From: Picocystis sp. L7
Lineage: Eukaryota; Chlorophyta; Picocystophyceae; Picocystales; Picocystaceae
Direction: 5' to 3'
NCBI GenBank assembly: GCA_020975725.1
Contig: QXJR01000008.1
Span: 558,001 to 622,000 of the forward strand
Length of the DNA stretch: 64,000 bases
Under the pieces are notes generated by a model, which was not told the DNA's origin, made no database searches, and saw only the letters and a list, made by a program, of their open reading frames with translations. Positions 1 to 64,000 of this stretch are shown in pieces. Each line of letters opens with the position of its first letter. Position 1 is the first letter of the stretch. The translations under genes and the position numbers were made by a program.

Positions 1-241
1 GGGGATCCTGAATGAGGTAGGCCGCGTACATCTCAAGAAATTTTTACCTGTCGCGCGGTTCAGGTGTAGAGACTAGTTTTGTTGTGTAGCATGTCCATCA
101 GTTTTTCGCTACAACGGTGGAAAAATATTTCCAAATTGCAATGTAGATTAAGCCGAATTCATTACAATCCAATCCATATCACTTCCTCCACCAGCTTCCC
201 ACGAGGAGGCCTGTCCATCTCCCCAAAATCGTTCTCCTGGT

Positions 242-2001
242 TTACAACAGCCCAATCACTTTCCACCAGACTGGCCCTGCCCCAAGCCACACAACGAGGT
301 AAAAGATTGACATGACAAATCCCATCTGGTACCACTTGGGAAGAGGCACATATCCTGCACCAAAGTAGGGAGGGGCCGAACCAATTCCATAGTTGGTTGT
401 GCAGCCCATCAGATTGGACATGTACCCAAGGACTAGGGCAGCGAGCATCGGGGGGGCACCGCAAGCCACTGCGACGGACAAGAATGCAGTGTACATTGCT
501 CCGATATGAGCAGCCCCTGAAGCAAACAAGTAGTGAGAGTAAAAATAGAGAAGGATCACAATCAAGAAGGCTGGCTGCCAAGCAAGTCCTAGACCTCCCA
601 CCACGTTCACGACGGCACTAGAGAAAGCTGGGATGACGCCGAGCTTGTTCAGGTATGCCGCCATTGCAATCAGGGCTGCAAACCAGGTCAAGGTGTCCCA
701 GGCAGCACTTTCCTGGAGGCACTCCTTCCAGCTTATAACTCCTGTTACCAATAGGATGGTAAGTCCCACCAAGGCTGCTCCTATCGAACCGATCCCTACC
801 GCACTGCCAAAGATCCACAGGCCTACAGTAATGGAGAGAGCTACTGCCATTACCTTCTCATCCAGCGACATGGGTCCAAGTTTTGCGAGCTCCTCCTTCG
901 CCAATTTCGGCGCTTCCGGGGACTCCTTAATCTCTGGCGGATAAAGTGCATACAAAACCAATGGCACACCAATCAGTGAGATGATTCCTGGCACAATAGC
1001 ACCCAGTGCCCACTGTCCCCAGCTGATCGTCTGGCCGATGGCTGTGGTAGCCAGATTGACTGCCAATGGATTCGCTGCCATGGCAGTAATGAACATTGCC
1101 GAAGTCACACACGAGGTCTGAAAGCAAGTAAGCATCAAGTAAGATCCCAACTTCCTCTCTGTACCGTTGTTGGGGTCCGAACCACACGACACCGACAGAG
1201 CCTTTGTGAGAGGAAGAAAAATGCCACCAGAGCGGGCAGCCAGGGATGGAATGGCTGGTGCCAAGAGTGCCTCTGCAAAGACAAGCGAATATGTCAAGCC
1301 CAGAGTGGTCTTTCCAAAAAGGGACACGATGAAGTAGGCTATACGGTTTCCAAGGCCAGTTTTGATGAACCCTCGAGCCAAGAAGAAGGCGAGCGCAATC
1401 AACCACGGGATCTCACTTGCAAAAGCGCTGAAAGCCGCAGCAAAAGTGAGGGTTTTCGTGTTGATTGCCACGCCGAGGCCAATCATTGCCACAGCTCCGA
1501 GAGGCACAGGGGTGGTGATGATCCCCACTGCGTGTTTGGACGTCCACACCGCGTCAGCGTCGCACTCCAGTGACCGCTGGATGAAGCATCACGCCCGTCG
1601 AAGTCGCACTTCGTCTTACCAATCGTTCCGAGGAATATGGCGAGCAGGTGCCAGGCTTGTTTCGTGATGCCGGCTGGAGGCGGGATGACCCACACGACCG
1701 CGGCTGTGAGCACGCACGCGGCGAGCTTCTTGAGGTCGGCACCTTTCCAGGTGGAAGGAGGCGTTGCAGAAGCGGCCGACACGGCAGGCGTGGAAGCCGA
1801 GGCCTTCACCTCGGGTTTGCGTGCTTTGAACGAAGTCGTACGCGTCCGGAAGCCTGCATGGGCGTTCCTTTCGTCGAGTTTGGCGCGCGTCGCGACCGGT
1901 CTCTTGGCGAACCCTGCAGGTCGCGATGTCCTTCCTGCGGCCGTCGCGACGCGTCCCGGCCGCGTTCGCGGCATGGCGAGGGTCGACGGAAAGCTCGCCA
2001 T
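242..2001 (-). CDS. Plastid 2-oxoglutarate/malate translocator (DASS family), two exons
   Basis: Twelve-helix-type dicarboxylate/sodium symporter-family protein of about 555 aa; in plants such proteins exchange 2-oxoglutarate and malate across the inner plastid envelope. Exon 1 is 1620-2001 and exon 2 is 242-1527. The 92-nt intron has donor GTAAGA, a CTGACG branch motif and acceptor ACGCAG; splicing restores the family stretch FLGTIVGIITTPVPLGA across the junction. The first ~85 residues (MASFPSTLAMPRTRPGRV...) are rich in Arg, Ser, Thr and Ala and read as a transit peptide. Family landmarks seen include the loop PSLAARSGGIFLPL, SCGSDPNNGTERKLGSYLM, and near the C terminus NYGIGSAPPYFGAGYVPLP. 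It is divergently arranged with the Myb-like gene starting at 2519. The family is certain; the substrate and DiT1 versus DiT2 type are inferred. Confidence 0.9.
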
Positions 2002-2518
2002 CTCCTTCGTTCACCTGGATGCGATTCGGAACCTTTCTTTCGCTTCCAAATTCGCACTCGAAGGTCCGCGCTCGTGCGTCCGAGGCTCTCCGATCGGGTT
2101 CGAATGGACCCTCGATGGACGTCCCTGCCTCCCCACGTGGGGGGGGGGGATGGACCGGCTGAAATGCGAAGGGGAGGAGGCAGACGCCCGGAGAAGATGG
2201 GAGGGATCTCAGAAGCGCGGGGCGATCCCCCCGCCCCGTCCGTCGTACCCGTACCCGTACGTCGATCGGATCCCTCCCCACTCCGGGTCCCGGGTTCGAT
2301 CCGGAGTCCCCCATCGATGCCTTTCCTCCCTCCAATCGATACCTTCCGCCCGAGGTCTCGATGGGATCGCGTCGGAGGTCTCGATGGGATGCGTTTCTGG
2401 GGCGTTCGCGCCATCTCCCCCCCTCAATCCCTCTGCCCAACCCCTGGCCGGGGGTGAAGCGGGAACTCGTCCATTCCCACTCGAAACGCCTCTTGGCACG
2501 CGCCAACGAGGGACGACC
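2002..2518. other. Divergent intergenic region, GC-rich and stop-poor
   Basis: Shared 5' region of the transporter and the Myb-like gene. It is GC-rich, with a run of G around 2141-2150 and many TCGAT-type words. Long frames cross it on both strands only because stop codons are scarce. I see no separate gene. Confidence 0.6.
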
Positions 2519-4093
2519 ATGGCGGACAATGCCGAGGCAGATCCGATGTTCAAGATGGCACCGTCCATCTGGATGCTGGAACACATGCTGCAAGACTTCC
2601 AGCTGGACGACGACCTCGTGCAAGGGGTCCTGACCACGCTGAACGAAACCTGCATCATCGACACCAAAGACCTGCCGCCGAAGCTGCACCTCTGGCTGCT
2701 GCTGCGAGCCGTGAGGCACAAGGTGTCCAAAAACGTCATCGATACCACCGTGCTGGGCATGCTGAGCCAAATCGAACCGACGGCGGAAAAGGCGAAGCTG
2801 GCCGAATCAGCCTTGGAACAAGTGGTCCCGGAAGAAAAACTCATGACCCACGTCAAAGCACAGGCCATACTAGAACACATCAGACCAGGAGGCGACATCG
2901 AGAAATTCAGATTGCTGGCCAAGAAATTACTACCCAGCTCCAAGCAGTGTAAAGGGGCCGAAAAGACACTGCGAGCTGCCCTGCACGAGGTGCTCGACAA
3001 CGGTTCAGACGCGGAGAGACTGCTGAAGGCCTATCCCTTGAAGCCCGTGCTGCACTCCTTGGCCAAGTACATCGAATCTGCAGCGGTAAAGTTGAAGCCT
3101 ACGTTTCTTGAAAGAATCGAGCTGATGATAAAGGAAAGAAACATCAGGGCATGGCAAGAGCTCGGAAAAGTGGCCGGTGGTCCGCCCGAGTCCCACCCCC
3201 GCCATACCACAGAGGCGAGAGCCAACGTGCCACCGTCTCCAACCCCCTCTCCTCGTAGAAGATTCGAAAAGGCAGATACTACAGCTGTGGTGATGAGCCT
3301 TGATGACATTGTTCAGAGCAAGAAGAGAAAGCAGCAGGATAAAGAAAAGGCCGAGGCCACTGGCCAAGAACATACCAGAAGAGATGCTGCCTTGAACCTT
3401 GAAGAACTCAAGCGTAGGAGAAAAGCTTTGGAAGAAGCTGGTGGAGACGACCCATTGGAAGGGTTCCTTAAGAAAGGCGAGAGCAAACCCCAATCGCTGA
3501 TGGAGGAACAGAAGGGAGCACAGGCTAAAACATGGGGAGAGGAAGAAGATGTCGTGAAGAAGCACAAGAAATCTTCCCGGGCCGACGAAGACCAGAAGCA
3601 AGAGGTGGAAGAGACAGAGCGTGCAAGTCCCAAAAGAAGTAGGGAAAATCTAGCCGAAACAGGAAGTGATGCGGGCAAACCTGTAGACAAGGAAGCTCAG
3701 AGCCGCTTAAAAAGCACTGAAGGAGCAGCCGGTCGAGCACCCAAGGATGCGAACAGGACCAACGCCCCAAGTGAAAGTACAGGAATGGACGAGAATGCTA
3801 CGATGCAGCCATCCCAGAAGGAAAAGGGTTCTGCGAAGGTGGAGAGCTCTCTTAGAAAGACAGATGAAGTGCAGCCTTCCAGCTCGGACAAAGCACAGGG
3901 GATCAAAGTGAAAAAGCGTAAACCTACCTGGAAACCGGAGGAAACAAAAGTGCTCGTTGAGCTTGTCAAGAAACTTGGGGATGACCATGATAAACTTTAC
4001 AAAGCTGAGCAGGCCCTCTTTCAGAAATACAACCGCAAGCCAGAAGACATCATGTATAAGATTCGCAGCCTCAAAAAGTACAAAATTCTGTGA
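2519..4093 (+). CDS. Helical N-domain plus C-terminal Myb-like protein, possible TRF-type telomere protein
   Basis: A 524-aa protein from the first convincing ATG (context GACCATGG). Residues ~10-205 are predicted all-helical, with repeated Leu/Lys-rich amphipathic segments. Residues ~235-460 are low-complexity and highly charged (Lys/Glu/Ser), rich in candidate nuclear-localisation stretches. The last ~55 residues form a Myb/SANT-like unit: TWKPEETKVLVELVKKLGD, then RKPEDIMYKIRSLKKYKIL. A helical domain, a disordered linker and a single C-terminal Myb is the layout of TRF/Taz1-type telomere proteins. However, the diagnostic VDLKDKWR telobox is not clearly present (EDIMYKIR in that place), so the assignment is only a suggestion. 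It could be another single-Myb chromatin protein. It converges with the GSA aminotransferase gene, 77 bp between stops. Confidence 0.55.
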   Translation: MADNAEADPMFKMAPSIWMLEHMLQDFQLDDDLVQGVLTTLNETCIIDTKDLPPKLHLWLLLRAVRHKVSKNVIDTTVLGMLSQIEPTAEKAKLAESALEQVVPEEKLMTHVKAQAILEHIRPGGDIEKFRLLAKKLLPSSKQCKGAEKTLRAALHEVLDNGSDAERLLKAYPLKPVLHSLAKYIESAAVKLKPTFLERIELMIKERNIRAWQELGKVAGGPPESHPRHTTEARANVPPSPTPSPRRRFEKADTTAVVMSLDDIVQSKKRKQQDKEKAEATGQEHTRRDAALNLEELKRRRKALEEAGGDDPLEGFLKKGESKPQSLMEEQKGAQAKTWGEEEDVVKKHKKSSRADEDQKQEVEETERASPKRSRENLAETGSDAGKPVDKEAQSRLKSTEGAAGRAPKDANRTNAPSESTGMDENATMQPSQKEKGSAKVESSLRKTDEVQPSSSDKAQGIKVKKRKPTWKPEETKVLVELVKKLGDDHDKLYKAEQALFQKYNRKPEDIMYKIRSLKKYKIL

Positions 4094-4170
4094 AAACACA
4101 AGTACCCACATGCACTTGCGACTACAGAACAGCAGTACCTGCTTGGGATGAGTTGTATAAAATCCCTTCT

Positions 4171-5638
4171 CTAAAGACTCTTGAGCACGTCGCGGGCTGC
4201 CTCCAGCGTGAAATCAATGTCCTCTTTGGTGTGTGCCAACCCTGTGAACCCAGCTTCAAAAGCAGAAGGGGCAAGGTACACCCCACGCTCAAGCATGCCA
4301 CGATGCCACTTACCAAACTTGGCCGTGTCAGACTGTGCAGCATCTGCAAAGCTCCTCACTGGCTTATCACTGAAGAAGAAACCAAACATACCGCGGATGC
4401 TTCCACCAGTCATTGCATGACCGGTTTCCTCTCCAATTTCCAGAAGCCCATTGATGAGTCTCTTGGTGATCTCATCCAAGTACTCGTACTGACCGGGTCT
4501 CTGCAAAATCTCCAGGGTCTTGATACCAGCACACATGGCCAAGGGGTTGCCAGAAAGAGTGCCGGCTTGATACATGGGTCCTGCAGGAGCCACCACTTCC
4601 ATGATCTCACGCTTTCCTCCATATGCTCCCACGGGCAGACCTCCACCGATCACCTTACCCATGGTGGTCATGTCGGGAGTGATGCCAAAGTAGTTCTGAG
4701 CACATCCGTAGTCAATGCGGAAGCCAGTCATCACCTCATCGAAGCACAGGACGGCGCCTTCTTCTGAGGTGATATCACGGAGTCCCTGAAGGAACTCAAG
4801 GTCAGGAACAATGTAGCCTGAGTTGCCCACCACAGGCTCGAGAATGACTCCTGCAATCTCTCCCTTGTTGGCGGCAAATGCCTCCTTCACAGCTCCAATG
4901 TCATTGTAAGGAACGCAGATGGTGGATGCGGTTGCGCCGCCAGGCACTCCAGGTGAGTCCGGAAGGCCAAGGGTGGCCACTCCTGAACCTGCCTGCACGA
5001 GGAACGGATCTCCGTGTCCGTGGTAGCATCCGACGAACTTGAGGACCTTCTCACGGCCCGTGTAGGCACGCATGGTGCGCAACGCGGAAATGCAAGCTTC
5101 CGTACCGGAGTTGACGAATCGCACCATTTCCACAGAGGGCACAGCGTCGATCACCATCTTCGCCAGTACGTTTTCCAGCACACACGGTGCTCCGAACGAC
5201 GTTCCCTTGTCCAGTTGGGCCTTGAGGGCCTCGTTCACCTCTTCATTGGCAGCTCCGACGATGGCCGGTCCCCAGGATCCAATGTAGTCCACGTACTTGT
5301 TTCCATCCACGTCGAACGCGTAAGGTCCTTTGACGCGATCGAAGACGATGGGCTTCCCTCCCACGGACTTGAACGCACGCACGGGAGAGTTGACGCCTCC
5401 AGGGAGCAGATCTTGCGCCTCTTTGAAGATCTTTGCGTCGTCATGCTTCGGTCAGTCGTTTCCGTCCGTCTCGAGGTCCTCTTTTCACGCGTCGGAGCCT
5501 CGCACGCACCTCTTCGGACTTGGTGGTGACGAAGTTACCTGGCGTGGTCACGGCCTTGGCGACGGTGGTCCTTCCGTTCCTCCTCGCCGTGGCTCCTCCT
5601 GCCGTCTTCAGGTTGATCTTGGCGTGCACTTTGGCCAT
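4171..5638 (-). CDS. GSA: Glutamate-1-semialdehyde 2,1-aminomutase, plastid, two exons
   Basis: PLP enzyme converting glutamate-1-semialdehyde to 5-aminolevulinate, the committed precursor of chlorophyll and haem, in the plastid stroma. Exon 1 (5510-5638) encodes a basic leader starting [15 protein letters not shown] and ending TTKSEE. Exon 2 is best taken as 4171-5430, starting [17 protein letters not shown], so the joined protein is 462 aa, as expected. The 79-nt intron starts GTGCGT and has CTGAC 22 nt before the acceptor AAAG. An acceptor 15 nt earlier (GAAG) also keeps the frame, adding HDDAK, but would put the branch only a few nt from the splice site. Active-site features seen: [29 protein letters not shown], and the PLP lysine in [17 protein letters not shown]. 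Very strong family match. Confidence 0.96.
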
Positions 5639-6025
5639 GTTTCGCCTCCCTTGGTTGCGCGGTCGGCGCGCAGGCGTGAGATCGATGCGACACGTGTGGC
5701 GGCGAGTCGCGTGGAAGATCTGGTCTCTATCCGAATCGCGGATCAGGTCTCGAAAGGGGGGAACGAAAGGGGATCCCATCCGGACAACAACCCGAGATTC
5801 GTCCCGATCCAAAGGGAGGAGATCCCGGTCTAAAACGGGAGGATAGAAGGGAAGTGGAAGGGCGGTCGGTCCCCATCGGGGGGGACCAAGCAGGGAGAGC
5901 CAGGGAACGATGGACTGAGAGGGACTGTGAGGGAGAGAGATCGAGAGGGATTGACAGAGCCAAGAGGCGTTCCGACACGTCTCTGCGATGCATCACGAGA
6001 GGAACGTCCATGTAAGAGGACGGGA
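5639..6025. other. Intergenic region between CWC25 3' end and GSA 5' end
   Basis: About 390 bp, purine-rich in places (GGGAGAGAGATCGAGAGGG near 5932). It must hold the GSA promoter and the CWC25 3' end. No gene or RNA recognised. Confidence 0.5.
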
Positions 6026-7546
6026 TCAGGACCCAGGTCCACGCCGACGACGAGAAAGCTGCTCCTCCAACGTGCGAGAACCGTCGGTGGTGAACAAAGA
6101 GCGACCGGCCTCGGACAAAAAAGCCGCCTTCGAGGTGTGGTGTCGGAGCTGGCGGTTGACCTGCTCCACGCTTGAGTAGACGTCGCGGCGATCTGCCTCG
6201 GCTGCCTCGGCCAAACGAGAGCGTTTCAGAACTTCGTGCGTATCGGCGTTCTGAGCCATCTCGGACAACCGGCGGGCCTTCTCTTCCTCAGAAAGCTTCC
6301 CTGAAGAACGCCTACCCTCGTCGCTTCCATTGCGATCCCGAACAGACCGCCCTCTGCCAGCCATAGGACGAGAGGACGTCGTGGTCGTATCCCTTGTGGC
6401 CCGTTCCGGCATGCTCAGACCGCCTGGCTTGTCATTCAACGGCAAGAGACCCTCTGGAACTTGCAACCCATACCTGCTGGAGCGTTGCGCAGAGGCACTG
6501 TCATGGACGGTCTGGCCCGGAGAGTGTTCGTTGAACCTTGCTGGAGGGCGTCCAGGTGAAGTTCCCCTTCCTTCACGTCCGTCGCATCGACGATGAGAAG
6601 TGCTCTGAACATCGCTCCCGTGCCCATGGTTGCCGGTGCGGTCGGTGCGACTCCCGTATCTATCCCTTCGCTCGTCGTAAGGCGGGCTTCTGCTCCTTCT
6701 TCTGTCCCTGCTAGAGCGTTCTCCCCACCTTCCTCTTCTTGATTCCCCTCGAGGAGAACGGGATCGATGCGAGCTGCGATGTCTCCTGGCATCCCTGTGA
6801 CGCACCTCCTTGGAACTTTCCCCTCTTCGATACCTGCGCTCGTGTCTACTGCCTGGGCTGTGGCTTCGACTCCTGCTTCTCCCACGATGCACATCCTTGT
6901 GCTCCCTTCCTCCGATGCGGTGCGGTCGCTTTTGGGCCTCCAGTTGGTCGATTTGGGATCGTATCGCTTCCATCCTGACGGGATTTTCTCTTATTCTGCG
7001 TAGCGCTTGCTCTTCTTGCAGCTTGATGGCCACGAGGGGGTCGTGGGTCATCCGTTGCCACAGTTCGTTTTGAGACTTGACCTCTCCTTGACCAAAGATG
7101 GAACCTGGTACATTGGATGCCTTTTCCTTCTCTTTTTCTTTGTCCTTCGCATCGATGGCTTCCACTGGTTTCCCGAGGGCGTACTCTTCTTCTTCTTTCT
7201 CCTTGTTGGCGGCCATCGGTGGTGCGTACATGAATTCCAGCCTTTCTGGTTGCCTATTGCGTTGTTGGTTTCGGTCAGCATTCTCTCCTCGCGTGCGCTT
7301 GCAATCCTCCTCTTCCCTTGTATCGTTTCGCTCTCCCGTCACTCACTTGGATGGTTTTCCTTTGGCGTACTGTCGGAGTTCCGACCTTTCCCTTTCTTCT
7401 TGGATGTGCTTTTTCATCTCTTCGGTCCTCTTTTTTTCCTGGGCCGCTTCCTCTTCTTTCTTCCACACCCTTTCCTGCATCTTCAGGCTCCCCACGTGCC
7501 ACGATTTCTTCCCCAAGAAGGACATCGGTCCGCCATCGCCGCCCAT
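6026..7546 (-). CDS. CWC25: Pre-mRNA-splicing factor CWC25 homologue, two exons
   Basis: CWC25 joins the catalytically activated spliceosome and helps the first splicing step. Exon 1 (7347-7546) carries the family signature GKKSWHVGSLKMQERVWKKE followed by a coiled coil of Glu/Lys/Arg. Exon 2 (6026-7253) begins QPERLEFMYAPPMAANKEKE, equivalent to the conserved RLDWMYxxP of the family, then EEYALGKPVE. The 93-nt intron has donor GTGAGT, branch CTGAC and acceptor AATAG; joining makes K-P-S-K-Q-P-E-R in frame. The total is 475 aa. The C-terminal half is an Arg/Ser/Asp-rich tail (SRSRSHSPGSRHERR), typical of nuclear splicing proteins, ending in a conserved-looking EADRRDVYSSVEQVNRQLRHH. Divergent with the CCDC137-like gene at 7760. 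Confidence 0.9.
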
Positions 7547-7621
7547 GACGTCCAAGTGAAGTCGAGCACCACTCCCTCGCCTCTCCCTCACCCCCCCCCC
7601 CAGTGGGTGCTGCCGACCCCA

Positions 7622-7716
7622 TCTGCTCCAGGGGCGGAACATCTTGGGTTGTCCTTTCCTGCCGCGGTCGGCCCCCTTCCTTCTGCTCCAGGGGCGGAAC
7701 ATCTTGGGTTGTCCTT
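7622..7716. repeat. 35-bp direct repeat in a bidirectional promoter
   Basis: An identical 35-bp word (beginning TCTGCTCCAGGGGCGGAACA, ending GGGTTGTCCTT) lies at 7622-7656 and again at 7682-7716, exactly 60 bp apart. Both copies sit in the 213-bp gap between the divergent starts of CWC25 (7546) and the CCDC137-like gene (7760). It could be a duplicated regulatory element or a young tandem duplication. Confidence 0.85.
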
Positions 7717-7759
7717 CTCCCCCCTTGGGCTTGGACGCAGTGGACGTGTGTCGGCGAAG

Positions 7760-8533
7760 ATGGGCGGCAAGGCGCAGCGCAGGAGGGAGAAGAACTGGAT
7801 CCAAGCCAAGCTGGGGGTGGAGGAAAGGGCCAAGCGGGACCTGCCCAAGGGAGAGATCGAAAGGAAGGAGTTCGAACGACCGCCCAAGGGGGTCAGGCAC
7901 GTCATGGAGTTCCGGAGCGGAGAGAGCGAAAAGAAGAGACAAGAACTGAAACGAAAGAAATGGGAACAAGAGGAACGCACGAGAGAAGAGAAGAAGGACC
8001 AGACGAGATCGATGCGGTTCAAGAGGGAGAAAGAAGAGAAACAAAACGGCAGTCCCAAGCGCCAGGACGACGGAAAGGAGCTCGGAAAACCACAGGTGAT
8101 GCACACGTCCCAGGAAATCGAAGCGACAGAAGCCCAACGAAACGAGAAAAACAAGAGGAAAGGGTTCCTCCAGCTGAGGAAGGAGAAGAAGAGATCGAAG
8201 CGGAAGGATCAGAGCGATCGGACGGAAGAAGAACCGAGGGCCACGACGAAAACAGAACCCGTCGCCTTCGGGGAGACGGCCGACAAGCCGCCGGACATCA
8301 CCCTCCGCAGGAAGGGAATGCCAGGGACGGAAACGGGCAGGAAGAATCAGGAAAGGCTTTCCCATCTGTTTCAGAAACAATTCAGAGACGCGCAAGCCAA
8401 GGCGGCAGGAAAACCGACGTCGAAAGAGATCCGACGAAAGAGCAAACAACCAGCGCCCAAACCTCTGGTGGACGAAAAAATGCGCCTTGAACTCATTCAA
8501 GCGTACAGGAAGAAAAGAGGACACCTGCTCTGA
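7760..8533 (+). CDS. CCDC137-like basic coiled-coil nuclear protein
   Basis: A 257-aa protein that is almost entirely charged (Lys, Arg, Glu, Gln), with long helix/coiled-coil stretches and many basic clusters suggesting nuclear or nucleolar location. It opens MGGKAQRRREKNWIQAKLGV. The C-terminal part holds VAFGETADKPPDITLRRKG and ends RLELIQAYRKKRGHLL. That pattern (a V-x-FGE-PP-LT-R motif followed by a final short helix with QAYR) resembles CCDC137 family proteins, but low complexity makes the match uncertain. The start is the ATG 214 bp from the divergent CWC25 start. It converges with the Tim17-like gene. A conserved nucleolar basic protein is the safest description. Confidence 0.6.
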   Translation: MGGKAQRRREKNWIQAKLGVEERAKRDLPKGEIERKEFERPPKGVRHVMEFRSGESEKKRQELKRKKWEQEERTREEKKDQTRSMRFKREKEEKQNGSPKRQDDGKELGKPQVMHTSQEIEATEAQRNEKNKRKGFLQLRKEKKRSKRKDQSDRTEEEPRATTKTEPVAFGETADKPPDITLRRKGMPGTETGRKNQERLSHLFQKQFRDAQAKAAGKPTSKEIRRKSKQPAPKPLVDEKMRLELIQAYRKKRGHLL

Positions 8534-8724
8534 TTCCCTGGTCCGTTCACGTGTTCGGTGCGTCGTTTGGACGCATGACAGGAATAAATGCGCTCTTGAT
8601 GCACGTCCCATTCTCTTCCGGTCGCAAGGGACCGGCTTGGTACCACCGGCACGAGTGGGAAGGCGAAGAAGGAAGGGTCCGATCCGTCCTTGCGTCTCGT
8701 TATCCTCCGTCCGCATCGGAAGCT

Positions 8725-9201
8725 TCAGTGCGGACGATCTCTATCTCCTTCCAGCCTCCTCCGAAACTCTCCTTCTTCGTATTCGTTGCGTATCGTCTTG
8801 GCTTCCTCTTCCGTGACGGGTCGAATGGGCAGCCACTTGGGCCACACGAAGCGCTCCACGTCCGCCTCGTCGCGTCCCCTTTCTATCGTTTCATGTTCGC
8901 GTTCCAGCAGCCCTGCGCGTTCCAAGGCTCTCTCTGCTCGTTTCTTGATCCTCAGCCAATCTGCACCGGCGTGGACCCCGCAGGCGAATGCACCGCACCA
9001 GAACGCACTGGCCATTCCATGCGCTCGCGAACCGCCGTGTTGGAAGCGTCCGAGCGCTCCGCCCGCCACTGCTCCTCCGAAGAAGCTGTTCAGCGGTCCG
9101 TCCACACCCTTCCTGGCCTCCCTGGACGCGTTGTGGCCGATCACGAAGGCCAGTGCGCATCCAGCGGCCAAGCTCGCGGCGCCCAGCGAAGTGGGCGCCA
9201 T
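8725..9201 (-). CDS. Tim17/Tim22/Tim23-family membrane protein
   Basis: A 158-aa protein starting MAPTSLGAASLAAGCALAF. The first ~85 residues hold three to four short, glycine/alanine-rich hydrophobic segments (GGAVAGGALGRF, FWCGAFACGVHAGADWLR), the look of the Tim17/22/23/PMP24/OEP16 superfamily of mitochondrial and plastid membrane proteins. The rest is a soluble charged tail containing VWPKWLPIRPVTEEEAKTIR. An upstream in-frame stretch (to 9297) has no ATG. It could be a preprotein translocase relative, a complex I NDUFA11-type subunit or an OEP16-like channel; I cannot tell which. It is on the same strand as PP1 inhibitor-2, whose stop lies 177 bp upstream of this start. Confidence 0.6.
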   Translation of the reverse strand: MAPTSLGAASLAAGCALAFVIGHNASREARKGVDGPLNSFFGGAVAGGALGRFQHGGSRAHGMASAFWCGAFACGVHAGADWLRIKKRAERALERAGLLEREHETIERGRDEADVERFVWPKWLPIRPVTEEEAKTIRNEYEEGEFRRRLEGDRDRPH

Positions 9202-9377
9202 CGTCGGCTCTCCCGTTCCACACGCCTCTCCAAAGCCTCGAAGGAGACGCTGCCTACGACCGCCACAGGACGTTTCCGATCGAGATCCACCGCCCAACGG
9301 GTCGAAAGGAAGGGAACCGACGCGGTGGAGGATGCAAGGAAGGGTGCAAAGATGTTATTGGTTGCACGTGGGCGTGT

Positions 9378-9890
9378 TCAGGCGTCGGAATCGACGGGCG
9401 CTTCTGGATCCACCGCGGCCAGCTCGTCCTCGTCGAACAGGTGTTCCTCGCGTGCCTTCTTCAGCACCTGGAACTCGTTGTAGTGCATCTTGCGGTGCTC
9501 TTCGAACGAACGCCTCTTCCACTCGGATGCATCCACGTTCGGCGGAGTGTATGCGCTGGAATAATCCCGTGGGACCTCTTCGTCCGCTTCCGAGGCCTTG
9601 GGGATGGACAGTGGTTCGCTCTCGGGAAGCTCCCTCTCCTTCTGCCTTTCTGTGGATCCGCCGCTCTGTCCGCTCTGCTCCTCCATGTCCACGTCCACGT
9701 CCGAGTCCAAAGCACAGGGCGACATCCCACCGTCTTCCGCTTCTTCCAGCTCGATGGGTGGCAGGTACGGGGTCTTCGGTTCGTCGATCTTCTGCGTCGC
9801 GCTCTTGTTCTCTTCGTTGTGCTGCAGGTTGTCTTCGTCCCACCGTATCCTCACCCTCTTCTTGGGAGACTTGGACTCGTGCTTCTTCAT
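9378..9890 (-). CDS. Protein phosphatase 1 regulatory inhibitor subunit 2 (IPP-2/Glc8)
   Basis: A 170-aa protein phosphatase 1 regulator. It shows the three PP1-contact blocks of inhibitor-2: the N-terminal RVRIRWDEDNLQHNEENK; then KIDEPKTPYLPP, equivalent to the conserved IDEPxTPY that holds the GSK3-type phosphorylation Thr; and near the C terminus EEHRKMHYNEFQVLKKAREE, equivalent to the KLHYNE-LAR helix that covers the PP1 active site. The rest is acidic and probably disordered, with SDVDVDMEEQSGQSGGS in the middle. Length matches plant and yeast homologues. The start ATG is the first in frame. It shares a 1.2-kb upstream region with the HMG-box gene. Confidence 0.88.
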   Translation of the reverse strand: MKKHESKSPKKRVRIRWDEDNLQHNEENKSATQKIDEPKTPYLPPIELEEAEDGGMSPCALDSDVDVDMEEQSGQSGGSTERQKERELPESEPLSIPKASEADEEVPRDYSSAYTPPNVDASEWKRRSFEEHRKMHYNEFQVLKKAREEHLFDEDELAAVDPEAPVDSDA

Positions 9891-11110
9891 CGCCCAAGGC
9901 CGTGGCTTCGAAACCTGCGTGGCAAGTCCACGTGTCGAAAAGGCGGATGGAGACGAGACCAGTGGCGATCTCCACGACCCAACCTCGCCGGTTTACGTCC
10001 AAGTTAACCTCGATCGTTCCCCTCTGCCTTGGGGGAAGGGGAAAGTCGGGCCCCGAGTTGGAAGGCGACCCAAGTCCTGGGAGGGACCCAAGCCCGATTC
10101 GAAACCCGGAGAGAAGAAACTCCCGATCCCGCGTCCTCGACGGGTTTCGTCATTTCTCGCGGGGTTTCGTCCGAGGGTCGTCTGGGGAATGGGGGGACCA
10201 TGGGTGGGGTCGGAAGGAAGGGGGACGTGGCAGGGTCGCGGTGTCACGAAGGAGGAAAGGGAAACGGCACGCCATGAACAGGGTGGCCACAGGCAGCAAA
10301 AGGAAGGGGAAGGAGATGCGAAAGGAAGGACGCGGTGGAAGAAAACGCAAGGAGAGGGAAGCAGGGCAGGAGATGGGCTCGGGAAGCGACGCCTGCGCGA
10401 GGTGGGAGAAGAAAGAACCTCGATCTACGACCACAACCTTCGAAGGGTCGGGATCCAACCCTCGCATCGCGTATTGGAGACGAAACAACAGATGGACTGG
10501 GCAGTGATATCCATGGACCGTCGGATGGCGGTGGAAAGGGATGGCCTGCTGTAGCGATCGATTGGACCGATGAAGCTACCGGACGCAGAATGCAGAACCG
10601 CATCGATGCCACGCGAAGCGCTGCGAAAGGCGCATAGAATGGATCCTGCAAGACAACATGCGCGTCCAGCGCTTACTAGAACATGTGAAAAGGTGGAGAA
10701 GCGCTGCTGGTCGGTGTCTATGCCGCTCAGGAACAGCTTTCGGCTGGCCGACCTTGGACGACTCACAGGTACCGTTCCTCCGTTCCAAGGACGAATGCGT
10801 CGCATTCGATCTACGCTCATCCTCCTTTCGCGATGTGAGAAGACACATGTGCCGATGTTCCGAGTGCGCGATCAGCGGAAGGCTAGCATGCCGCTTGGGT
10901 CGAACGGTTCGACAGCGAGGCGCACACCTCGAGGCGTCCTTCTGCCTCGGGGTGGTCCGTTGAGGACCGCACCTCAAGGCCAAGTTCTTCGTGGCAACGC
11001 AGAAGCAATACGAAGAACATCTCTTGAACCAACGCACCTTTGGTCGGTCAAGGTCGGGGTCGGGGAGCCGGAGAAGTCTAGTGACACATCCTGCGTCCAC
11101 TGCATCGGAG
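9891..11110. other. Long stop-poor 5' region; possible unassigned exons
   Basis: A 1.2-kb gap between the divergent starts of PP1 inhibitor-2 and the HMG-box gene. Frames open on both strands, including a basic stretch starting MNRVATGSKRKGKEMRKEGR at 10274 and a stretch RIEWILQDNMRVQRLLEHV around 10634-10690. The HMG frame itself is preceded by GPHLKAKFFVATQKQYEEH right after a TGA at 10961. These look protein-like, but I could not build a spliced model and saw no CTGAC motif close to a usable acceptor here. Treat as possible 5' exons of the HMG-box gene, unproven. Confidence 0.35.
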
Positions 11111-11908
11111 ATGAATGAGAAGAATGGCGCAGATCAGACGGTCGAAGATCCTGAAGCGTCTGACATTTCGAGAACGCCAATTGCCGATGTGCAAAGAATT
11201 CGAGGTGTTCGCAAGCAGAAAAAAAAGCCCAAGCGCCCTCCTACTGGTTTCAACTTATTTGCTGCTGAGGTCCGTCCCATCTACAGGCGCGAGCATCCTC
11301 AATCGTCCACCGCTGATATCGAGCGAATGATTGGCCTTTGCTGGGGAGGAATGACAGACAAGCAGAGGCGGCCATACATCGAAGAAGCAGACCCAGAATG
11401 TAAAAGAGGAATGTCTCGGCTGTTCACACCCATCAAGAAGCAGCATCGCTCCGTGGACGCTGCTCCTGGATGTCTCCAGTCACCGACCCTTCCCCCTACT
11501 CCACAGGCTACCGCATCCTCCTCGAGGACACACAGCAACTCGCGAGCACGAATAGGGCTTGCGTTGGGAGAAAGAGGTGAACGATTTTTAACGGAGTTGA
11601 CGAGGGACATAATGACCATGCATACCCGACAACAGGAACTGCAGACTATCAGTGACGAGGCAGCAAACAATCTGGAACTCACACAACGAACAGTCGCGCA
11701 AGGAACCGTTTTCGCTCCTTGCAATTCCACCAGGTTTGAAGTTGAATCTTCAACGTGGTTAGAATCTGCTATAGATGGGATAGAAGCGGATTGGTTCCAT
11801 GGGACAGATATCATGCACATCGAGGACAATCTTTTTTCCATGTATGAGGATGCAGGAGGTGCTGCATCCCCGTCGGCGCCTGCTCAAGAAGAAGATTCTG
11901 CCAAATAA
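11111..11908 (+). CDS. HMG-box protein
   Basis: A 265-aa protein from the ATG at 11111 (MNEKNGADQ...). Residues ~35-105 form an HMG box: KKKPKRPPTGFNLFAAEVR, IYRREHPQSSTADIERMIG, CWGGMTDKQRRPYIEEADPE. These contain the usual P-x-R-P-F-F start, the second-helix R-x-IG-x-W pattern and the closing K-x-PY-x-x-A. HMG boxes bend DNA and occur in nucleosome-associated and transcription proteins. After the box comes a Ser/Pro-rich linker, then a helical segment rich in Glu and Thr, and an acidic C-terminal end. The frame continues upstream of the chosen start for about 50 codons with plausible protein sequence, so an extra 5' exon may exist. It converges with the next gene, with only 37 bp between stop codons. 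Confidence 0.75.
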   Translation: MNEKNGADQTVEDPEASDISRTPIADVQRIRGVRKQKKKPKRPPTGFNLFAAEVRPIYRREHPQSSTADIERMIGLCWGGMTDKQRRPYIEEADPECKRGMSRLFTPIKKQHRSVDAAPGCLQSPTLPPTPQATASSSRTHSNSRARIGLALGERGERFLTELTRDIMTMHTRQQELQTISDEAANNLELTQRTVAQGTVFAPCNSTRFEVESSTWLESAIDGIEADWFHGTDIMHIEDNLFSMYEDAGGAASPSAPAQEEDSAK

Positions 11909-11945
11909 ATCGCCAACACACAACGTACTCTGTACAAACACGGAT

Positions 11946-12452
11946 TTAGCGTTGAAGCCTGCGTAGCTCCTGTTGGAGCTCGTTTTGTGCCAAACGCAAT
12001 TTTTCCGAGATCTGACGGCACATCCGTTGATACTTGGGTTCTTTTAAGCACTGTGAGGTCATTGTTTTCAATCTCATAGCACTGGCATTTGAATGTTGGT
12101 GCACTTTGCGCTCAACGGAGTCCATCCATTGCAAGAAGTCTTTGGAATCACACACCAGCAACTCGCTTGTTTTCTGCATGGTTCCTAGCTGTGATTGCAG
12201 TTCCTTGTTGAGGTCTTTAAACTGTCGTCTACTAACCTTTCTCATTTTCTTGGTCTTGCGAACGAATTCTTCAACCATCGTCTGCATGTCTGGTGCTTGC
12301 GACTTTGCTCTTTTTTCCTCACTGTCCATGTACGGCTCCTGCAATGCATCCGTCCAACCAAGGTCGGGCCTACCTTCCTTAGGTCTCCCCCGACCCTGTG
12401 GGACATCACAGCACGTCTTCGTGCTTCCCCTTCGTTTTCCCGCGGTCTTCAT
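11946..12452 (-). CDS. Unrecognised basic coiled-coil protein
   Basis: A 168-aa protein I do not recognise. From the first ATG in frame (MKTAGKRRGSTKTCC) it has a basic N terminus, then from about residue 60 an almost continuous helical, coiled-coil-like region: MVEEFVRKTKKMRKVSRRQF, DLNKELQSQLGTMQKTSEL, FLQWMDSVERKVHQHSNASA, and a final LRLAQNELQQELRRLQR. Such a pattern suits a small scaffold or kinetochore/DNA-repair accessory protein, but nothing assigns a role. The frame stays open 47 codons upstream without ATG (to 12593), so a 5' exon is possible. Tail-to-tail with the HMG-box gene. Confidence 0.55.
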   Translation of the reverse strand: MKTAGKRRGSTKTCCDVPQGRGRPKEGRPDLGWTDALQEPYMDSEEKRAKSQAPDMQTMVEEFVRKTKKMRKVSRRQFKDLNKELQSQLGTMQKTSELLVCDSKDFLQWMDSVERKVHQHSNASAMRLKTMTSQCLKEPKYQRMCRQISEKLRLAQNELQQELRRLQR

Positions 12453-12872
12453 GCAAATCTCGGAGGCCGAAGACGGACCGTTCTGCTTGCTCGCCGCGTC
12501 TGAAATGAGCGCAGCACGCGCAGCACGAGACCAAGCACGGTCCCGGGGGGAGCATCGGGGGCGTTTCTTGGAAGGGCCGATCGGTCCATCCAAGAGATGA
12601 ACAGCGATCCGTGGACCCGTTTCTCACGACCACCGATTCGTGCTGGAAGGGATCGACACACAAGCGAATTGCGTGCGCGGGAGCCAACATTGGCCATTCC
12701 GGAACATCTTTCGCGGGAGCCAACAGTGCTCGCATTGCCGTGCAAGTGACCGAGGCCAGTGTCCCGGTCGGTCGTGGAAGCCAGGGAAAGGGAGAAGAAA
12801 AAGAAAGCCTGGGCTATTACCAAAGGAGGACGAAACAGAAGAGGAAGATGCGTTCGTGGCCGATGGCGGGGC
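12453..12872. other. Intergenic region between TsuA-like gene and coiled-coil gene
   Basis: About 420 bp separating two minus-strand genes. It contains possible 5' exon sequence of the coiled-coil gene (open to 12593) and a purine-rich block on the plus strand near 12780-12850. No independent gene recognised. Confidence 0.45.
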
Positions 12873-14042
12873 TCAAAAGCCAAGCGCCTTGGGCAGGAGA
12901 CGCACACACATGCCCCCAACAAACATACCGGCCACGGTGATGAACGAGCTAAAGGCCAGGGTACCCATTCCTGTCAGGCCATGCCCAGATGGGCATCCTC
13001 CAGCAAGTCTTGCTCCAAATAATAACACTGCACCCCCAACAAAGGCATTGAGGTGACTTCCGGCCCCTTGAGCTCCCATAGCAGAGTAGATTTCTGGACC
13101 GCTACTACTAAAGTAGTTGGAAAGCCAAGCGCCCAGAATCATCCCAAGTGCTCCTCCAATCTGCCAGATAGACCTTGCATCCTTGAAGTAGGGGGCCCTC
13201 TTGTCGCTGTTTGGGTCCACGGCATGACTGAGAGCTCCTGCCATGGTGACCCAGCCACTTGAAGAACCCAAACCTTTTCCATTTGTAAGAGAAGCAGGAA
13301 TTTGAAGCAAACCTAGGAAGCAGCCGCAGACCATAGGGTCCCAAGCAACTGCTGTGATATCAGGCAAAAGGTCCGCTGTTGGCACTATCCCCGGGGCAAG
13401 GAGCTTTGCCATACCTTCACGCCATGGAAAAAGAGAGTCGAACAGCCTGACCATTCCAATGAATCCTCCAGCCATGGCCACACCAACAACAGGATAAGGA
13501 ATGCCGAATGCTTTATCTAAAGTGTTCTTTCCCCCTGAAACTTTGGCGAACTCTGCATTTCGTCGCTTCAAATAGGAATGTATGTAGCCGTACAGAAGAG
13601 TGCCGGTGACACCCCCAGCAACGATGCTACCCGTGTAGGGCATACCTGCTCCGATTTGGGTCCATACCGTTCCAGGACACGAACCTGTGATGGCCATGCC
13701 TGATCCCAGGAGGGCTCCACCCAGCAGATTCGCTCCATAGCCAGACAAGGGTCCTGCGAGTCCAGTTCCCAAGTCCACTCCTCCAGGGGCCTTTCTTGCC
13801 TTGATGCCAAGACTCTCCAGCGCGGACATGGAGATGATGGAAGAGGCGGACGCACTGAGGAAGAACCTCATCATGCTAAAGTTGCTCATGCCCATTTGAT
13901 CCATGATGGCGAGTGGCACGTTCATCTTTCCCTTGTCGAGCAGGAACCCGAAGGCCGCACCGGTCGCGACGCCTGCGGCCAGGCGCTTCGCATTGCTTGC
14001 GTTGTGCTTGTCTTCGGCGTTGTTGGGACACGCGGCGAGCAT
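12873..14042 (-). CDS. YeeE/YedE (TsuA-type) sulphur-compound transporter
   Basis: A multi-pass membrane protein of at least 389 aa with the two-fold repeated architecture of the YeeE/YedE (DUF395) family. Landmarks are the cysteine motifs GSGMAITGSCPGTVWTQIG in the first half and FGARLAGGCPSGHGLTGMG in the second, corresponding to the conserved Cys residues that line the thiosulphate path in bacterial TsuA. About 9-11 hydrophobic segments are visible. Bacterial relatives take up thiosulphate, and some YedE-type members lie in selenium-metabolism clusters. The first ATG in frame is at 14042, but coding sequence (VTKRLEAAG) continues to about 14070, where GAAG is preceded by CTGAC; this looks like an acceptor, so a short 5' exon farther upstream is likely but not located. 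Confidence 0.8.
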   Translation of the reverse strand: MLAACPNNAEDKHNASNAKRLAAGVATGAAFGFLLDKGKMNVPLAIMDQMGMSNFSMMRFFLSASASSIISMSALESLGIKARKAPGGVDLGTGLAGPLSGYGANLLGGALLGSGMAITGSCPGTVWTQIGAGMPYTGSIVAGGVTGTLLYGYIHSYLKRRNAEFAKVSGGKNTLDKAFGIPYPVVGVAMAGGFIGMVRLFDSLFPWREGMAKLLAPGIVPTADLLPDITAVAWDPMVCGCFLGLLQIPASLTNGKGLGSSSGWVTMAGALSHAVDPNSDKRAPYFKDARSIWQIGGALGMILGAWLSNYFSSSGPEIYSAMGAQGAGSHLNAFVGGAVLLFGARLAGGCPSGHGLTGMGTLAFSSFITVAGMFVGGMCVRLLPKALGF

Positions 14043-14070
14043 CCCTGCCGCTTCTAGCCGCTTGGTCACG

Positions 14071-14898
14071 CTTCGGACGTGTCGTCTCGTTGTGTCAGGG
14101 TCTCCTACCTACCGTCGAGGACTGCGGGGACACGTCTCCTGTCTCCCTCTTCGGGCCCAGTTCCACGGCTGGAAAGGTTCGTAGGCCCTGGACGCTGGGT
14201 CTTCGAGGTCGGGTACAACCGGGGTCACTCGGGTTGTGTCTGGACACCCCCACTTCCTCCCTCGACACAGGGAGAGGGACGGCATTGACACGTGGAGGTG
14301 GCGCGACGACCTCCGCGCGTGCGAGCGACGTGAGGGACACGTCCAGGGTGGGTGGAGGAGGGTTGGCGAAGGGAGGAACGGGACGCCTGCGTCTTCCATC
14401 CACGAGCAGAGACGGCGATCCCACGCGTTCCCGATCGTCGGTCCAAGGGCACGGGGAACGAGCACGCTCGGATCGGGCGGGATCGAACCGGGAGGACGAA
14501 CCGTCGTGCGGTCCGTGGATCCCAGCCTTCGATCCGAGCTGCTCTGTGGCGCAGGCACCTCCATCCTATTCCCAGCGGAGACGTCGCGTGGCGGTCTTCC
14601 ACGCCTGAATTCGCAGGTCTTCACCTCCCCCTTTGAGCCCTGCGACCTGAACCTGGGTCGTACCCAGACGTGTCCTTCTCGACCGCCCTTCTTCGACCCG
14701 TCCTTCCAGGGGATCGATCGGGTCCCTTCCATCCCCTGCCACGTGCCCCCTCCTCCGTCGATTTGTCCACCCCGATCGCCTCATGGCGCAACGTGATTGG
14801 TCGATCCGGGACGCTTTCCCGCCACGCGTCCCGGTCCGGACCCACGAATCCTCGATACCTTTGACCGAAAGCTATCGATCCCGAAACGAAAGGTTGCG
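14071..14898. other. Divergent 5' region, GC-rich
   Basis: About 830 bp between the TsuA-like gene and the GATA-type gene. All frames are unusually free of stops, so several long open frames overlap. It probably holds a first exon of the TsuA-like gene and both promoters. Confidence 0.5.
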
Positions 14899-14917
14899 AT
14901 GGGGGGATCGATAGCTT
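14869..14917 (+). promoter_or_regulatory. 14-bp inverted repeat enclosing a start codon
   Basis: AAGCTATCGATCCC at 14869-14882 is perfectly complementary to GGGATCGATAGCTT at 14904-14917. The 21-nt loop (14883-14903) contains the ATG (14899-14901) of the GATA-type gene. In the mRNA this would form a stable hairpin presenting or hiding the start codon; at the DNA level it is also a spaced ATCGAT palindrome pair. Function is inferred only. Confidence 0.6.
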
Positions 14918-15950
14918 CGGGGGTGGGTTGGGCAGCTGGACCGACAGAGCCGCAGCAGGCGGCGGATCGCGTGGAAGGGATGGCGCCTGCTGCGCTCCCA
15001 AAGATGGACGAAGGCGCGAGAAACGGGGTCGAAGGAGACGGAAGGTGCGTGAAACGGATCCGTGGAGGTGTGGAAACCGTCGCTGGATGCGTCAGGGGGC
15101 GCGGTCGAGCGCCCAGGCGCGAAGGTTGCCGGACCAAGTGATTGGACCGGAAATACGACACAGCACGGACGAGGGATGCGCGAATGCGAGATTGGGAAAG
15201 GTTGAAACCGTAGCGAGTGTCCTGACGAAGGTAAATGTTTGATCCAGGAATGCGCCCGGCGTGTCTGCGGATGTCCCTCCCGAAGGACGAGGTGGTCCCG
15301 ATGCGTCGAAAGAGGGCAACTGCAACCTGGAACCTGGCGTCAAACCTGGCACGGGGACGCCGGCAAGCGGTGGAAGAATCTGCAACTTCTGCCATGCGAT
15401 CTCGACCCCTCTCTGGAGGAAAGCAAAGCAATGCGGGCAAGACATCGTGCTTTGCAACGCATGTGGTCTTAGGTACAAAAAAGGGAAGTACTGTTACTTC
15501 TGTCAAGGAATTTACTACGAAGATGAGAACAAAAGACCAGTAAACAGGCAGAGGAAACCAGACGGAAAATCCTGGATTGGTTGTGCCGGATGCCAGCATT
15601 GGTGCCACCTTGACTGCCATGTCAAATGCAGCAAGGGTGGGAAATTCTCATGTCCAAAGTGCCGTCGTACCTCTGGCATGGAAAATGCAGTCAGCAGTTT
15701 TGGTGAAGCTGCTGTACGGTTGACCAAGGACTGTGCAAAAAAGATGGGCCATGCTAGGCCTGACTCGGTTGACAATGAGGATTGTTTCCAAACCAATGGC
15801 CAACAAATGCCACTACCCAATCTGATGCGAAAGAGAAAGAGACTGGAAGCTAGGAAGTTAAGCAGCGAAGAGGTAGCTCCAAAACTCGAAAAGGCACGTT
15901 CATGGGCAAGGGCACTCAACCAGGCACGTGACACAATTATCATACTCTGA
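14899..15950 (+). CDS. GATA-type zinc finger plus PHD-like cysteine-rich protein, two exons
   Basis: A 282-aa protein. Exon 1 is 14899-15044 and exon 2 is 15248-15950; the 203-nt intron has donor GTGCGT, branch CTGAC and acceptor ATCCAG, and joins DGR to NAPGVSADVPPEGRGG in frame. Residues ~95-120 form a GATA finger: ICNFCHAISTPLWRK...LCNACGLRYKKG (C-x2-C-x~20-C-x2-C). It is followed at once by a second Cys/His cluster: YCYFCQGIYYEDE, then WIGCAGCQHWCHLDCHVKC and FSCPKC, which has the spacing of a PHD or related treble-clef finger. Finger pairs of this kind occur in chromatin and transcription regulators. The C-terminal part is basic with a helix. The target gene set is unknown. Confidence 0.78.
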
Positions 15951-16071
15951 GTCTTCTGAGCAATTAGGACGAGGCAGTGAATGCTTGGAAGGCAGTTTTC
16001 CCCACTTTTCCTTGGAGGAATTTGCTAACTGTGAATTCAATTCTGAAAGGATAATGCATATACCCACATTT

Positions 16072-17514
16072 CTAGAGTTCTGACAGGGCTACATCCATGA
16101 CATCCACCAGAAAATCTGCATCAGCTATGGTCATGCACATAGGAGGCTTGATGCGGAACACGTTACCATGCAGACCCCCCTTACCGATGAGTACACCAAG
16201 GTCCTTCATTCTTTCAAATACTGCTAGCGTCTCCACTTTGGCTGGCGCTTTAGAGAATCTGTCCTTCACTAACTCCACCCCCAGCATGAGCCCCCTCCCC
16301 CTCACGTCCCCGATTATCTCATGCTTTTTCTTCAACGAGTAAAGCTTTGAGAGTAGGTGATTGCCAACAAGAAATGAGTTTTCTTGCAGGGCTTCATCAT
16401 CGATCACCTTCAACACAGCCCGACCAGCAGCACAGCTGACTGGATTACCACCAAAAGTGTTGAAGTGCAGCCTTCTGGACATGACTTGTGCAATATCGGG
16501 GGTGGTGACCACAGCTGCTAAAGGCAGTCCATTACCAATCCCTTTTGCCATGGTCACGATATCCGGAATAACGTCTTGGTTTTCAAAACCCCAGTATCTG
16601 CTACCAGTGCGCCCGAATCCAGTTTGGACCTCATCCGCAATGCACAATCCTCCTGCTTCTCGCACCATTCTGTACGCCTCTTTTAGATAACCCTCGGCCA
16701 AAGGCACGGCCCCGCCTACACCTTGAATAGTCTCCGCAAAAAAACCCGCGATTTGCCCGCTGGATGCCGTTTGTATGAGATCTTGCACATCAGAAGCATA
16801 CTCCTTACCATCATTACCAAACTTACCTCGGTATGGATCTGGATTCAGCGCATGGAGGATACCAAATCCATGTGGGATATTCTGCTTCCAGGTACTGTGC
16901 GCAGTCAGTCCCATCGTGTCCGGAGACATACCATGGTATGCATTTCGTAGGGAAATCACGTTGTAATTCCCTGTGTAAGCCCTCGCCATCATCAAGGCCA
17001 TGTCGTTGGCTTCTGATCCAGAGTTGACGAAATACACGACCTTAAGGTTCCCTGGCATCTTCGCCGCGAGCTCTTGAGCATAGCTGGCCACTTGATGGTT
17101 CAAATAAATGCTGGTTGTGTGCTGCAACAATTTCATCTGGTTGATGACCGCTTCGGTGACAATAGGATGGCAGTGTCCAACACTCACCGTCACGATTCCT
17201 GCAAAAGCATCTAGGTATCTCCTGCCACTATCATCGTACAGGTACTGCATTTTTCCTTCTACGATGTTGATGGGCTTCTTGTAGTAGTAAAAGATTCCGG
17301 GATTCATATACTGCTTTCTTATCTCTAGCACCTTCTCTGCATTCGGCCCATCGTAATCGCGAGGCGTATACCTGAACGCCGGCATCTCTGGCACGTTCTT
17401 TCCTTCTTCCGCATTAGCAGTGGAGGACGCCAGCCTGCTCCAAAACGCCGCGATCGAACGTGTCCCCGCTGCACTTCTGGTGCGTTCCAGACGTGCCCAC
17501 GCACGAACCATCAT
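16072..17514 (-). CDS. Alanine--glyoxylate aminotransferase 2-type class III aminotransferase, mitochondrial
   Basis: A 480-aa PLP-dependent class III aminotransferase closely resembling AGXT2, which transfers the amino group of alanine or beta-aminoisobutyrate to glyoxylate in photorespiratory-type metabolism. The N terminus [20 protein letters not shown] is Arg/Ala/Ser-rich, fitting a mitochondrial presequence. Core motifs: [57 protein letters not shown], and the PLP lysine in [33 protein letters not shown] is also typical. Length equals that of plant AGT2/AGT3. The start is the double ATG; the frame upstream of it is open but unlike protein. Same strand as the thioredoxin-like gene upstream. 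Confidence 0.93.
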
Positions 17515-17885
17515 CCTTGTCTTCTCTTTCGATTCTTCTCGGTTCTCCGAAGGCCTCTTTCCTGTCTTCACGTGTCGACTTTGGTGTGTGGTTTCGACGT
17601 CGCAACGGTTGGTTGTGAACCTGGTCCGTTCCAGGTCAGCGGTTTCCCATCGACATCGAAGGAAAGGTATCGAGATCATGGATGGATGGATCGAGAGGAT
17701 CGACAGAGGGGGCCAGGAGATTGGATCGGGGTGGCAGGTTGAAGCACACAGGAGTAAACAGTGCCACGGAAGAGCCAGGACAGATGCGTAGAACGAACAA
17801 GCGAACTCAATCGAAACAAAAATAAACAATATTTCAATAAATAAAGCGTCGAGGCTAGGGTGCGATTCGGCAGGTTCACATCCCT
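17515..17885. other. Intergenic region upstream of AGXT2-like gene
   Basis: About 370 bp holding the 3' end of the thioredoxin-like gene (AT-rich AAATAAACAATATTTCAAT near 17818) and the promoter of the aminotransferase gene. Nothing else recognised. Confidence 0.5.
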
Positions 17886-18605
17886 TCATTCATAGTACAC
17901 TGTGTCCGTGCATTTGGCGAGGATTGAACGGACCATCTGCTTCTTTCCATCCCCGCCGTTCACCGGTATCCTCCTTATCAAGAGGATCTGAAGCAACTTT
18001 TCTTCGCTCTTTTCCATCAGCTCGTCCTTGGACTCGGAGATGAGAGGTAGTGGGACTGGCGGTCGGTTCTCCTCGCCTAGGCACTCCTCGATCATAGGCT
18101 CGAAGCCTTCGTCCATTGGATGCCCTGCATACCTCACGATTCCTTTCTTGTCGATAACCATTGCAAACGGTACTCCACATGAACCAGTCGAGCTTTTGAA
18201 AATCTCCGCCTCGTAACGACCGTGGTTTATTAGCGCCACCGAGCACTCCATGCCATGCTTTTTCACGAACCGGCTGACGTCACTAGGTCCCACCCTGTCC
18301 AATGTAAGAGAAACGATCCTCAAACCCCGTTCATAGTGTTTGGCCTGAATTTCATTCATGTGTGGGATGGCTTCTATACAGGGTTGACAATGTAAACCCC
18401 AATATTCAAGGACTACCACACGATCACCTGCTGAAGGAATTTGCACTTCCTCGCCTTTCATGAACCTCAACCCAATCACAGGAGGGCATTTCCATCCGAT
18501 CGGTAGCTCCCAGTCGCTTTCGGACACATCGTCACCATATTGACCAAGCATGTCTTCTTCGCACGGCATCTCCATGGAGTTTTCCGACCAGTACCATTCG
18601 GCCAT
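17886..18605 (-). CDS. TlpA/ResA-like thioredoxin-fold protein
   Basis: A 239-aa protein starting [18 protein letters not shown]. Residues ~60-165 form a thioredoxin fold of the TlpA/AhpC-TSA type: [20 protein letters not shown] carries the redox motif C-Q-P-C, then [19 protein letters not shown] and [19 protein letters not shown] with the cis-proline. The remainder is charged and probably helical. The active site is a standard Cys-Cys pair, not selenocysteine, which matters because a selenocysteine tRNA gene lies in this window. No clear signal or transit peptide is seen, so a cytosolic thiol-disulphide role is the simplest reading. Divergent from the XPA-like gene. Confidence 0.75.
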
Positions 18606-19278
18606 GTTCTTCGGAGCACGTGTGTGTCTGATGCTGCAGGCACAATTGTGTCGACCCGGGGAGACCACGCCCCGGTTTTGTCGATTTCTGAGAGCACTTG
18701 GGTCGAAACCGGGGCGAAGTCGAGGAGGGACCTGGGACGAAGCTGGTCAAGAACCCAGGACCCCACCGGTTCACTCTCGCCAATGAAAGGGAGTCCCATC
18801 GGATGGTCCGGGGGGTTGAAGCTGGGATGGACCCGCTCCACCATCGAAAGGACGTTCCGACTGAAGATGGATAGCCGGTCCTGACGAGTACGAACCGCCA
18901 GGTGGTGTCACAGGTGCACCGCACGGAAGCGGTCGACTGGAGCGTCTACCAAAACGGTGGAATACGACGCCGCACAATCGTGGTGAAGCCCAGGACCGCG
19001 TTTGGTCGACGTCTCGTGTGCTCCAACAAGAACGCCACCCGCTTCCCAACCAGCCATCGCTTCACAACTCTCGTCGTCATGTGACGTCACAACCTTCGAA
19101 ACCCAGGGGGGGGGTGGCAGGTTTCCCTCCCATCCGAACCGGGGCGAGTCCGAACGCCTTCCTGGTCAAGATTGGAATTCTTCCCATCAAAATTTCCCTC
19201 AGACCCAGCATCGAACCGGACGAGACCGGACCGGGACGATCCGTCATTCAAATCGACAAGGACAGTCGAAGCACCGCC
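18606..19278. other. Divergent intergenic region
   Basis: About 670 bp between the thioredoxin-like and XPA-C-like genes. The XPA-like frame stays open upstream to 19018, but those codons do not look like protein. A run of G lies at 19107-19115. No gene recognised. Confidence 0.5.
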
Positions 19279-20037
19279 ATGTCTGTCATGCAAAACCGTT
19301 TCTACGATCGCACGGACCTCATGCGCACCACCGATGCGAAGAAGGAGTATTTCCTGGACAGCAGAGACTTCGACAGTATACCGTGCATCAGAGAGAAAGG
19401 TTTCTTTGGATGTGGTGGGAGCACCTTTTGGTTCCGGAAGGACGACCTGGAGAAAGCAGCCCTGCGCAAGCACGGTGAAGATGTCCTGAAGAAAAAAAGA
19501 GAAGCTAGAGCGAAGAGGAATGAAAGCAAAAGAAGAAGGTCCGAAGAAGCGAGGCAAGCCCTTGCGGAACTCCACGCCAACAAGAAGCCGGCCAAAATCG
19601 ACGGGGTGGAAGTGTGTGTCATTGATGCCACTCAAGAGGAGCAGATGGAGCAGAAAGATATCAAGGACGCCAAGCTGTTGAAAAAAAACCTCTTGTCCAT
19701 GTGCAAGAGGGCGCTGAAGATGTATCCGAACGGACATCCCATGCCCATCTCCCTAGAGATCCCCAATGTTTCGGCGGGAGTGTTTGCAGCACTATTGGAT
19801 CGCGCAGGCGACCACGAACTGAAGACATTCGAGAAGCAGGGTGCGTACATCAAGCACTACGATTCGGCCCCCTCCTTCTTCAGCAGCACCCAAGAGAAGC
19901 TCACAAGATCCTACCACATGGATCGTGTTGCCGTGACCATGTGCGATCGTATCTTGCTCATGTACAAACCGTCCCTGAAGGTCCTGACCCTCAAGGGACA
20001 TGGCGAGATCACCAACATCCCTGGCGACAATTGGTAG
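19279..20037 (+). CDS. Protein with XPA C-terminal-like DNA-binding domain
   Basis: A 252-aa protein from MSVMQNRFYDRTDLMRTTDA. Residues ~10-95 resemble the XPA C-terminal DNA-binding domain: TDAKKEYFLDSRDFDSIPCI, then a GGSTFWFRKDDLEKAALRKHG block and a long basic helix VLKKKREARAKRNESKRRR. This matches the XPA pattern T-x-AKKEY-L--DL ... M-LY---D---A---G followed by a basic helix. XPA itself also has an N-terminal C4 zinc finger; none is present here. The C-terminal half (LLSMCKRALKMYPNGHPMPI ... FKQGAYIK-like, SFFSSTQEKLTRSYHMDRVA) is not recognised. It could act in DNA damage recognition or use the fold for another purpose. Confidence 0.6.
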   Translation: MSVMQNRFYDRTDLMRTTDAKKEYFLDSRDFDSIPCIREKGFFGCGGSTFWFRKDDLEKAALRKHGEDVLKKKREARAKRNESKRRRSEEARQALAELHANKKPAKIDGVEVCVIDATQEEQMEQKDIKDAKLLKKNLLSMCKRALKMYPNGHPMPISLEIPNVSAGVFAALLDRAGDHELKTFEKQGAYIKHYDSAPSFFSSTQEKLTRSYHMDRVAVTMCDRILLMYKPSLKVLTLKGHGEITNIPGDNW

Positions 20038-20211
20038 TCATCTTTGCCTTGCCGAATGCTCCAGCCATGCATGGCTGTCCAGGACCACACTTCTCCTTGT
20101 TGTAATGCTTAGGTTGTGTTGCCATCCCCCATCCGCCCCACAGCGGCCATACAACAGGGATTCCCAACCGAAACCGACACGGTTCCGGTTCCAGTGTCGG
20201 CGCAGCTCGCC

Positions 20212-21417
20212 ATGCGAGTGGCGCGACCTGCGACCGCGCGAATGCGCAGGTGTCCGCGTTTGGGAGCAGCGTTGAATCGGTTGGAAGGGCTGGAAGACGA
20301 GGATTGCATCCCACACGGTGGGGAGCATGGTAGTCGGACCTACGTGCGACACACGGATAGGACGCTGGCGAAGCTGACAGTGGAAGAAGCCAAGCGAATC
20401 GACAACTTCTGGGCCAATAGGGGGGTTTCGAAGCTTAATGCGAGATCCAAACTAGTCTCCTTAGCGCAAACGCGTCCTCTTTTTCGAGACTTGGAGGAAC
20501 TACGTGAGAAGCTGAAGTTCCTCCAAGAGTGCCTACCAGGCGCAAGTGTCAGCAGAATCGTGTCCCGTCATCCTCTGTTGTTGGAACGTAGCCCGAATGC
20601 AGTGCTGGAATGCCTACTTGATCTGAATGGAATACTACCTAATGCAGATATTTCTAAAATGGTGGAGAGGCAGCCAACCATCCTGTTGAGGCGAACAGTC
20701 ACCATCCAGAGGAATTTGCATACCTTGAAGGAGCTCCTACCTGACTGCAGTGTGGAGCGTATGGCGGAGAGGCAGCCTGTGTTGCTTTTCTTGGATAGCA
20801 AGGCATCAGGAAACATAGCAAAAAACATAGCTTCCCTGAAGAGACTCTTTCCAACCAGTGACGTGCATCGCATGCTGGAGCGGGAACCCAGTCTGCTGTA
20901 CCAAAATTCGGAACGAGTGGAAGAGAACTACCAATTATTGAGCAGAGCACTTCCTGGTGCAGATATTGGAAATTTGCTCACCATACAGCCAAGCCTGTTG
21001 TATGCAGACGTTAGGAGACGGACAGCAGTCAATGTGGACAAGTTGGAAAGTATCTTTGCAAGGATAGCTAGACGGTGCGGGATAGTCAATGGGATCAATT
21101 TTGTAGAATTGGTATCGACCGGGAGTGGAACCTCTTTGCTTACAACCAAGCCTGAGACAACGGAATCGAAATTGGAGAGACTCGAAAGATTTGTGCCCGA
21201 CGATGTGCTTCGGCACTGGTTACATAGACCTTCCACGCTTTCGCGTGTGTTGAATGCATCTCATGCAGTTCTTGACCGAATCGAATACATGAGTGTGTGC
21301 AAAAAATGTGATTCTGGCTTCACATCTGCAGTCACCATGACCAACGAGAGGTTCTGCGAGAAGTTCCCTGACTTTTCTGTCTGGCAGGAGAATAAAGAAT
21401 CAAATAAAGCAGCCTGA
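20212..21417 (+). CDS. mTERF-domain organelle protein
   Basis: A 401-aa protein from the first true ATG (MRVARPATARMRRCPRLGAA), whose Arg/Ala-rich start reads as an organelle targeting peptide. It holds at least five mTERF repeats of ~36 aa, each with a short helix and the P-x-LL closing motif: LPGASVSRIVSRHPLLL, LPNADISKMVERQPTILL, LPDCSVERMAERQPVLLF, FPTSDVHRMLEREPSLLY, LPGADIGNLLTIQPSLLY. mTERF proteins form a superhelix that binds organelle DNA or RNA and act in transcription termination, splicing or rRNA maturation. Whether this one goes to the plastid or mitochondrion is not clear. Its stop is only 4 bp from the stop of the convergent RRP8 gene. Confidence 0.88.
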   Translation: MRVARPATARMRRCPRLGAALNRLEGLEDEDCIPHGGEHGSRTYVRHTDRTLAKLTVEEAKRIDNFWANRGVSKLNARSKLVSLAQTRPLFRDLEELREKLKFLQECLPGASVSRIVSRHPLLLERSPNAVLECLLDLNGILPNADISKMVERQPTILLRRTVTIQRNLHTLKELLPDCSVERMAERQPVLLFLDSKASGNIAKNIASLKRLFPTSDVHRMLEREPSLLYQNSERVEENYQLLSRALPGADIGNLLTIQPSLLYADVRRRTAVNVDKLESIFARIARRCGIVNGINFVELVSTGSGTSLLTTKPETTESKLERLERFVPDDVLRHWLHRPSTLSRVLNASHAVLDRIEYMSVCKKCDSGFTSAVTMTNERFCEKFPDFSVWQENKESNKAA

Positions 21418-21421
21418 GGAT

Positions 21422-22285
21422 TCATCGTCTCTTGTAGATGCATGGTTTGAATGCTGGCCAATCCCGCCGTTTGGGCAACAGCAGTTGGCGTTTCTTTTCA
21501 AGTATGTACACTGCAAACATCTTATTTGACATGTTCTTGGACTGCAAAATGAAGCCCATTTTCGACAAATTCTCGAGGAATTGTTCTTCAAAGCCTTCCC
21601 CAAAGCGCGACCGGACTTCGGCGATCCAGAGGTACCCAGGTGTCCGCAAGACTCGGTTGGCCTCTTCCAGGAATTTTCCGTAATCTGTGCCCATCAGTGC
21701 TAAGCAGAAGACGGCAACATCGATGGATGACGAAGCGAGCGGCGTGGCTGCCATGTTGCAAGCGACCACCCCTGGTTTGGTGGCTACCAGGTCCAGCGAG
21801 TGCACTTTCTGCTTCACGCAATCCGACAGCTTCGCATCTCCGCATCCAAAATCCGCAACCACCAAATCCTTCTTCTTGTTGTTCAACCAACGTGCTACAA
21901 CGTCTATGGGTTGCTGCGGCCATCCGCGCGTCTGTTCCCGGAACCCTTCGTGATACTGTTGGAACAGTTCAGGTTCTGCGGTGAGTTGCGCAAACGCTTG
22001 CACTCCAGTGGTTGTGTACAGCTGTTCGTTCAGCCATCTAAATCTCCCTCCGGACAACCTCGCCTTCATCTTCTCGAAGAGATCCGTCGGATTATTTTTC
22101 GAGCTCAGATTCGACGCCTTGTCGGCGTTTGGCGTCGTTCCGTCCAGCTGCATCCCTTTGCGACGCTTCTTGGAGCCTTCTCGTCCTCCTTGGACTCCCT
22201 TGTTTCGTTTCTCTGCCTTTCTCTTCCTCTCCTTGTCCTTCCCTCTCTTCCGCTTCGACGAAACACCACCTTCCAAGGAAGCCAT
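21422..22285 (-). CDS. RRP8: Ribosomal RNA-processing protein 8 (25S rRNA m1A methyltransferase)
   Basis: A 287-aa nucleolar methyltransferase. The Lys/Arg-rich N terminus (SSKRKRGKDKERKRKAEKR) is followed by the RRP8-specific helix LSGGRFRWLNEQLYTTTG, then YHEGFREQTRGWPQQPIDVV. The Rossmann-like SAM domain shows motif I VVADFGCGDAKL, the family acidic loop VHSLDLVA, and VAVFCLALMGTDYGKFLEEA, closing with LRTPGYLWIAEVRSRFGE. Yeast Rrp8 methylates A645 of 25S rRNA and aids pre-rRNA cleavage at A2. Length is that of the conserved core plus a short tail. Divergent from SCAMP and tail-to-tail with the mTERF gene. Confidence 0.93.
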   Translation of the reverse strand: MASLEGGVSSKRKRGKDKERKRKAEKRNKGVQGGREGSKKRRKGMQLDGTTPNADKASNLSSKNNPTDLFEKMKARLSGGRFRWLNEQLYTTTGVQAFAQLTAEPELFQQYHEGFREQTRGWPQQPIDVVARWLNNKKKDLVVADFGCGDAKLSDCVKQKVHSLDLVATKPGVVACNMAATPLASSSIDVAVFCLALMGTDYGKFLEEANRVLRTPGYLWIAEVRSRFGEGFEEQFLENLSKMGFILQSKNMSNKMFAVYILEKKRQLLLPKRRDWPAFKPCIYKRR

Positions 22286-23220
22286 TTCGGCGCAGTGTCG
22301 GTCCGACCCCCACCACGTGTGAAACCGATGTCACCCCTGGTTCACACCAAGGCATTGAACCCGTGTCCCTTCGGGTACAGAAGGAAATCCATCCCGGATG
22401 TAAGGGGCGATACGTCGAATGACCCCGCCACGGGCCTGGAATAGGAGGTGCACGTGGACCGACGAGGCCAGGGATGATGGACGGTGATGGCAGCAGCTGG
22501 GAGACCCATAGTCCGAGCGGACCGTCGTTGCAGCGATGAACCGAAGGATAGTGGTGCACAACCACATTCCTCGTGGTGTAGTGGAACCGCCGGTCCTCGA
22601 TCGTGGGAACCCGTGCAGATCTCCTGCGTTTGCACGGGTTGCACGTCCACACGTCCGACAACCGTCCTCGGCACCTCCTCGAAGTGTTCCGGCCGTGATG
22701 GATCCGGTCCTTCGACTGCACACGTCGGTGCATGCACCACGAATCCCATCCAACGGTGCGTGGAAGCCACCCTTGTCTCTCGAGTCACCACGGCTGGACT
22801 TCACATCGTCGATCCACCACCGTGGTGGAAGCGGCACCATGACCCCATCGAAGGGACGATTGGTCCTTCCCCTCGCATGGATGGACCACGCTCCACCATC
22901 CAGGCCATCCTCGCTTCACAACTGTGCGAACGGGACCCTCGGTTGTGATCCGGTACGTCCGGGGCGATCGGGGCAGGGACAGGCCGCGACCCCAGGACGT
23001 CACAGGGTCGTCGGACGAGGGAGGGTCTTCCTCTCGCCTGCACACGTGCCTACCGCTGCTCGCGTAGGAGCGCGCACCGCGGCAGCTCCTGGGAGAGAAG
23101 GCGCAGGTCTCGCGCCCGGAAGGATCCGGACGGACGGATTGAAAGAACCACGCGCGAAGGAAGCGGAGAGGACGAGGTTGAAGGTGGAAAAGAGCACCGT
23201 GGACAAAAAAGGCGCGAGAG
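22286..23220. other. Divergent GC-rich intergenic region
   Basis: About 935 bp between RRP8 and SCAMP. High GC, low stop density and many CACGTG/CCACGG words. Several overlapping open frames exist on both strands; none looks like protein. Probably two promoters with long 5' leaders. Confidence 0.5.
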
Positions 23221-24204
23221 ATGAACTCGGGTAGCAATCCCTTCGCTCGAGGGGAAGAGCCCAACCCTTTCGTGTCATCCTCGACCCGTGGTGGAAGGGG
23301 TCCTGATGCCGCCACCAACAGAGATGCGGAACAGTACTTCGGCAGCGGCGGAAGACCTGCATCGACAGCATGGGGAGGAGTGCCACAGGACGAGTCAGGG
23401 CTCGACTTTGATGCACCCCTGGAAGAAACAGGAGGAAGCCAGTTTGTCAACAATCAACCCAGTAGCGCCGGATCGTTCGGTGGGAGAGACGAGGTCGCTC
23501 CTGCTACAAGCACTGGCGAGGTCCTGAGCAAGAAGGAGGTCGCCAAGCGCAAAAAGGAGCTCGACAAGAGAGAGAAGGAGCTCAACAAGCGTGAGAAAGA
23601 GTTGGAACGCAGGGAGAGGGGAGTTGTGCTGGCCGATGAGAAGAATTGGCCACCCCTGCTGAAGCTCACTCATCACGACATCGCAAAGGACATCCCTGAA
23701 GCAGGTAGACCAAGTGTCCGCAGGGCGTATCTGGCGTTTCTTGGTCTTTGCGTATGTTTCCTGTGGAATGCAGTGGTTGTGCTGATTGCGACTGGTATGA
23801 AAGAGGCAAAGTTCAGCGACATTCTGCTAGCCCTCATTTACATGGCGATTGGGATTCCTGCTGCCTTGTTTTTGTGGTATTTCAGGCTTTACAACGCTGC
23901 GAAGAAGGACGGTGCGGTGGGGTACGCAGCCTTCTTTCTTTTTTTCCTTCTCAACGTCGTCTGGTGCATCTTCTGTGCGGTAGCACCTCCGATCAACAAC
24001 GAGATGTCCTTTGCTGGTTTCATGACCTCCATCAAGCTGGTTGACCGAGACGAGAACTTTCTTTTCATTATGTACCTGGCCAGTGCGATTGCTTGGACGA
24101 CTTTGTCGGTTTGGAACCTGTACGTGATCAAGTACATCTACTCGAGCTTCCGTGGCAAGAACCCACATCAGGTGGCAGCCCGTGCGGCTTCAGAGCTGTC
24201 TTGA
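23221..24204 (+). CDS. Secretory carrier-associated membrane protein (SCAMP)
   Basis: A 327-aa tetraspan membrane protein of the post-Golgi/endosome recycling pathway. The cytosolic N terminus has NPF-type motifs (GSNPFARGEEPNPFVSS) that bind EH-domain proteins. A coiled coil follows: KKEVAKRKKELDKREKELNK. The conserved NWPPLLKLTHHDI precedes four transmembrane segments. Between TM2 and TM3 lies the family amphipathic loop IPAALFLWYFRLYNAAKKD, and after TM4 comes YIYSSFRGKNPHQVAARAA. All SCAMP landmarks are in order and the length is normal. No intron is needed. It is the first of three co-oriented genes (SCAMP, RAB5, tryptophan synthase alpha). Confidence 0.94.
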   Translation: MNSGSNPFARGEEPNPFVSSSTRGGRGPDAATNRDAEQYFGSGGRPASTAWGGVPQDESGLDFDAPLEETGGSQFVNNQPSSAGSFGGRDEVAPATSTGEVLSKKEVAKRKKELDKREKELNKREKELERRERGVVLADEKNWPPLLKLTHHDIAKDIPEAGRPSVRRAYLAFLGLCVCFLWNAVVVLIATGMKEAKFSDILLALIYMAIGIPAALFLWYFRLYNAAKKDGAVGYAAFFLFFLLNVVWCIFCAVAPPINNEMSFAGFMTSIKLVDRDENFLFIMYLASAIAWTTLSVWNLYVIKYIYSSFRGKNPHQVAARAASELS

Positions 24205-24482
24205 TTCCAGGACCATGGCGTGGAGGTGCCTGTGGCCCCTTCCCTCCCCTTTCGATAGTGATGCATCCATCTCTGCTTTGGGTGCTTGTTTCTCTTCGAT
24301 CCCTCCCCTTCCCCCTCCCTCGGGCATCCCACCTCCCCTCCCTCTCACGGGTACCCTCGAGGGGGTCCCGATCCCCGGTCCTGGGGGTCTCCCTCAGCCT
24401 TCCCTGGGTCCAGACGAGTCTCGCGGACTGGACCAGCACTGCGCGTTCACGTCTTCGCACGTGCTGCTCGCTCGCGGTCGCC

Positions 24483-25368
24483 ATGGAAGCGGTCGTGTCC
24501 GTGCAGCAGGCCAAGCTGGTGCGTAAAAGGACGTGGAGGAACGGTCGAGGCGGAACGGGAAGGACGGGAAGGAAGAAGGAGTGGAAACACGCGAACGAAG
24601 ACCCGGCGTGGACGGTGGGAAAAAAAAAAAAACAGAGGCGAAGAACGGGAAGAAGGACGATGCATCCAGAGGTGGAGGCGTGCTCCCGGATTCCGAAGCA
24701 AATCGTAGGGAAAGGATGGCGTGGCACCGTGGGAAACGGAAGGTGTCCTGGCGAGAGACGTGGCCAAGGGTGCGGAACTGACGAGGGGACGTGCGGACAA
24801 CTCTGGACAGGTGCTTCTCGGAGACATGGGGGCCGGCAAGTCGAGCTTAGTTAGGCGCTTCGTCAAAGGACAGTTCTTCGACTACCAAGAGTCCACCATT
24901 GGAGCAGCGTTTTCGACCAAGACGCTTCCCGAGCACAACGTCAAGTTCGAAATATGGGATACGGCAGGTCAGGAACGTTATCATAGCCTTGCACCCATGT
25001 ACTACCGAGGCGCCGCTGCGGCTATCATTGTTTACGATATCAGTAGCACCGAATCTTTTGAGCGGGCCAAGAGCTGGGTGAAAGAACTTCAGAGGCAGGG
25101 CAATCCCAACATGGTGATGGCTTTGGCGGGGAACAAGGCAGATCTGGCCGAAACAAGCAGGAAAGTGAGCGTGGAGGATGCACAGCAGTATGCCGAGGAA
25201 AATGGGCTATTCTTCATGGAGACCTCAGCCAAGGATGCACAAAATGTGAACGAGCTGTTCGAGGAAGTGGCCAGGAAGCTTCCCAAGACGGCGCCAACAC
25301 CTGCTCCTACAGGCGGCATCACACTGACAGATCGTGCACCCAAAAGAACAACTAGTTCGTGCTGTTAG
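24483..25368 (+). CDS. RAB5: RAB5-type small GTPase, two exons
   Basis: An early-endosome Rab GTPase of 197 aa. Exon 1 (24483-24518) encodes only [12 protein letters not shown]. Exon 2 (24811-25368) continues [20 protein letters not shown]. The 292-nt intron has donor GTGCGT, branch CTGACG and acceptor GGACAG, and contains a 12-A run. G motifs: P-loop GDMGAGKSS, switch I with [29 protein letters not shown] (the RAB5-specific switch II), NKADL, and ETSAKD. The tail TSSCC is a double-geranylgeranylation site. Replacement of the usual GESGVGKSS serine/valine by DMGAGKSS is as in plant RAB5. Strong assignment. Confidence 0.96.
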
Positions 25369-25996
25369 GTTCGAAGACTACTACTTTGGTTTTTCCATTC
25401 AGACAGTTTTTCTCCTCCTTTTTCCTATGGTCAGCGAAGGAGTTCCTGTAATTACTTTTGTGAATATGAGAAGATGTACCACTTTCTTGTGTGCCTTTCA
25501 ATTGTTGCAGTGCTGTACTTACAATGGTTTTGTGGATCTGATTGTCTAGGCTTGGCTTTTCCGATGGTCTTGGTTGACGAGGAAAAGCCGTGTTGCCCAT
25601 GGATGTTTGGTCAGTTGGTAGGAGAGCGTCACAGTGCCCCTTTCGCCGCAGAGCAGGGTTCCTGGACTTGTAGACCTGTTTTCACTCGTTAACCTACGAT
25701 GTGCGACCCAGTTTCACCACATCCTGCACCTCTTCTTCCGACTTCGAGGAGCATTCCACCCTTTCTGTTCCACCTGCGTCCTCCCATACATTGGCTTCCA
25801 CCACCATCGCCCTTTCACAAGCGGGGAAGGATCCTGCCCCCTGCAGAATATTCGCAAGGTCATTCTTGAATTCGACCCTTCCATCCACGACTCGAGTCGG
25901 TTTCACCTCCCATCTGCTTCCGACGTACGTGGACGTGCGCCGACACCCGCCTCCGACGGATTCCTGGAAGCATTGAGGTGCACTTCGAGGACGAGA
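25369..25996. other. Intergenic region RAB5 to tryptophan synthase alpha
   Basis: About 630 bp. The first half is T-rich 3' flank of RAB5; the second half turns GC-rich toward the next start. No further gene recognised. Confidence 0.5.
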
Positions 25997-26986
25997 ATGA
26001 GCTTCGGGATCTCCAGCACGGCGTACAAGACCGCCTGGACCGCTGCAGCATCGCACAGGAGGCGCGAGATTGGGGGAATCGCCGTCGGCACCAAACCGAC
26101 GAAGCTCGTGGCTGGAATACATCCAGCTCGAATGGCGATGGGTAGGAGGGAATGGGAGGTCGAAGCAGTCGCTCAACAGATCAATGATGCGCCGGCGTCG
26201 GTCTCCGAAGCCTTCGAGCGCTGCAAGGCGGCCGGGAAGGTGGCATTCGTGCCCTTCCTTTGTGCCGGGGATCCGGACTTGGAAACGACCAAAGAAGCCA
26301 TCAAAATACTTGATCGAGCAGGCGCAACGGTGATTGAACTTGGCGTCCCGTATTCGGATCCACTTGCAGATGGTCCAACGATTCAGGCCGCAGCGACCCG
26401 AGCACTGTCCAAAGGTTGTCCCATGGAGTCCGTCCTCAACATGCTGGCAGAGGTCTCCCCACAGGTAAAGGCTCCCATTGTTATGTTCACATACTTCAAT
26501 CCTATCATGGCCATGGGTTGCGAAAAGTTCTGCAAGAGAGCGGTGGAAGCAGGGGCAAAGGGTTTACTGGTGCCTGACCTACCCATGGAAGAAACGCAAC
26601 TCATCCGACCGGATGCAAGTGCTGCTGGCTTGCAGATGGTACTCCTAGCCACTCCCGTCACTCCAGTGGAACGGATGAAGAAAATTGCAAAGCTTACAGA
26701 AGGTTTTATGTATCTTGTGTCCGTGACCGGGGTTACTGGGACTAGGGTCACCATAGAGGACAGTGTCGGCGACCTAGTGAAAACGATTAAAAATGCATCA
26801 AACAAGCCAGTGGCAGTGGGATTTGGAATTTCAACTCCAGAACATGTAAAGCAGGTGGTGTCATGGGGGGCAGATGGTGTTATAGTGGGAAGTGCACTTG
26901 TCCGAACGTTGGGAGAAGCAGCCAGCCCGGAGGAAGGGTTAGCAGCCCTGAAGACCCTCACGGAGGACTTGGTCTCTGCTCTGTAA
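25997..26986 (+). CDS. Tryptophan synthase alpha chain, plastid
   Basis: A 329-aa protein of which the first ~65 residues (MSFGISSTAYKTAWTAAASH...) are a transit peptide and the rest is TrpA. The alpha chain is a TIM barrel that cleaves indole-3-glycerol phosphate to indole and glyceraldehyde-3-phosphate, passing indole to the beta chain. Catalytic Glu and Asp lie in TVIELGVPYSDPLADGPTIQ. Other landmarks: FVPFLCAGDPDLETTKEAIK, VMFTYFNPIMAMGCEKF, LVPDLPMEE, YLVSVTGVTGTR, and the phosphate-binding VAVGFGISTPEHV with GVIVGSAL. Unfused, as in plants and bacteria. The ATG chosen is the first giving a plausible targeting sequence. Confidence 0.95.
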   Translation: MSFGISSTAYKTAWTAAASHRRREIGGIAVGTKPTKLVAGIHPARMAMGRREWEVEAVAQQINDAPASVSEAFERCKAAGKVAFVPFLCAGDPDLETTKEAIKILDRAGATVIELGVPYSDPLADGPTIQAAATRALSKGCPMESVLNMLAEVSPQVKAPIVMFTYFNPIMAMGCEKFCKRAVEAGAKGLLVPDLPMEETQLIRPDASAAGLQMVLLATPVTPVERMKKIAKLTEGFMYLVSVTGVTGTRVTIEDSVGDLVKTIKNASNKPVAVGFGISTPEHVKQVVSWGADGVIVGSALVRTLGEAASPEEGLAALKTLTEDLVSAL

Positions 26987-28075
26987 TCGTGGTTTGCTTC
27001 ACACCATTTACAATTCAACCATGCCCTTGCCCAGATCAAGCTGACGATCTCAAGTAGCGTGCGCATGTCTCTGAGATGGGCGCTTCACCTTGTCCATGTC
27101 AAGTTGGAGGGTATAAGCAAAGCCCTGTGCCAAAAAGCTCAGCTTTGCGGTTGACTGGTACTGAATCCAAAATGCCATTCTACAGATTGAAACGTTTCTG
27201 ATTACCATTTTCCACATTGTAGGTGCTTCAGGAGCATGTTCTCTGAGGCGCATGCTGCACAATGAACCATGTGCGTGCTCTGTGTTCCCATGTTGGTCTT
27301 TTAAACCTCTGCACCTTTGCCTTTTCACAGGCAACTCCTTTATTGAAGCTAATGGGATGAGCTCTTGAGCAGTTGCTTGTGTGCGGTGTCATTCTCTTTC
27401 GCTTGCAATGAATATCTCGAGGAAAGTCTTACATGACCAGTTCCTTTCTTGTTCAGTTTTTTCTATCTTTGGTAGTCCAAGTATGGTTGTCCAGATAGCA
27501 CGAGCCCTTGCTATCGAAAGGCCGTGTCGGCTACTGCGGCAAGACACTGTGGAGGGACGAGTTCGAAGTGCAGGTCTGCGCCTGCGACCTGCTTCAATCA
27601 GCCTCGTTTCACGAGCCCATGCTCGTTTGACTCGTGTTGAAGACAGCTCACCTGTCTTGGACACGCACTTACACCTATCATCTGTCTCCTGTTGTTACTT
27701 TCCAATGCTCAGATGTTTCTCAGATCCTCCTGGAGCATCTCTTTTCCTTGCTTGGTGGGCAAACTCATCCCCGGTTCCGTGGCCTCCCCTATTCGATCCT
27801 TGTACGTCCAACCTTCATCTCCCGAATCCTGCCTTCCTTTGTCCCCACTTGTGACCTGATGCTTGTCTTCTTCTGTGCATGTGGCCGCTTGGGCATGGTC
27901 ATCACTGAGGGATGCATTTTGCTTTGGGTTGGATCCACCTCCATCCGACCCGGCCCCGACGTCCATGCCCCGTAGAGGATCGTCTTCCGGCGCACCACCA
28001 CCCTCCTCTTTCCTCTGCGGTCCACGTCTCCCCCACCTGCCACGTGGGACGGATTGGATCACGTGGGTCTCCCCC
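26987..28075. other. 1.1-kb region before the transposon
   Basis: Mostly T-rich, with the trpA 3' flank at its left end. A minus-strand frame around 27709-27969 (MDVGAGSDGGGSNPKQNASL..., 87 aa) is hydrophilic and could be a small gene, but it has no recognisable domain and low support. Nothing else seen. Confidence 0.35.
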
Positions 28076-28084
28076 GACTCGAGA
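28076..28084. repeat. Target-site duplication, left
   Basis: GACTCGAGA directly precedes the terminal inverted repeat and recurs right after the element at 33209-33217. A 9-bp duplication is the standard for Mutator-like elements. Confidence 0.95.
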
Positions 28085-28592
28085 CGGTTTATCTATTTGT
28101 AGCCAGGCTACAAATTAGCCAGTTTTTTCCTCTGCGGGATCAACCACCGTCCGTTCCATTCGAACCAAACAGCGAGGAGTAAATATACACTTTTGAACAA
28201 AAACATGCAGAGGAACAAGGATTCCTCCTCGTGTCTTCGAAATATTCGCTTGAACGATTCACCGATTCATCGATCGCCTGTCTCGAAAGCGACAACTGCC
28301 GCAGAGCGATTCCCGCTCCATTGTGAGGCGAAGGGGGGGCACCCTTGGGTCTCACCGGAGGACAAGGAAACGACCAAGCCAAAACAACCAAAGGACTCAT
28401 ACATTGATCGACTTGCTGAGCCATTTCCGACGACTTTCCCGCCACAGACCACCGCGAAAGAACGCGAACACAGCCGGAAAAAAGAAGACGCACGTCGATC
28501 AACACGTCTCGGCAGCCTGTTCACACCCGCCAGCAGCAACCGAAAAGACAGCAGGCGCCGACCGTGGGTGTTGTTGCGGGCTGCATTTGCGA
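28085..28592 (+). repeat. Left terminal inverted repeat of MULE, unique part
   Basis: Begins CGGTTTATCTATTTGTAGCC. Complementary to 32701-33208. Twelve bases in, it contains the perfect palindrome TTTGTAGCCAGGCTACAAA (28096-28114), mirrored at 33179-33197. Confidence 0.95.
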
Positions 28593-28934
28593 CATCCAGG
28601 ACAGCAGGTGACGGCATCGGACAGCCAGGTGGGCTGCTTTGGAGGCATCCAGGACAGCAGGTGACGGCATCGGACAGCCAGGTGGGCTGCTTTGGAGGCA
28701 TCCAGGACAGCAGGTGACGGCATCGGACAGCCAGGTGGGCTGCTTTGGAGGCATCCAGGACAGCAGGTGACGGTATCGGACAGCCAGGTGGGCTGCTTTG
28801 GAGGCATCCAGGACAGCAGGTGACGGTATCGGACAGCCAGGTGGGCTGCTTTGGAGGCATCCAGGACAGCAGGTGACGGCATCGGACAGCCAGGTGGGCT
28901 GCTTTGGAGGCTTCCAGGACAGCAGGTGACGGTA
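28593..28934 (+). repeat. Left 53-bp tandem array (about 6.5 units)
   Basis: Units of 53 bp containing GACAGCAGGTGACGGCATCG and CAGCCAGGTGGGCTGCTTTG. Two positions vary between units (GCATC/GTATC and GGCATCC/GGCTTCC). Reverse complement of the units in the right array. Confidence 0.95.
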
Positions 28935-28967
28935 ATTGAGGCAGATCTCTTGGGTCCCATTCAGCAC

Positions 28968-31319
28968 ATGGAGCAAAGTTTACTCCATATTGGGCCTGTT
29001 GGCTTCCCACAGGGCCCTTGGTCTACGGCTGAGGGGGCTTTGTGTGAAGTGAACACATTTTTAAGTTTGTGTGAAGATGGTAAATCGTGGGTTCGGTTTG
29101 GTGGGTCGATACCGGCTACAAAAAAATCTGGACAAAGGAAGAAAATCTTGTGTCGCAGAAGTGGCAACCGCCCCTCTCAAGCCCATATACGGCGAACAAC
29201 AACTCAATGTAATGGTTGTCCCTATGGGTTCATCGTTGAGGAACGTGATGGCAAATGGTACTTGAAACGTTTTATTTCCCTAGTTCACAACCATGAATTG
29301 TTCAAGGAGGATCATGCGGGTGAATTGCGGGTAATACCCGCGGAACGGACCATTCCCAATGAAGTATTGGATTATGGGCAATCCTTGTTACGATCGGGTA
29401 TGCGGATGCGAGATATACATGTGAGCTTACAACAAATGATGAAAGACAAAGGAGAAACACCAATGTGGACATACAAGGATGTTTGTAACAAGTTGGCACC
29501 TTCTTTGGGGGAAAAAGCAAGAGATTGTAGTGACTTTCTAAATCTACTTCGCAACCGTCATGATAGCAAGTCGTGGAACATTCATTGCGATAATGAAGGA
29601 AGATTGTCGAGGGCATTCTTCACCCTCGAGGAAGGTAAAGAGGCGTGGATCAAAGCTTCGAGTTCGCGGGTTCTTCTTTATGATACTAGTCATGCCACGA
29701 ATAGACATGGGATGAAGCTTGGGTGTTTTTGTACAACTAATGCCAATGGGATGACGGTCATTGTTGCTTGCTCTTTGCTCGTGCAAGAGACCGTTGAAGA
29801 TTTTGAGTGGGTTTTCAAATCCCTCGAGGATGCTTCAAATAGTCATGCACCCCGTGTGGTATTGACAGATGGTGACCAAGCGATGGCATATGCATTGAAG
29901 AGTACATGGCCGGAAGTAACTCATTTGCTATGCCTATGGCACTTTGCACAAAACGTGGTGAAGAACTTGAAGCCGATTCTTGGGAATTCATGGTCCACAT
30001 TTCGCAAGTTGTTCTGGGAGATAGCAATGGACTCGGATGCCCGGTCAATCGAATCATTTGAGAGAGATTTTGAACAGCTCAAGGAGCTTGTTTCGAAGGT
30101 TGTAGCAGAGAGGGCCAACAAGGGTGGAAAAAGTGCCAAAGGTACATCTTTCGAAGATCACAATGATTGGAAAACGTCCCAAGTAGAGGCCCCACTCGAT
30201 GAAGGGACATACCAAGCAAACGACAAATCAATGGGCTCTTCAAGTATGCCTTCTAAAAAGTGGACGACGACACAAAAAGCAACAAGGTACTTAGATATGA
30301 TGTATGCAAAAAGGAGACAATGGGCTAGTAGATGGACTTGGCAACATTTCACTCAAGGGGCTCATTCCACTCAACGGTCAGAATCTATACACGCTGCCAT
30401 CAAGGGGTTTCTTTCCTCTCGGAGTTCGTTAACTCACTTGTTGAACAAGTTGTCAGAATACGCCAATGAGAAAATGAGTGAAAATTATATGCGTGTTCTA
30501 CATGGGAGACTATTTCAAGCTAGCCAGATTTTGCATTCACCTCTTCTTGATAGTGCGGCTGATTTCATCACTCCATTTGCATGGCGTCATCTGAGCGGGC
30601 AACTAAACCAAGCACAATATTACCTTGTGAGTAAAGAAGGTGGGATGGCAAGTGAACAATATCATGTTCAAAGAATTCGTACAAATTCAACTCACAATGA
30701 GCCAAATAGTGTCCGTATGGAGGGTGCTAATGAAGCTACTGAGCAAACCATTGAAACTACCAATTCTTTGGATGCGGAGCTAGGAATATCATCAAGATTG
30801 GACAGCCGCTCAACTTCCCTTGGGAGATGTTCATGCCAATATAGCTTAAACATGGGCTTGCCTTGTAGGCATATGTTGGCTCTCTATATTCACAAGCAAA
30901 TCTTCTCATTCAAAGGTGATGAATTCAATGAAAATTGGAAGCTTGAATGCAACCAACGAACATTGAATGCATATAAAGACTTTTACTCAACAAGCAATGC
31001 TCCAAATGTTGAGTTATTGGCCATTAGAGAGAAAGAATTGCAAACAAAAGAACAAGTTTATGTAGCAATCCAACAAAAGGCCAAATATGTATGTGAGCTG
31101 GCATCATGTGTGAATGATGCAAGCACTACCGATATCGTACTAAGGGAACTTGACAAACTTGCCGCCACCATAGTAGAAAAACACTCATCGCTTGGGTCAC
31201 CCCCTAACGTTCCAATCCATGCGCAAGGAGCATGCCAAATGTTAAACCCTCCATCGGTACGTGGCAAGGGGAGACCACAGCAAAAAAGGCGGAGGCCATG
31301 TACGGAGATTCACAAGTAG
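28968..31319 (+). CDS. MULE transposase with FAR1-type zinc finger and SWIM finger
   Basis: A 783-aa transposase from the first ATG after the left array (MEQSLLHIGPVGFPQGPW). Residues ~25-105 form a FAR1/WRKY-GCM1-type DNA-binding finger (KILCRRSGNRP, TTTQCNGCPYGFIVEERDG, LVHNHEL: Cys, C-x2-C, H-N-H). The MULE catalytic core holds the first Asp in LLYDTSHATNRHG (~239), the second in VLTDGDQAMAYAL (~301), and the C/H motif LLCLWHFAQNVVKN (~322-325), with the acidic third residue in the following helical region. A SWIM finger CSCQYSLNMGLPCRHMLALY follows at ~621. This order equals Jittery/FAR1-type MULEs. The reading frame is intact. Codons are A/T-rich relative to host genes. Confidence 0.95.
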   Translation: MEQSLLHIGPVGFPQGPWSTAEGALCEVNTFLSLCEDGKSWVRFGGSIPATKKSGQRKKILCRRSGNRPSQAHIRRTTTQCNGCPYGFIVEERDGKWYLKRFISLVHNHELFKEDHAGELRVIPAERTIPNEVLDYGQSLLRSGMRMRDIHVSLQQMMKDKGETPMWTYKDVCNKLAPSLGEKARDCSDFLNLLRNRHDSKSWNIHCDNEGRLSRAFFTLEEGKEAWIKASSSRVLLYDTSHATNRHGMKLGCFCTTNANGMTVIVACSLLVQETVEDFEWVFKSLEDASNSHAPRVVLTDGDQAMAYALKSTWPEVTHLLCLWHFAQNVVKNLKPILGNSWSTFRKLFWEIAMDSDARSIESFERDFEQLKELVSKVVAERANKGGKSAKGTSFEDHNDWKTSQVEAPLDEGTYQANDKSMGSSSMPSKKWTTTQKATRYLDMMYAKRRQWASRWTWQHFTQGAHSTQRSESIHAAIKGFLSSRSSLTHLLNKLSEYANEKMSENYMRVLHGRLFQASQILHSPLLDSAADFITPFAWRHLSGQLNQAQYYLVSKEGGMASEQYHVQRIRTNSTHNEPNSVRMEGANEATEQTIETTNSLDAELGISSRLDSRSTSLGRCSCQYSLNMGLPCRHMLALYIHKQIFSFKGDEFNENWKLECNQRTLNAYKDFYSTSNAPNVELLAIREKELQTKEQVYVAIQQKAKYVCELASCVNDASTTDIVLRELDKLAATIVEKHSSLGSPPNVPIHAQGACQMLNPPSVRGKGRPQQKRRRPCTEIHK

Positions 31320-31436
31320 TTCAAGGATATCAGATGCAGCTGTTGAAAAGATGAAGTCATTTACCACATTTACAGCACACTCCAGCTCAACCTCCTTAAC
31401 TCTTTTCCAACCAACTTTCAAAGGTGGCTCTTAACT

Positions 31437-32700
31437 GCAGCCCACCTGGCTGTCCGATGCCGTCACCTGCTGTCCTGGATGCCTCCAAAGCAGCCCACCT
31501 GGCTGTCCGATGCCGTCACCTGCTGTCCTGGATGCCTCCAAAGCAGCCCACCTGGCTGTCCGATGCCGTCACCTGCTGTCCTGGAAGCCTCCAAAGCAGC
31601 CCACCTGGCTGTCCAATACCGTCACCTGCTGTCCTGGATGCCTCCAAAGCAGCCCACCTGGCTGTCCGATGCCGTCACCTGCTGTCCTGGATGCCTCCAA
31701 AGCAGCCCACCTGGCTGTCCGATACCGTCACCTGCTGTCCTGGATGCCTCCAAAGCAGCCCACCTGGCTGTCCGATACCGTCACCTGCTGTCCTGGATGC
31801 CTCCAAAGCAGCCCACCTGGCTGTCCGATGCCGTCACCTGCTGTCCTGGAAGCCTCCAAAGCAGCCCACCTGGCTGTCCGATGCCGTCACCTGCTGTCCT
31901 GGAAGCCTCCAAAGCAGCCCACCTGGCTGTCCGATGCCGTCACCTGCTGTCCTGGAAGCCTCCAAAGCAGCCCACCTGGCTGTCCGATGCCGTCACCTGC
32001 TGTCCTGGATGCCTCCAAAGCAGCCCACCTGGCTGTCCGATACCGTCACCTGCTGTCCTGGATGCCTCCAAAGCAGCCCACCTGGCTGTCCGATACCGTC
32101 ACCTGCTGTCCTGGATGCCTCCAAAGCAGCCCACCTGGCTGTCCGATGCCGTCACCTGCTGTCCTGGATGCCTCCAAAGCAGCCCACCTGGCTGTCCGAT
32201 ACCGTCACCTGCTGTCCTGGAAGCCTCCAAAGCAGCCCACCTGGCTGTCCGATGCCGTCACCTGCTGTCCTGGAAGCCTCCAAAGCAGCCCACCTGGCTG
32301 TCCGATGCCGTCACCTGCTGTCCTGGATGCCTCCAAAGCAGCCCACCTGGCTGTCCGATGCCGTCACCTGCTGTCCTGGATGCCTCCAAAGCAGCCCACC
32401 TGGCTGTCCGATGCCGTCACCTGCTGTCCTGGATGCCTCCAAAGCAGCCCACCTGGCTGTCCGATACCGTCACCTGCTGTCCTGGATGCCTCCAAAGCAG
32501 CCCACCTGGCTGTCCGATACCGTCACCTGCTGTCCTGGATGCCTCCAAAGCAGCCCACCTGGCTGTCCGATGCCGTCACCTGCTGTCCTGGAAGCCTCCA
32601 AAGCAGCCCACCTGGCTGTCCGATGCCGTCACCTGCTGTCCTGGATGCCTCCAAAGCAGCCCACCTGGCTGTCCGATGCCGTCACCTGCTGTCCTGGATG
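31437..32700 (-). repeat. Right 53-bp tandem array (about 24 units)
   Basis: About 1,264 bp of 53-bp units (CCACCTGGCTGTCCGATGCC ... CTCCAAAGCAGC). Because 53 is not a multiple of 3 and the unit has no stop in any plus-strand frame, three overlapping long open frames of 420-515 codons cross it; these are artefacts, not genes. Units differ at two sites (GATGCC/GATACC and GGATGCC/GGAAGCC), and one unit has CCAATACC. Confidence 0.95.
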
Positions 32701-33208
32701 TCGCAAATGCAGCCCGCAACAACACCCACGGTCGGCGCCTGCTGTCTTTTCGGTTGCTGCTGGCGGGTGTGAACAGGCTGCCGAGACGTGTTGATCGACG
32801 TGCGTCTTCTTTTTTCCGGCTGTGTTCGCGTTCTTTCGCGGTGGTCTGTGGCGGGAAAGTCGTCGGAAATGGCTCAGCAAGTCGATCAATGTATGAGTCC
32901 TTTGGTTGTTTTGGCTTGGTCGTTTCCTTGTCCTCCGGTGAGACCCAAGGGTGCCCCCCCTTCGCCTCACAATGGAGCGGGAATCGCTCTGCGGCAGTTG
33001 TCGCTTTCGAGACAGGCGATCGATGAATCGGTGAATCGTTCAAGCGAATATTTCGAAGACACGAGGAGGAATCCTTGTTCCTCTGCATGTTTTTGTTCAA
33101 AAGTGTATATTTACTCCTCGCTGTTTGGTTCGAATGGAACGGACGGTGGTTGATCCCGCAGAGGAAAAAACTGGCTAATTTGTAGCCTGGCTACAAATAG
33201 ATAAACCG
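32701..33208 (-). repeat. Right terminal inverted repeat of MULE, unique part
   Basis: 508 bp, inverse of 28085-28592, ending ...ATAGATAAACCG. Followed by the duplicated GACTCGAGA at 33209-33217. Confidence 0.95.
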
Positions 33209-33217
33209 GACTCGAGA
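33209..33217. repeat. Target-site duplication, right
   Basis: GACTCGAGA, identical to 28076-28084. It lies 119 bp upstream of the permease start codon at 33337. Confidence 0.95.
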
Positions 33218-33336
33218 TCGGGGTCAAAGCCCTACCCCTCCACGTGAGGGGAAGGGATGAGTGATCCCTCTTCCGACAGATCCATTGATGATCTGGAGGG
33301 AACACGGAATTGTCCACAAGCACATCGACTTGGGAC

Positions 33337-34910
33337 ATGGCGGAGAACGGCGAGCCGACCCCGGACCACCAAGCCTTGGAAGTGGAACAGGCGTATCGGA
33401 CGTCCTTGGACGCAGACCAAAGGAAACCGAAAGGAACGTTCGAACACCATGGCGTGGTCCCGGAACCCATCCCTTTGGCCGACAGCGGTGGAGTCGCCGT
33501 GGGAGATTACGACGAAAACATGGTGCACGAAGCGGGGAAAGAACACGACAAACTAAGAGCCATGGAGTGGCCGGCCATCTGCTTCATCATGTCCGCGGAA
33601 GTCGTCGGACTGGGCTCCCTCTCATTGCCGGAAGTGGCTTCAGTCGTCGGATACGGAGGCTTTGTCGTTAGCATGATTCTCATGGCACTGGCAGCAACCT
33701 GGACCGGAGTGATGATACAGAACCTAAAACTTAGAAACAAAGGAATCTTTCTCTACTGCGATCTAGGAGACATGCTGTATGGATTGATAGGGTACAGGAG
33801 TATGGTGATACTGCAGTACTTAGGCCAGTGGGTAGTTGTCGCTGGGAATGCATTGACAACTGGGATAGCCTTGACAAATCTAGCTGCTGGCAGCGTCTGC
33901 CTGGTGGTGTGGTTCATTCTTGCTTTCATAGCCATCTTTCTCCTCACGCAATTTAGAACTTTACATCATATGCGGTGGATACTGTACGTGTCCTTAGTTT
34001 GCATCCTTGTACCAGTATTCACAACACTCATTGATGTACCCATCCGAGAAGCAGAAACTGCTGAGAATATCAAAGTATTCTCCACTTCTGACTTTAAGGG
34101 TACCATGGTTGCCATCCTGGATATGGTGTTTGCTTTTGGTGGGCATGCTTTTTACTTTGTGTGAGTTGTTGCGATTAGATCGGTGGGAGGAGCACATGGA
34201 TGCGGACCACCATGTGTACAACCCTTGAACTCCAAACTGACTTCTTCTTTTTGCACAGGTTTCTTGCAGAAATGAAAAAGCCAAAGGACTTCAAGAAGGC
34301 CCTGTACGTTTCACAATTTTTGTCCACCTGCTTTTTCATCATAGTTGGTGTGGTCATTTATTTGTACAGCGGTGATACTGTTAGCGCACCTGCGCTCAAC
34401 ATGCTTTCCACAACACTCCGGAGGGTGATGTATGGGGTGATTGTGGTGCACACTGTTCCCATTGGTACACTCGCATCCGTAGCCATTATGCAAGATGTTT
34501 TCCCTCGTTTCTATGGTTGGGATGCCTTCTTCTCCTTCAACTGGAAGAACACATCCAAATATATGTTGGTATCTGGGATCATGCTGACGTTGAGTTGGGC
34601 AATTGTGGAATCCATCCCGTTTTTCTCCGAATTCCTTTCGTTGAGTTCTTCAATTGCTACTGTCTGGCTTACATATGGCGTACCTGCATTTTTTGCAGCA
34701 GAGAACCAGCGGCGTTATTACCGTGACAACGACCTCCCTTTTACTTTGAAGCGGAAGTCCTTCCTTGTTGGCGCATACACGTTGGCCCTTGCATCTGCAG
34801 CATTGGCCTTTGCTGGTTTGGTGGCGGTGATCATGCAAATTGCTTCCAACTATCAGGATGGTGAATATGGCCCACCATTTACTTGCGATTCTACAGCGTA
34901 TTATCCATAG
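33337..34910 (+). CDS. Amino-acid/auxin permease (AAAP) family transporter 1, two exons
   Basis: A 491-aa multi-pass transporter. Exon 1 is 33337-34160 and exon 2 is 34259-34910; the 98-nt intron (donor GTGAGT, branch CTGAC, acceptor TGCACAG) lies between FYFV and FLAEMKKPKDFKKAL in phase 2. After a ~75-aa hydrophilic N terminus come about 11 hydrophobic segments, including SAEVVGLGSLSLPEVASVVG (the AAAP substrate-site helix), ATWTGVMIQNLKLRNKGIFL, VVAGNALTTGIALTNLAAGS and MVAILDMVFAFGGHAFYFV. AAAP members exchange or co-transport neutral amino acids with protons. The closest look is to fungal/plant AVT-like and permease-type members. It forms a tandem pair with the gene at 36224. The MULE inserted 119 bp upstream of its start. 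Confidence 0.88.
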
Positions 34911-36223
34911 TTGCATTGCACACTAGGTAAGAAGGGTATTTTTTGCTTGGAAAAGCCTGAGTAACGTGGTTTCGCTGCAAGATTGATGGGAATGGAGAGT
35001 TGTCTCAGCTGTACCTTGGAAGCCCTCCCCCTTCTCTAGGTGCACTGTATAATGCCAGTTGTTTGTTGATACTCGCTCTTCTCAACAATTCAGGACGATG
35101 AAGCCCGTGACCTGCACCATAGGTGCTGATCATTCTCCACCCCTTGCGACTCGTTGTTTCTCTGCCAGGCGATGGGTGTTAGACGTATCCTGCCTCGGTC
35201 ACAATGTGGGATGCTCCCTCTGTACCCGCGGTAGCTGCTAGTCCCAATTTCAAGTGCTCACGAACTCCCTTGCCAATTCGGACTGGCTTGGGAATTGCTT
35301 GGGCTTTGAGATTCCCTTTCCTAGCAATACCAGCATGATTTCCGTAAGCCAGTGTTGTTCCTTCGAGGCCTGTAAGGTGGCGTGCTTGCTTCTGTAGGAA
35401 CGATCCTATTGGACCCAGTAAGTGTTGATCATTGGCTGAAAGATAGAAGATGTGACAGCATCTCCAGGCTGCTGCAGTTGAGTCTTAAGGTTCCAAGCCA
35501 CAATCGTAACTTCATTGCAACTGATTGTAGGAAGCAAAGCTGTTGAACCAAAGCAGAACCAAACATGCCATACCCACTCGACGAGGAGGACATCACCGTG
35601 TGTGGACCTTTTTCTTCGGCACAGGTCATCGACTGCTAAGGGGAACGAAGCAAACCGTGCAAAACTCACCTATCTGGCAGCGAGCGGGTGCCGCGCGGCA
35701 TAGACTTTGTCCTACTCAGCTGCACCATGGTCCCGCACCTGATCAGCTCGATGATGCGTTCGGAAAGTCGTCCCTCTCGTAAATATGAAGCAAAATCTTG
35801 TTTTTCGCACGTTCCATTGCAGCGGCGAACGCTATTGGAGCATACCAGGATAACATGCCCCTTTCATGCCTTTTCTGCACGTTGCAATGTGCATTCATGG
35901 TACCCAGTCGACTCGTTCTTGACGTCCTGTTCACGATGTTCGAGTCCCTTCACGATCCACAGGCAATTGGATCCTTGTTCGTTCACTTTCGCCAGCGATT
36001 CCGACGCAAGCGCGTCGGATTGCTGCCAATCGAATGATTCCTGAATTGGAACTGACCGCGAAGGTCCCCCGTTGGATTTCGTCTGCTCCGAGAAACGGGT
36101 GTGGGTTCTCCACCGGGCTGGAGAAGAAGATGGGATGGGTTGACCCAATTTACCGTACAACTGGGGTCGGCAGTTTCTTCGGGCCGGAAAACGATCACTC
36201 ATGCTGGTACTCGCTCCAAAAGC
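34911..36223. other. 1.3-kb region between the permease paralogues
   Basis: Mixed composition with short frames only. I found no remnant of a third permease copy and no RNA gene. Confidence 0.45.
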
Positions 36224-37803
36224 ATGGATGCTCGAATTGAACCCACCTCGTCCCATCGGGCATTGGAAGTAGAACAGGCGTATCGGACGTCCTTGGATGC
36301 GGATGAAAGGAATTCGAAAGGAACATTTCAACACCATGGAGTCGTCCCGGAACCCATCCCTTTGGCCGACAGCGGTGGGGTCGCCGTGGGAGAATACGAC
36401 GATGACACGGTGCACAAGGCGGGAAAAGAACACGACAAACTCCGCACCCTAGAATGGACAACAATATGTTTCATCCTCACTACCGAAGTTACTGGACTTG
36501 GTTGCCTGTCCTTGCCGAAAGTTGCTTCAGTCGTTGGATATGGGGGGTTTGTCATTGCCATGGTCTTGTTGGGAGTCGTCGCCACCTGGACTGGATTGAT
36601 GATTCGGAATTTGAAGCTCAGGAACAAAGGGATCTTTCTGTACTGCGATGCAGGCGACATGTTGTTTGGTGTGGTTGGTTATAGAGTGATGCTGGTGATA
36701 CAGACCATGGGCCAATGGGTTGTCCTTGCTGGTAATGCTTTGACTACAGGGATTGCCTTGACAAATGTAGCTGCGGGCAGTGTTTGCCTGGTGGTGTGGT
36801 TCATAGTTGCTTTTATAGCCATTTTCCTTCTCACGCAGCTTAGAACTCTTCACCATATGCGCTGGATTCTCTATGTGTCTCTGGTTTGCATCATTGTACC
36901 AGTCACCGTGACCCTCATTGATGTACCCGTTCGAGAACAGGACATTGCAGATGATATCAAAGTCTTTCATTCTGCAGATTTCAAGGGCACCCTGGTGGCA
37001 ATACTCGATATGGTCTTCGCATTCGGTGGACACTCTTTGTTCTTTGTGTAAGTGCCATGTCAGGAAGAATTGATCCAGGTGCATGCAATACGTGTTTGAT
37101 TTCTACAATCTCATAACAGTTCCTGACCTGCTCGCTGCCCCATTTGCGCAGATTCCTTGCAGAAATGAGGAACCCCAGGGATTTCAAGAAAGCCTTGTAT
37201 CTATCGCAAGTGTTTGCAATTTTTTTCTTCATCACGGTTGGCCTGGTCTTGTATCTGTTTGGTGGTGATACTGTTAGCGCACCTGCGCTCAACATGCTTT
37301 CCACAACACTCCGGAGGGTGATGTATGGGGTGATAGTGGCGCACACCATTCCTGTTGGTACTCTCGCATCCGTAGCCATTATGCAAGATGTCTTCCCTCG
37401 TTTCTATGGTTGGGATGCCTTCTTCTCCTTCAGCTGGAAGAACACATCCAAATATATGTTGGTATCTGGGATCATGCTGACGTTGAGTTGGGCAATTGTG
37501 GAATCCATCCCGTTTTTCTCCGAATTCCTTTCGTTGAGTTCAGCCATTGCCATTGTATGGCTTACATATGGCGTACCTGCATTTTTTGCAGCAGAGAATC
37601 AGCGGCGTTATTACCGTGACAACGACCTCCCTTTCACTTTGAAGCGGAAGTCCTTCCTTGTTGGCGCATACACGTTGGCCTTTGCATCTGCAGCATTGGC
37701 CTTTGCTGGTTTGGTGGCGGTGATCATGCAAATTTCCTCTAGCTATCAGGATGGTGAATATGGCCCACCATTTACTTGCGATTCTGAGGCATATCTTTGG
37801 TAA
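36224..37803 (+). CDS. Amino-acid/auxin permease (AAAP) family transporter 2, two exons
   Basis: A 491-aa paralogue with exactly the same exon lengths as the upstream gene (824 and 652 nt). Exon 1 is 36224-37047 and exon 2 is 37152-37803, with a 104-nt intron at the same site and phase (donor GTAAGT, branch CTGACC, acceptor GCGCAG). The N terminus is MDARIEPTSSHRALEVEQAY. Exon 1 differs from the other copy at roughly a quarter of residues, but exon 2 is nearly identical, down to long identical nucleotide runs (for example around 37265-37330 and 37390-37540). The function is as for copy 1; altered residues in helices 1-3 could change the substrate. Confidence 0.88.
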
Positions 37804-38192
37804 GCATGCATTGCTGTCCAGACTTCTACTGACCGTGTTGTATGCCCAATCCATTTGCAATCGTTTCCAGTTTGGGCACCTGTTGGATGGCAGTCCTCTT
37901 CAATTTCGTCTGTCAAAGTATTCATCTCCCACCCCTCCATCCTACCCTTCCCTTGCTTCCCCCTTGCCCTCCTGCAGGACCTCTCTCCCTGTGCTTGCAC
38001 CTGCTCCCCCATCCCCATCTTCAGGGAAAGCCAATCGACAGGCCTTCTTCCTCCTTTTCCTCGAGGTTGAAGAACGGCTCCCATGCCCCCCTTTTAGAAA
38101 CTCTGTATGCCCCCCTTTCGGGGTGTCGAGGAGAAGGCTTCGCCGACGCGAATCTTCGACGCCAAATTTCATCGCCACGTTCCACACGAAGG
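37804..38192. other. Intergenic region, pyrimidine-rich
   Basis: About 390 bp, C/T-rich (CTTCCCCCTTGCCCTCCTGC near 37955). Probably the 3' end of permease 2 and the promoter of the acidic-protein gene. Confidence 0.5.
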
Positions 38193-39290
38193 ATGTCGCA
38201 CCTTCCAGGGATGGAGGATGGATGGGACGCACATGTGGGTGTGGAAGACGATGTGGATGGAGAGAAGGTCGCAGAAGCGACGGATGGGGACATCCAGAAG
38301 GAAGAAGAGAGGGAAGGAGCGGAAGGGGAAGCAGACGTCGAAGAAGATGACGAGTTTGGAGAGTTCGGCGAAGCGGAAGAAATGGAAGCAGAAGTCCCAG
38401 AAATGTCGCATTCGAATGGAAGTCGATCCGGAGAAGTCGGCAAAGGCTTCGAAGACCTCGTGCGAATGACCAGGCAAGAAAGGAGCGAATTCTTGCAAGG
38501 ATACTTCCGAGCAGCGTTGGGGATGGAAGATTTCGCGATGGAAAAGGCGAACGTAGGGACGACGCCGAAAACGACATGCGTGGCCGAATTTATCGACGAA
38601 GAGTGGCGAGAAAAGCTCGCCAATCCACGATCCTTCCTCCAAAACGCTCACTTTAAATGGGAGGGATCCTCGCTTCAGAAGAAGCTCGCGAAGCTCTCCA
38701 CAGATAGGGATGGAAAGGCAGAGGTAACAGTGCACTACGAAGTGGAGATAGAGACACCAGCAGCACAGTACATGCGGAAAGATCCCCGAAGTACTGTAGA
38801 CAAAGGTTGCACCAACCTTGTGCGAAACATTTTTCCAGATGAATCTACAAGTGAGCCTGTGCACACTCATGCAGAAACTCAAGCTGTAGAGGCTGCGAAG
38901 GCCACCGTTTCAGACCACGAGGAGGATGAAGAAGATGATGATTTTGGGCCTTGGAGCGATGCTGGTACATCTGCTGGTGTTGCACACATCAATGGTGATC
39001 GAGGTGGTGCTGGTGAAACGAGCTTGCTGGACGTTGACTTGGCATACCTAGAAACACTTGGGATTGGTGAGGACCCTTCCGTCCGAACGTCTCGTCTTCA
39101 GAAGCAGCAACGGACTTCTGGAAAAAATGTATTCAATGAGTTGAAAAGTGTCCACGCACGCAAGGGGAAAGGTTGGTTTGGCTCCAACATCGAAGAGGCG
39201 CCTGCAGAGGATCCTTTTGCTGCAAGCGATCTGGTGCCCCTTGAGATCATATCACGAAAGAAGGAGAAGGATCAATCAGCTGACACCTGA
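38193..39290 (+). CDS. Acidic protein with DEFGEFG-type trafficking motif
   Basis: A 365-aa acidic, mostly disordered protein that I do not firmly recognise. The N-terminal ~65 residues are Glu/Asp-rich and contain VEEDDEFGEFGEAEEME. The DDEFGEFG core resembles the aftiphilin/gamma-BAR type motif that binds clathrin adaptor ear domains. A second acidic patch later reads EDDDFGPWSDAGTS, an FxxW-like ear-binding motif. A central helical part (FEDLVRMTRQERSEFLQGYF, FIDEEWREKLANPRSFLQNA) looks folded. The C terminus has DPFAASDLV, a DPF-type adaptor motif. These short motifs suggest a clathrin/AP accessory role, as inference only. The start may instead be the ATG at 38211. Confidence 0.6.
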   Translation: MSHLPGMEDGWDAHVGVEDDVDGEKVAEATDGDIQKEEEREGAEGEADVEEDDEFGEFGEAEEMEAEVPEMSHSNGSRSGEVGKGFEDLVRMTRQERSEFLQGYFRAALGMEDFAMEKANVGTTPKTTCVAEFIDEEWREKLANPRSFLQNAHFKWEGSSLQKKLAKLSTDRDGKAEVTVHYEVEIETPAAQYMRKDPRSTVDKGCTNLVRNIFPDESTSEPVHTHAETQAVEAAKATVSDHEEDEEDDDFGPWSDAGTSAGVAHINGDRGGAGETSLLDVDLAYLETLGIGEDPSVRTSRLQKQQRTSGKNVFNELKSVHARKGKGWFGSNIEEAPAEDPFAASDLVPLEIISRKKEKDQSADT

Positions 39291-39413
39291 CCGTTCAGTA
39301 TCCCACATTTTTATTTTGCCGCCAGTTGGGCTCGGGGCTTGGTAAGCTTCCACCTTTGGGAAGGTAGATTAGCCACTCCTGGCAATCAATTTTGCAACTG
39401 TCCACATTCTCCT

Positions 39414-39896
39414 TCAGTCCAGCTGATCGATGCATTCGAGCTCTTCCAAGTTATGTTCGACGATCTGATTCGTGTCGTCGAATCGAAACTTTCCTCTGAA
39501 TCGTTTTCCTGCCAGGAACAGTGGGTACCAGTGCTTGTCATCGGGCCACATGCAGTCGTACGGGATGTCCGCAGTATGGAACCATCGGGGTCTCATCTCC
39601 TCCGTTTCATTCGGCTCGCCAATCAGATCCTTCCCCTGAAATACGTGCACCCTCCAAGGCACAGGTTGGTCGTTGAAGACGAATGTGATTTCTCCCACGA
39701 CTTCCATGGTTCTGACGTCCACTTCGGCTTCTTCCCGCAGCTCTCGGTGTGCAGCTTGGCGTATCCCTTCCTCTGGTTCCACTTTTCCACCGAATCCGTT
39801 CCAATACCCGGTTCCAAACCCGCGTTTCTTCATGCCCAGAAGGACGCGGTTCCCTTCTCTTGGAAGAACGAGCGTGTACACGCGTGGATTAGCCAT
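39414..39896 (-). CDS. MTH1-like Nudix hydrolase (8-oxo-dGTPase type)
   Basis: A 160-aa Nudix protein starting MANPRVYTLVLPREGNRVLL. The Nudix box is GGKVEPEEGIRQAAHREL followed by REEAEV (G-x5-E-x7-R-E-x2-E-E; the usual glycine after EE is Ala). The pattern KKRGFGTGYWNGFGGKVE before it, and WHTADIPYDCMWPDDKHWYPL after it, are those of MTH1/NUDT1. MTH1 hydrolyses oxidised purine nucleotides such as 8-oxo-dGTP to keep them out of DNA; the MWPDD segment holds the Asp pair that reads the modified base in human MTH1. The ATG is the first in frame. Divergent, 283 bp from the ABC1 kinase start. Confidence 0.92.
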   Translation of the reverse strand: MANPRVYTLVLPREGNRVLLGMKKRGFGTGYWNGFGGKVEPEEGIRQAAHRELREEAEVDVRTMEVVGEITFVFNDQPVPWRVHVFQGKDLIGEPNETEEMRPRWFHTADIPYDCMWPDDKHWYPLFLAGKRFRGKFRFDDTNQIVEHNLEELECIDQLD

Positions 39897-40179
39897 GATT
39901 CGTCCTGCACGCGAATGGTTCACTTGTGCTGTCACCTACTCCCTCTCGTGGACCGTCGGAGACCGTCGATGGACCGTGAAGACCGTCGGTCCTCCATTCC
40001 CCTTCCTACAGCTGGCCACGTGGTCGTGAGGTATTTCCACGAATGGACCCAGGGACGTGACCGGACGATAGGGCAGATCCTTCGGGTTCGAAACCGGACT
40101 TGTTCCCCTTTCACACCCGCTTTCTCCCTCCTTTCGCGACACCAGATCGACGTGGTGGTGGACGACGAAGGCGCTGGTT

Positions 40180-42516
40180 ATGGCGACCGTCTCCAAATGC
40201 ACGTCGCACGGGCGACACGTGCGCTGGAGGAAGGCGTCCAGCGTTCGAAGACGTACCTGGAGATCACATGCAGCGGTCGGAGGCGTCGATTTGGATCCTG
40301 CGATGGCCAGGGAAGCCCTGCGTTGGGCCTCCGAAACTGCAGGACACGTGGCCGAAGTGCTGGTGCGCACGCACTCGAACGTGTCGTCCGGCACCGCAGA
40401 CGATGCTGCACTGCTTTTCTGGACAGTAGGTGCTGCAGCAGCACTGCAGAGCGCCAAGTCAAACGTTGGAAAAGACGCAGGAGGAGAACTGCGATTGCCA
40501 GAACGGTACGACCCTGAAGCTAGTGCTGCATACTTTGCCAGGAAGCCCGTGCTTGTGCTTACGAGAGCATTGATGCTTGGAGTAGAGGCAGCCGGATTTC
40601 TGCTGCAGCTCTGGGTGGATGAAAATGTTGCAAGGGATCAGAGTGAGACCACAGAGAGACTCCGGGCCAAGCAGTGCAGGGAGCTGGCAGTGCGTTGTGG
40701 GCCTACATACGTCAAGGTCTGCCAAGCCTTGTCCATTCGATCCGATCTGCTACGACCAGCATATTTGGAAGCTTTTGCAGGATTGCAGGACGATTGCCCT
40801 CCCTTTCCCACGCCACTGGCACGGGCTATCATGGACAAGGAACTTCAGGAGGCGGGTCAAGGAACGCTAGAACAGGTGTTCCGCACCATCTCCGAGGAAC
40901 CAATCGCAGCAGCTTCGCTGGGTCAAGTGTACAAGGCTACGCTTAAGGACAGTGGTAAAACTGTTGCAGTCAAGGTGCAACGGCCAGACGTCTTGGAAAG
41001 CATCTGCTTGGATCTGCACTTACTTCGGATGATCTTGCCAATTTGGAGAGAGAAGCGGCGGATAAACACGGACTTGGTGGGATTGGTCGATGAGTGGGCC
41101 CTTCGTTTTGTGGACGAACTCAACTACTCAAAGGAAGCCAAGAATGCAACCGCTTTCTCAGCAGCAATCAAACAAAGGGAGCTGAATGCTGTCACGGTGG
41201 CAGAGGTGGTCGAGCCGTATTCTACGAAAAAGATGCTAACCACGGAGTGGATTGATGGTAAGCGACTCGATAGGTCGACGGAGCCAGATGTGCCAAAGCT
41301 TTGCGGTGCGGCCCTGAATTGCTACCTGCTTATGCTCTTAGACACGGGGGTCCTGCACAGCGATCCCCACCCTGGAAATTTAATGCGTACATCAGATGGC
41401 CGCCTCTGCATATTGGATTGGGGGCTAGTTACTGAAGTGACAGAAGAGCAACAGTATGCCATTATAAATTACATAGTGCATCTTGTTAGCGGAAACTACG
41501 AGTCTGTTCCAAGGGACTTGGTCAAACTTGGCTTTATACCAGAAGGGAAGGAGAAGCAAACAGAGGACGAAGGGGTCGTAGGCACGCTCTCAAATGTCTT
41601 TCGTCAGCTTGCTGCAGGAGGAGGAGCTAAGAAACTCAACGTGGAGCAGGTTGCCTCGGAAATGAGGGGATTAGTAGACTCCTACGGCAATATCTTTCGG
41701 ATCCCATCATACTTTGCGTACATACTTCGTACGTTTACCATCTTGGAAGGAATTGGCCTGCAGAGAGATCCAGACTATACAATTGTGCAGGAATGCTACC
41801 CCTACCTTGCCCGAAGACTCTTCACAGACGACGACCCACGAGCGAAGGCCGCTTTGCAGGAAATGCTGTACCAAAATGGGCGATTCAATGCAAAGCGGCT
41901 TAGAAGACTTGCAGGTGAGTTTCAAAGCTTCACTGAGACAACCATGTCTGGTGAGGAACTTGCAAGGGCGAACAGAAAGGAAATCCTCCTTAGCCCCGCA
42001 ACAAAGGAATTGTTGTCGATTCTTCTGGACACGAAAGGTAATTTCCTACAGGAAACTTTACTGGATGAGCTTGTCGCAGTCATGGATGCTTTCGGAAAAG
42101 AATCGGTGTTGCGTGTTGGACGCAGCCCGGCGGGGCAACTTGCTGCGGGTATGCTGCAAAGATTCGAAGTGACAGGCCCTTTGCAGCCCCTCTTTGCACC
42201 TATCTTGTTGCCAGGACAAGTGGCAGCATCCTTTGTCAAGTTTGACGAGAGAGACGAAGCCGCACTTGAGACTGGCCAAGCCATGTACGAGCTGTTGGAA
42301 CCTACATTGCTAAAAGCATTGGAAACTAATGATGTCCAATCGCTTTCCATAGATAGGCTTGAGAGATTTGTCGAAAGCGTGCCAGAGTTGTCTGAGTATG
42401 TGCCGGGGCTGAATGCGATTGTACTACGTTTCAACCAGAAACTTTTCTCGAAGCTCTGGCAAAGAGCAACTGGTAGCATGGCTGAACTTCAGAAGTATGG
42501 CACCCCCGCCAAATAA
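40180..42516 (+). CDS. ABC1/UbiB-family atypical kinase, plastid type
   Basis: A 778-aa protein with a basic N-terminal leader suggestive of plastid targeting. The ABC1 core spans ~160-480: the KxGQ-like motif appears as CGPTYVKVCQALSIRSDLL (Cys for the usual Gly), the Ala-rich nucleotide loop as EPIAAASLGQVYKATL, the VAIK-like lysine as VAVKVQRPDVL, then VDELNYSKEAKNA, the catalytic LHSDPHPGNLM and the metal site LCILDWGLVTEV. Plastid ABC1Ks sit on plastoglobules and thylakoids and regulate prenylquinone metabolism. The long C-terminal extension (~300 aa, with an ILLPGQVAASFVKF segment) is usual for ABC1K1/K3-type members. Which subfamily is not resolved. Tail-to-tail with CNNM, 66 bp apart. 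Confidence 0.93.
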   Translation: MATVSKCTSHGRHVRWRKASSVRRRTWRSHAAVGGVDLDPAMAREALRWASETAGHVAEVLVRTHSNVSSGTADDAALLFWTVGAAAALQSAKSNVGKDAGGELRLPERYDPEASAAYFARKPVLVLTRALMLGVEAAGFLLQLWVDENVARDQSETTERLRAKQCRELAVRCGPTYVKVCQALSIRSDLLRPAYLEAFAGLQDDCPPFPTPLARAIMDKELQEAGQGTLEQVFRTISEEPIAAASLGQVYKATLKDSGKTVAVKVQRPDVLESICLDLHLLRMILPIWREKRRINTDLVGLVDEWALRFVDELNYSKEAKNATAFSAAIKQRELNAVTVAEVVEPYSTKKMLTTEWIDGKRLDRSTEPDVPKLCGAALNCYLLMLLDTGVLHSDPHPGNLMRTSDGRLCILDWGLVTEVTEEQQYAIINYIVHLVSGNYESVPRDLVKLGFIPEGKEKQTEDEGVVGTLSNVFRQLAAGGGAKKLNVEQVASEMRGLVDSYGNIFRIPSYFAYILRTFTILEGIGLQRDPDYTIVQECYPYLARRLFTDDDPRAKAALQEMLYQNGRFNAKRLRRLAGEFQSFTETTMSGEELARANRKEILLSPATKELLSILLDTKGNFLQETLLDELVAVMDAFGKESVLRVGRSPAGQLAAGMLQRFEVTGPLQPLFAPILLPGQVAASFVKFDERDEAALETGQAMYELLEPTLLKALETNDVQSLSIDRLERFVESVPELSEYVPGLNAIVLRFNQKLFSKLWQRATGSMAELQKYGTPAK

Positions 42517-42582
42517 GCAAGCGGAGAGGATGGGGATTTTTTTCCCATGCAGTTTGCTGGAAACACCGAACAGTCGAAAACT

Positions 42583-44415
42583 TCAGTTCACGGGGGGCCT
42601 TTGTGGATTTTCTACATCAAAAGCACCTGTTCTGTGGTCCTCCACTGTGCGGTGTGTGCCATCATGGGCAGGATCTGCCCTGGGGGATCGACGGGGACCA
42701 TCTGTCAGGCGTGAGGAAAGAACGTTTAAGGCTGCCTCATACTGCGACTTGCTTATTCTCACTAGACGGCAAGAACCGATCGGATAGGCGCAGAAGTCAG
42801 GTAGGTATCGTGGTTGAGTAAGTGCCTTGTTTCCGAGGACGCTCCATGGGCCTAGTTCCAGCTCGAATTCCTCTCCTCCTGCAACAATGAGGACCTTACC
42901 CTGAAGAACTAGTGTAAAAAGTTCACTTGGGACACCGCGCTGGTAAATTGGTTCATCTAATTCGCCAACAGAGTTCCCGCCCAGGCCACCCTCTGTTTGG
43001 CTGCCATGTTTCTGATCCACAACTTCCACTTTTTCAACATCGGACGTAAAAATCAATCGCTTCAAGATTGCCTCCGCGGGCCTAAAAGAGTAGAACTCGC
43101 GGACATTGTTCGACAAATACGAACAGATGGCATGTATCTCCTCTTTTGTCAATTCCCTCATGATCTTGATCTTATGATCAAATAGCTGCAGGAAGGCAGC
43201 AATGTCTCTGTGCCTATCTCTCCGCTGTACTAGTGTCCCAATGTTCATGTCCTCGTAATGATCCGTCTCGTCCACGATCTCCCCCTGGATGAGTTCCTCA
43301 AGCACGTCTTCCAAAGTTATGATACCCGTGGTTTGCTTGCCTTCTTTCCCGTCTGGATCAAGGTATGTCCGGTACACAAGTAAAAGATGCATCATTCTCT
43401 CTCTGAATGTGTTGAAAACCACATCCAATCGTGTACTTTGCTCAACGAATTCAGCATTTCTACCTCGGAAGTTGAGAATTGTTTCCAGTTCCAACTCATC
43501 GTCTGGATCAACCATGATCAGGTCCTTCACAAACAGTACCGCTACGAAGTTGTTGGGATCTCCTTCGTAGACTGGCACGCGGGTGAAACCAGAGCGGTAT
43601 ATTTCCATCATTGTCTCAAAGTCAAGTTTTCGATTCAAGGGCAACATGAACACTTTGTCGATGGTGGTCATTACCTCTCTGACCGTCTTGCCTTTGAAGG
43701 AGAGTGCCCCTTGAAGGAGCATGTGATCCGCACGTGTCAGGCCAGATTCTTGGGCGGCTTGTGGGTTCTCCACGTGAATGGTGATCAGACGCTTCAGTTC
43801 TTCTTGTGAGTACACTGTGCCAATGTCATCTCCGAGCATGTAGTCAAGGATTTTGGCCACAGGCCATACAATGGGAAAGAAGATCAGCATGAAGAACTTC
43901 ACCATCCATAGGGTTGCGCTGCCAATCATGAGCCCGTGTCTCGAGCAGATAGCTTGTGGGATGATTTCTCCGAAGATAAGGATGAGTCCCGTGGAAGCCA
44001 CGAGTCCAATCACTCCTGTGGTCACGTCACTGAGCAGGATGGACACGGCTGCGTTCACGAGTGTGTTTCCCAGCAGCAGGGTGCAGAGCAGTCGGTTTCC
44101 CGTCTTTCGCACCGGCATGATTTTCTTGGCGTACTGCTTTTCTCGTTCGTCTCCACCTTCGGCCAGGATCTGCAGACCTACGTTGTCCAGGGACATGAGT
44201 CCGAGCGTGAGTCCCGAGAACAGCGCCGAGAACACCACCAGTGCGGCTGCGATCAGCAGCGACGCCCATATCGGCAGTCCACCTGTGTCTTCGGCGATGC
44301 AGGTCCCACCGTCCACGCAGCACTCGTCCACGCAGTCGGCGTACGCGTCGGTGTCGGGACCTCCAGCGTCTTGGCACCGTTTCAGGCAGTTCTGCAGCAG
44401 CGTCGTGGCGCCCAT
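42583..44415 (-). CDS. CNNM/CorC-family magnesium transporter
   Basis: A 610-aa membrane protein. The start at MGATTLLQNCLKRCQDAGGP gives a Cys-rich lumenal stretch (CVDECCVDGGTC) before the DUF21 transmembrane domain: FSALFSGLTLGLMSLDNVGL, TLLLGNTLVNAAVSILLSDV, FGEIIPQAICSRHGL. Then come the CBS pair (VREVMTTIDKVFMLPLN, YRSGFTRVPVYEGDPNNFVA, TTGIITLEDVLEELIQGEIV) and a cyclic-nucleotide-binding-like domain (IYQRGVPSELFTLVLQGKV). This is the full CNNM order. The family moves magnesium, with the Pro-containing LPLN loop as in animals. The reading frame stays open far upstream of the chosen start, but that sequence looks non-coding; an ATG at MISMKGREE slightly upstream is possible. Divergent from P4H. 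Confidence 0.92.
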   Translation of the reverse strand: MGATTLLQNCLKRCQDAGGPDTDAYADCVDECCVDGGTCIAEDTGGLPIWASLLIAAALVVFSALFSGLTLGLMSLDNVGLQILAEGGDEREKQYAKKIMPVRKTGNRLLCTLLLGNTLVNAAVSILLSDVTTGVIGLVASTGLILIFGEIIPQAICSRHGLMIGSATLWMVKFFMLIFFPIVWPVAKILDYMLGDDIGTVYSQEELKRLITIHVENPQAAQESGLTRADHMLLQGALSFKGKTVREVMTTIDKVFMLPLNRKLDFETMMEIYRSGFTRVPVYEGDPNNFVAVLFVKDLIMVDPDDELELETILNFRGRNAEFVEQSTRLDVVFNTFRERMMHLLLVYRTYLDPDGKEGKQTTGIITLEDVLEELIQGEIVDETDHYEDMNIGTLVQRRDRHRDIAAFLQLFDHKIKIMRELTKEEIHAICSYLSNNVREFYSFRPAEAILKRLIFTSDVEKVEVVDQKHGSQTEGGLGGNSVGELDEPIYQRGVPSELFTLVLQGKVLIVAGGEEFELELGPWSVLGNKALTQPRYLPDFCAYPIGSCRLVRISKSQYEAALNVLSSRLTDGPRRSPRADPAHDGTHRTVEDHRTGAFDVENPQRPPVN

Positions 44416-45216
44416 GCAACGCTTTCGGAGCAGAGCACGGCGCCAGCAGGTCCGCCGACGTCTTCGCACTTCCCCTTTCGTCGCCGACGAATGGGACGAC
44501 CGTTCGCATTTCCCATCGACACCTTTCCCGGTTTGATCGATCTCTTCTCGCCCTTTCATCGAGATCATCCCCATGGATCTCGATCCGAGGGTCCATGGAG
44601 ACCCCCCTTCGGAGAAGATTCTCCCTCCCACCCTCACCTCACCCCATTCAACCCTCCTTTCAGCTTTGGGTTTGAAGCCGTCGGTTTCGGGTCGAACCGA
44701 TGGGGTTGTTGGGGAAGGTACGCCTTCGTTTCGAACGTGGAACCAACCGACACGTCTCGCACCGACGGGATGGACATGGCCATGGAACGGCGAGGAAGCG
44801 TCGCGAAGGATCCGCGTGGAGGATCCCGCATCGTCGGAAAGTCGTGGAAGGAGGTTCCGAGAGGGAAGGTGCAGGGTTGGGACGAAACGGGAACCACCAC
44901 GGATCGTGTGGCGAGACGACACGCACACCGACGTCGGAAAGCGTCCACCGTCGACCTTTCCGTGCGCAACGAGTCGAGGCTGGTTCCCTCGAACGCCTCC
45001 TTCGACGCGTCCGGCGATCCGACGCGTCGAGGGAATCCGTCCACGCGCCTTGACCAAGGGAAAACGACGTCCCACCCCTCCATCTGCGACACTCGTCGAC
45101 CTTCGTCGCCTTCGCCGAGCGCCGTCGCGGCGCGTCCTTGTTCCCCTCGGCGCACGTCCGAACGCCACGCCTGGCCCGCTCTCGCCTGAGCACGATCCCT
45201 CTCGTTGGCCTTCGCC
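44416..45216. other. Divergent GC-rich region, stop-poor
   Basis: 800 bp between CNNM and P4H starts. Frames are open throughout on both strands, with many TCGA/CGTCG words and no stop-rich segment. No separate gene recognised. Confidence 0.5.
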
Positions 45217-46164
45217 ATGCTTCGTGCGGCGTGGTGGGCGATAGGCGGGATGGCGATGGCGAAGGCGGCGTCCGCCGACGATTCGCGGCTCATCGGATGG
45301 TCGGAGAAGCCCGGCATCGCGAACAAAGACGATGGAGGAGGCGTTTCGACGGCCCACGCCGACGTGACGCTCCTGTCGTGGCAGCCGAGGACGTTCTTGT
45401 ACCATGGCCTCCTGGACGAGCGCGAATGCGAGCACCTGAAGCAGTTGGCCGAACACAAGCTGGAACGTTCGACGGTGTTGGGAAGAGAAGGACAAGGCGT
45501 GACCACGAACCATCGCACCTCGGAAGGGATGTTCCTGCGCGCTCGAGGACAGGACCAAGTCGTGGAAGGAGTGGAAAGGAAAATGGCGGTGCTGGCCAGG
45601 ATTCCACCCGAACAAGGAGAGCTCCTGCAAATCCTCCATTACGGGCCTTCCCAGGAGTACAAAGCACACATGGATCAAGTCAAACATGGAGACAACGGAG
45701 GCTTGCGAGCGGCCACCGTCCTCGCGTACTTGAACGATGTGGAATGGGGAGGTGAGACCGTCTTCCCCAATGGCGTGCCCGCAGAAGGAATCCCACACCC
45801 ATCGCAACGAACGGATTTGTCCGAATGCGCGCAGAAGGCTGGACTGGCCATCAAACCCAAGAGAGGGGATGCGTTGCTGTTCTACGGATTGGACCTGCAC
45901 GGAAACGTAGACCACAAGGCTGTCCATGCGGGATGTCCGGTCCTGCGCGGAGAGAAATGGACCGCCACCAAATGGATGCACCAATCCAAGTTCGAAGCTG
46001 GGCCGCCGCTCAAGTGCAATCCACCTGGTGTGTGCAAGGACTTGAATCCGAGCTGTGCGGCTTGGGCTGCTGCCGGGGAATGCCAGAGAAATCCGAATTA
46101 CATGCGGGGCGAAAAGACCATGCAGGACTGTGGACAGTGCGTCAAGAGTTGCCATGTGTGCTGA
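45217..46164 (+). CDS. Prolyl 4-hydroxylase with C-terminal ShK domain
   Basis: A 315-aa secretory-pathway 2-oxoglutarate/Fe(II) dioxygenase. The N terminus MLRAAWWAIGGMAMAKAASA is a signal peptide or anchor. The catalytic domain has the iron ligands H-x-D in QEYKAHMDQVKHG and the distal His in LHGNVDHKAVHAGCPVLRGE, with the 2-oxoglutarate lysine in GEKWTATKWMHQ. Other family landmarks: TFLYHGLLDERECEHL and VLAYLNDVEWGGETVFP. The last ~40 residues form a six-cysteine ShK domain (CKDLNPSCAAWAAAGECQRN ... CGQCVKSCHVC). This layout is that of plant and green-algal P4Hs that modify cell-wall hydroxyproline-rich glycoproteins. The start is the first true ATG. Confidence 0.95.
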   Translation: MLRAAWWAIGGMAMAKAASADDSRLIGWSEKPGIANKDDGGGVSTAHADVTLLSWQPRTFLYHGLLDERECEHLKQLAEHKLERSTVLGREGQGVTTNHRTSEGMFLRARGQDQVVEGVERKMAVLARIPPEQGELLQILHYGPSQEYKAHMDQVKHGDNGGLRAATVLAYLNDVEWGGETVFPNGVPAEGIPHPSQRTDLSECAQKAGLAIKPKRGDALLFYGLDLHGNVDHKAVHAGCPVLRGEKWTATKWMHQSKFEAGPPLKCNPPGVCKDLNPSCAAWAAAGECQRNPNYMRGEKTMQDCGQCVKSCHVC

Positions 46165-46314
46165 TGCATCCCATTCAATGGCTGGCCATTCCCATGCGCA
46201 TCCAATTGCAGCAGGCGTCCACCTTGGATCATGCTCGTTCGCTGACCCGCCTTCTCCATCCTTGTCACACGAGTTTGCACCCATCCTCCACGTGGGCATC
46301 GTTCACACATCTCC

Positions 46315-47592
46315 ATGGTGCCATCCAATTTCACTTGTCCTGGATCCATCGGGCTGGTGGAACCGACACCAACCATGCCGACGGCGCCGTCGTCGACGAC
46401 CACGATCATGCGCAGCTCGGCGGGAACGAATGCTTCCAGTTCGCAACGCATCCATGCGATGGACTACAAGGAGCTGCTGGAACGAAGGCGGAGAGGGACG
46501 TGTCCAGCGCTCTTCCTGGCGCCCATGGAAGGCTTGGGCGACCGACGGTTTCGAAGAGCCTTCGAACGCAGCATCGGCGGCTTCGACGAAGCCTGCACGG
46601 AATTCATTCGCGTTCCAGGCAAGGTGGAGAATCCGGAGAGGATGGCCATGGGACTCGCCAAGGCCTACGACAGGAACGAGCTCGTGCAAGGGACTCCCAT
46701 CGCAGCCCAACTGATGGGCTCCAATCCGGAGTTTCTTGCCTTGGTGGCCACGTTGTTGTGTGAGAGAGGTGCACCTAGAATCGACCTGAATTGTGGATGC
46801 CCAGCAAACAAAGTCACGGGCAATGGAGCTGGTTCCACGCTGCTGAAGGCGCCAGAGCACCTCAACCGCTGCGCAAATGCCATTGCCGCTGCCATCCGAG
46901 ATGCGGGCACGGGCACCATCATGACGGTGAAGATGAGGAGCGGCTTCGACGATGCCAGTTTGCTTGTGGACAACCTCCTGGCCGCGCAAGAGGCAGGGGC
47001 CGAGTTTTTGACCCTGCACCCACGGACAAAAGCAGATGGATACAGGGTCCGGGCGAAATGGGAGCACATTGGCGTGGCCAAAGACGTGCTACGCATACCG
47101 GTGGTAGGAAACGGGGATGTCATCAGCGTCGCTGCTGCGCAGAGCATCCTCGCGGAGACGGGCTGCGACGGCATCATGATTGGTCGTGGTGCGGTTCAAG
47201 ATCCTTTCCTGTTCCATCGCTGCCGTTGTGCCTTGGGAGACGGGAACCCTGCAGTTTTCGCTCGTGAGGCGGAGGACATATGCAGGTTCGTCCAGTGTTT
47301 TGCGGAGGAAATCCAAGGGATGGCTCAGGAGCATCGTGGACGCAGGCGTTCGTGCAGCACTTCTGCGAGGCTGAACGAAGGCAAGATGAACAGCTTGAAG
47401 CAGGTTTGCAAGTACCTATTCACACAGAACCCGGCGATGCAAGCGGGTCTGTCCCCCCTTCTTCGCACCTGTCCACACTCGTGCACCTTCGAGGTGTTCC
47501 TGGAGCGCGTGTTGGAAGAGATCCGTACCCGTTGGACGCCTGGCGGTCTGCAAACGGACGTTCAAGTGGACCACTTCAGCTACAAGCACTGA
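46315..47592 (+). CDS. tRNA-dihydrouridine synthase
   Basis: A 425-aa flavoenzyme reducing uridine to dihydrouridine in the tRNA D-loop. After a Ser/Thr-rich, possibly targeting N terminus (an internal start at MDYKELLERRRRG, 46459, would remove it) come ALFLAPMEGLGDRRFRRAFE (FMN-binding strand), then the catalytic cysteine region IDLNCGCPANKVTGNGAG, FLTLHPRTKADGYRVRAKWE, PVVGNGDVISV and GIMIGRGAVQDPFLF. The sequence is nearer to bacterial DusC-like/plant plastid members than to Dus1-4. A selenocysteine tRNA gene starts 126 bp downstream on the same strand. Good match over the whole barrel. Confidence 0.92.
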   Translation: MVPSNFTCPGSIGLVEPTPTMPTAPSSTTTIMRSSAGTNASSSQRIHAMDYKELLERRRRGTCPALFLAPMEGLGDRRFRRAFERSIGGFDEACTEFIRVPGKVENPERMAMGLAKAYDRNELVQGTPIAAQLMGSNPEFLALVATLLCERGAPRIDLNCGCPANKVTGNGAGSTLLKAPEHLNRCANAIAAAIRDAGTGTIMTVKMRSGFDDASLLVDNLLAAQEAGAEFLTLHPRTKADGYRVRAKWEHIGVAKDVLRIPVVGNGDVISVAAAQSILAETGCDGIMIGRGAVQDPFLFHRCRCALGDGNPAVFAREAEDICRFVQCFAEEIQGMAQEHRGRRRSCSTSARLNEGKMNSLKQVCKYLFTQNPAMQAGLSPLLRTCPHSCTFEVFLERVLEEIRTRWTPGGLQTDVQVDHFSYKH

Positions 47593-47650
47593 CATTCGCC
47601 TCCAGCGCGTGGCCTTGGCGGCACCTCGCCATGGCCAGCTGCTTTCCAGG

Positions 47651-47694
47651 GTCCCACCACCGGTTTCTGAGGTGTTCTGGGGTCGCATACATAA
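47651..47694 (+). promoter_or_regulatory. Candidate USE + TATA promoter of the selenocysteine tRNA gene
   Basis: GTCCCACCACC at 47651-47661 agrees at 8 of 11 positions with the plant snRNA upstream sequence element RTCCCACATCG. CATACATAA at 47686-47694 is TATA-like and about 30 bp before the tRNA start. The 24-bp spacing between them is the spacing known for RNA polymerase III-type plant snRNA promoters such as U6. Matches were judged by eye, and the GTCCCAC core also occurs by chance inside genes elsewhere in the window, so this is a hypothesis. Confidence 0.45.
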
Positions 47695-47718
47695 CCCATC
47701 GATGCACGTGGACTCGTT

Positions 47719-47805
47719 GCCGGACTGAACTTGAGTGGTCTTGGGTGCGGGCTTCAAACCCGTAGACGCCTGACGGCGTAGAGGTTCGATTCCTCCTGGC
47801 CGGCG
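47719..47805 (+). tRNA. tRNA-Sec (anticodon TCA)
   Basis: An 87-nt tRNA including the discriminator G at 47805. The acceptor pairs GCCGGACTG (47719-47727) with CTGGCCGGC (47796-47804), nine positions with two internal mismatches. The D arm is CTTGAG/CTTGGG, six pairs with a TGGT loop. The anticodon arm is GCGGG-CTTCAAA-CCCGT with anticodon TCA at 47754-47756. The variable arm is long, ACGCC-TGAC-GGCGT (47766-47779). The T arm is GAGG-TTCGATT-CCTC. The 9+4 acceptor/T architecture, six-pair D stem and long variable arm are the hallmarks of eukaryotic selenocysteine tRNA. No run of four T is present in the 200 bp downstream, which is odd for a polymerase III transcript. Confidence 0.95.
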
Positions 47806-48007
47806 AAGCACGTGAACGTGTTGCAAAGGGAAGGCACACGTGGTGCAGGTAGTCAAGTTTGGGCGCGAGGCGAGGATGGGATAGGGAACGGGATTGGAGA
47901 GAACTCGACTGGTGCATTGCAACGGCATTGGAATGCATCATCATGGCGTTGGTGTGGAGGTTGCATCGACACACGTTCGTCGTGTGCGTGGGATGGATCC
48001 CTCCACC

Positions 48008-48725
48008 TTACAACGACAGGTCCGAATCGTCGTCGTCGCCAGCGGTGTAGGTGTACTGTGGTGCAGATGGCGCTCTACCCCTTCTCGTCCGTCTTCCTCC
48101 AGGTATAATCAATCGTGCGTCCACTTCGTCTCCTGACAAACCGGCCACGGTCTCGGCAGCTTCGGGATCTTCTACGTGGGAATCGTCCGAATCGTCCTTC
48201 TTCGCCTTGGTCGACGGACCTTCCGCCACCATCTGCACGACGACGGGTCAGTCGCACGAACCTCGACACCGCCGCCCCCTCTCGCTCACGTCGTGCGCAC
48301 CTTGGCCTTCTTCTTCGCCGGCTTCTGCTCGTCTGCTTCATCCTCCTCCTCGTCCTCCTCGTCCAAGTCGTCGTCTTCCTCCTTGAAGAACGTGAGCCGG
48401 CCGTCGACGCGTCAGTCCTGGTTTCCAACTCTCTCGCCACGCAAGGGTTGGTGCATCGACCGTCGCGTGGCGCACCAGATCGTCGTCTTCCAGATCTTCT
48501 TCTTCTTCCACCACCTCCTCTTCTTCCTTCATCGCTGCTTTTCCTTTCACCTCCTTCTTCTCCTCTTCCACGGCTGCTGCGACATCCCGTTCCCAGGTTC
48601 GAGACCGACACGTCCGTCAACACCAACCTCTCATCTCCTGCGTCCAAGCGATGGACAAGGACCGAACCAGGCCTACCTTGGGACTTGGGAGCCTCCTCAC
48701 GAGCCTTCTCTCCTTCTTCTCCCAT
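48008..48725 (-). CDS. Small acidic CHZ-type histone chaperone, four exons
   Basis: A 151-aa protein built from four exons: 48677-48725, 48476-48576, 48301-48381 and 48008-48232. The introns of 100, 94 and 68 nt start GTAGGC, GTGCGC and GTGCGC, with branch motifs TTGAC, CTGAC and CTGAC. The spliced frame starts MGEEGEKAREEAPKSQ and runs through two strongly acidic blocks (EEEEVVEEEEDLEDDDL, EEDDDLDEEDEEEDEADEQ) and a basic patch KPAKKKAK. Near the C terminus is VDARLIIPGGRRTRRGRAP, matching the core of the CHZ motif (N-II-GRRTRGK). CHZ proteins escort H2A.Z-H2B for chromatin deposition. Most intron-rich gene in the window. Exon joins are inferred from frame and splice signals. Confidence 0.7.
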
Positions 48726-49129
48726 CTCGATTCGCGTGGCAGCGCAAAGAGACGCTGCAGGAGACGCGGATGTGCAACGGCGACGATGGATGGTTGGACC
48801 GACAGCCGGTCGATCTCGGTCTGTCCCCGAACAGACCCGACGCAGATTTCTTTTTAGAAGGAAAATGGATCCGGTTACGAAAGGAGATCCGATCCCCTTC
48901 TTTTGAGTCGATGGGTTGAACCCGCCGCATGGGTCGGACTTTCCCGGTCAAAGGTCGGCAACAGTCCCGAAGGAGGTTCCTACTCTTCTGGGTTCGGAGG
49001 GGGGGCACCCAAGGCCCAGGTTTGGCGGGAAAGACCCCCCACGGCAGGGGCGCGATTGCCTCTGCGCATTCTGCCACAACTGCCCGAATAGAAGAGATCT
49101 TGTGCCGATCACACCGGCGATCGATCCGA
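48726..49129. other. Divergent intergenic region CHZ / CDT1-CDT2
   Basis: About 400 bp between two chromatin/replication genes, suggesting a shared promoter. It contains a G run near 48999-49005. No other gene seen. Confidence 0.5.
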
Positions 49130-51892
49130 ATGGCGAAGAGGAGAGGAGAATTCTGGCGCGAGATCCTGAACCAGGCGACCAGAATTTGGCGCGAGTTTCG
49201 AGGTCCCAGCACACCAGTTGAAGCTCCAGCCGCTCCTTCAGCAATGGTTCGTGCATCCAGGAGGAGACAGCTTGCGTGTGCAAGGCCTGCAGCATCACTG
49301 GTCGGAGCCGGCGCTTCAAATGCGGCTTGGTGGACCACACAGTCCGGGAAACGCGTGCTGGCCGAGGGCAACAAGGACAGTCTCGTTCCCGAAGCAAACA
49401 AGCGGCAGAAGAAGGTAAGAGAAGGAGAGATATCGCAGCTCCGAAGCATCGAAGGATAAAGGGGTCAGTTCGACCGGATTGCGTGATGAGCAGCAGGAAA
49501 GAGCGATGTAGCTGACCATCGGCACTTGCTGGTTGGGAACGACGAACAGCATGCGGAAGAGGACTTCGAAACCCAATGGGAAGTAGCAAAGCAAAGGATA
49601 CTACCGGAAAGCCTATTACGGCTCGAAGGAATCTTTCTGGCAGTGGAGACTGTCCTTGGATGTGGAAGGTCCTTACGCCGGAAAGTACCCCTGGACAAGT
49701 TGAAGACCGCGGTGGAACTTCATCTCACAAATATGGGCATTGCAGAGCCTTTTCATGTTGGACACCTAGAGCAGGTGGCATCCCTTCTCCCCGGGGCATA
49801 CAAACTTGACAAATTGAAAAGTGGAGGAGGGAGGAGTTGGCGTGTGCAAATGGGCGAAGTAGACCAAAGCACGATCAATGGTGCAGCATCGACCAAGGCA
49901 CGGTGCTCCCGCGAATCTACCTTGCTTGTGCGGCGGCGTCTCTTTCGAAGAGCAACGATAGAATTCGTAAGGGAGAGATTTCAAGGATATGCACTGGCAT
50001 TCCTTCATGGAGCAGAGCTGGAATGCTGGCTGAAGGAATCTGCCAAAATGGTCCCAAGGCACTGGCATCCCGGTTTCGACCTCTCGCGGGTCGCTGATGT
50101 ACCACGTGTTCCAGTCGTGGAAACAACTGGCCCGACAAATGATATAGTATCGATGAACAGCCTGCTTCAGCTGGGATTCAAGCAACGAAAGGTAGCTCCG
50201 GCACAGCAAGGGGAAACGCTAGAAATTCCTCCCCACGTGCAGGTTTCGGAGAAGATCTTGCCAACGGCTACTTCATCGCTCACAGGTGAAAAGGTTGTGG
50301 TTGCTGAGGGAACAGAGAACAAGGATCTCGCCTTGGTCTCCCAGCTAGCTGTAAACAGAGAGATGTTGGATTCTCGACAGCCCAAAGCATCTGAAAAGAA
50401 AGCCAGCAAAAGTATCTATGTAGGGACATTGTGTGATGCCATACGGATGAGAGAGTGTGGATTGCGGAGCCGAGGTGTATCTGACGCACACCCTACTGGC
50501 CAATGTCTTTCTCTGAAGATTCACCCCTCCCGCACAGAGTATAGAACACACGCACTGCAAGCAGCAAATCAAATGGTGTACTTCCCGGACGAAGGAACCA
50601 ATGGGGACTCCTTCGGTCCAGCCCTGTGCTGCAGGTTTGACCGCACTGGACAATATGTCGCGACAGGCTACGAGAATGGGGCAGTGTCCATAATCGATTC
50701 CTCTCAATTCTCAGCAGGGCCTCGGCTTCAAGAGGACAACAGCATACTGTCTGTTGGCTCTGATGGTTGCAGGACGGGGCTACCCCTAGCAAGTTTCGCG
50801 GCACATTCAGATGCAATTTTTGACTTGACATGGTTTCACGGAGGTAGGAGTATTTTGACAGCCTCGGGCGACAACACAGTCCAGGTTAATGACGTGGAGA
50901 CACTTGCCCCAGTAGCAGTATTTCAAGGTCACACCCAGAGTGTGAAAAGGATTGCACCTTTGGCCATTCAAGACGAGAGTAAAAACAGGCCCTCCTCGGC
51001 AGTATTTGCAACTGCTTCGAGAGATGGGAGTGTCAGGGTTTGGGATGAGAGAACCCCAGGTAGCAGAACAACTCTTTGTGGAGCACTGGTGCACCAGGCA
51101 GAAATCACTATCGCAAACGCTCACACAAGTCCTGGGAGAATGAATCCTGACGTCCAAGGCCTGAAGAACTGCTCGGTGACTGATCTGGTATCCTGGAGCG
51201 ACGGTCAAGTGATCATATCTTCCGGCGATCAGGATGGTTGTGTGAAGCTCTGGGACTTGCGCATGCTCAGAGAGAGCCCAGAATGCCGCAAGTCAACGAT
51301 GAAAAAGTTGCAGCCATTCATTTCGTTCAATCCATCACAGGCAGCAACACACGGCGGCCGTAGCTACGGAATATCAAGCCTTGCATACGATCAAAACTCA
51401 AGCAGCATCCTTGCGAACTGCAGGAATGGGAGGATATACCTTTATGAGCTTGATGATCTCTTATCCACAGCCCCGAATTACACCGGGGGTTGCATCCCTT
51501 CTGCAACCTTCACGGGGCACCAAACCGATTCGTTCTATGTGCGTAGCTGTTTCAGTCCATGTGGCAACTTTATCATAAGCAGCTCCAGCGACAGGAATGT
51601 TTTTGTGTGGGACAAGCATGATCCCTATGAACTGCCTATGGTTTTGAGTGGGCACACAATGGATGCAAACGGTGTGGACTGGAACCCGATCAATTTGAAC
51701 CAGGTGGTATCTTCAGGAGACGACGGGAGTGTGCGAGTGTGGCATTTGAACATGGTTCCTACGCTGCGGAAGACACGACCCAGGCAGGACACCACGCTTA
51801 CAGTGCAAGGACCGGCACATTTCTCCAAGCGCGGCAATTGTCGAGCGGCGACCAGGAGGCGGGTTTCCATCAAGGACTTCCTGGTGTGCTAG
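49130..51892 (+). CDS. CDT1-CDT2 fusion: CDT1 geminin-binding-like domain plus CDT2/DTL WD40 receptor
   Basis: An 875-aa protein. Exon 1 is 49130-49414; the 135-nt intron has donor GTAAGA, branch CTGACC and acceptor GAACAG; exon 2 is 49550-51892. Residues ~113-285 resemble the CDT1 central (geminin-binding) domain: LPESLLRLEGIFLAVETVLG, LDKLKTAVELHL, FHVGHLEQVASLLPGAYKL, a basic helix, and the signature PRHWHPGFDLSRVADVP, matching the RWHP-FN-EVPDI of human CDT1. Residues ~450-830 are a CDT2-type WD40 propeller: HSDAIFDLTWFHG, VRVWDERT and VKLWDLRM (WDxR motifs that bind DDB1), YGISSLAYDQNSSSILANCR, GHQTDSFYVRSCFSP. The C-terminal CDT1 MCM-binding domain is missing. The last residues, RRRVSIKDFLVC, look like a degenerate PIP box. 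One uninterrupted frame covers both halves. Confidence 0.85.
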
Positions 51893-52031
51893 TTGTGTTT
51901 CGGTTGCTTGCACCTGCACTTGATTGCCCTCAGGAAAGGCAGCGCTGGCGCATGTATTTATTAAGCAATGTAATCAATAAGGTGGGTGCAAGGCACCCGA
52001 TCATCTCCTCATTGTAGCGTGTACCGCGTGC

Positions 52032-52571
52032 TCACATGTAGTCTTCAATCAGGGCAGTGACGGTGTACAGGCCGGTCCAGAAGGTCGCAACTCCGAGCAA
52101 TCCGGGATGCAGTACACGAAACACAAGGGACACCATTCCCCACACGGTGAGCACGGCGCCCACGTACTGCGGGTGTCGCACCACGTTGAAAGGGAATCCA
52201 TCGTGCCATGGCACAGTTTCGCCGAGGCGGCAACCGTAATACACACCGGGCTTCCCGATGGCGCGATAGATGCCGACGTTGAGCGCCTGTCCGGTTGCGA
52301 GGAGCGCTGCGGCCAGCAGCACCTGCACCACGTTGGTGTCCTTCCATTCGAACACGCCTTGATGCGTCTGCATCCACCAGTAGACGACGGTGGCGAACTG
52401 CACGCCTTTGAGCGCATAAGCAAGGTTCGCGAAGGTCGCCACCGGTCGTTCGGCGATGTTCCTCAGGTCCTGCGGCCGCATCCACAGCCACGCGTACAGC
52501 AAATGCGGCAAGGTGAGGATCCCGCACACGGCCCATGCGTCGGCATCCATCGTCCACAGCACGTGCGCCAT
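52032..52571 (-). CDS. Phosphatidyl-N-methylethanolamine N-methyltransferase (plant PLMT type)
   Basis: A 179-aa integral membrane methyltransferase that converts phosphatidyl-N-methylethanolamine stepwise to phosphatidylcholine with SAM, in the ER. About four hydrophobic segments are visible (WAVCGILTLPHLLYAWLWM, VQVLLAAALLATGQALNVGI, and others). The plant PLMT signature GQALNVGIYRAIGKPGVYYG, GETVPWHDGFPFNVVRHPQY and VGAVLTVWGMV are present, the last being the SAM-contact region of the PEMT/ICMT fold. Length matches plant PLMT (~165-200 aa). The ATG chosen (MAHVLWTMDADAW) is the first giving a normal N terminus; upstream open sequence looks non-coding. Converges with the CDT1-CDT2 gene. Confidence 0.9.
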   Translation of the reverse strand: MAHVLWTMDADAWAVCGILTLPHLLYAWLWMRPQDLRNIAERPVATFANLAYALKGVQFATVVYWWMQTHQGVFEWKDTNVVQVLLAAALLATGQALNVGIYRAIGKPGVYYGCRLGETVPWHDGFPFNVVRHPQYVGAVLTVWGMVSLVFRVLHPGLLGVATFWTGLYTVTALIEDYM

Positions 52572-53030
52572 GTCGCTTCGTCGCGTGCGACGCCTGGGAA
52601 TGCGGTTTGGAAATGTCCAAACGAGCGCCTCCAGCCTCGACAAGGTGGCGATGTCCAGGAGTTTCTTCTCGATCCAAGGGGAAGGTGGACGTCCAACGCC
52701 CAAGAGATCCACCAGACACCTTGCTGGTGCTGGAGGAGGAAGGCATTTGGACCGGACGTACAATGCAGCAACCAGGGACGGTGGAGAGAGGCCTGAGCTC
52801 TTCCAAGACTAATCCAAGCACCGAGGGGAACCACGTGCGCACCTTTCTATCTACCGTGAAGGAACCATGCACCACGTACAGCCGGAGGGGAAGGCAGAAG
52901 AGGATAGATGGATGGACAGATGTCCCTTGCGTGGGCCCGCAAATGGGGACAGGCCTGCCAGCATAGGAGGGATGGCTGGCGCTCTGTCCACATGTTTATT
53001 GGATGCTCATGATGTGCCGAGTCCACGATC
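52572..53030. other. Intergenic region between SNAPC4-like and PLMT genes
   Basis: About 460 bp on which I recognise nothing beyond the PLMT promoter and the SNAPC4-like 3' end. Confidence 0.45.
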
Positions 53031-54326
53031 TCAACGCCTGCTGCGCTTTGAGGAAGGCTGTGCCCTAGAGGGATCGGGGTGTGCAGGCTTGGTCCTACGG
53101 ATCCGTGCCTGCAATTGCAACCAATGACGACGGCATTGGCTGTCTGTGCGCCCGGGCACCTCCTTCGAAATGAGGGACCATTTCCCTTCTCCATGCTTGT
53201 GGATGGCTGCTTTCAAGAGCGCGTCCTCCTCCTTCGACCAGTGACCAACTGCGCGTTGGGGACTCAGGACGTTGACGTATCTCTCTCTGCATTGCGTATC
53301 GGACCTGCCCTGGACGTATTGAGCGATTAAGGACCAGTAATGTGGTCCAATACAGTTGACGGCCGTGCGTAGAGCTTCGTCTTCCTCTTTCGTCCACTTT
53401 CCTTTCTTCAGTCCCGGCTTGAGACTGCACCTCCTCCAACGTTGTAGACATTGGGTCCTGGTCCTGGTGCCCACCCTCTCGGCCACTGCACGCCAATCGT
53501 TCTGTCCGTAGAGGATCACGGCTTCGACCAGCCTCTTGTCCTCGTCAAGGGTCCATGCTTTCCTTCCCGAAAGCGTGTTGAATTTCGTCTGGAAACGCTT
53601 CAAGCAGTCGGCTGGGCGTCGTTGCGTTCCCATGGCCTGTGCTATACGTTCCCAATTCGTGCCTTGTTCTAGTTCGGCCAGCTCCAGCAGCTTCTCGTCC
53701 TCGGATTCCGTCCATTCTTCTACGTTGAATCTAGGACTGCAGAAGCATTCCCATTCAAACTTGCAGTCTTCGGCGGTTCGGACAGGTCCCGAGGTCCTGG
53801 CCGTGCGCACGACTCGCACCACGCGCTCCCAGTCCACCTCTTCGCAGGCCTTCCGCGCCTCTACGGACGTCATGTTGACGTTCGTCACCTCTTCCATCTT
53901 CCTGTCCAGCTGTTCCATCGTGATCCCGCGTGTGCTTTGCATCTCTTGGAGCGCTTTCCTCGTGAGCGCTTCTTGGACGCACTGTCGCACGGCTCTCGTC
54001 AGTGCGCGCGTCTCGCTCTCTGAGAACTTGCCCAAGGCTTGCGACACCGGTGCTTTCTCCGCCAGTGGTGCCAGCACAACTGCATGTGCGTTCGGCTCGG
54101 GAAGGCTGCCGTCTGGTGCGGCGAAAAGCGAGGCATGCGCCCAACTTCGACGTCCTGCCGTCGTCGGCGATTCAGCGGCTTCGGACGAGCCCGCGTGGGC
54201 CAGAGACGCGCGCACACGCCTGGCCTGGCCTTCCTGACGTTCCTGCACCTCCTCCAAACGCGCCAAAACGGACACCAAGGCGTCCTGAAGCGCGCGATTC
54301 GCCGCCAACGCCGCCGACGCGGCCAT
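53031..54326 (-). CDS. SNAPC4: SNAPC4/SNAP190-like multi-repeat Myb protein
   Basis: A 431-aa protein with four to five consecutive Myb repeats in its C-terminal two thirds: a half repeat DWERVVRVVRTARTSGPVRT, then EEWTESEDEKLLELAELEQG, RKAWTLDEDKRLVEAVILYG, KKGKWTKEEDEALRTAVNCI and VGHWSKEEDALLKAAIHKHG, each followed by W-x2-IA---GxR--xQC--R. GTQRRPADCLKRFQTKFN in the first full repeat is typical of SNAPC4 (SNAP190), the large SNAPc subunit that binds the proximal/upstream sequence element of snRNA and selenocysteine-tRNA genes. The N terminus is helical. The only other candidate would be a general 4R-Myb factor, which in plants is this same protein. The ending RIRRTKPAHPDPSRAQ is basic. Confidence 0.85.
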   Translation of the reverse strand: MAASAALAANRALQDALVSVLARLEEVQERQEGQARRVRASLAHAGSSEAAESPTTAGRRSWAHASLFAAPDGSLPEPNAHAVVLAPLAEKAPVSQALGKFSESETRALTRAVRQCVQEALTRKALQEMQSTRGITMEQLDRKMEEVTNVNMTSVEARKACEEVDWERVVRVVRTARTSGPVRTAEDCKFEWECFCSPRFNVEEWTESEDEKLLELAELEQGTNWERIAQAMGTQRRPADCLKRFQTKFNTLSGRKAWTLDEDKRLVEAVILYGQNDWRAVAERVGTRTRTQCLQRWRRCSLKPGLKKGKWTKEEDEALRTAVNCIGPHYWSLIAQYVQGRSDTQCRERYVNVLSPQRAVGHWSKEEDALLKAAIHKHGEGKWSLISKEVPGRTDSQCRRHWLQLQARIRRTKPAHPDPSRAQPSSKRSRR

Positions 54327-55023
54327 CGTCCATCCGACACCGACCTCTTGTTTACGTCGATCGCCTTCACTTAACTCCACCGAGGAACGAGAGGATCCAC
54401 TCGGTTAAGCGGGTGTTTATCCATACCGGTGGATGCCTGGTCGTGAGAGGCATGCGCGCGGAAGAAGTCGATGCGATTCGCCTCTTCATCCGTGGAGGCG
54501 CGGTGTTGGATCCGCACGTGGAAAACGGGACGAAGGGGCCTGCGAAAACGCGCATGGTTCGGATGCCAGTGCGCGAGGTGTGCGCGTGGGAGGGACGTCG
54601 ACCAGCTACGTACCACAGGTGGCGAAAGGTACGTGAACGCGAGGCGTGGACGTCGCCATCGAAGGATACCTCGGATGAAGGAGCGTCGATTGGCGTTCGT
54701 ACCAACGTTCCCTCACCACGTGAGCACGCACGCGCCTGTCCCGACGCAATCAGGAGCTGCTGCTCCATCTGTTGTCAAGCCGACGTTTGGCGGACCGACC
54801 CCACGTACGGGCCAGCGCGTCGTTCCACCGCCCGCGAAAGGAGGCTTCGCCTCGCCCACCTTTTCCTGCATCCTTCCACGCACGTTCCTTCCGATCTGTG
54901 TCGCTCGCATCGCCTTCTTCCGTCGTCGCCATGCGCTGGGAACCGCGCGACACATGCAACTTGTGGATCGGCATCCACCACTTTTCCCTTCCATTTCCTC
55001 CCTTGTCCATCCCAGGAACGGTT
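54327..55023. other. Intergenic region upstream of minisatellite
   Basis: About 700 bp, GC-rich, divergent between SNAPC4 and the Rossmann-protein gene. Several open frames overlap without protein character. No gene recognised. Confidence 0.5.
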
Positions 55024-55341
55024 TCCCTTTCTTCCCCGAGGACGTTCGGGTTCCCACCCGACCCTTCGAAAGGGTTGGTAGGGTCCACGAACCCGAAGGG
55101 AAACGGAACGGGTCCATCCGATGGAGTTTTTCCCTTTCTTCCCCGAGGACGTTCGGGTTCCCACCCGACCCTTCGAAAGGGTTGGTAGGGTCCACGAACC
55201 CGAAGGGAAACGGAACGGGTCCATCCGATGGAGTTTTTCCCTTTCTTCCCCGAGGACGTTCGGGTTCCCACCCGACCCTTCGAAAGGGTTGGTAGGGTCC
55301 ACGAACCCGAAGGGAAACGGAACGGGTCCATCCGATGGAGT
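55024..55341 (+). repeat. 107-bp tandem repeat, three copies
   Basis: Three near-perfect copies of a 107-bp unit (core GAGGACGTTCGGGTTCCCAC at 55038, 55145 and 55252) end just before the start codon at 55351. Each unit contains the near-palindrome CCCTTCGAAAGGG. The unit is free of stops in several frames, so long frames run through it; these are not genes. Confidence 0.93.
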
Positions 55342-55350
55342 TAAAACGGG

Positions 55351-56316
55351 ATGAAACCCCAAGTGTGGATGAGACAGGTGCGAAGGACGTGGAGACTGCG
55401 CGCATTGGGAAGGCGGATGTACGCGCGTCTGGCGACGCATTGGGGAGGGAAAAGGATCCCTTCCGATACCATGGCGAATCCCAAGGCGATGGAAAGGAAC
55501 CTGAAGTGCAAGGCGACCGCAGGGGGCGCGGAAATCCCGCCCGCCGTGATCGTCGGAGGTGGAAGGATTGGAAACGCACTCCAGAAGATGGGAAGCGGAA
55601 ACGATGTGCTGGTGCGCAGAGGAGAGAAAGTACCCGAAGGAAGCCAAGGACCGATCTTCGTGTGCACGAGGAACGACGCGCTCGACGACGTGGTGGAGGC
55701 CACGCCACCGGATAGGAGAGAGGACCTCGTGTTCCTGCAGAACGGCATGCTTCTGCCGTGGCTCAAGGAGAAAGGACTGGAAAAAAACACCCAAGTGCTC
55801 GTCTACTTTGCCGTGGCCAAGATGGGAGACGATCCCATCGATGGGAAAACGGATGTCAACCCAGAAGGACTCACCGCTGCCAATGGCAAATGGGCCCAAG
55901 CAATGGCCAATCGGCTCGCCACGGCCGAATTGAGCTGTAAGGTGCTGGACGATCATGCGTTCCGAGCATCCATGATGGAAAAGCTCATCTGGATCTCTGC
56001 CTTCATGCTGGTAGGGGTTAAGCATCCTGGCGCATCGGTCGGGGACGTGGAATCCAAGCACAGAGACGAAGTGGTCGCGTTGATCGATGAGCTCGCTGCC
56101 GTGTCGGTCCAGGAGCTGGGTGTGAAGTTCGAAGACGGACTGGTGGAAAGACTCTGCGCGTACGCCCGATCCGTTGCAAGTTACCCGACTGCTGTGAAGG
56201 AGTTCGAGTGGAGGAATGGTTACTTTTATTCCGTTTCGCAACAGAGGATCGCGCAAGGTTCCGAGGATCCTTGCCCTCTCCACACGGCCTGGTTGAAAGA
56301 AGTGGGGGCCGTGTGA
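55351..56316 (+). CDS. Plastid Rossmann-fold oxidoreductase-like protein (PanE/6PGDH-like)
   Basis: A 321-aa protein with an Arg-rich ~50-aa targeting leader. The Rossmann start is PPAVIVGGGRIGNALQKMGS, followed by DVLVRRGEKVP, GPIFVCTRNDALDDVVEATP, LVFLQNGMLLPWLKEKGLE, and the C-terminal helical half with KLIWISAFMLVGVKHPGASV and YPTAVKEFEWRNGYFYSVSQ. This pattern is that of a conserved plant/algal chloroplast protein related to ketopantoate reductase and 6-phosphogluconate dehydrogenase; its substrate is unknown to me. The start codon lies 10 bp downstream of the triple 107-bp repeat, so the repeat is effectively its promoter or leader. No intron needed. Confidence 0.8.
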   Translation: MKPQVWMRQVRRTWRLRALGRRMYARLATHWGGKRIPSDTMANPKAMERNLKCKATAGGAEIPPAVIVGGGRIGNALQKMGSGNDVLVRRGEKVPEGSQGPIFVCTRNDALDDVVEATPPDRREDLVFLQNGMLLPWLKEKGLEKNTQVLVYFAVAKMGDDPIDGKTDVNPEGLTAANGKWAQAMANRLATAELSCKVLDDHAFRASMMEKLIWISAFMLVGVKHPGASVGDVESKHRDEVVALIDELAAVSVQELGVKFEDGLVERLCAYARSVASYPTAVKEFEWRNGYFYSVSQQRIAQGSEDPCPLHTAWLKEVGAV

Positions 56317-56694
56317 TTCGAATTCCAAGCGATTCTTGCAAGCCAATGCGGGAAACATTTGCATGGAAATTGTTGGAAACGTCTGCCGAAGGCGATACAG
56401 TAACGACCATTGATCGCCCGGAATGGTCGTCTTTCGCCACGGCCGCTCCTCCGTAATGTACAATCGACAGTTTCTTCTTTCATCCTTCTTCGGTCACCGT
56501 CTCCACCCAGGAGGCAAGGTTGCCCATCATCACACGAACACGGAGATACTTTGCCTGCCTACCTCCACGACGTTTGGGGGTCTCGGATCCCCCAAGAACC
56601 TCAGGACCAGCTGTCTGGCAAAAGTACTCCCTAAATTCACATCAATCGAGCGAATTCGCTTTCGAAACGCTGCGTGAAGCGATCAACAAGGATC
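56317..56694. other. Intergenic region upstream of Kir channel gene
   Basis: About 380 bp. Open frames cross the right end without protein features. No gene recognised. Confidence 0.45.
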
Positions 56695-57948
56695 ATGTTT
56701 GGGCAAGCGTCACGCCAGTGGCGCGAGAGTGAAATGGAACGTGGTCTGATCGCTCGAAGAGGCTACTTGCCGCTTCCCCTCGTGGACGAACACGCACCGT
56801 ATCGACTCAACGTGATCCACCGCAATCCCAACAAGGTCACGTTCTACTATCGGGATCTCTTTCATACAGTCATCAACCTGAGCTTGAAGTGGTTCTGGCT
56901 GCTGTTCTTCACGGTGTTTGTCACGCAGTACCTGGTTTTTGGAGCCATCTACTACCTCAACCCTCGCAAATGTGTGCCTGGTATGGCGAAGTTCAGGCAT
57001 GCCGTGTGGTTCAGTGTGCAAACATCTGCTACCATTGGTTACGGTGGAGCGCTTACACCCGACCCGGATTGTGACTGGTTAAACTGCACCGTCATGATAC
57101 AGGCTGTGCTTTCGGCTTTGATAGAATTCGCCCTGCTAGGAGTTGTTTTTGCAAGATTCAGTAGCCCCTTGGGAAGGGCCAGGACGCTTCGTTTCAGCAA
57201 AAATGTGCTTCTCAACCACAAAGAAGGGAAAAGACGTCTTTCCTTTCGCGTGGCAAACATCCGTAGTCATCAAATCTTGAGACCGGAAGTCCGTGCCCTT
57301 CTATCTATGAAACGAATGGATGTGGATGACAATGAAGAGAACACGTTTCAGTACGAGGAACTCCCTATCAGCGGTTCCCAAGTCAGCAGGGATGGATCCC
57401 TGGTGTTTCTCGGTTTGCCTTGTGTACTGCATCATCACATCGACAAACAAAGTCCTCTCTACAGATTGACCATTTCAGATCTGATCCAGCGCGAAGCAGA
57501 GATCATCGTGCTCCTCAGTGGCGTGGACGGCACGACTTCGAGCATGTTTGAAGCGCGGCAGTCATACATGGCTGCAGAATTTGTAGTTGGTTATGAATTT
57601 GTAGATATTGCGCTTAGAAGCAAGGTCACGGGGCAGTGGATGGTAGATTTTGTGAACTTCGACACCATTCGCCCCATCCGTGTTGAGAAGGGGCCTTGCA
57701 CGAACGATCCAACAAAAGATCTTCGTTCGGAATCCAGCAACCCGAGAGATCCGTTGGATGCGAAAGAGAAGGCCGATGACTTATTCCTGAAACGTTACAT
57801 CGCCAACCTGGAGGAGAAATATGCCAATCTGATGCAGGAGTACGACAAAGAAGTTACGAGGGCCGACACCTTACATCATCATTTGGAAAGTCTGCTGACT
57901 TTTGTAGAGAGGAAGGAGAAAGAAGAGGGTCACGCCACACCATCCTAA
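56695..57948 (+). CDS. Inward-rectifier potassium channel (Kir family)
   Basis: A 417-aa two-transmembrane potassium channel. TM1 is LKWFWLLFFTVFVTQYLVFG; the pore loop WFSVQTSATIGYGGALTPD has the selectivity filter TIGYG; TM2 is IQAVLSALIEFALLGVVFAR. The N-terminal slide-helix region precedes TM1 (NKVTFYYRDLFHTVINLSLK). The cytosolic C-terminal Ig-like domain shows LRFSKNVLLNHKEGKRRLSF, then IDKQSPLYRLTISDLIQREA, IIVLLSGVDGTTSSMFEARQ and EFVVGYEFVDI, all typical of Kir. The tail ends in a coiled coil. Kir channels pass potassium inward at negative potential and respond to PIP2. The GTG-led extension upstream of the ATG is not used. Confidence 0.93.
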   Translation: MFGQASRQWRESEMERGLIARRGYLPLPLVDEHAPYRLNVIHRNPNKVTFYYRDLFHTVINLSLKWFWLLFFTVFVTQYLVFGAIYYLNPRKCVPGMAKFRHAVWFSVQTSATIGYGGALTPDPDCDWLNCTVMIQAVLSALIEFALLGVVFARFSSPLGRARTLRFSKNVLLNHKEGKRRLSFRVANIRSHQILRPEVRALLSMKRMDVDDNEENTFQYEELPISGSQVSRDGSLVFLGLPCVLHHHIDKQSPLYRLTISDLIQREAEIIVLLSGVDGTTSSMFEARQSYMAAEFVVGYEFVDIALRSKVTGQWMVDFVNFDTIRPIRVEKGPCTNDPTKDLRSESSNPRDPLDAKEKADDLFLKRYIANLEEKYANLMQEYDKEVTRADTLHHHLESLLTFVERKEKEEGHATPS

Positions 57949-58114
57949 ACTTCGATTTCAAGGGATATGACACAGAATGTGCGCAGGGTCCAATTTTCAT
58001 TGCATCCGTGTGTTCCAACTCACCGATGCTACTCACGAGGGGTGGCTGTGCCAGGCGACAGAGGAGCTTGCGGTGGGATACAAGTTGGTTCAACGGCTCC
58101 TTCTGTACAACACG

Positions 58115-58891
58115 TCAGCTGACAAAGTCGAGGCCGCTTTGCTGGTCGGTTCGCAGCTGGCCCGACCAGGTCCTCATCCCCATGCCCGTTTCCAGGGAAG
58201 GTTTCGCTGAGTTTTCTACGATCTTTTCGAAATAATCAAGCCAATCGTCGTGCGTGAGCACTTCCTTCGGATGCGCCTCTTCCCTTCCGAGCAGCGCGGT
58301 AGCAAGCTTGTGCTCTTCGGCGGTGTCGAGGGTGATCACTTGCTGCGAGATCCCCTTCCTTGCGAACGGTCCTTTGACGATGTCTGGCACGAGTCCCAGT
58401 TGGATGAGCGCCGAGAGCGAGTCGCTGTTGACCCAAGACTTGCAGACCTTGTCTCCCTTGATTTCCAGCACACTGGTGACGGTCCATACGGCTCCAGCTT
58501 CGTCGATGCAGCTTTCGACGCTGGTGGCTGGTTTGCCGCTCTGCACGGTCACTTGGGCCACGACGTAGTCTCCTTCGGCGATAAGGTTGTCCACGGACAT
58601 GTGAAACTTGGGCAGCGCTTGTCGGAAGGTGACCACGTTGTCCCAGTAGGCTTTCCTTCCTGGCGTGGGCATGGGATCCGAAGGATCCACGAGCACGTGT
58701 TCGGCACTCACCAGCTCGCACACCGCCTCCTGCATCTCTTCCGTGCGTTCTTGGTTCCACACCTCCGCGTACAGTCGTTCCACCACCCTCCGGTTGGCTT
58801 CTTTGCGTCTTCCCCTCAGGTAACACACGCCTGCATACCACGTCGAGGCCGCGGCCCACGCTCCCAGCACGCACGCCGCGGCCTTGGCCAT
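58115..58891 (-). CDS. SnoaL-like (NTF2-fold) protein with N-terminal hydrophobic anchor
   Basis: A 258-aa protein. From MAKAAACVLGAWAAASTWYA it has a signal peptide or anchor, then a SnoaL-like/NTF2-fold domain: RRVVERLYAEVWNQERTEEM, LVDPSDPMPTPGRKAYWDNV, FHMSVDNLIAEGDYVVAQVT, and VWTVTSVLEIKGDKVCKSWV. The domain is used by polyketide cyclases, ester cyclases and many proteins of unknown role. The C-terminal ~90 residues are unrelated. A longer start (MPMKGEKELPSE, 22 residues upstream) is also possible. Converges with the Kir gene. I cannot give a substrate. Confidence 0.7.
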   Translation of the reverse strand: MAKAAACVLGAWAAASTWYAGVCYLRGRRKEANRRVVERLYAEVWNQERTEEMQEAVCELVSAEHVLVDPSDPMPTPGRKAYWDNVVTFRQALPKFHMSVDNLIAEGDYVVAQVTVQSGKPATSVESCIDEAGAVWTVTSVLEIKGDKVCKSWVNSDSLSALIQLGLVPDIVKGPFARKGISQQVITLDTAEEHKLATALLGREEAHPKEVLTHDDWLDYFEKIVENSAKPSLETGMGMRTWSGQLRTDQQSGLDFVS

Positions 58892-60340
58892 CGTCCAAAC
58901 GCCACCTTCGTCGCGAACACACTCGGATGGGAGTTCCTTCTCTCCCTTCATTGGCATGCACCCACCCCGAACCCAACTCTCCTTCGGTCTGTCCCCGACC
59001 TCGACCGGACGATCCCCTCCGATGGAAAGGAAATGGATCTTCGTCTCCATCGGAACGAAGTTCCCGGTTCAAACGCGATGCCCGTCCTTGTGAATGCCCT
59101 GGCGTACCCCCACCCGTCCATGGATCCACCGGCAAACTACTGTTGTGAAGGGGCAAAACTTATATCCGCTTATATGAAGATTCCCATGTAAGCTTTTTCA
59201 CGAAACTACGGCAAAGGGAAGGTCAAGACGAACAAGGGGCCCAAGACGAAACCGTTGCACATTGGATCTTCGACATTCGAAACGATGACGCGATGAGAGA
59301 CGAGTGGAAAAGCACGGGTAAGGATACCCGGGGTTTGCTAGGAGAAACGGAAAGCGGGAACGCATGGGCGTACGCCGAGAAACTGAGGGGTTCGTGTCGT
59401 TGTGAAGAGATGCATGCCTTGCTTGCACTCGCTATCCCAATGGGTACGCACGCTGGACTCTAACATGAAGAGCATTGTGTGCAGTAGTAGGCGTTTGCAT
59501 GGGATCAAACTGCTAGGTACTCCTTGGTTTGTTTCGCGTCCATCCTTGATACCTACGATTCCCCGTCGTGGTAGGAGGAAAAGCTTGCTCTTGCTCCCAA
59601 AACGAAACCCTCGTGGCATCGATTTCCCCTTTTCTTGAGCTTGCTTGCGAAAGCTACGCGTGGAGTGCACGTGGTCCTCCACTCGATGTACGCATTGCAG
59701 GCGTTCATCTTTAGGAATATCGCAAGCTCAACGACACCGATAGGGGGAGATACCATCGACTCTTGACTCCCATCGAATAAGATAATTCTATGACCCCCTC
59801 GTGTTGGAGCGCGGATTCGATGGGTCTCCCTTCACAAGCAAGCAGTCATTATTTGCATTAACGTCGCGTCTCCAACTACGAAGGTTGCAATCTACAGCCA
59901 TTTTATTGCGCACAAAACAACAACAAGTGATAGTTTCAACATCTCTAACCTCGAAAGGCAGCAAACGAAAATGAGCACCTCTTGTTGGCGGAGAGCTTCT
60001 CGTCCACGTTTAGAATCACTCCAATCGAGCTCGCTCGTTACGTTGGCATTACTCGCAGATGTTGTCCTTCGGTCGGGATCTCCTTCTGTCCGATCTCATT
60101 CAAGCCCCTTGGTTCCAAGCAGTATCAACGAAACGAGCATGCCTTCCTCTTGCCGTTTGTTCGATGCGGAAAGCTTCCGTGCTATGCCCACTCGTAGGAT
60201 TTGCACCACCTCGTTGGTGATGTGCATCTCTCGTCCCGGGGATGGATGGACGGTGGGAACCACTGGGTCTCCCTACGAGAGAGAGAGGGTTGGGAGGGGG
60301 AGAGATCGAACCCATTCGGTGCGACGGGATCGGCCTCGGG
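58892..60340. other. 1.45-kb divergent intergenic region
   Basis: The longest gap apart from the transposon. Mixed composition; the middle (59190-60230) is less GC-rich with normal stop density, the ends are GC-rich. I found no protein-like frame and no tRNA or snRNA. It may hold long leaders or an unrecognised RNA. Confidence 0.4.
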
Positions 60341-61294
60341 ATGAAGATCACGGTGCTCTGGGCGAGGAACGGGAAGGATGCGGTGCCTGGAGGACTGGAC
60401 GTGAAGGATGGAGGGACGGTGGAAGACCTGATGAAAGCCATGGAACAGAAGAGCCGAGAAGGTGGGATCGCGGCAAGACGTAAGGTCAAGCTCCAACCCA
60501 CCCGACAAAGGTTCAGCTTGCCTCCGAAACAAGGGGAAAAGAGAGGCGAACCGCTCAAGAACGGCAAGAAACTCTCCGACTATGGGATCAAGGCGGGATC
60601 CGTGCTGCATTTCAAAGACCTTGGACCGCAGATCGGGTACGCGACCGTCTTCTTCTGGGAATACTTCGGACCCCTCGCAGTTTATCCACTCTTCTACTTC
60701 CTACCGGAATACATCTACTCGCAGTGGACCCCACAAGTGACCAAACACCCGGCACAGACCTATGCACTCGTCTACTGGAGCATCCACTATGCCAAGCGCA
60801 TCATGGAGACCTTCTTCGTGCACCAGTTCAGTCATGGGACCATGCCCATCTTCAACCTCTTCAAGAACTGCACTTACTACTGGGGATTTGCGGCATTCGT
60901 CTCGTACTTCATCAACCATCCCCTGTATACGCCAGTGTCTCCGCTGAAGATGTACCTTGGGTTCGGACTGGGGGCCCTGTGCCAAGTCTCCAACCTTTAC
61001 TGCCACCTGATCCTTGCGAGCTTGAGGGCAAAAGGCTCCAAAGAATACCTCATACCCAAAGGGTTCCTCTTCAACATCTGCACTTGCGCAAACTACACGG
61101 CAGAGATATATGGATGGTTGGGATTCAACATTGCCACGCAGTCGGTGGCAGGATATCTCTTCATGTTTGCCGGTGCCTATCAGATGACTCTATGGGCCAT
61201 CGCCAAGCACAAAAGGCTGCGCCGTCTATACGATGGCAAGGATGGGAGGGATAAGTATCCAAAGAGATTCATAGTAATACCACCCTTTATATAA
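60341..61294 (+). CDS. Very-long-chain enoyl-CoA reductase (TECR/CER10)
   Basis: A 317-aa ER membrane enzyme catalysing the last step of very-long-chain fatty-acid elongation, NADPH reduction of trans-2-enoyl-CoA. It starts MKITVLWARNGKDAVPGGLD with the ubiquitin-like N domain, then RQRFSLPPKQGEKRGEPLKN and LSDYGIKAGSVLHFKDLGPQ. The steroid 5-alpha-reductase-type membrane domain follows: EYFGPLAVYPLFYFLPEYIY, YALVYWSIHYAKRIMETFFV, HQFSHGTMPIFNLFKNCTYY, YLIPKGFLFNICTCANYTAE, ending KHKRLRRLYDGKDGRDKYPK. The K-x-YP-RF-IIP-FI end is the family C terminus. All motifs in place. Tail-to-tail with the PhoD-like gene, 54 bp apart. Confidence 0.95.
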   Translation: MKITVLWARNGKDAVPGGLDVKDGGTVEDLMKAMEQKSREGGIAARRKVKLQPTRQRFSLPPKQGEKRGEPLKNGKKLSDYGIKAGSVLHFKDLGPQIGYATVFFWEYFGPLAVYPLFYFLPEYIYSQWTPQVTKHPAQTYALVYWSIHYAKRIMETFFVHQFSHGTMPIFNLFKNCTYYWGFAAFVSYFINHPLYTPVSPLKMYLGFGLGALCQVSNLYCHLILASLRAKGSKEYLIPKGFLFNICTCANYTAEIYGWLGFNIATQSVAGYLFMFAGAYQMTLWAIAKHKRLRRLYDGKDGRDKYPKRFIVIPPFI

Positions 61295-61348
61295 CATAGG
61301 AGGTCTTGTACCTCAAATTCAAGGCTGCAGCAAGAGCCTCGAACTGCC

Positions 61349-62707
61349 TTAATGGATTTTCTCATCAGCTTTCGCATAATACGTGTTGAGAAGGTACCCC
61401 TTCGCCCCTGCCAATCTTGATAGGACGTGCCTGCCTAGCTTGTGACGCCGTAGCTTGTAGGTGAAGAGTATGAACAGTGCAGTAGCGAGGATCCAATGGA
61501 GCATGAGCGACGTAAGAACTACAATCAGCAGTCTGCGCCTCTGCGTAAGCGGAAGATTGGCTTCTGAAGGACAATCCAAGCGGGCCTTCCACGGTCGCGC
61601 TTGCAGCTCTTTGATCCGCACCGTCTTGAAAACTTTGGTGGGACCTTCCAGTCCAAACGCTTGCATCTGGACAATGCTCTCGCCTGGATCCTCATCGTTC
61701 CACAAGAAGTCGATCGTTCCAAAATTTTTGCGTGCGAATCTTGGCCATTTGAACGGCCGAGGAAACACCCAATCTGGCGCGTAAGAAGGGAAGATGCTGC
61801 TCATGGGGGATTCGTCCAGTGCCGTGTGCGTCATGCCGGACGATGTGAAATCGTAGAGTGGGTAGGATAATGCGCAGCCTACTGGGGCTTCACTTATCTC
61901 CGCATAATGTACATCTCCACTCAGGAAAATGACGCCGCTCACCTCGAGCCGTCGAAGCAGGTCGAAGAGCCGCTCGCGTGACCTGGGGAATCGGTTCCAA
62001 CTCTCCACCTGCAGCAACGGTTCCAGGTACGCGTGCATGTACGGGACCACTTGGATGGACGATGCAATCAGGTGTACGTTTGCGTCGCTATTCTTCAATT
62101 CTCCTTCGAGCCACTTCCACTGCTCTTCTCCAAGCACGTCTCCGGTCGATCCTTCGAGTCCCGGAACGAGTGGGTCCCGAAAGGAGCGTGTGTCTAGGAG
62201 GATGACTTTGACTTTTTTCCCTGCTGGTCCGAAGTCAAGAGAGGAGTACACTCCGTTCCTTTCCCTCTTTTTACTTCCTTCCGGTTCTTCGAAGAAATCC
62301 CACATGAGCTTTTGCCTTTCAAGCAGGTCTGCACAGGTGCCCTTTCCGAAGTCATTCAAGCACCCGTCGTGATCGTCGTACATCCCTCTTACGAGCGTGT
62401 TTCGGACCAGTCCTTCGTACCCTGGATTTCTCTTCTGCTTTTCGTAGCAATCTTGAAGCTCTTCCAGTGTGGGTGCGATCCACTTCCCGTCCACTTTTCG
62501 ATCTGCATACACGTTGTCGCCAAGGAAGAGGAACAGGTCGGGTCGCTTGTCCTGCACGTCCTGCCAGAGCGGCTGGGCTTCGTCCTGGTCGTTGCACGAA
62601 CCGAAGGCCATCTTTTCCATGGTCCATTCCACCTTCTCGTCCGCACCTCGCGACGCCTTCCACGTCCAGGCGATCCCCAGTGCGCCCAACAGGCGTGCCA
62701 TGCCCAT
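61349..62707 (-). CDS. PhoD-like metallophosphatase with C-terminal membrane anchor
   Basis: A 452-aa secreted or ER-lumen phosphatase. The N terminus MGMARLLGALGIAWTWKASRG is a signal peptide. PhoD-type metal motifs: MAFGSCNDQDEAQPLW, LFLFLGDNVYADRKVDG, VRGMYDDHDGCLNDFGKG, ILLDTRSFRDPLVPGLEG, and GVIFLSGDVHYAEISEAPVG. Near the C terminus, RLLIVVLTSLMLHWILATAL is a transmembrane segment with a basic cytosolic tail. The family cleaves phosphate mono- or diesters with iron/calcium. Algae use such enzymes for phosphorus scavenging, though ER or vacuole roles are possible. Divergent from the DUF1995 gene across a purine-rich repeat. Confidence 0.9.
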   Translation of the reverse strand: MGMARLLGALGIAWTWKASRGADEKVEWTMEKMAFGSCNDQDEAQPLWQDVQDKRPDLFLFLGDNVYADRKVDGKWIAPTLEELQDCYEKQKRNPGYEGLVRNTLVRGMYDDHDGCLNDFGKGTCADLLERQKLMWDFFEEPEGSKKRERNGVYSSLDFGPAGKKVKVILLDTRSFRDPLVPGLEGSTGDVLGEEQWKWLEGELKNSDANVHLIASSIQVVPYMHAYLEPLLQVESWNRFPRSRERLFDLLRRLEVSGVIFLSGDVHYAEISEAPVGCALSYPLYDFTSSGMTHTALDESPMSSIFPSYAPDWVFPRPFKWPRFARKNFGTIDFLWNDEDPGESIVQMQAFGLEGPTKVFKTVRIKELQARPWKARLDCPSEANLPLTQRRRLLIVVLTSLMLHWILATALFILFTYKLRRHKLGRHVLSRLAGAKGYLLNTYYAKADEKIH

Positions 62708-62794
62708 CCCTTCGTGTCGGTGGACCGACGCACCTTTCGGACCCCCCCATGGAATCTCCCCCTGGACCGGACGTCTTAACTTCGACTTAACACG

Positions 62795-63045
62795 GGATGG
62801 AGAGGGATGGAGAGGGATGGAGAGGGAGGAGACAGGGAGAGAGGAGGGGGAGTCGAGAGGAGAGAGAGGGAGAGAGGGAGAGAGGGAGAGGGAGAGGGAG
62901 AGGGAGAGGAAGAGAGGGAGAGAGGGAGAGAGGGAGAGAGGGAGAGAGGGAGAGAGGGAGAGAGGGATTGAGGGATTGAGGGAGATGGAGAGGGATTGAG
63001 GGAGAGGGAGAGGGAGAGAGGGAGAGGGAGAGGGAGATTTCGACG
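62795..63045 (+). repeat. Purine-rich GAGAGGGA minisatellite
   Basis: About 250 bp of GAGAGG/GAGAGGGA units with almost no pyrimidines on the plus strand. It fills most of the 366-bp gap between the divergent PhoD-like and DUF1995 genes. Such tracts can form triplexes and act as GAGA-type promoter elements. Ser/Pro/Leu repeat frames on the minus strand are artefacts. Confidence 0.95.
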
Positions 63046-63073
63046 AGGTGAACGGGAGGGGGAGTGCGGCAGC

Positions 63074-63886
63074 ATGGCAGGGAGCCTGCGATGGACAGGA
63101 ACGAAACCAACGCGGCGAGTGGGGAGGGAGAAGGGAAGGGAAGGGAGGTGCAGAGCTTCAGACAAATCGAGGACCGTGCCGGTGCCTGAACAGCCGGAAA
63201 TCCAGGTCTCCCAAGCCGTGGGAGCCGTACGGAGGGCGTGGGAAGAAGGGAACGGGAAACAAACCGTCGAGCTGCTGTTGCCAGTGACCGGAGCCACCGA
63301 ACTGGACGACTGGCCGGGTGGGATCAAGCAGCAGTTCAGGGCCGCACAACCCATGGTGGAAGGGATCCTCAAGGAGCTCAAGAAAGACGAGGGGTTGTCC
63401 GGTAGCCTGGCCGTGGACGTCCTCGACGAAGTCGACGCAGTGGGGGTGTGGTGCAACGAAACCATGCTTGCCGTCCTCTTTCCTACGGCAGAGGTGCTGC
63501 AGAAGGTTGCCGAAATGGCCCGAGGAAAGAGGTTGGTGCTCCTCATCAACCCGCAGTGGAGGTCCGGACAGGTCATCAGCGACTTCGGGCTCGGGAAGAA
63601 GAAGAAGCTGGCCGAACAGTTTCTTTCGGACTTCGTACTAAGCTATGGACTCCAACAAAGAAGAATGCTCGGTGAGGACATCCGAATGCTGCGATGCTTC
63701 CCGGGTGGGTGGCAAATATGCGTAAGAAACAGCAACGGAAACATGGAGTGCATCGCAACTCCCGAAGAACTACCATCGTACAAAGAGATAGAGAGCATGC
63801 TCAGAGGCCGCGAAGGGTCGATAGCTAGCAAAAGTTGGCTTGATAGAATCAAAATGGAAGCAAAGTTTTTGAAAGACAATCTGTAG
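63074..63886 (+). CDS. DUF1995 plastid protein
   Basis: A 270-aa protein with an Arg/Lys-rich ~40-aa leader (MAGSLRWTGTKPTRRVGREK), probably plastid-targeting. The DUF1995 domain follows: VSQAVGAVRRAWEEGNGKQT, VELLLPVTGA, AVLFPTAEVLQKVAEMARGK, LVLLINPQWRSGQVISDFG, FLSDFVLSYGLQQRRMLGED and CFPGGWQICVRNSNGNMECI. DUF1995 proteins are confined to oxygenic phototrophs; known members include the photosystem II assembly factor LPA3, but the biochemical function is unclear. A short 5' exon cannot be excluded because the frame is open through the repeat upstream. Confidence 0.85.
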   Translation: MAGSLRWTGTKPTRRVGREKGREGRCRASDKSRTVPVPEQPEIQVSQAVGAVRRAWEEGNGKQTVELLLPVTGATELDDWPGGIKQQFRAAQPMVEGILKELKKDEGLSGSLAVDVLDEVDAVGVWCNETMLAVLFPTAEVLQKVAEMARGKRLVLLINPQWRSGQVISDFGLGKKKKLAEQFLSDFVLSYGLQQRRMLGEDIRMLRCFPGGWQICVRNSNGNMECIATPEELPSYKEIESMLRGREGSIASKSWLDRIKMEAKFLKDNL

Positions 63887-64000
63887 GAACGGCAACAAAA
63901 CTCAAAAAGATGATTTAGGAGTGATCCTTGGTTACTTTCGGACGGGCCTCCAGAGAGGGTATGGCCACTCCCCGAGTATTTAACCAGGACAAGTCCAACT

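Follow-up and report, generated by a model that had tools for sequence, protein, structure and literature searches.

The window, by which we mean the whole 64-kb stretch of DNA that was analysed, contains a plus-strand reading frame in which a CDT1-type domain and a CDT2-type receptor are joined. CDT1 and its destroyer CDT2 are a textbook pair that helps to limit DNA replication to once per cell cycle. CDT2 is the substrate receptor of the CUL4-DDB1 ubiquitin ligase, and in animals geminin keeps CDT1 off MCM. The frame is open for 800 codons, from 49490 to 51892, with its stop at 51890-51892, and the order within the protein is CDT1 middle domain, propeller with two WDxR motifs and PIP-like tail. 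The features of the locus are as follows:

49021..49032, plus strand: E2F-like site TTTGGCGGGAAA, from sequence
49185..49192, plus strand: E2F-like site TTTGGCGC, from sequence
49244..49414, plus strand: candidate upstream exon, coding part (MVRAS...NKRQKK, followed by a GTAAGA donor), from codon score
49415..49501, plus strand: candidate intron holding both in-frame stops, from sequence and codon scores; 3' end somewhere between 49501 and 49549
49490..51892, plus strand: open frame of the fusion, 800 codons and stop; true start upstream, in the candidate exon
49601..50113, plus strand: CDT1 middle domain (winged-helix, geminin/MCM-binding), residues 38-208, from PF08839
50153..50206, plus strand: conserved short segment MNSLLQLGFKQRKVAPAQ, residues 222-239, from the alignment of fusions
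50216..50605, plus strand: fast-diverging linker, residues 243-372, 19/130 identical to the relative P0003 (15%)
50606..51757, plus strand: CDT2/DTL-type WD40 propeller, residues 373-756, from DTL matches and alignment with the alga's own CDT2
51041..51052, plus strand: WDER, first WDxR motif (putative DDB1 contact), WDER also in the relatives P0002 and P0003
51251..51262, plus strand: WDLR, second WDxR motif, WDLR also in P0002 and P0003
51851..51889, plus strand: PIP-like tail ending RVSIKDFLVC, residues 788-800, from conservation and comparison with CDT2 tails

Two other elements were seen in the window. A MULE transposase frame (28824-31319, PF10551) lies within 28578-32715, with inverted arrays of a single 53-bp repeat on either side (28578-28932 with 6.7 copies and 31437-32715 with 24 copies), the larger of which is open in three frames; the region resembles a Mutator-like element whose ends are repeat arrays. 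A tRNA-SeC gene (47719-47805) is predicted a short way upstream of the fusion, from which the alga may be one that makes selenoproteins.

The preliminary description had placed the fusion at 49130..51892, with both halves in one exon. The frame is indeed open across both halves from 49490 to 51892, but the 5' boundary at 49130 is a candidate only. Two stop codons, at 49457-49459 and 49487-49489, interrupt the frame upstream of 49490, so that 49130-49414 belongs to the fusion gene only via an intron. This upstream stretch is in the same frame as the fusion and its codon score is the best of the three frames, as measured with a codon table built from ten pieces, mostly unreviewed open frames. 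Since the first ATG in the 49490-51892 frame comes no earlier than residue 82, an upstream exon is expected (or a non-ATG start). The residue numbering first given for the CDT1 part (113-285) implies an intron at 49415-49549. The last part of this interval, 49490-49549, has a coding score, however, and shows weak similarity to P0003, so that an acceptor near 49501-49511 appears more likely than one at 49549. The ATG at 49130 shares its frame with the candidate ATG at 49244, and as the E2F-like sites at 49021-49032 and 49185-49192 flank the former, ATG 49244 is an alternative start.

These E2F-like sites hint at G1/S expression of the fusion. The pattern TTTSSCGC occurs 13 times on both strands of the window, and two of these occurrences are upstream of the fusion, one of them inside TTTGGCGGGAAA. 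Two also lie just upstream of the alga's separate CDT2 gene; both pairs were noticed after the fact. One more lies at the PCNA locus, and one upstream of the separate CDT1 gene, ~860 bases before its likely start. The E2F 12-mer TTTSSCGSSAAA was rejected as a marker of replication genes, since it occurs 78 times in the genome and its reversed control 55 times, which is a hint at most. Among the 15 loci of this 12-mer that were looked at (L018-L032), one (L021) lies upstream of a cohesin loader and eight are one tandem array. The units of this array (L023-L030, contig 3, 260246-277484) are ~2461 bp long and each carries TTTGGCGGGAAA at the same place.

The CDT1 assignment of the N-terminal half, which had been made from the hallmark PRHWHPGFDLSRVADVP, was borne out by profile searches. 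The hallmark aligns with RWHPRFNVDEVPDI of human CDT1, and PF08839 matched residues 38-208 significantly, over profile positions 1-168 of 170 (40.5 bits, E 4.2e-10, cut-off 22.6 bits); with other choices of stretch the score rose to as much as 44.6 bits. The family also scored above cut-off in P0002 (38.3 bits) and P0003 (45.2 bits). A profile made from the own and human CDT1 picked exactly P0001-P0003 from 122 CDT2-type proteins (E 1.3e-6 to 4.6e-6, the next match being at 5.3), and hhalign of the fusion N-domains against the same two CDT1 sequences gave 94.5%. When a profile of three fusion N-domains was run against the PDB, the top match was Cdt1 (2zxx) with a weak E of 0.029, and the four distinct Cdt1 sequences took ranks 1, 3, 4 and 6 among 14 matches; the ranks between and below them include asparaginases and a 2S albumin.

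The first 377 residues of the fusion matched no family besides PF08839 at E up to 1. PF16679 is thus absent from them, in agreement with the earlier remark that the C-terminal domain of CDT1 is missing; in the genome, a search with PF16679 matched only the separate CDT1, and one of 14 control genomes, that of B. subtilis, gave a match, below the cut-off. Nor is an N-terminal PIP degron, the other element said to be lacking, seen in the readable part of the fusion. The sole upstream candidate, QPLLQQWF at 49227, was rejected as it lies in another frame; the pattern that found it also allows W, K, M or R. The segment MNSLLQLGFKQRKVAPAQ follows directly after the CDT1 domain and is strongly kept, at the edge of an otherwise variable region.

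The second half of the protein had been described as a complete CDT2/DTL propeller with two WDxR motifs, and our searches agree. In a single-sequence search of the PDB, human DTL/CDT2 (9c5t, 138 bits, E 3e-39) was the best specific match, below only the highly repetitive WD40 chain 2ymu, whose 186.8 bits are summed over repeats. A profile of four fusion sequences placed DTL first (159.8 bits, E 7.8e-46, versus 147.1 for 2ymu), and the propeller can be aligned with the own CDT2, to which it is identical at 125/392 positions (32%). The two WDxR motifs, putative DDB1 contacts, are WDER at residue 518 and WDLR at residue 588.

We then compared columns that are nearly invariant in the family, defined as those in which 95% or more of 120 other CDT2 rows, the own CDT2 included, agree. 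The four fusion rows all keep 43 of these 53 columns, replace nine in every row and are mixed at one; the own CDT2 departs at 0/53. The replacements are identical in the four rows: P52A, N99D, Q120N, W125N, G159A, V222L, K322R, G335S and E362D (human numbering). Judged by these columns, most of the propeller is conserved and its departures form a fixed signature private to the fusions, and as nine CDT2 residues are replaced, the substrate choice of the fusion may have changed or been lost. Five substrate-pocket residues of CDT2 are predicted in PMC8871960. K144, R161 and D381 are kept in the fusions, E362 is D, and K271 is not kept; the last was rejected as a lost pocket residue, as it is K in just 39/120 other rows. 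A tree was built from 30 of the 124 CDT2-type rows. The three fusion rows in it group together (100/100), and the stem of their clade measures 2.43 changes per column. The best tree puts this clade beside P0084 (support 62/67), and a placement as sister of the own CDT2 is not rejected (AU p 0.366).

The C-termini of the fusions read RVSIKDFLVC or RFSIKDYMSC. The strict PIP pattern [KMQ]xx[ILMV]xx[FY][FY] does not match them (RVSIKDFL or RFSIKDYM), as the tail is without the PIP glutamine and the last aromatic residue. Within the last 60 residues a strict PIP box is found in 33/122 CDT2-type proteins (0.38 expected from shuffles), the three fusions not among them, and the box therefore does not define the CDT2 family at large. 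The relaxed motif [ST][ILMV]x[DEN][FY][FYLM] occurs in the same stretch of 86/122 proteins, fusions included (0.27 expected from shuffles), although it was widened after the fusions had been seen and so was made to include them. The fusion tail looks like a weakened form of the CDT2 tail element, which in human CDT2 binds PCNA directly (PMC6312923).

To look for relatives, we searched a protein database of 5.8 billion. Candidates in it are limited to 0.55 to 1.75 times the length of the query, and a relative made up of the CDT1-like domain alone would have escaped for this reason. The window protein as query gave three relatives of its N-terminal half (7998 candidates scored), and P0003 as query gave the same three at E up to 10 (444 candidates). 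P0001, P0002 and P0003 are 99, 69 and 44% identical to the fusion over the N-terminal part and 779-793 residues long, and all are fusions with PF08839 and WD40, so that the uninterrupted fused frame, which the preliminary description had suggested seeking in related genomes, does recur. P0001, at 99%, may come from the same species as the window protein. Among the 122 CDT2-type proteins only these three carry a CDT1 domain. A plasmid search with P0003 gave 86 records, none covering 80% of the query, with generic WD40 proteins among the matches listed.

The window protein and P0003 are identical at 106/171 positions in the CDT1 domain and at 242/384 in the propeller (62-63% in both domains). 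Residues 757-787 have 7/31 identities and the last 13 residues 8/13. On this alignment, constraint on both domains and on the tip, with freedom in the linker, is what is expected of one working protein. The difference between domains at 62-63% and a linker at 15% means that selection holds both halves, which argues that the fusion is no artefact. At the level of sequence, we regard it as confirmed that the union of a CDT1 domain and a CDT2-type receptor in one protein is real.

Separate CDT1 and CDT2 genes were also sought in the genome (20.5 Mb, 30 contigs), and both are present (L009 and L002). The fusion is therefore an additional, strongly diverged CDT2 paralogue and is free to have a job of its own. 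The own CDT1 (L009, contig 25) matches PF08839 with 63.1 bits and PF16679 with 28.8 bits in the genome search or 24.1 on the open frame, just below the cut-off of 25; at E up to 1 it matches nothing in the PDB but four CDT1 sequences. From a likely start its N-terminus reads MERRSRRSDSTIPDYMLASK. By the PIP degron rules of PMC8871960, it has a PIP-degron-like start, STIPDYMLASK (from 1261 of L009), and CDT2-type control of CDT1 may thus persist. The own CDT2 (L002, contig 9) gives a DTL match of 223.6 bits. Its C-terminus is a canonical PIP box, QLALDHFF, followed by two more residues, and QLALDHFF recurs in the near-twins P0004 and P0005. Setting aside these near-twins and the fusion, it is 40-46% identical to its 17 best relatives (P0006-P0022), 14 of which are from Chara, land plants and green algae; they were counted at E up to 1e-30 among the best 120 of 220 matches, with 7999 candidates scored.

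Partner genes were found as well. PCNA is present, DDB1 is represented by a 273-residue piece, cullins, typed to the level of the family, are found at four places, and E2F/DP at four. The geminin search was silent in this genome and equally silent in all control genomes. Searches of the genome for the phycobilisome linker (for which the control gave a match) and for the phytochrome PHY domain found none. The LHC family is found at 18 places; the one LHC frame examined matched chlorophyll a-b binding proteins (6kac, 394 bits), with two long 9vfj chains named LHCI-2 and LHCI-11 above them in the ranking. A red alga, which a GC content of about 55% and the scarcity of introns had suggested, was rejected in view of the missing linker and the LHC family, and the lack of a PHY domain gave no support to Pycnococcus. 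We regard the organism as a green alga or, with lower probability, as an alga whose plastid is of green origin.

Given the two domains and their conservation together, and given that CDT1, CDT2 and the partners have genes of their own, we tentatively infer that the fusion is a CRL4-DDB1 receptor that would dock on MCM2-7 and PCNA and block or remove licensing factors in S phase; its binding to DDB1, MCM and PCNA, its ligase activity and its timing are conjectural, and we hold this reading to be plausible rather than probable. An extra CDT2 paralogue would have gained a CDT1 middle domain at its N-terminus. The propeller would bind DDB1 through the two WDxR motifs, the CDT1-like domain would attach to MCM2-7 in the way that the middle domain of CDT1 attaches to MCM2, and the PIP-like tail would dock on PCNA. 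The ligase, tethered in this way to licensed or replicating MCM, would compete with true CDT1 and, from the beginning of S phase, could mark CDT1, MCM or some other protein bound at origins for removal. Human CDT1 contacts MCM2 with its middle domain and MCM4 and MCM6 with its C-terminal domain, and the middle domain alone has no significant loading activity (PMC12695944). The fusion, being without the C-terminal domain, should not license by itself, and a middle domain of this kind on a CRL4 receptor with a PCNA-type tail is best read as an MCM-tethered ligase that competes with CDT1.

CDT1 inhibits CMG through its MCM-binding regions, and the MCM interface of the middle domain lies near R210, with R198 and R210 as the mutated residues (PMC7614657). 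The column of R210 holds L, L and T in the fusion, P0002 and P0003 and R in the own CDT1, in an alignment that is uncertain at ~20% identity; beside it the fusions have a conserved basic cluster, RxxRRK. R198 is absent from the own CDT1 and from the fusions. The L, L and T at the R210 column would speak against the mechanism proposed here, as would a tail that resembles a weakened PIP box. We think it unlikely that the fusion goes further and acts as a CDT1 mimic with its own ligase, which would sit on the CDT1 site of MCM2-7 in S phase, block it in a geminin-like manner and mark CDT1 or stray MCM for destruction. If that were true, inhibition and degradation of licensing would be built into one protein in this algal lineage.

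The receptor may also have been re-aimed, with the CDT1-like winged helix serving as a substrate- or DNA-binding adaptor without MCM contact and the ligase serving another substrate, a possibility we consider somewhat unlikely. The CDT1-like domain is far from the own CDT1 (BLASTP gave no match between them, and PF08839 scores 44.6 versus 63.1 bits), the stem of the fusion clade is long, the R210 column is not kept and nine signature residues of CDT2 are replaced, all of which would suit such a change. However, PF08839 is nearly full-length in the window protein, P0002 and P0003, and the PIP-like tail and E2F-like sites persist. We judge it improbable that the fusion is a decoy or dominant-negative protein that binds MCM2-7 or PCNA and so blocks licensing or the substrates of CDT2 without ligase action. 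The missing C-terminal domain, the lack of significant loading by the human middle domain alone (PMC12695944) and the replaced signature residues, E362 to D included, are consistent with a decoy, but a pure decoy would not need the WDxR motifs or the 43/53 near-invariant propeller columns that are kept. It is very unlikely that the protein is a self-limiting switch that ubiquitylates itself in cis via the fused CDT1 domain once PCNA is loaded: chromatin poly-ubiquitylation of CDT2 does depend on its PIP box (PMC6312923), but the readable part of the fusion has no PIP degron and the PIP-like string at 49227 is in another frame. An artefact of two adjacent genes, mis-assembly or a pseudogene is scarcely credible, for although the start exon is only a candidate and the gene model comes from sequence alone, the frame runs unbroken across the junction both in this protein and in its three relatives, of which the most distant has 44% identity, and conservation is domain-specific.

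A conserved protein that joins CDT1 and CDT2 beside normal copies of both would be a wiring of licensing control that we did not find described in the literature searched; no paper on a CDT1-CDT2 fusion was found in the open-licence literature. Under our favoured reading, that of an MCM-tethered ligase, the fusion is an example from nature in which a ligase receptor has been linked to a licensing domain, and replication origins may be policed by this built-in means. It also suggests, in a form that experiments can address, how CDT1 might be kept under control in an alga that has no geminin, although the geminin search, silent in this genome and in all controls alike, does not show that geminin is absent here.

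Among known systems, we file the fusion as a variant of the CDT2 receptor, in view of its predicted propeller and WDxR motifs, although the strict PIP pattern failed, as it does in most CDT2 rows. Like CDT2/DTL (DCAF2, a CRL4 receptor), it has the propeller, two WDxR motifs and a C-terminal PIP-like tail; unlike CDT2/DTL, it has an extra N-terminal CDT1 domain and a long linker, and nine near-invariant residues are replaced. A normal CDT2 is, moreover, present beside it. The fusion shares with CDT1 the middle domain, over nearly all of PF08839, but it is not a CDT1 as it is without the C-terminal MCM-binding domain; in addition, no N-terminal PIP degron is seen (the N-terminus being a candidate exon) and a normal CDT1 is also in the genome. 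With geminin the likeness is one of function only and no sequence relation is claimed: the fusion would, like geminin, hinder the contact between CDT1 and MCM2.
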